Of a stretch of 22,689 nucleotides of DNA, positions 1-22,689 are shown piece by piece. The notes below the pieces were generated by a model. The model saw only the letters and a list, made by a program, of their open reading frames with translations. It was not told the origin of the DNA and made no database searches. Origin of the DNA: a virus. Position 1 is the first letter of the stretch, and every line of letters begins with the position of its first letter. The stretch spans positions 1-22,689 of the IMG/VR virus record IMGVR_UViG_3300042889_000722; one strand, 5' to 3'. The translations under genes and the position numbers were made by a program.

Positions 1-1001
1 ACGGCAGTGCAGTGCTTGACCCTATGCTGATCCGCTGGTCAGCGCAAGACGATATTTACAACTGGACGCCAGACCCCACCAATCAGGCAGGGTTTACCCG
101 ACTATCTCATGGTTCTGAAATTGTGGCCACAGTACAGACCCGCCAAGAGATTACAGTGTTTACCGACTCCAGCATTTATTCACTTCAGTACCTCGGGCCC
201 CCATACGTCTGGGCAGCGCAGTTGCTTGGTGACAACATTTCAATCCAAGGCCCTAACGCTGCTGTGATTGCCTCCGGTATCGTGTACTGGATGGGCGTAG
301 ACAAGTTTTACTCCTACGATGGCCGTGTGCAGACACTTAACTGCGACCTGCGTCGCCACATATTTGGTGACTTTAATCAATCTCAAGCAGCACAAGTGTT
401 TGCGGGAACAAACGAAGGGTTTAATGAAGTCTGGTGGTTCTACTGTTCTGCCAATTCATTCACCATTGACCGTTACGTAATCTACAACTACTTAGAAAAA
501 ATCTGGTACTACGGCACGATGGCACGAACAGCGTGGCTAGATTCGGGCTTACTTGATTACCCCTTGGCGGCTACGTACAGCAACAACTTGGTGTATCACG
601 AGAATGGGCTAAACAACAATGAAACAGGAACAACTACAGCTATTGATGCCTACATTTCCTCCTCAGAGTTTGACATTGGCGACGGACATAATTTTGGTTT
701 TGTGTGGCGCGTCCTTCCTGATCTGACCTTTGAGAACGCTGAGAACTCTCCTACGGGTGCTTTACCTTCGGTGGCCATGACTCTACAAGGGCTAGCCAAC
801 TCTGGCTCTGGTGTTACAAGTACAGCTTCACAACCTGTAGCAAAAAGTAATACATACGTTATTACCGAAGAGTTTACCGGCATGATCTTTACGCGTATGC
901 GTGGTCGCCAGATGATCTTCAAAATTAGCTCTAACCAGATCAACACGGTCTGGCAGTTAGGCGCTCCTCGTATAGATATTCGTCCTGACGGCAGGCGCTA
1001 A
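1..1001 (+). CDS. Phage stabilisation / neck protein, P22 gp10-like, 5' end missing
   Basis: The reading frame is open to the left edge (first whole codon at position 3), giving Gly-Ser-Ala before the GTG at 12. That GTG is therefore probably internal and the gene is truncated. About 332 residues are visible. P22 gp10 is about 470 residues, so roughly the first 140 are probably missing. The segment MLIRWSAQDDIYNWTP near the visible N-terminus, followed by TDSSIYSLQY, VYWMGVDKFYSYDG and NEVWWFY, is the aromatic, beta-rich pattern I associate with packaged-DNA stabilisation/neck proteins of podoviruses. In that family the protein closes the portal channel after packaging and connects it to the tail needle or hub. 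The stop overlaps the next start (TAATG), so the two genes are probably translationally coupled. The family call is from memory and moderate. 'Tail or neck virion protein' is safer than the exact gp10 equivalence. Confidence 0.6.
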   Translation, partial: GSAVLDPMLIRWSAQDDIYNWTPDPTNQAGFTRLSHGSEIVATVQTRQEITVFTDSSIYSLQYLGPPYVWAAQLLGDNISIQGPNAAVIASGIVYWMGVDKFYSYDGRVQTLNCDLRRHIFGDFNQSQAAQVFAGTNEGFNEVWWFYCSANSFTIDRYVIYNYLEKIWYYGTMARTAWLDSGLLDYPLAATYSNNLVYHENGLNNNETGTTTAIDAYISSSEFDIGDGHNFGFVWRVLPDLTFENAENSPTGALPSVAMTLQGLANSGSGVTSTASQPVAKSNTYVITEEFTGMIFTRMRGRQMIFKISSNQINTVWQLGAPRIDIRPDGRR

Positions 1002-1687
1002 TGACATCCAAGAACAGGATCATTACCCCTGCACCACCCAACTTACCGTTGGGTACGGATCAATACGAGCGCCGGTATCAGGATCAGTTTACAAACGTTT
1101 TGCGTCTGTACTTTAATCAATTGCAAAATGCGTTTGGGGAATTGTTTGGCCCAGATGGTGGCAAGTACGTTGCGTTCCCTCACATCGCTGCATCTGATGG
1201 TGCCGTTCAATACGCTACGGCTGCTAACACCCCCACCATAGTTCAGTGGAATTCGTTAGACGCGGGTACGGGGTTTACGTTGAATGCAAACAATACGGCC
1301 ACGGCGCAGGCTCCGGGTATCTACAAAATAACTTATAGCCTTCAGTTCGCCAACAACGACAACGCTATTCATGATGCTATTGTTTGGCTGCGCATAGACG
1401 GCTCCACATCCGCTGATGATGTGCCAAATTCAACAACTGTTTTTACCCTACAGGCCCGTAAAAGTGCACTGCTTCCAAACTTTGTTTGCGGGTATTCTGA
1501 AGTTGTGTTTACGCTGCAAGCTGGGAATTCTGTTGGTTTGTGGTGGGGCACAGACCAAGCCGCTACATCTGGCGGTGCAACAGGAATCTACATTGACTAC
1601 CGCGCAGCCCAAACAAGTCCTATGGCGTACCCCGCCGTTCCATCGGCAATCGGGTCAATAACATTTGTGTCTGCACTGCCAACATGA
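1001..1687 (+). CDS. Putative virion fibre/decoration protein with C1q/TNF-like jelly roll
   Basis: A 228-residue protein whose ATG overlaps the previous stop codon by one base. The first ~45 residues (RYQDQFTNVLRLYFNQLQNAF) look like an amphipathic helix that could attach the protein to the virion. From about residue 60 to 200 the sequence alternates short beta-strands and turns. APGIYKITYSLQF, a conserved-looking WLRIDG, and AGNSVGLWWG near the end fit a C1q/TNF-type beta sandwich. That fold is common in phage head fibres, tail fibres and receptor-binding tips, and it normally trimerises. The C-terminus (YPAVPSAIGSITFVS) is a typical final strand. There are no catalytic residues, signal peptide or membrane segment. 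Position directly after the neck protein supports a structural role. The exact location on the particle is not determinable from sequence. Confidence 0.55.
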   Translation: MTSKNRIITPAPPNLPLGTDQYERRYQDQFTNVLRLYFNQLQNAFGELFGPDGGKYVAFPHIAASDGAVQYATAANTPTIVQWNSLDAGTGFTLNANNTATAQAPGIYKITYSLQFANNDNAIHDAIVWLRIDGSTSADDVPNSTTVFTLQARKSALLPNFVCGYSEVVFTLQAGNSVGLWWGTDQAATSGGATGIYIDYRAAQTSPMAYPAVPSAIGSITFVSALPT

Positions 1688-1693
1688 TATTAT
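1665..1693 (+). promoter_or_regulatory. Candidate sigma70 promoter with extended -10
   Basis: TTGTGT (1665-1670) is separated by 17 bases from TATTAT (1688-1693). The -10 is preceded by TGA, an extended -10 (TGn). It matches the consensus 5/6 at the -10 and 3/6 at the -35. It lies over the end of the 228-aa gene and would start RNA near 1700, just before the 1022-aa gene. It is unproven, because such matches also arise by chance. Confidence 0.35.
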
Positions 1694-1721
1694 CAAACAA
1701 CCCCCATTTTGAGAGGCAAAA

Positions 1722-4700
1722 ATGAGCCTACACAAGTTTGCCGACATGGTTGCCAGCAAAGGCCGTGGCGATGATTCCCTGCTGATTCACATGACGCCGG
1801 ATGAAGTCCAGCGTTTACAGTCTTTTGCCGAAGCTAATGGTCGTTCGTTGACCATCAATCCAGAGACAGGTTTGCCCGAAGCGGGCATGCTGTCGGACTT
1901 GTTCAAAGCTGTTGCCCCTATCGCCCTTGGAGCGTTCTTAGGCCCTGCTGGTGCAGCATTGGGCGGTGGGTTTATGTCTGCAGGCATGGCCGGTTTGACT
2001 GTGGGCGGCATCACCACTTTGGCTACTGGTAGCTTGTCTCGCGGCCTCATGGCCGGACTGGGTGCTTATGGTGGAGCAGGTCTTGGCGAAAGCCTGATGG
2101 GTGCTGGTACAGGCGCGTTAGAAGCTGGGGCGGCTACGGCGGCTCAAGGGCAGTTAGGGGCAGCAAACTTAGCGTTGGGAGAGGCGCTCCCTGCGCAAGC
2201 CGCTGAACAGTTCACAAAAGATTCAATAGCCCGACAAATGGCAGGCGCTACAACTTTTGACAAAATGGGCGCGGGGCTTGGGGCAATCACATCCAGCCCT
2301 TCTACATTAGGAACTTTTGCCAAAGATAATTTAAAGTATCTAGGCGCGGCTGCTACTCCTATCATGGCAGGGGCTATGGTTCCAACAACGACCAAGATGC
2401 CGGTGGACACTAACCCCGCATACATTCGTCAGAAGTTATACGACCCCTTTACCCAGACCTATAAGTCTTTAGCACCGGTTAAGGCTAGCGAATTTGGTAA
2501 CCGCAACTTCTCTGACGCATACACAAACCCGCAAACAGGTCAGATGGCTACGTTAGATCAGCGTCAACCTACGCCTATGGCTGGTGGTGGCATTGTGGCT
2601 TTGGCTGGTGGTGGCGTACCCGGCTATGCCGCTGGTGGTGTAAGTGACGCCGACATCCTTGGTTGGTTCAACGCAAACCCCGGCGCTAACGACACTTTAA
2701 TTGCTCAAACTATGCAACAAGCGGGTGTAACCCCCGACCAAGTAGCCCGCGCAACTGGAACAGATTACGCAAACGTCAATGAACGATACTTGGCAGCCAC
2801 GGCCCCTGTTACAACCGCCCCAACTCAAATGATGGATACTAGCGGTGGTGGGGGTTCTGCTGGTACGGGCTATCAATCCGTCAATGATTTATATCAAGGT
2901 GTTCTTGGTCGTGGTGTAGAGTCGGAAGGCGCTGCTGGTTATTGGCAGAATTTGTTTGGCCCCACGATTGATGCAAACGAAGTTGCACAATTTCAAACCG
3001 CAGCGCAAGCAGAGATTGACGCACGAAACACTGGGAGCGCTAATACTGGTATAGCCGCTTTAAATACAGGCATCACCGGTGCTAACACCCCTGCGTACAC
3101 AAACCAATACACGTATGCAAACATTAACGACTACATTGCAAACAACAACCTTGATGCAGCAGGTATTGCAGCGGCGGCTAAACAGTTTAATGTAGACCCC
3201 GCGCAAGTAACAGCGGCACAAAATGCCCAGTCAGTTGTAAGTAACGTTTTCCGTAATGTACTTGGCCGCGATCCAGACCCCAACGGCTTGGATTACTGGA
3301 CTAATCAAATTATGACTGGTAAGTCCACTGGGCAGGAAATGCTCAACACTTTTATACAGAATGCAAAAGCCAACAACGAAATAATTGTAAACCCCAATAT
3401 TAAACTCGATGATGCTGTAAAAGAGTTTGGCGGATACAAGTCATCAAACGCACGCGATATTGCAGACGAATGGGTACGCAATACGCTTGGCCGTGAAGTA
3501 ACTGCATCTGATAGACAGCAACAATGGTACAAAGACGCGGTTAATGATGCTGTAATGAACACATACGGCAAAGCGCAAGATATTTACGGCGGCTTTAAAA
3601 CTTATGCCAAAGGCGAAGCTACGGCTACTACTACTAAAGCAATCAACGATGCAAAAGCATTGCTTGCGGCCAAAGGACTTACAGAAACAGATGTTGTTAA
3701 GCAAACAGGAAAAACAATTGCACAGTTAGTTGAAGGCGGTACTAACTTAGGACTAGACCTTTACCAAGCTTCGCAATTAAAAGCACCCGGCGCGGCTTCT
3801 AAGTTTAATTTCAACACAATATCAAAAGCTACGGCTGTACCGCCTGTTGTACCACCTGTTGTACCGTCTGTTGTACCGCCTGCTGGCGTAATCCCCGGTG
3901 GTTTTTACGGCAACGCTACAAATCCCGGCGATATTACTCGCAATCCGGACGGCACAATCACGGTAACGCCTAACATTCCGTATCGTCCTTATGGCGGTTT
4001 CTCAGGCATGGGCGAAGTAAGAGACGCGTACACCAAAGGTGGCGGCAGTTTGGGCTACACATCTCCCGTGGTTAAAACTCCGGCTGAGCATGAAGCTGCG
4101 TACAACAAACTGACGGATGACTCGTTAGACGCGTATAACTTCCTGATGGGCAAAGGTAAAAACTTAGCGCAAACTAACGCGGCAAGAAGCAGGCCGTTGA
4201 TGCAGCCTTACTTTACAGAGTCCAATCGATACAAACCTAAGTTTTTATCTTATGGCAAAGATGGGGAAATAACATCGAGCGCAACAAGAGGCACTCCCGC
4301 AGACGCAAAAACAACCGAGTTGACCAAAGCTAAAACCATTGAGATTGTTGATTCTTCTGGCTACGACACGCAAACATATACTGCTGTGTTGCAAGAAGAC
4401 GGCACTTATTTGGCTGGCAACGGCAAACGCTACGACGTTACTGGTAAAGAACTTGCCGCTGGCGGCGGCATGATGGGGTACGCCATGGGCGGTGGTCTTG
4501 GCTCGTTGGGTTCTTACTCAGACGGTGGCCGTCTGCTCAGAGGCCCCGGTGATGGCGTGTCTGACAGCATCCCTGCAACGATTGGCCGTAAACAACAACC
4601 CGCACGTCTTGCCGATGGTGAGTTTGTGATTCCTGCACGTATTGTGTCTGAGTTGGGTAACGGCTCTACAGAGGCAGGCGCTAAAAAGCTTTATGCCATG

Positions 4701-4790
4701 ATGGATCGTGTACAACGTGCACGGGGTAAAACCACAGGTAAAAACAAAGTAGCGGCTAACTCCCGCGCTGATAAATATCTTCCCGCGTAA
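1722..4790 (+). CDS. Large virion protein with glycine modules, DUF4214-like repeats and conserved C-terminal tail
   Basis: A 1022-residue protein; GAGAGG lies five bases before the ATG and supports this start. Residues ~55-135 are Gly/Ala-rich and hydrophobic, resembling glycine-zipper membrane segments. Residues 286-307 are Gly-rich (MAGGGIVALAGGG and onward). Three LGR-centred helical modules begin their LGR at residues 395, 514 and 589. The second (LGRDPDPNGLDYW) matches the DUF4214 signature closely, the first moderately, and the third weakly. A 12-base tandem repeat encodes VPPV units at 706-721. A second Gly/Met-rich patch is at ~912-930. It is followed by a tail containing DGVSDSIPA, ARLADGEFVIPA and LGNGSTEAGA (~944-985), which I recall from many uncharacterised phage virion proteins. 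The role is probably an internal or ejection protein, or a tape-measure-like protein. No enzyme motif is visible. Confidence 0.6.
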   Translation: MSLHKFADMVASKGRGDDSLLIHMTPDEVQRLQSFAEANGRSLTINPETGLPEAGMLSDLFKAVAPIALGAFLGPAGAALGGGFMSAGMAGLTVGGITTLATGSLSRGLMAGLGAYGGAGLGESLMGAGTGALEAGAATAAQGQLGAANLALGEALPAQAAEQFTKDSIARQMAGATTFDKMGAGLGAITSSPSTLGTFAKDNLKYLGAAATPIMAGAMVPTTTKMPVDTNPAYIRQKLYDPFTQTYKSLAPVKASEFGNRNFSDAYTNPQTGQMATLDQRQPTPMAGGGIVALAGGGVPGYAAGGVSDADILGWFNANPGANDTLIAQTMQQAGVTPDQVARATGTDYANVNERYLAATAPVTTAPTQMMDTSGGGGSAGTGYQSVNDLYQGVLGRGVESEGAAGYWQNLFGPTIDANEVAQFQTAAQAEIDARNTGSANTGIAALNTGITGANTPAYTNQYTYANINDYIANNNLDAAGIAAAAKQFNVDPAQVTAAQNAQSVVSNVFRNVLGRDPDPNGLDYWTNQIMTGKSTGQEMLNTFIQNAKANNEIIVNPNIKLDDAVKEFGGYKSSNARDIADEWVRNTLGREVTASDRQQQWYKDAVNDAVMNTYGKAQDIYGGFKTYAKGEATATTTKAINDAKALLAAKGLTETDVVKQTGKTIAQLVEGGTNLGLDLYQASQLKAPGAASKFNFNTISKATAVPPVVPPVVPSVVPPAGVIPGGFYGNATNPGDITRNPDGTITVTPNIPYRPYGGFSGMGEVRDAYTKGGGSLGYTSPVVKTPAEHEAAYNKLTDDSLDAYNFLMGKGKNLAQTNAARSRPLMQPYFTESNRYKPKFLSYGKDGEITSSATRGTPADAKTTELTKAKTIEIVDSSGYDTQTYTAVLQEDGTYLAGNGKRYDVTGKELAAGGGMMGYAMGGGLGSLGSYSDGGRLLRGPGDGVSDSIPATIGRKQQPARLADGEFVIPARIVSELGNGSTEAGAKKLYAMMDRVQRARGKTTGKNKVAANSRADKYLPA
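3837..3884 (+). repeat. Four tandem 12-base repeats encoding VPPV
   Basis: Four consecutive in-frame copies of GTACCGCCTGTT with one or two substitutions in the later copies. They encode VPPV-VPPV-VPSV-VPPA at residues 706-721 of the 1022-aa protein. This is a proline-rich hinge between the DUF4214-like region and the C-terminal part. Copy number probably varies between relatives by slippage. Confidence 0.85.
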
Positions 4791-4800
4791 GGAATAGATC

Positions 4801-5847
4801 ATGGCTGAACCATCACTACAACAGATACAACAGACGCAAGTCACAATCCCCGACTACGCTAAGCCGTACGTTGAGGAATTGCTCGGCAACGCCCAAGGTC
4901 TAACCGACATTAATCAAAACCCGTACATGCAGTACATGCGGGATCGTCAAGCGCAGTTCACACCTTTGCAACAGCAGTCGTACGAAAATGCGGCTTTGAT
5001 GCAGACTGCCCCTCAGTTGGGTGATGCCACCGCTATGGCGGGTATGGCAGGTCTTGGCGCACTCAATACGCAGTACACGTTTAACCCATACCAAACTCAA
5101 CAGTTCACGGGCAACAACGTTCAAGCGTACATGTCTCCCTACATGCAAAATGTGGTGGAGCGCCAGCAACAGGACGCAACTCGTCAAGCCGCTATTGCAG
5201 GACAAGCACAGCAAGCCCAAGCCGCTCGTAGCGGAGCGTTTGGCGGTAGTGGTGACTATCTTATGCGCGGTCAGGCTGCAGGCAACCTAGCCCGTCAAAA
5301 GGGCGACATCCAAGCGCAAGGTTTACAAAACGCGTATCAACAAGCTATGGGACAGTTTAATCAGTCCCAAGCACAAAATTTAGCTGGACAACAGCTAAAC
5401 GCTCAACAGCAACAGTTCGGTGCCGGGCTAGGACTTCAAGGCCTACAGACAGCCCTGTCGGGCGCTAAGAGCTTGGCTGATATTGGTAATACACAGTACG
5501 GACAGAACGTCGGGTTGTTAAACATCCAGAACCAGTTTGGTGGCCAGCAACAACAGCAGATGCAGAATGCGTTAAACACCGAGTATCAAGACTATCTGAA
5601 CGCTCAGAACTACCCGTACAAACAGTTGGGCTTTATGTCCGACATGCTGCGTGGCTTGCCTTTGACTCAGCAATCTTCCGCAATGTATGGACAAGCACCG
5701 TCTGCCGTGTCTCAGATTGCAGGTCTTGGCGGTGCAGCACTGACTGGTGCTAAGTTATTTGGTGCCAAGGGTGGAGCTACCGGCGACTTAGAACGCCGTC
5801 CCGCTGGTCTGGCTGATTTAACTCTCTATCAAATGGGTCAGGATTAA
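4801..5847 (+). CDS. Glutamine-rich virion protein, probable ejection/internal protein
   Basis: A 348-residue protein preceded by AAGGA at 4789-4793. That site overlaps the upstream TAA stop, so the gene is probably coupled to its neighbour. About one residue in five is Gln, with runs such as GGQQQQQMQ. The best-conserved-looking stretch is residues ~105-165: YMSPYMQNVVERQQQ, then a Gln/Ala helix, then RSGAFGGSGDYL. I recall this [N/S]PY…AFGGS pattern from many phage structural-region proteins of unknown function. A Gly/Ala segment (~305-325, GLGGAALTGAKLFGAKGG) near the C-terminus may be membrane-active. There is no catalytic motif or signal peptide. Together with the next two genes it sits where podoviruses encode the proteins expelled ahead of the DNA. 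That role is inferred from position. Confidence 0.55.
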   Translation: MAEPSLQQIQQTQVTIPDYAKPYVEELLGNAQGLTDINQNPYMQYMRDRQAQFTPLQQQSYENAALMQTAPQLGDATAMAGMAGLGALNTQYTFNPYQTQQFTGNNVQAYMSPYMQNVVERQQQDATRQAAIAGQAQQAQAARSGAFGGSGDYLMRGQAAGNLARQKGDIQAQGLQNAYQQAMGQFNQSQAQNLAGQQLNAQQQQFGAGLGLQGLQTALSGAKSLADIGNTQYGQNVGLLNIQNQFGGQQQQQMQNALNTEYQDYLNAQNYPYKQLGFMSDMLRGLPLTQQSSAMYGQAPSAVSQIAGLGGAALTGAKLFGAKGGATGDLERRPAGLADLTLYQMGQD

Positions 5848-5849
5848 AC

Positions 5850-7670
5850 ATGGCTTATACACAACAGACGCCTATTGGCACGCCTGACGTCAACCTGATT
5901 ACAAAGACGTTGGCTGGTCTACAGCCGGACTCAGCACTGCAGCAGTATGCAATGTTGCATAAAAACAACCCTTACATTTTGTCATTGGCAAAGTCAGAAT
6001 CAGACCGCCGCAAGTCTCTACGCACGGCAGCACAAGGACAAGTGGGCCAACAGCCTACAGTGGCAGACCAAAGCATTGCAGGAATGGCTCCCGCGCCTAT
6101 GATGGCTCAGCAACAACTTCCAGAAAACCAAGGTATTGCACAGATCCCCGCGCCCAACATACAGAGCATGGCTGATGGTGGTATTGCAGGTTACGGCGAC
6201 GGTGATGATGTTCCAAGACAAAATGGCATGGCGCAGGGCGGTATGTACGACTTTGCCCAGCGTAGCGAGCCTGTGGTTCGTATGGCTGATGGCGGTCACA
6301 TTCCTCGTTATCAAGGCACGCCAAGATCTATCGGCGGCGACGGCAGTGTTGTAAGCAGTAACCCGATGTTCAACATCCCCAACTTTCAAGCAGTTACGCC
6401 TCGCGAAACGTTTACGCAAGAGGGTTCTCCTGAGAATCAAACAATGTTTGAGCGGCTTTCAGGGTACTTGGGAGACAAGAAAAAACAAGCCACGCTAAGT
6501 GAGATTGCTTATCGCATCCACACGGGTATTGCCACGCCAGAAGAAAAAGCGTTCTACCAAGCTGAGATGACTAAGCAGCCTGTTCAGAAACCAATGGGCG
6601 CTCCCAAAGACGTTGTAAACCCAGACGAAGTTTTGATGGCTACAGAAAAAGCGGGCAGAAACAAGGCAGCTACCGCCGACAAAGCCGAGAAGGATAAGCC
6701 TCCTGTACCACCAGTGGTTAACTTGCCTACAAGCTACAAGGCACCAAAAGCGCCCACTATTGACGAGGCTACAGCGTTAGGCGAGAAATTCTCCAGCTCA
6801 AAAGAACGTATAGGCGATATTAAACGCACAGTACTACAAGAGCAGATGGACGCCACCAACGCCAAAGAAAAAAGCATTGCCGCGCTAGAAGCATTTAATA
6901 AAAAACAAGGCCCTGCGTTTGCTGGCTACGAGCAGACCTTGAAAAAAGAAGAACTGCAAGATGCTACCGACAAAGAAAAGGCCGGTTTGATGGCGCTCTT
7001 CAAGGGTTTCTTAGGCATTGCCGCAGGCGAGTCGCCAAATGCTGCTGTAAATATTGCTAAAGGATCTCTGCTGGGCTTGGACGACTACAACGTCGCCATG
7101 AAAGATCTTAAAAAATCTGCCAAAGAACGCAACAAAGAGATGCAGTACATTGAGCAAGCGCGTCGTGCAGAAGATCGCGGTAATTTTGACAAAGCTCAAT
7201 CGTTTGAGGAAAAAGCCGAAACGTCTAGACAAGCCTCCGCTCGTTTTGGGATTGCCGCTATTAGTGAGATTACAAACACTGGCGCTAAGATTTCATCGGA
7301 CATCTTTAATACCATATCATCTAATACGTCGCGTGAGAAAATTGCTGGGATGGGTGAGGCAGCCGCAAATGCTCGTTTGATTACTCAACTTAACGCGCCT
7401 GACCCACAGTCTAAGTTCTACGGCAACATCGGCGGTGGAGACCCCAAAAAAGGTCTTGAGTTTTATTCAAGTGTGATGGGCCCTGAGGGTAAAGGCATAC
7501 AAACGCTATTAAAAGAATACTCTGGTTTTGCTGGAGAAGCTTTGCTCAAGTCGTTGGAAACATCTAAAGATCCCGCAGAAAGAGCTAAAGCTGCCACTAT
7601 CCGACAGTTACAAAAAGAACAACTGGCAGGCGGTTTTAAACCTGTCAATGTTGCCAGCGCTTTGCCTTGA
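5850..7670 (+). CDS. Helical internal virion protein with M-A-x-G-G modules
   Basis: A 606-residue protein starting two bases after the previous stop; AGGA at 5840-5843 is the ribosome site. Residues 1-60 are helical (LQQYAMLHKNNPYILSLAKSE). Residues ~70-160 are low-complexity, with M-A-x-G-G repeats at 107-111, 127-131 and 145-149 that echo the glycine modules of the 1022-aa protein. Residues ~250-480 are charged and rich in Lys, Glu and Ala with heptad-like spacing, so they are probably coiled coil. A hydrophobic break at ~375-395 (LMALFKGFLGIAAG) could insert into a membrane. The remainder (~480-600) is helical. There is no recognisable enzyme motif. It is probably an internal or ejection protein working with its neighbours. 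The function is inferred from context only. Confidence 0.55.
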   Translation: MAYTQQTPIGTPDVNLITKTLAGLQPDSALQQYAMLHKNNPYILSLAKSESDRRKSLRTAAQGQVGQQPTVADQSIAGMAPAPMMAQQQLPENQGIAQIPAPNIQSMADGGIAGYGDGDDVPRQNGMAQGGMYDFAQRSEPVVRMADGGHIPRYQGTPRSIGGDGSVVSSNPMFNIPNFQAVTPRETFTQEGSPENQTMFERLSGYLGDKKKQATLSEIAYRIHTGIATPEEKAFYQAEMTKQPVQKPMGAPKDVVNPDEVLMATEKAGRNKAATADKAEKDKPPVPPVVNLPTSYKAPKAPTIDEATALGEKFSSSKERIGDIKRTVLQEQMDATNAKEKSIAALEAFNKKQGPAFAGYEQTLKKEELQDATDKEKAGLMALFKGFLGIAAGESPNAAVNIAKGSLLGLDDYNVAMKDLKKSAKERNKEMQYIEQARRAEDRGNFDKAQSFEEKAETSRQASARFGIAAISEITNTGAKISSDIFNTISSNTSREKIAGMGEAAANARLITQLNAPDPQSKFYGNIGGGDPKKGLEFYSSVMGPEGKGIQTLLKEYSGFAGEALLKSLETSKDPAERAKAATIRQLQKEQLAGGFKPVNVASALP

Positions 7671-7679
7671 TGTCATAAT
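7651..7679 (+). promoter_or_regulatory. Candidate sigma70 promoter for the giant gene
   Basis: TTGCCA (7651-7656) and CATAAT (7674-7679) are separated by exactly 17 bases. Each hexamer matches the consensus at five of six positions. It overlaps the end of the 606-aa gene and predicts a transcript start near 7686, one base before a stable hairpin and about 59 bases before the giant gene's ATG. This is the best promoter match I found on the + strand, but it is not experimentally shown. Confidence 0.55.
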
Positions 7680-7686
7680 ACAAACA

Positions 7687-7712
7687 CCCCGGTAGGTTCG
7701 GCCTTATCGGGG
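7687..7712 (+). promoter_or_regulatory. Stem-loop in the leader of the giant gene
   Basis: CCCCGGTA (7687-7694) pairs with TATCGGGG (7705-7712): seven Watson-Crick pairs plus one G-U. A small inner GG/CC extension is possible. What follows is GTTAATCTC with no T run, so it is a poor intrinsic terminator. Its position at the predicted RNA 5' end fits a stabilising or regulatory 5' hairpin better. The ribosome site AGGA (7735-7738) lies outside the stem. Confidence 0.5.
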
Positions 7713-7744
7713 GTTAATCTCAAGCCGCACAATTAGGACACACC

Positions 7745-10700
7745 ATGCCACAAGCGCTCCCTTTACCAGACGGTAGATTTGTAACCATTAGGGAGGGTGA
7801 GACTCCTGCACAAACGTGGGAGCGGGCACAGCGCATGTATCCGGAAGCCTTTGGCGCAAAAGAAGCCCCTAGAAAAGAAACTACGGTTGGCGGTCAAGCC
7901 AAAGAGTTCTTCAAAGGTCTAGCCCCCGGTGCTATCAACTTGGTCGAGAGCGCTGCTATTGGTGCGTCTGCATTACTCCCTGAAGAAACCGAAAAAGCCG
8001 CACGCTCTGGTATTGCAAGTCTTGCAAGCTCCGCCAAGAAACCGTTTGAAGCTGCGGCTGGCTATGAGGACACTGTTGGGCGTAAGTTTGGCGAAGCTGC
8101 TGGCTCAATTATCCCGTTCTTAGGTCTTGGCCCACTGGGGGCCGCAGGGCGTGTTGGTATGGGTGCGCTTGGTGCTGGCGCAGGTGCCGGAGAAGCTCGT
8201 ACTCGTGCCGAAGAGGGTGGAGCCACAGAAGGACAACGCGCAGGTGCGACCGCTTTGGGTACAGTCGTTGGTATCAGCGAAATGTTTGCCCCCGCCCGTA
8301 TTCTGGGACGCATATCGGAGCCTGTTAAAGATGGCGCTGTATCCTATGTTAAACGTGCATTGATGGCCGGTGGTGAGGAAGCCGCACAAGAAGCCGCATC
8401 TCAAGCTGCACAGAACTTAATTTCCAAAGGCATCTACAAGCCTGACCAAGAAATCATTGAAGGCGTTGGCGAGTCCGCTGCTTATGGCGGCGCGGTGGGT
8501 GCGTTAGCGCAGGGCTTATTTGACTTGGCTCTTGGTCGTCGTACCAAAGGTGCGGGTACACCCCAACAAGAAGAGTTTGCAAAACTTCGTGCCGAGGAAG
8601 AGCAACGCCTTGAGGAAGAGCGCAAGCGTAAGACAACCCCTGAGTACGCACAAGAAGTTGTGCAGAAGTACGACGCACTGGCTAAACAAAAGCAAGACTT
8701 GATCGCGCAGTTTAAGAAAGTAGCAAAAGATTCTCCCACATACGATGCGGACAAAGCGTTTAACACGCAGATCAATGCACAACTTCGTGAGTTGACAAAA
8801 GAGATTACGCCTCTTTCTGAGGACTACTACAAAGCCAAAGGCATGCTTGGCCAGATGGCAGAGCAAGAGCGTGTTGCCAAGCTCACGCCACAAGAGTATG
8901 CGTTTGGTTTGGAGCCAGAGACAGAAGAGCAGAAGAAAGCGCTTGAGCCTGAGTTGTATGAACAACAGATTGCTAAGCCGCCTAAGCCTCCAGTTCAGCT
9001 GACTCCTCGACAACAAGTTGCAGAGTACGGCAACCAGCGTATTGCTTTGGCCAATGACCAGATGAATACTGCGGCCAGTTACGCGCCCAAGTACAAGTCG
9101 GAAGCTATCAAAGACTACACAGATTATTTGATGCAAGACTTTGCTTCTGCACAACAGCTTGTACAAACAAGGCCTACGTTAGAAGGTCTGCCAATGACAA
9201 AGGACAACAAGCCTTTGTTGCGCAGCGAAGAGATTTACGACTCTTTAAAAACACGCATAGCAGCAGAAGCCAAGACCGCTATGCAACAGCGTGCGCAAGA
9301 ACAGGCGCTTGACCAACAAAAGCTTACTACGCCGAAAGACCAGTTTGCTTTGTTGCGTGCATCGGAAGAACAAGTTGAAGAGCAGAAGCGAACGGCTGAG
9401 CCAAACTTTGACTATCTTGACCCAATGTTTGAGAAGGCCTTATCCGGACAGCCCGGTGCAGTTAAGGTCAATGAAAACCTCAGGCCATTGCGCGAAGCAC
9501 CTACAGTGCGTAAGACTGTAGACCAGTTGTTTGACGTTGTGGAGCAAGCAGATAGAGACTACCGCGCACTCCGTCGTCAAGGCAATAGAGATGCAGCAAT
9601 GGATGCATTCCAAAGGCTGAACACGGCAAACGACCAGCTTAACGCAATGGCTAAAGAACAGCCTGCTGGTACAGACACCAAAGGTTTGAAGCGCGGCCCT
9701 GCCGAGGAAGACACTCGTGCGTCTTATGCCCGTGAGTTGATTACTGCTCGTCGTGCTCAACAAGAAGCTATGGCTAAATTAGAAGACGCTACATCTGATG
9801 TAAGGTCTCAACTAACGCTTGGCAAAGAAACTGAACAAGTTCGCAACCCTGAAACGGGAGAAATGGAAACTAGACTTGTTGGTTTTGGTAAAGGCGTTGC
9901 AGAAACAACCGAAGCAAGTTTGGTTAAAAAGGCAGAAGAAGCTCGCGCACAATATATTACCGGTGCTTTGCAAGAAGCCGCAATCAACCGTCGTGCTTTA
10001 AATAGACCGGCATTGACAACAGACGAAGCCCTTGCCGCCGCGTCTAAACTTCATGATACCTTTAACAACTGGATTGAGCGTGCCAAAGAAAAGGGCGCGG
10101 CTCCTGTCTACGAAGATGTGATTATTGAACCCGCCCAGATGCGTGCCGACAAGATTGTGCGCTCTGCGGTTACTGAGCGTCGTCTGGTTAGTGGTGGTGT
10201 TAAAAAACTTAGCGAAGCTGAAATCAAACATTTCAGAGCAATTATCAATGCCGCTAGAAACAAGCTGACAGACGAAGCGCCGCGCAAAGTTGAGAAGGTG
10301 GAAGCCAAACCGCTCAACGTTCAGTTTGCTTCAGAGGAAGCCAAGAAGACTGCTGAAGCCCGTGGCGAGACAGCCACAACGCTTGGCGGAGAACTGCGTC
10401 GCCGTACAGAATTTGTGCGCAACAAGATGTCTAAGATGGGCGGCATGCGCCCCGGTGCTCGTGATGCGCTTAATGCTGCCGTTGATATTATGGACGCAGG
10501 CAAAGCTACTCGCGAGCTTTTGGATAAAGTTGAGCCTGTGGTTGACGCCATCGTTGCAAGACGCGACGTTAAGCAGGTAGACATTCAAGCCATCAAGGAC
10601 GCTATCCGCGCTACTGAGACTGTGCCTGAGGGTCAGAAGTCGCTGTTCCCTGAGATAGAAAAAGATCTGGGCTATATCCGCGCAACACCAAAGAATTTTG

Positions 10701-13700
10701 CTAAGTCACCGCGCATGAAGCCTGTGTGGGAAGCGCTAGATAAAGCTCGCGCTTTGTTTAAAAAGTCTGAGCAACAACGTCTTGCCAAAAAAGCAACCGT
10801 GGCCAAGCGCATGCAGTTTCTTGAAAGAGTCAAAGAACGCGGCGACAGCATCATTGCAGACACGCAATACTTTTGGAAAGATACAAGCCGTTATTCTAAC
10901 GAAGCGTTGGCAAAAGTGTTTGTGGGCATGCCAGAAGCAGGCACAACTCCGGAAGAAAAAGTTATTTTAGAAAAGTACCGCACGCTTCAGCCCATGTCTG
11001 CGCAAGAACAACAGACCGCTGATCGTTTGGTAAGAGAATTTAAAACAGAACATCTGCCCAAATACAGAAAAGAAATTGACGAAGCCGTGAAGTTGTTGGC
11101 GGACGGACGCCGTCTCGACGACACAGATAATCAGTTGTTGGCGTTTATGCAAGACACCAACGAAAATGTCCGCGCAGCAGCAAAAGCTTTGAACGACAGA
11201 TTGCAACCGCTTCGCACAGCTATCAAGCAAGTTAAAGAAGCTATGCGAAAGTCGTCAATCATAGACCCCGCGCAAAAAGCAATTCTTAATTCTGAGATAG
11301 CCATTAAGCAACAACGTTCACAGTACCAAACCGTTGTAGAAGCATCCATTAAACGCGCTCGTGAAGACATGGATGAAGCGTTGGGCTTCTTGCTAGACCC
11401 TGTCATTGCTAAGACGAGCGACAACCTCAAGGCGGCAGAAGCAACGCTTGCCAAAGAACAGGCAGAATTGGACAAGATTAAGAAACGTTTTGATGCGGTG
11501 CTGGCGCAAGAAAATGGTGCTAACCGCACCGAGCTTGCCACATACGAGTTGTTCCGTTACGAAGAAAAGAAGGGCGCTATTGACGACCTTAAAAAACAAG
11601 TTGCGGAACAAGAGTCAGAGCTTCAAGACTTGGTGGATGAGCGTGCAACAGACTACGACGGCGGCTACGCCGTAGCGCAAGCCATGCTTGACAGCAACGT
11701 TAAGTTTGAGCGTCAGTATTTAGAAATGTTGGAAGGCAGCCTTGCCAACATGCGCGGAGAGAGCGTTCTTGACAGACCCGGTTCCTATCCGTTTGCTTAC
11801 CAGCAAGCCAAAAAGAATGCCGATGCTCAACGAGCAACGCTTAAAGCTGCTGAGAAACGGGCTACAGAATTTAAAGAAGTTGCCAAATCTGACCAACAAC
11901 AGATGGAAGAGTTCTGGAAGGACAAGCTTGGTGGTGAGGGTATCAAACGCGAAGAAGGCAAAGTTGACCGCATTGAGACTTCTGCTGAGAAAGAAGCAGA
12001 TCGTTTGCGCAAGGAAGCGTCGGAAGCATTGGAGCGCGAAGAAGACGCGTTTATGCGCACCGCTCGCAAAGAACAGATATTTAAAACATACGGCGATCAA
12101 ATTGCTGATTTGTTGTTTGAGGCCGAAGGTATCCCCGGCCCTAATACTGAAGCTGAGCTCAAGAAGATCATCAACGACCCCAAGTCTGATTTCCAAGATG
12201 TTATCAACGCACAGGCAAAAGTTGGTGTGTTGCAAACAATTACATCTATTGAAGCACAAGCAGACGTGCTCCTTGAGGGCAAACCAAAACGCAAACAAAG
12301 CGCCGCAACAACGCTAAGCTCCACTGGCCAAGCCAAAGGCAAACCGTTGCGTGCAGGCACACTGTCTGAGAAAAGCATTGAGCGGTTGTTTAAACCTGAA
12401 CCAGCTAAAACAATTGTTGACCGCTTTGACTTTGGTGCGATAGATCGCGAAGAAGCTGACATAGGGCGTAGCAGTGAAGGCCGGACACAAGGCAGTTTTG
12501 ACTTTGGCGGTGACTTTAACTTCTCACGCGGCAAGCCAGCCAACAACACAACCGCCAAGGCTTTGAAGGAAGAGCTTGACGAAGCCATGGGCACCGACGT
12601 TACCGCACGCGGCAACGTAAAAATCTATAGCAGCGTCGCGGCTTTTGTAAAAGACAACCCAAAGTACGTAGACAAGATTCCTTCAGACGCCAAAGGTTTT
12701 GCTGAAAACGAACGCGCAGTTTTGTTTGCAGACAATATTGGTAAAGGCGAAGGCGTTGGCGTGTTGCTCCACGAGATTGGCGTGCACGTTGGCTTCCGCA
12801 ACTTCTTTAACGAAGCGCAGTTCAAACGCTTGGCCGACACAGTCAAAGGTTGGGCTAAACGCACAGACGGTTCTATTGAAGCGCAAATTGGCCGCAAGGC
12901 TATGCAACGCGTTGAGGCGGCGCAGACTCCTGCAAAACAAGTTAACGACGAACTTTTGGCATACGCGGTTGAAGAAGCTGTACAGGCTGGAGTGTTGGGG
13001 ACTAAGAAGGGTTCTGCTTACGGCTGGTTAAGCTCAATCATTGACGCCTTTAAGAAAGCGCTGAACAAGTTTGGCATTCCGACTAGCCAGTTTACCGCCG
13101 GTGATCTGGTTAACTTTGCTCATGGTTGCGCCCAGCTTGAACTTCGTGGCACATGGCACGGAACACATGCCGGATTTGATATGTTTGACTTTGCCTTTAT
13201 GGGCACCGGAGAAGGGGCGCAGGCTTTTAGTTGGGGCACTTACCGCGCTCAGAAAAAACGCATTGCCGAAAGCTACAAGGATGTTGGAAAACAAAGGCGA
13301 ATAGACGAGTGGGAAAAACTTCCTGAAATTATTAAATGGAAAAAATCGTCGGAGCCAACGTTTGAGGGGTACACCGTCGACAATTTTATTGAGTTTGCGC
13401 AAAACCCAAAACTCAAAGGCACAGAGTTGGCAGGCATTCCGCACAAATACGCGTTGGACTTTTCTATGCTGATGTCGTTCACAGACATTAGTAAGCACGA
13501 TTATGTGATGTTTGACCCCTACAACGACTCTCCTGCGCAACGTTGGAGCGATGCGCTAGCGCGGTTTGACGATGGTATGGACGAGGGGTTGCTTCCCTTG
13601 GAGGACGACGCTAAACAATTTCTTACAAAAGTGGATTTGGGAAAATTTGAAACGCCGTATAAAGACCCAACATTCCACGGGTACGATTGGAACGACCTCA

Positions 13701-16700
13701 GGATGTCGTTTAGAAGAGACGAGAAAAACAAAACCCCAACAAGTTTTGCGGCTGAAGAAGTGTTGTGGGCGTTGCGAGAAAATACGTCGACCGACACTTT
13801 TGAAAAGAAACTTGACGATGCAATAGCCGGTGTAAAAAAAGATGCGGAAGATATTATTCAAGTTTTTAAACCGGATCTTGAATACCACAAAGATGCTGTT
13901 CTTACGCTTGAGGGACTTAAGAAAATAAGCAGTAAAGATTTTGCATTTAATCCAAAAATGCCGCCGCCCGTACCCGAACCAACAACGGGCGGTGTATTGA
14001 TGCGGACAATACATACGCGTCCAGAAGACACGTATTTGTTGTGGGATTCCCAACTTAGCAAACAGCCTGCTCCTGTAAACGAAGCGCTTAAAAGCATCCT
14101 TCGTGATATGCGTCCAGACGCTAGACGACAGTTTGACCGCATAGTAAATGCTACAGGTGAAAATACGGGTGCTGGTTTTTACGAAGCGCTTAAACTAATT
14201 TCGCAGGGCAAGCGCTCCGCTTCTTTAATTCTTGCGTCTTACGGTATTTCAGGCAACAAATTTTTAGATCACGGTTCTAGATTCAAACCTGTTACTTCAA
14301 GGTCTACATACAACTATGTTGACTACACTGACAAAGAAGAAGGCGCAGAAATTGTTGCAATAGATCTTGAGCCAATTGGTAAAGCCAAGGGCATCTTGTT
14401 GTCGCGCAAACCGCAGTTTGCAGACCCTGAGTTTGAAAGAGTTAGCTCAACTGTTACTAGAACCGTGGCGCAGGACAAGACTTGGTGGGACAGCATCAAG
14501 GTCAACTTAACTGGCCTTGCGTTTGAGACACAGCTTGTTGACCGCTTTGCAGGCTTTGAGCGTTTGGCCAAGTACATGGAGCCGCTCAAAGGCACCCAGA
14601 TGTTGTACTACCTCCGTTCGTACGACCAACGCATGAACATTGTGTCTAAGGCAGTGTCTGATGGAGCGCCCTCAATTCGCGAAATAAAGCGTGATGATGG
14701 CCGTGTTGAGCGTCTTGTTGAGACAACAGGCGGAGCCAGTATTGCCGGTGTTGTGAATAAATTAAAGGATGCCAAACAGTACATTGGTAACGGCGAAGCT
14801 GTAAACCAAGTCTTTACAACTTACATGGCGGCTATTCGTGCCAAGAACAAAGGCATTGAGACGCTCAACTTTGGTAAGGACAAAGACGGCAAGCCTGTGT
14901 TGACACAGGAAATGCTTGATGAAGTTACTAACTTAGTTAACAAAAACAAAGCGCTTAAAGACATCTTTGAGGAAGCCCGTACAGAGTACAACAAGTACAA
15001 TCGCGACCTTTTGGACTTTGTAGCCAGCACTGGCGCTTTGTCTAAAGCGCTTGTCAAGAAGCTTGTGGCAGAGGACGATTACATTCCGTTCTATCGTGAG
15101 CGCAAAGGTGTCGTCGAGTTGGTGATCGGCAACGAGAGCCCCATCCGCATCGGCAGTATTGCCGAGCAGCCTTACCTAGACAAGTTGGTGGGAGGTGACA
15201 CAGCCATTATTGACTTCATGAATAGCTCGGTGCAGAACACCAACATGTTGGTGGACATGGGCATGCGCAACCTTGCAACCAAGAACGCAGTCATGGAACT
15301 GGTCGACCTGAAGGCCGCCACGTTGGTCAAAAAAGCTGAGGGCACAGACGTTGTCAAATTTAAAGTAGATGGAGATGACCGTTACGCGATTGTCGCTACA
15401 GAGAAGGTAATGATTGGCAACAAAGAGTTTGAGACAGGCGTGCCTGCGGACATTTTGGTCAAGGGCATGGAGGGTATTCCCACACAGATGCCGTTCCTGT
15501 TCCGTGTCATGGCTATGCCTGCGCAACTCTTACGTAAAGCTATTACGCTAAGCCCCTTGTACATGGCTAAGCAGTTGTTCCGTGACTCCTTGGCGGCTCC
15601 TATCCTGTCAGGCGCTGACTTTGTCCCAGTGCTTGGGGTTCTGCGTGAGGTAAGAGGCGCGGCTAAAGAGAAGTTAGAGAAGCGCGGTATTGTGGGCGGC
15701 CAATACTTCCGTGGCACAAGCGAAGACTTGTCCATGATCTTGCGCGAGATCTCGGACGGTCAGCCCGGATGGATGAAAGCTTTGGGAAGGTTTGAAGCTA
15801 TGGGTATGGAGGCGGACGCTCTCACACGTCGTGCCCAGTACAACAGCTACATTGAGCAAGGCTTGTCTGAGATGGAGGCTACGCTCATGTCACTGGAGTC
15901 CATGAACTTTAACAAGCGCGGTGCTTCTCCAAGCGTGCACGTAGCTAACGCACTGATTCCTTTCTTCAACGCACAGATCCAAGGTCTGAATGTGATGTAC
16001 AAGGCAATGTCTGGCAAGATGCCTTTCAACGACCAACTGCGCATCCGTGAAAAAATGTTGCAGCGTGGCGGCATGATGGCGGCGGCTACGTTTGCCTACG
16101 CCGTGATGATGGAGGACGACGAAGCCTACAAGAACGCTACACCAGACCAGAAATACGGTAACTGGTTTATACGTCTGCCCGGCTTGGACGAGCCCGTCAA
16201 AGTACCTGTGCCGTTTGAGATTGGCTACATCTTTAAGGCTATCCCTGAGGCGCTGTACAACAGCATGACCACTGAGCATGGCGGAGAAGAAGCAGTCAAG
16301 GCTTTCAAGCAGATCTTGTTGCAGACGATTCCCGGCGGTTCTTCTTACGGCATACCGCAAGCGGCCAAGCCTTTGATCGAGGTAGGTCTGGGCAAGTCGT
16401 TCTACACAGGCCGCGACATTCTGTCAGCACGCGAGAAACAGTTGTTGCCTGAAGAGCAGTACCGCGTCAACACCAGTGAAGCCGCCAAGCTTGTTGGTAG
16501 TACCTTGGGCGTGTCCCCAATCAAGATTGAGGCGCTTGTCAGTGGCTATACAGGAACGATGGGTCTGGCTTTCTTGCAGGCTATCAGCCTTGGCGTGCCA
16601 TCCAAAGAGACGCCAGAGAGGGCAGTTATGCGCTTGTCTGAGTACCCAATCGTGGGCGGTGCGTTCCAACCCAATGACGCAGGCGGCATCATCAACTCTG

Positions 16701-17011
16701 TGTATGAGCGCATGAACGAGATCTCTCAGGTCAAGTCTACTGTCAATAAGCTGTTGGAAGAGGGCAAGGTGCAGGAAGCTGAGGCCTTGATAACCAAGCG
16801 CGGCACAGAATATATGCAGTCTGAACTGGCCGACACGTTTAAGGCGAACATGAATATGTTGACACAGGCCGAACGAGCAATTGCCGCATCTAAGATGACG
16901 CCTGAAGCCAAGCGTGAACAGCTTGACAATATCAGGAAGATAAAGATTGGGCTTGCAAATACGACGCGGGAAATTTCCGATAAAACCATACGCCTAATTG
17001 GTGGTTCTTGA
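7745..17011 (+). CDS. Giant polyvalent virion protein: zincin + ADP-ribosyltransferase-like + LPD38-like regions
   Basis: A 3088-residue protein; AGGA sits six bases before the ATG. Visible order: a short N-terminal motif (LPDGRFVTIREGE); Gly/Ala-rich hydrophobic segments at ~55-265 that could insert into membrane; a very long Lys/Glu/Ala-rich helical and coiled-coil region at ~265-1560; a zincin-like module with HEIGVH at 1676-1681; an ADP-ribosyltransferase-like module starting at HGT 1805-1807 and completed near 2190; a helical linker; and an LPD38-like region at ~2575-2845 with a helical tail. Phage polyvalent proteins of this kind are known to combine peptidase, nuclease, ART and 'large polyvalent protein' domains. 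They are thought to be delivered with the DNA to disarm host defences or modify host proteins. Last gene of the late block, it probably has its own promoter. I found no T7/N4-type RNA polymerase motifs. The architecture is reasonably clear; activities and targets are inferred. Confidence 0.7.
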   Translation: MPQALPLPDGRFVTIREGETPAQTWERAQRMYPEAFGAKEAPRKETTVGGQAKEFFKGLAPGAINLVESAAIGASALLPEETEKAARSGIASLASSAKKPFEAAAGYEDTVGRKFGEAAGSIIPFLGLGPLGAAGRVGMGALGAGAGAGEARTRAEEGGATEGQRAGATALGTVVGISEMFAPARILGRISEPVKDGAVSYVKRALMAGGEEAAQEAASQAAQNLISKGIYKPDQEIIEGVGESAAYGGAVGALAQGLFDLALGRRTKGAGTPQQEEFAKLRAEEEQRLEEERKRKTTPEYAQEVVQKYDALAKQKQDLIAQFKKVAKDSPTYDADKAFNTQINAQLRELTKEITPLSEDYYKAKGMLGQMAEQERVAKLTPQEYAFGLEPETEEQKKALEPELYEQQIAKPPKPPVQLTPRQQVAEYGNQRIALANDQMNTAASYAPKYKSEAIKDYTDYLMQDFASAQQLVQTRPTLEGLPMTKDNKPLLRSEEIYDSLKTRIAAEAKTAMQQRAQEQALDQQKLTTPKDQFALLRASEEQVEEQKRTAEPNFDYLDPMFEKALSGQPGAVKVNENLRPLREAPTVRKTVDQLFDVVEQADRDYRALRRQGNRDAAMDAFQRLNTANDQLNAMAKEQPAGTDTKGLKRGPAEEDTRASYARELITARRAQQEAMAKLEDATSDVRSQLTLGKETEQVRNPETGEMETRLVGFGKGVAETTEASLVKKAEEARAQYITGALQEAAINRRALNRPALTTDEALAAASKLHDTFNNWIERAKEKGAAPVYEDVIIEPAQMRADKIVRSAVTERRLVSGGVKKLSEAEIKHFRAIINAARNKLTDEAPRKVEKVEAKPLNVQFASEEAKKTAEARGETATTLGGELRRRTEFVRNKMSKMGGMRPGARDALNAAVDIMDAGKATRELLDKVEPVVDAIVARRDVKQVDIQAIKDAIRATETVPEGQKSLFPEIEKDLGYIRATPKNFAKSPRMKPVWEALDKARALFKKSEQQRLAKKATVAKRMQFLERVKERGDSIIADTQYFWKDTSRYSNEALAKVFVGMPEAGTTPEEKVILEKYRTLQPMSAQEQQTADRLVREFKTEHLPKYRKEIDEAVKLLADGRRLDDTDNQLLAFMQDTNENVRAAAKALNDRLQPLRTAIKQVKEAMRKSSIIDPAQKAILNSEIAIKQQRSQYQTVVEASIKRAREDMDEALGFLLDPVIAKTSDNLKAAEATLAKEQAELDKIKKRFDAVLAQENGANRTELATYELFRYEEKKGAIDDLKKQVAEQESELQDLVDERATDYDGGYAVAQAMLDSNVKFERQYLEMLEGSLANMRGESVLDRPGSYPFAYQQAKKNADAQRATLKAAEKRATEFKEVAKSDQQQMEEFWKDKLGGEGIKREEGKVDRIETSAEKEADRLRKEASEALEREEDAFMRTARKEQIFKTYGDQIADLLFEAEGIPGPNTEAELKKIINDPKSDFQDVINAQAKVGVLQTITSIEAQADVLLEGKPKRKQSAATTLSSTGQAKGKPLRAGTLSEKSIERLFKPEPAKTIVDRFDFGAIDREEADIGRSSEGRTQGSFDFGGDFNFSRGKPANNTTAKALKEELDEAMGTDVTARGNVKIYSSVAAFVKDNPKYVDKIPSDAKGFAENERAVLFADNIGKGEGVGVLLHEIGVHVGFRNFFNEAQFKRLADTVKGWAKRTDGSIEAQIGRKAMQRVEAAQTPAKQVNDELLAYAVEEAVQAGVLGTKKGSAYGWLSSIIDAFKKALNKFGIPTSQFTAGDLVNFAHGCAQLELRGTWHGTHAGFDMFDFAFMGTGEGAQAFSWGTYRAQKKRIAESYKDVGKQRRIDEWEKLPEIIKWKKSSEPTFEGYTVDNFIEFAQNPKLKGTELAGIPHKYALDFSMLMSFTDISKHDYVMFDPYNDSPAQRWSDALARFDDGMDEGLLPLEDDAKQFLTKVDLGKFETPYKDPTFHGYDWNDLRMSFRRDEKNKTPTSFAAEEVLWALRENTSTDTFEKKLDDAIAGVKKDAEDIIQVFKPDLEYHKDAVLTLEGLKKISSKDFAFNPKMPPPVPEPTTGGVLMRTIHTRPEDTYLLWDSQLSKQPAPVNEALKSILRDMRPDARRQFDRIVNATGENTGAGFYEALKLISQGKRSASLILASYGISGNKFLDHGSRFKPVTSRSTYNYVDYTDKEEGAEIVAIDLEPIGKAKGILLSRKPQFADPEFERVSSTVTRTVAQDKTWWDSIKVNLTGLAFETQLVDRFAGFERLAKYMEPLKGTQMLYYLRSYDQRMNIVSKAVSDGAPSIREIKRDDGRVERLVETTGGASIAGVVNKLKDAKQYIGNGEAVNQVFTTYMAAIRAKNKGIETLNFGKDKDGKPVLTQEMLDEVTNLVNKNKALKDIFEEARTEYNKYNRDLLDFVASTGALSKALVKKLVAEDDYIPFYRERKGVVELVIGNESPIRIGSIAEQPYLDKLVGGDTAIIDFMNSSVQNTNMLVDMGMRNLATKNAVMELVDLKAATLVKKAEGTDVVKFKVDGDDRYAIVATEKVMIGNKEFETGVPADILVKGMEGIPTQMPFLFRVMAMPAQLLRKAITLSPLYMAKQLFRDSLAAPILSGADFVPVLGVLREVRGAAKEKLEKRGIVGGQYFRGTSEDLSMILREISDGQPGWMKALGRFEAMGMEADALTRRAQYNSYIEQGLSEMEATLMSLESMNFNKRGASPSVHVANALIPFFNAQIQGLNVMYKAMSGKMPFNDQLRIREKMLQRGGMMAAATFAYAVMMEDDEAYKNATPDQKYGNWFIRLPGLDEPVKVPVPFEIGYIFKAIPEALYNSMTTEHGGEEAVKAFKQILLQTIPGGSSYGIPQAAKPLIEVGLGKSFYTGRDILSAREKQLLPEEQYRVNTSEAAKLVGSTLGVSPIKIEALVSGYTGTMGLAFLQAISLGVPSKETPERAVMRLSEYPIVGGAFQPNDAGGIINSVYERMNEISQVKSTVNKLLEEGKVQEAEALITKRGTEYMQSELADTFKANMNMLTQAERAIAASKMTPEAKREQLDNIRKIKIGLANTTREISDKTIRLIGGS
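12602..13024 (+). other. Zincin-like metallopeptidase module within the giant protein
   Basis: Covers residues ~1620-1760. The core is GVLLHEIGVHVGF with H1676, E1677 and H1681, an HExxxH arrangement. It is preceded by AVLFADNIGKGEG and followed by DELLAYAVEEA, where E1736 is a candidate third zinc ligand. HExxxH instead of HExxH is rare but known, for example HELLGH in dipeptidyl peptidase III (family M49). Similar LLHE…GVH segments occur in phage polyvalent proteins. The substrate is unknown: it could cut the giant protein itself or a host protein. Confidence 0.55.
13142..14329 (+). other. ADP-ribosyltransferase-like module with long internal insert
   Basis: Covers residues ~1800-2195. The N-terminal half has WHGTHAGFDMFDFAF then GTGEGAQAFSWGTY (H1805, T1807, Y1833). 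This parallels the HGT…FD…GTGEGAQ.FG.GLYFA pattern I associate with ART domains of polyvalent proteins and, more loosely, with the PARP H…Y order. The C-terminal half appears at ~2082-2195: GGVLMRTIHTR, LLWDSQLSKQP, GISGNKFLDHGSR and TYNYVDY. About 230 residues of charged, unfamiliar sequence separate the two halves. The canonical LYFA is degenerate here (TYRA), so activity is uncertain. Confidence 0.5.
15467..16279 (+). other. LPD38-like region of the giant protein
   Basis: Covers residues ~2575-2845. Characteristic stretches are SPLYMAKQLFRDSLAA, EADALTRRAQYNSYIEQGLS, NFNKRGASPSVHVANALIPFFNAQIQG (residues ~2720-2746) and a hydrophobic MMAAATFAYAVMM, followed by GNWFIRLPG and PVPFEIGYIFKAIPEAL. 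I recall this series as the large polyvalent protein-associated domain 38 seen at the C-terminus of giant phage proteins. Its function is unknown. The helical, partly hydrophobic character would suit packaging or membrane passage. Confidence 0.5.
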
Positions 17012-17038
17012 TACCAACGACAGCACGCGCTTGGATGC

Positions 17039-17076
17039 GGTGAGGGAGAGCGGCACGTAAGCCCAACTCCCTCACC
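17039..17076. terminator. Convergent-gene terminator candidate, 10-bp perfect dyad
   Basis: GGTGAGGGAG (17039-17048) and CTCCCTCACC (17067-17076) are exact inverted repeats. They flank an 18-base loop that can form an inner GGC/GCC stem. The dyad lies in the 98-base gap between the stops of the two converging blocks. Only TTT follows on the + strand and there is no T run on the - strand, so simple intrinsic termination is not certain. CCCTCACCC recurs at 17107-17115 and could pair alternatively. Confidence 0.55.
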
Positions 17077-17109
17077 CTTTCCACGTCTAGCCCCGGTACA
17101 AAGAAGCCC

Positions 17110-20031
17110 TCACCCGGCTTTAGCTTCGCCCAAGGATACAGTATTACCATCAAAGACTTCTTCCCTGAAAGTTATGTGCATGGTGTTCACACGCATGGCA
17201 GGGCCGTTGGTACGGGACAGCATATCTTTCTTGACGTACTTGCAGGTAAACAACTCCTCCATCTGCGCCTTGAACTCGTCGTAGCCAAAGCTCATGCTCA
17301 CGCAATGCTTCTTGAGTAACTGCTCTTCAATGTAGAACTCTCTGTAACCCGGTGTCAAAAGCCCATGCTCCACCCTGCCAAGCACCTTGCTCTTGGTGGT
17401 CGAGCGGTCAACGATGTCGCCGTTGTCGCCCCACGCTGCTAGGATTCTGCCCTCGACTTTCTTCAGAACAATAAAGCTTCCGTAGTTGTCACCAATGTAG
17501 GCGTTGAGCACATCTTCAGCAGAGCGCACACTGTTCTTTATAATGCCACGGCCTTTCTCCACAAGTCCTTTCAGAGCGTTGATGACCTTGTTGATCTCCA
17601 CGTCGAGGATGCCAGAGTACTCCTTACGCAAAAGAATAGCCGCCGCCACAGTTGTAGTACAACCCGCATGCCAGTAGCGCTCATCGTCGTTGAAGTTAAA
17701 GACCTTTTTCAGATGGATGTGTACCTTGCGCACAATCTCCTCGGCAGTCTTCTGATTGACAGCTAGCCACCGAACCCAAGCCTCACCTGCTACGCCGTAG
17801 TTGCGTTTGATCTCAAGCAGAGTCTTGCGCTCTTCTGCGTTCCAGATAAGTTTCTTGTGTGGACACCACTCAAGCATTCGCAACAACTCGCCGTTTGAAC
17901 TGTGCTTGCGTGCCCCTGCCATGTAGTCTGTCAACTTCTCGTTACCCGTCATCGTGCAAGTAGCAGTCCACGTACTGTTATTGATACGTTCCTTGTTGGA
18001 GCCCGACTCCATACGCTCCTTGCCCTGACCCTCTGCGTAGTCAAAGATAAAGGCGGGTGCCCACTCCATGTCTTTGCGTTGGGTGTTGGTGATCTCGTCA
18101 ATCAGAAGCGGCATGCTGTTGAGCAAACCCGCCCGTTGTTGCATTGCAACAGGAGAAGTACTCTTGCCTGTGCGGTAGCGCAGGGGGTGACCCCACACAC
18201 CCGCCTTGGCACTTAGAACTAAAGACTTACCTGTACCTGACCACTGCGAGCCGATATGCCAAACAAAGCCTTCGTACTCAGTAAAGCGCATAAGCGGTGA
18301 TCCAAAGGAATCCAGAGACACAGCCAAGGCTGTCTCCATGCCCTCTTTCTCCACAAAGATCGTCTTCCACAGATGCCGCCACGTATCAAGGTCGCCCTTG
18401 CCGTTTGTGTTGCGGTTGATGTTCTCAAGCCCGGGCATAGGAATTCGAGTCTCGCGCCCATCTTTACTGAACACGCGGTTGTTGTAAACAAACGACTGAT
18501 CTGCCTGCCATCCACATTGGAACGGCACCTCGACTGGCTTGCGGTTCTGAGAAGCCTCGCCCACACATGAGCGCACATACTCAAACAACGTCTTGTCGTG
18601 ACCCGCAAAGGTACTGACAATGTTCTGACTGGCTAGCCACTTGAGCGTCTCGTCCTTGCTGACAATAGATTTCTGTGGAAAGTTGAGCGTCTGCACGCCT
18701 TCGGGTCGTACAGCGGCCATGTGAACCAAGTGGTCGTTCTCCATCTTCAAAAGGTCAACCACAAACAAGTCGTAGGGAACCAGTTGAATATTCTTCTTGG
18801 ACTTCTTGCCCTCTTCGTCTTCCTCAGTACGCGTGCAGTACACGCCACCATGCTCGCCATAGCTGTAGCCACGAGGGGGCACAGGACGTACCACGCTAGG
18901 TGCTAGGGGTAAACCCGTATCTTCTGGCTCGTAAGATTCCTCAGAGTCAAGCTCAGCTTCGTCAAAGTCTTCCTCGGCAGGCGCAGATAGCATGATTTCC
19001 TTGGCGGTGTTGTCCACCTTGATCTCGCGCCCCAGTATCAGTGGGTTGGTGATCTTGCCCCAGTGTTTGCACTTAGTGCAGATTCCGGGGTTCTCGCTGT
19101 CCATCTTCATGCACGCGTATGGCCCTTTGATCTCAGAAAGCTTCTGGTGCATCCGATCGTGCGGGTATGGGTGCATGTCCGACAACCAAACAGCCTTCTC
19201 TGCGCCATCCTCACAGACCTTCGCCCAAGACAGGAGCCCACGCCAGATGGGTTCCTTGCCATCTTCCGTAGCCGTGGCGATGTAGTCCTGAACCTGACCG
19301 CACTGGTTCTCAAAGTTTCCAAACAGCGTGAAGCTGTCTTGAATCAGCTTAACCTGACCGCGTGTCTGCGCCGTGGGGCGTTGGCCGGGGAGGTCTAGCT
19401 TGGTCGGAGGGGGTGCAGGCACCTCTTCCAACTTCTCATAAACAAGTGGCGAAAAAGTCGAGAAGTCAAAAATATCGCCTTCTTGGACTACGCGCACAGG
19501 GCGTGGCGTCGCGTACTTCTTCTTGTTGTTGGCAGTTCCGGGCACACGTAAGATGCGCGCAGTGTCCGCAGTCACCGTCATGTCGATGTTGAAGCCTTCC
19601 TGTTTGCACAGACGCTTCAAGTTCTCGGCAACAGGTTTCCATATAGTTGCAGGAATCTCGTCCTTCAACGGCCAGTAGCAATGCAAGCCCCCGCCTGAGT
19701 CAACCACCCATGGCGTACCTAGCGCATCAAGCCCAGACCTTGTCAGGAACTCAATTAGCGCGTCAGCCGCCGCCTTCTTGGTGGCGTATCCATCCAAGTC
19801 AACAAAGAACGATTTGAGGTACTGAGCTTCTTCAGCGCCGCGCTTCTTGTCAAAGGTAGCTACGCCATAGAAGACGTCATAGTTGTTGGCGTGCCACTGC
19901 TCGATCGTCGGGATGAGTTCCTCAATCTTTGCCGCATATACATGCTCTTTCTTTTTTGTGAGTTCTACCGCGCAATACAGGCCAAAACCTTCGGACGGCA
20001 AAACCACCGCTAAAAAATCAGCGGATGTCAT
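17110..20031 (-). CDS. Primase-helicase fusion: AEP-type primase plus DUF927-type ATPase
   Basis: A 973-residue replication protein. The ATG at 20031 is preceded on its strand by AAAGGAT at a good distance. Residues ~1-215 look like an archaeo-eukaryotic primase: FFVDLDG gives the metal-binding pair D78/D80, DSGGGLHCYW gives the S/H motif (S112, H117), and ARILRVPGTANNKK follows at 158-171. A cysteine cluster (C307, C318, C321 with H323; ICTKCKHWG) is probably a zinc site. An acidic linker (~350-370) leads to a DUF927-like helicase core with Walker A GSQWSGTGKS (594-603, K602) and Walker B LLIDEI (D645, E646). The protein would prime and unwind phage DNA. The final ~250 residues are unassigned. 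It is the last gene of the early block, 13 bases after the 71-aa gene. An integrative or plasmid-like origin function is an alternative, but I see no evidence for it. Confidence 0.8.
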   Translation of the reverse strand: MTSADFLAVVLPSEGFGLYCAVELTKKKEHVYAAKIEELIPTIEQWHANNYDVFYGVATFDKKRGAEEAQYLKSFFVDLDGYATKKAAADALIEFLTRSGLDALGTPWVVDSGGGLHCYWPLKDEIPATIWKPVAENLKRLCKQEGFNIDMTVTADTARILRVPGTANNKKKYATPRPVRVVQEGDIFDFSTFSPLVYEKLEEVPAPPPTKLDLPGQRPTAQTRGQVKLIQDSFTLFGNFENQCGQVQDYIATATEDGKEPIWRGLLSWAKVCEDGAEKAVWLSDMHPYPHDRMHQKLSEIKGPYACMKMDSENPGICTKCKHWGKITNPLILGREIKVDNTAKEIMLSAPAEEDFDEAELDSEESYEPEDTGLPLAPSVVRPVPPRGYSYGEHGGVYCTRTEEDEEGKKSKKNIQLVPYDLFVVDLLKMENDHLVHMAAVRPEGVQTLNFPQKSIVSKDETLKWLASQNIVSTFAGHDKTLFEYVRSCVGEASQNRKPVEVPFQCGWQADQSFVYNNRVFSKDGRETRIPMPGLENINRNTNGKGDLDTWRHLWKTIFVEKEGMETALAVSLDSFGSPLMRFTEYEGFVWHIGSQWSGTGKSLVLSAKAGVWGHPLRYRTGKSTSPVAMQQRAGLLNSMPLLIDEITNTQRKDMEWAPAFIFDYAEGQGKERMESGSNKERINNSTWTATCTMTGNEKLTDYMAGARKHSSNGELLRMLEWCPHKKLIWNAEERKTLLEIKRNYGVAGEAWVRWLAVNQKTAEEIVRKVHIHLKKVFNFNDDERYWHAGCTTTVAAAILLRKEYSGILDVEINKVINALKGLVEKGRGIIKNSVRSAEDVLNAYIGDNYGSFIVLKKVEGRILAAWGDNGDIVDRSTTKSKVLGRVEHGLLTPGYREFYIEEQLLKKHCVSMSFGYDEFKAQMEELFTCKYVKKDMLSRTNGPAMRVNTMHITFREEVFDGNTVSLGEAKAG

Positions 20032-20044
20032 GTGTATCCTTTGG

Positions 20045-20260
20045 TTATTTATTTAGCGGGAATTCGTTTGCGTGCTCTGTGCCGTCAGCAAAACCGTCAG
20101 CGAAGCCTTCGTCGTACTTGTTTTCAGCCTTGTCGATTGACGCCGCTAGGCGTGTGCAGAGTTCTTCCACCCATTCTTTTGGAAGCATCTCATTACCCAT
20201 CAGGTATACCTGACGCAGTATCTCTTCATCGCTTAAGTTTTTAGGTTGAATGCTTTGCAT
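20045..20260 (-). CDS. Small acidic hypothetical protein, 71 aa
   Basis: The ATG at 20260 is chosen because GGAG lies six bases upstream. A longer version would start at a TTG at 20272 with no site. The product is helical and acidic (NLSDEEILRQVYLMGNEMLP, then WVEELCTRLAASIDKAENKY) and ends with a repeat, GFADGFADGTEHA. It has no membrane segment or known domain. The gene overlaps the end of the HTH gene by 28 bases and ends 13 bases before the primase-helicase start, so it is probably co-translated with both. Function unknown. Confidence 0.6.
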   Translation of the reverse strand: MQSIQPKNLSDEEILRQVYLMGNEMLPKEWVEELCTRLAASIDKAENKYDEGFADGFADGTEHANEFPLNK

Positions 20261-20511
20261 GTTCGTCTCCAAGCTTCGTCGCCCGTACTGGACGCTTGTA
20301 AAATTTTAAGGATAGCTTCGACCGAGGGTCGGTAAGCCACGAATACTTCACCGCCATTGAACCAGTTGTAAACAGATTGCCGAGAGGCTCCTGTCACTTT
20401 GGCTATCTTAATGGCAGAGAAGTCATGATGCACAGCCCAACGCCCGAGTTGGTTACCCAACGTCTTAGGCGCTTTCTTGACTGCGTCAATTACTTGTTGT
20501 GAATATGGCAT
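20233..20511 (-). CDS. Small helix-turn-helix transcriptional regulator
   Basis: About 92 residues from the ATG at 20511. An in-frame ATG at 20565 would add 18 residues, but that extension runs through the dyad at 20534-20574 and its AAGG is only one base from the ATG. Neither start has a good ribosome site, so the start is uncertain. The HTH is SAIKIAKVTGASRQSVYNWF, where the recognition helix begins around SRQSVYNW, followed by NGGEVFVAYRPSVEAILKIL. This is the Cro/CI or XRE style. It probably regulates the early block and its own gene through the neighbouring dyad. Its stop overlaps the 71-aa gene. I infer early-gene control; lysogeny is not supported by anything else in the window. Confidence 0.7.
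   Translation of the reverse strand: MPYSQQVIDAVKKAPKTLGNQLGRWAVHHDFSAIKIAKVTGASRQSVYNWFNGGEVFVAYRPSVEAILKILQASSTGDEAWRRTCKAFNLKT
20267..20270 (-). promoter_or_regulatory. Ribosome binding site that fixes the 71-aa gene start
   Basis: GGAG on the minus strand, six bases before the ATG at 20260 and inside the coding sequence of the HTH gene. It favours the ATG over the upstream TTG start and implies translational coupling between the two genes. Confidence 0.6.
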
Positions 20512-20533
20512 GGTGTAGGTGGGGGTACCGGAA

Positions 20534-20574
20534 TGACAAGTCGTCTGCAAGCTTTCGAAAAGCATACCTTGTCA
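20534..20574 (-). promoter_or_regulatory. Candidate operator upstream of the HTH gene
   Basis: In the ~80-base gap between the 78-aa gene and the HTH gene, TGACAAG (20534-20540) and CTTGTCA (20568-20574) form a 7-bp inverted repeat around a 27-base centre. Inside it is a second short dyad, GCTTT-CGA-AAAGC (20551-20563). One arm overlaps GTTTGACA, an octamer also present near 22283-22290. I could not identify a convincing promoter here; the TATGCT next to the arm lacks a -35 partner. Confidence 0.4.
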
Positions 20575-20591
20575 AACTTTCCCCCCGATAT

Positions 20592-20828
20592 TTATGGGTT
20601 GCGGTCGTCAACGATACCGTACTTACCCCTTGTCCACAGAGGCATGCTTTCTTGCACAGCGCCTCCTCTAACGAGTTCAAACTCGTTGTAGATTTGTTTT
20701 GTGAAACGAGGGTATCCGGGGCCTACAAACATATCGCTATTACGAAAGTGTGGAACGTAAACAACATCACCATGGCGGTAAACCTTTTGAAACTCTCTTG
20801 GAGTGGAATCGCGTGTCATAAGTTTCAT
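20592..20828 (-). CDS. Hypothetical 78-aa early protein
   Basis: The ATG at 20828 has AAGGAG 5-6 bases upstream, overlapping the stop of the preceding ssDNA-binding-protein gene. This is strong support for a real, coupled gene. The product is rich in aromatic and charged residues: YRHGDVVYVPHFRNSDMF, then GPGYPRFTKQIYNEFELV, ending GKYGIVDDRNP. The alternating pattern suggests a small beta-rich domain. I do not recognise a family, and there is no signal, membrane or zinc motif. Its place in the replication operon suggests an accessory role in DNA metabolism or host takeover, but nothing specific. Confidence 0.6.
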   Translation of the reverse strand: MKLMTRDSTPREFQKVYRHGDVVYVPHFRNSDMFVGPGYPRFTKQIYNEFELVRGGAVQESMPLWTRGKYGIVDDRNP

Positions 20829-20838
20829 GATCTACTCC

Positions 20839-21789
20839 TTATTCCGCTTCGTCCCAATCGTCCACCATGGCAGACAAGTCAGCCTTCGCCTTGGGCACAG
20901 CGTTGGGCTTCTTCTCTTCCTTGCGGACTACGGGCTCCTCTTCTTCCTCGGCAGGCAGAGGGGCAGGCTTGGCTTTGGTCTTAGCCTTGGGTGCAGGGGC
21001 TTCCTCTTCCTCGACCACAGGCGCAGGGCGCTTGCCTTCAAGCTTCAAGGGTGCAGGGGCGGCAACGCTGTCCATCTTAGAAAAAGACATTGTGATCGCT
21101 TTAAGAGCGGTGTCTGTCTTGCCTTGTTCCTGAATGGTTGGGAACTCGTCGTCAGTTAACCAACGCATAGCCTTGAAGAACAGCTTGGGCGCTTCGGACT
21201 TGGTGTCGAACTTCATGCGCGTGATGACCTCAGATGGGTCAATGTTCTGTGCGCCCAAGTGACGAGCGTATGCTTGCAAGGCGCGGTTGTCGCCTTCTTC
21301 TTTGCCGAACACAGACTTGGCAGGCACAGTCAACTTGAGCACAGAGCCTTCCATATCGTTAGCCAACACTACAGCAATGTGTTGTTGGAAGCGGCAAGCG
21401 CGGCTATTATTCTGACCAGAACCGGCAATGTTCTGTTGGCATCCATCACACTTGTTGTGCTGTGGGTTGCTTGCCTCAGGGCTTGGTGTCTTGCCGTCTT
21501 GTGACCAGCAGTCAGGCGCAGAGACTTCGCCATCGTATGCCTTGGCATAGAACACGCGTGAAACATCAGGCGCGGCATTGACAATGACTACGTCGAGGTA
21601 GCGCTCTTCGATAGCGGCAATCTCTTTGCCGCCTTCGTTCAAACGAAACACACCGCCTTTGATGGAGATGCTCTTGGTGCGGTTACCTACTGCGCCACCG
21701 GCTAGGGCTCGGGCCATGGGTGACAACGATGTGCGGTTCTTTGCGAACGCGGGGGCTTGGGATGGGTTGAATAGAGCTACATTGCTCAT
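20839..21789 (-). CDS. Putative single-stranded DNA-binding protein with Cys4 cluster and acidic tail
   Basis: A 316-residue protein; AGGAG lies 7 bases before the ATG. Residues ~40-245 form the folded part, with beta-like stretches (SISIKGGVFRL, RYLDVVIVNAAP, RVFYAKAY, HIAVVLANDMEGSVLKLTVP). Cysteines at 94, 114, 117 and 132 (C-x19-C-x2-C-x14-C) probably bind zinc. Residues ~246-300 are a low-complexity Ala/Pro/Lys/Glu linker with EEEE runs. The protein ends in DDWDEAE, the kind of acidic, aromatic-containing tail that ssDNA-binding proteins such as T7 gp2.5 and T4 gp32 use to contact partner proteins. Location between the Gp157-like gene and the primase-helicase supports a ssDNA-binding or recombination-mediator role. 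The assignment is by architecture and context, not by a recognised family. Confidence 0.55.
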   Translation of the reverse strand: MSNVALFNPSQAPAFAKNRTSLSPMARALAGGAVGNRTKSISIKGGVFRLNEGGKEIAAIEERYLDVVIVNAAPDVSRVFYAKAYDGEVSAPDCWSQDGKTPSPEASNPQHNKCDGCQQNIAGSGQNNSRACRFQQHIAVVLANDMEGSVLKLTVPAKSVFGKEEGDNRALQAYARHLGAQNIDPSEVITRMKFDTKSEAPKLFFKAMRWLTDDEFPTIQEQGKTDTALKAITMSFSKMDSVAAPAPLKLEGKRPAPVVEEEEAPAPKAKTKAKPAPLPAEEEEEPVVRKEEKKPNAVPKAKADLSAMVDDWDEAE

Positions 21790-21803
21790 AATGATTCTCC
21801 TGA

Positions 21804-22250
21804 TTACTTAGTTGGTTTACGAACTGAAATGGCGTACTCTGTCATAGAGTTAAGCCCTGCGGGAACTAGACTGGGATTCTCGGACAAGAACGTAGCCATG
21901 TTGGTCTGCGCAATACGCTTCTCCAACAAGTCCAACGCATCGTGTTCCTTGATGAACTCTTTAAAGGAGTCCCAGTCTTGTGTGTTGTAGCGTGTCTTGG
22001 TAGACAGCACTACGGTGCCTTGGTCTGTGCGTACACTTGATACGCCAAGCTTGAGCATCTGGTCTTTGAGCGCGATCTTCACAACGTCTTGCTGACGCTT
22101 GATGTCCTCGATCTCAGACTCGTACTGAGCGGTTAACTCTTGTACGCGTGACTGCATCCTGCGGTACACCTTCGCCAACTTGTCCATGGGGACAGTGACG
22201 TCTGTCGGTGCTTCCTGAGGAGCAGGTTCCTCATCATCTATGTTTAACAT
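21804..22250 (-). CDS. Gp157-like coiled-coil early protein
   Basis: A 148-residue protein; AAGGAG lies 6-7 bases upstream of the ATG. An acidic, Pro-rich start (residues 1-20) leads into a long amphipathic helix (~22-70, KLAKVYRRMQSRVQELTAQY and on). A short beta-rich C-terminal part then follows with VRTDQGTVVLSTKTRY, WDSFKEFIKEHDALDLLEKR and GLNSMTEYAISVRKP. A coiled coil followed by a '…T..G.v.lst…' domain resembles the siphovirus Gp157 family found beside phage ssDNA-binding and recombination genes. The similarity is in layout, not exact sequence. It is the first gene after the promoter candidate at 22290-22317 and ends 14 bases before the ssDNA-binding-protein gene. The molecular function is unknown. 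Confidence 0.6.
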   Translation of the reverse strand: MLNIDDEEPAPQEAPTDVTVPMDKLAKVYRRMQSRVQELTAQYESEIEDIKRQQDVVKIALKDQMLKLGVSSVRTDQGTVVLSTKTRYNTQDWDSFKEFIKEHDALDLLEKRIAQTNMATFLSENPSLVPAGLNSMTEYAISVRKPTK

Positions 22251-22274
22251 CTACTTCTCCTTGAATTATTTTAT

Positions 22275-22290
22275 TGTCAATGGTTTGACA
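22275..22290 (-). promoter_or_regulatory. Candidate operator over the early-block transcription start
   Basis: TGTCAA-TGGT-TTGACA is a perfect 6-bp inverted repeat with a 4-base spacer. It abuts the -10 of the promoter at 22290-22317 and covers the predicted start near 22283. A repressor bound here would block the whole early operon. It shares GTTTGACA with the site upstream of the HTH gene. Confidence 0.45.
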
Positions 22291-22317
22291 GCATAGCACG
22301 ACTGAATTGATTTGCAA
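22290..22317 (-). promoter_or_regulatory. Candidate promoter of the 148-aa to primase operon
   Basis: On the minus strand TTGCAA (22317-22312) is followed after 16 bases by TATGCT (22295-22290). The -10 is preceded by TGC, an extended -10. Each hexamer matches four of six consensus bases. It lies in the 75-base gap between the SNF2 helicase stop and the 148-aa gene. That gap is AT-rich and holds no gene. Confidence 0.45.
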
Positions 22318-22325
22318 CTCCTTTC

Positions 22326-22689
22326 TTAAATATTTTTTACTTCGCTGTCGAACATGCCGACAAGCATTGCGTGATCGGAAACTTTTGTATTCATTGCCTT
22401 GAATAATTTCTTTTCAATGGGGCTTGACTCAATGTGTACCACAGTAACTTTGTCCGAGTCTTGACCTTTGCGGTCGGCTCGTGCTATGCACTGCGTATAC
22501 ATCTCAACTGACATGAGTGGGCCAAAGAACACAACTGTGTCAGCGGCAGTTAGGGTAATCCCGTGTGCTGTCGCTTGTGGTTGCAACACCAGTACGCGGA
22601 TGTTGTCGGTAGTCTGAAAGTCGTTAATGATCTGACCACGCTTGGTTGCTGACACGTCGCCATGAATCTGGTCAACGGCGTAGCCATGC
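22326..22689 (-). CDS. SNF2-family DNA helicase, C-terminal end only
   Basis: The frame is open to the right edge. The residues before the GTG at 22655 read GYAVDQIHGDVSATKR, the conserved 'ihGdvs..kR…i..F' segment of SF2/SNF2 helicases. That GTG is therefore internal and the gene continues outside the window. About 120 C-terminal residues are present. Motif V is visible as QATAHGITLTAADTVVFF. Motif VI is QCIARADRKGQ, whose arginines complete the ATP site. These belong to the second RecA-like lobe; the first lobe with Walker A/B lies beyond the edge. Phage SNF2 helicases act on double-stranded DNA in replication, recombination or repair. After the stop there is a 75-base gap with a promoter candidate for the genes that follow. 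Confidence 0.88.
   Translation of the reverse strand, partial: HGYAVDQIHGDVSATKRGQIINDFQTTDNIRVLVLQPQATAHGITLTAADTVVFFGPLMSVEMYTQCIARADRKGQDSDKVTVVHIESSPIEKKLFKAMNTKVSDHAMLVGMFDSEVKNI

Follow-up and report, generated by a model that had tools for sequence, protein, structure and literature searches.

The nearest phage case to the leader described here is that of gene 32 in T4, T2 and RB69, where an H-type pseudoknot in a phage mRNA lies 5' of an unstructured, A+U-rich ribosome-binding region (PMC3014915, PMC535899). As those accounts describe it, the knot, 67 nt 5' of the AUG, nucleates cooperative binding of gp32, forming an autogenous translational operator, and according to a 2010 review there may be no viral pseudoknot other than that of T4-type gene 32 that serves in translation autoregulation (PMC3014915). 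The tisB mRNA of E. coli carries a pseudoknot near its 5' end that is reported to be needed by S1 and the 30S subunit and is thought to load them (PMC7708055), and translation of timP is described as also requiring a pseudoknot (PMC11228461). Structured 5' ends are reported to block RppH and RNase E, and in E. coli the 5'-terminal stem-loops of ompA and papA, also when appended to bla, stabilize mRNA and sequester the 5' end (PMC3997798).

The window analyzed here is the whole of IMG/VR virus record IMGVR_UViG_3300042889_000722 (22,689 bases, one strand). In its ORF list, the final + strand gene, followed by a convergent - strand gene, is a giant gene at 7745..17011 that opens with an ATG at 7745 and encodes 3088 aa. 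Residues 2792-2970 of the product match Pfam PF18857 (LPD38, E = 1e-31), and genes 5' of it match one virion structural family and one DNA ejection family, so that the combination by which polyvalent proteins are recognized (an LPD domain, a giant protein and adjoining virion genes) occurs in full. The product is thus a putative phage polyvalent virion protein, its injection being predicted from the LPD domain and the virion-gene neighbors. The upstream gene (5850..7670, + strand, 606 aa) encodes a protein without a match in the family search. Between it and the giant gene lie 74 nt, the other gaps among the upstream + strand genes in the ORF list being short. Elsewhere in the window, a primase/helicase-like protein is encoded on the - strand at 17110-20031, convergent with the giant gene, and 1722-4790 encodes a protein of 1022 aa with a DUF4214 domain, whose final 77 residues match cyanophage-type records; a tRNA and tmRNA scan of the window found none.

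A related-locus search of IMG/VR returned 66 loci, 65 of which have a readable upstream gene. In 30 of these, the window included, the gap before the giant gene is 64-87 nt and holds a leader. Among the 35 leaderless loci the gap is 1-11 nt in 31, and 16, 49, 143 and 156 nt in the remaining four, some of these starts being uncertain. The preliminary description had proposed that the giant protein could be made independently of the rest of the late operon, which fits with leaderless relatives starting, in those 31 cases, directly behind the upstream gene. Later scans brought in divergent members. The comparisons below use 84 regions upstream of related giant genes, from which identical upstream sequence had been removed and most leaderless relatives left out; the first search is represented only by L001-L019, L025, L026, L030, L052-L061, L063 and L064, and one further search contributed seven of its 13 loci. 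A pseudoknot leader is found in 55 of the 84 regions and not in the other 29, a proportion that gives no prevalence because the regions were selected rather than taken as a census. Of the 55 leaders, which are related to each other and so count as non-independent events, 33 were called automatically and 22 by hand, where a bulge or mismatch interrupts the ungapped helix; for L007, L057, L290 and L293 the scanner returned nothing and the assignment was manual, and for L283, L292, L304, L306 and L310 it favored another knot ending 30-31 nt 5' of the AUG. Common to all 55 are a sigma70-type -10 box, a GC-rich stem within 4-9 nt of it, and a short, weakly marked ribosome site.

The promoter elements named in the preliminary description, TTGCCA-N17-CATAAT, are located in the window as a -35-like hexamer (TTGCCA, five of six consensus positions, 7651..7656, + strand), which lies inside the 3' end of the upstream gene, and, after 17 nt, the CATAAT of an extended -10 of the form TG-T-CATAAT (TGTCATAAT, 7671..7679, + strand), with TG at 7671-7672 and the hexamer at 7674-7679. 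From the position of the -10, we infer an RNA start near 7686 (+ strand), 7 nt past it. Taken alone, the window is at chance level, with two promoter-like sites against 1.6 +/- 1.3 expected from shuffles of the region. Comparison among relatives is what identifies the promoter motif and the stem behind it as real, through the fixed distance of the -10 and the covariation of the stem. A hexamer that has A2 and T6 and matches the sigma70-type box at four or more of its six positions lies 4-9 nt 5' of the structure in 54 of the 55 distinct leaders, the distance being measured to the structure and not to a mapped RNA start. The match is 5/6 or 6/6 in 46 leaders, while among 770 shifted control windows 1.6% reach 4/6 and 0% reach 5/6. 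The lone miss, L197, has TACAAT 3 nt 5' of an extended stem. A -35 of at least 5/6 accompanies only 16 of the 54 (vs 1.3% of control anchors) and has therefore been kept in some lineages only, such as that of L052, L059, L061 and L063, with TTGACA at 18 bp. The TGn of an extended -10 occurs in 21 of the 54; leaders beyond those counts have neither element at that level, or one weakly. In a leaderless sample, such a -10 occurs anywhere within 77 nt in seven of 28 regions, which is the background rate, and L253 and L307 carry CATAAT without any hairpin. A sigma70-type promoter box dedicated to the giant gene is thus well supported by comparison.

Stem 1 begins, as had been claimed, at 7687, one base past the predicted start; its length, given earlier as 8 bp, is 10 bp, including two G-U pairs, formed by CCCCGGTAGG (7687..7696, + strand) with CTTATCGGGG (7703..7712, + strand). 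The window copy alone folds with z = -2.07, and five of 200 shuffles are equally good. Across 23 hand-aligned distinct elements (a bulged base was set aside in seven of the 23 rows), 221 of 230 cells are paired and 87 are altered on both sides. When whole 3' strands were dealt among the elements 2000 times, a procedure that ignores relatedness, paired cells averaged 133 with a maximum of 167, and double-sided changes averaged 24 with a maximum of 49. The number of pair types (31) was equalled in nine of the 2000 shuffles and is a less telling measure. A covariance model built from ten leaders with UUCGGC or AUCGGC loops recovered 11 held-out leaders of other types among 190,746 bases (E = 1.3e-6 to 0.022), and missed L017, L018, L251 and L253. 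The preliminary description had staked its hairpin on conservation and covariation of the stem in related phages, and the stem does covary, at a distance from the -10 that is fixed in all but one leader. Comparison across these upstream regions shows stem 1, its distance from the -10 and the spacing to the AUG.

A GC-rich stem next to late genes might instead be an intrinsic terminator or attenuator of the upstream genes, particularly as a T run follows it in some relatives (L053, L197 and L281, for example). Only 11 of 48 leaders, however, have at least five T in eight, the window copy has four T of eight and so falls short of a U-tract, the terminator scan of the window did not list the stem, and a terminator would not need a fixed distance to the -10 or the AUG. 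We regard this reading as very unlikely. N4 virion RNA polymerase uses a hairpin promoter. A promoter of that type was set aside for the present leaders because their stems show full sequence variation and close a long loop.

The loop of stem 1 in the window, TTCGGC, can do more than close a hairpin. After two bases of loop 1 (TT, 7697-7698, + strand), its CGGC (7699..7702, + strand) can pair with a downstream GCCG (7724..7727, + strand) that ends 17 nt 5' of the start codon, the 11 nt between stem 1 and this strand (7713..7723, + strand) becoming loop 3, so that an H-type pseudoknot results. Of the 5'-terminal hairpin originally described, the stem is thus present, but the hairpin is not a plain one, the second helix (7699-7702 with 7724-7727) making it a predicted pseudoknot. 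CGGC and GCCG are invariant in most leaders and as such uninformative; the case for pairing rests on lineages that have other letters on both sides. These are AAAGU/ACUUU (L017, L311 and L314), GACCC/GGGUC (L018), CCGGU/ACCGG (L309) and UCGGU/GCCGA (L251), together with L298, L333 and L349, whose knots have unrelated sequences. These three knots and that of L251 differ in stem length but keep the place and the spacing. With stem 1 held fixed and the end of stem 2 confined to 13-20 nt 5' of the start, the number of tail shuffles, of 5000, that did as well was 46 for the window, 83 for L018, 234 for L309, 441 for L017, 34 for L349, 12 for L298, 40 for L333 and 273 for L251, a combined Fisher p of 5.5e-8 over eight classes that were picked after inspection. 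With free position the per-sequence tests are weaker (56 to 346 shuffles out of 2000 performed equally well). In all 33 automatic calls, the end of stem 2 is 13-20 nt 5' of the start, and in 22 of them it is at 17 or 18 nt; in all 44 GCCG-AATT leaders, GCCG ends 15-18 nt 5' of the start. Compensatory changes, by which an H-type pseudoknot is recognized, thus occur in stem 1 and, in classes chosen after inspection, between loop and 3' tail, and they strongly suggest that stem 2 pairs and that the leader is a knot rather than a mere hairpin. A search of Rfam gave no match at the gathering score and three at chance level (E = 3.8-4.9).

A plain 5' hairpin that protects the mRNA, with stem 2 incidental, would also account for a structure that begins at the expected RNA start in 54 of the 55 leaders, and there is a related clade (L313, L316, L318, L323, L328 and L332) whose leaders have the -10 box and a plain hairpin of 6-7 bp with no pseudoknot. 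Against such a reading, GCCG and CGGC persist through complete changes of stem 1, and both halves of stem 2 have been replaced together in several lineages; for the leaders with both helices, we think it unlikely.

Between the knot and the AUG is an unstructured linker of 17 nt (7728..7744, + strand), with a conserved ACAATT (7729-7734) and a weak Shine-Dalgarno sequence, AGGA (7735-7738). AATT lies no more than 22 nt from the start in 49 of the 55 pseudoknot leaders vs seven of the 29 other regions. ACAATT is also kept in some knotless relatives (L248, L253 and L307) and may thus have a separate role. The stretch from -17 to +13 is more open than same-size windows within genes (0.63 vs 0.45; nested folding, 53 each). 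As comparison with relatives shows, the Shine-Dalgarno sequence is weak wherever the knot occurs: none of the 55 knot leaders has a strong one (-5 kcal/mol or better, a cut set after an earlier look at the data) vs 20 of 46 relatives without the knot, and the median anti-Shine-Dalgarno pairing is -3.0 with the knot and -3.9 without it (rank test, p = 0.006). In the plain-hairpin clade this pairing is -5.7 or better in each of the six members. L253 and L307, with a promoter but neither knot nor Shine-Dalgarno sequence, indicate that a weak Shine-Dalgarno is possible without a knot, and count against a simple exchange of one for the other. The preliminary description had suggested that a 5'-terminal hairpin may protect the message or time its translation; the weak ribosome sites point to a role in translation at least as much as to one in protection.

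The leader is bounded at two fixed points, the -10 box and the AUG, and we therefore treat knot and ribosome site as one unit. The explanation that we propose, to which we give about an even chance, is that the giant gene's own sigma70-type promoter starts an mRNA whose 5' end coincides with an H-type pseudoknot, or lies within a few bases of it, and that this knot shields the 5' end and aids 30S loading. The 10 bp of stem 1 would tie up the 5' end of the message, and stem 2 would join the loop to the GCCG 17 nt before the AUG, leaving the knot followed by an open ribosome site of 17 nt. Such a knot would withhold a single-stranded 5' end from RppH and RNase E, giving a longer-lived 9.3-kb message, and could bring the 30S subunit, probably via protein S1, to a start codon without a strong Shine-Dalgarno. 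Both functions are inferred; they are compatible with each other, and we give shielding and loading similar odds of being important, with lower odds for repression by a bound protein. Against the proposal stand the constancy of stem 2 letters in most leaders, the poor -35 in most lineages, the plain-hairpin clade, which manages without a knot, and L253 and L307, which manage with a promoter alone and no structure.

Repression of this kind would make the pseudoknot a translational operator, through which a bound phage protein shuts down the giant gene in the way that T4 gp32 acts on the mRNA encoding it. The layout is that of the gene 32 leader, with a 5' pseudoknot and then an unstructured, A+U-rich ribosome region (PMC3014915, PMC535899), and the much stronger conservation of CGGC/GCCG and ACAATT, compared with that of stem 1, is what a binding site would show. 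Stem 2 also exists in at least seven other sequences, which speaks against recognition of one set sequence by a protein, and, with one place per record in 19 of 25 records, the leader does not stand before an obvious repressor gene elsewhere. An operator is accordingly a doubtful alternative. A repeated regulatory site in the phage was rejected, since those 19 records each hold a single strong leader match; weak extra matches (E = 0.09-8.1) occur in five records, and the four stretches inspected contain no leader.

L001 (3001-3900) and L246 (2501-3400) are identical at 70 of 74 nt of the leader and at 36 of the first 36 residues, beyond which the proteins are unrelated (E = 0.24 for the best blastp match). 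This looks like a module that is exchanged as a whole, made up of the promoter, the knot and 36-45 N-terminal residues. The same pair would suit a DNA element, a recombination or packaging site that stands before the gene by chance and at which giant-protein modules are exchanged. This we consider highly improbable, given that the structure is on the gene's own strand and at a fixed distance from the AUG in the 55 leaders examined, that its G-U pairs and loop-to-tail helix fit RNA, and that a -10 box accompanies it.

Searches of named phages with the window DNA, the upstream protein, residues 1-1000 of the giant protein and the L053 and L309 starts gave no match. The last 688 residues of the giant protein match 151 named-phage records, six of which were inspected and lack such a leader within 100 nt upstream of the annotated start; that of phiARM81mr may be wrong, about 1.9 kb before it being without a listed gene. 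A search of bacterial genomes found no relative. In L389 (7520-7560), which is Escherichia phage PTXU04, the giant gene is preceded by a 41-nt gap with an 11-bp hairpin, the 3' arm of which holds a Shine-Dalgarno-like GGGGGAG, a different design. As a cultured coliphage, PTXU04 is a possible laboratory handle. No similar leader was found in the open-licence literature of PubMed Central. The leader therefore appears to be a previously undescribed form of structured phage mRNA leader, none being found in Rfam, in the named phages examined or in that literature. We can suggest only tentatively that it represents a new class of leader, one whose pseudoknot occupies the 5' end from the first transcribed bases on, takes the place of the Shine-Dalgarno in recruiting ribosomes for a giant injected protein, and evolves through replacement of whole helices while its spacing to the AUG stays fixed. 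In either case, the leaders form a compact, widely diverged family from uncultured phages, with many natural variants, plain-hairpin and structureless relatives among them, which would allow 5'-end protection, S1/30S loading and repression to be separated using short reporter leaders, and through them one can approach the question of how the expression of very large injected proteins is kept apart, in phages, from that of other virion genes.

The knot described here differs from that of the gene 32 leader in lying next to a promoter, in ending 13-20 nt from the AUG and in belonging to a giant virion-type gene. STAXI is likewise a small pseudoknot RNA candidate from metagenomes (PMC2864571), but there two or three copies are described in tandem, close to DNA-binding genes, whereas the present leader is a single copy before one gene and has no Rfam match. 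The ompA and papA stem-loops are, as described, simple hairpins, whereas here a second helix with conserved letters is added. In tisB, the standby site is reported to act on a processed mRNA, at a distance of some 100 nt from the ribosome site, which is sequestered; in the present leaders the ribosome site is open and adjacent to the knot.
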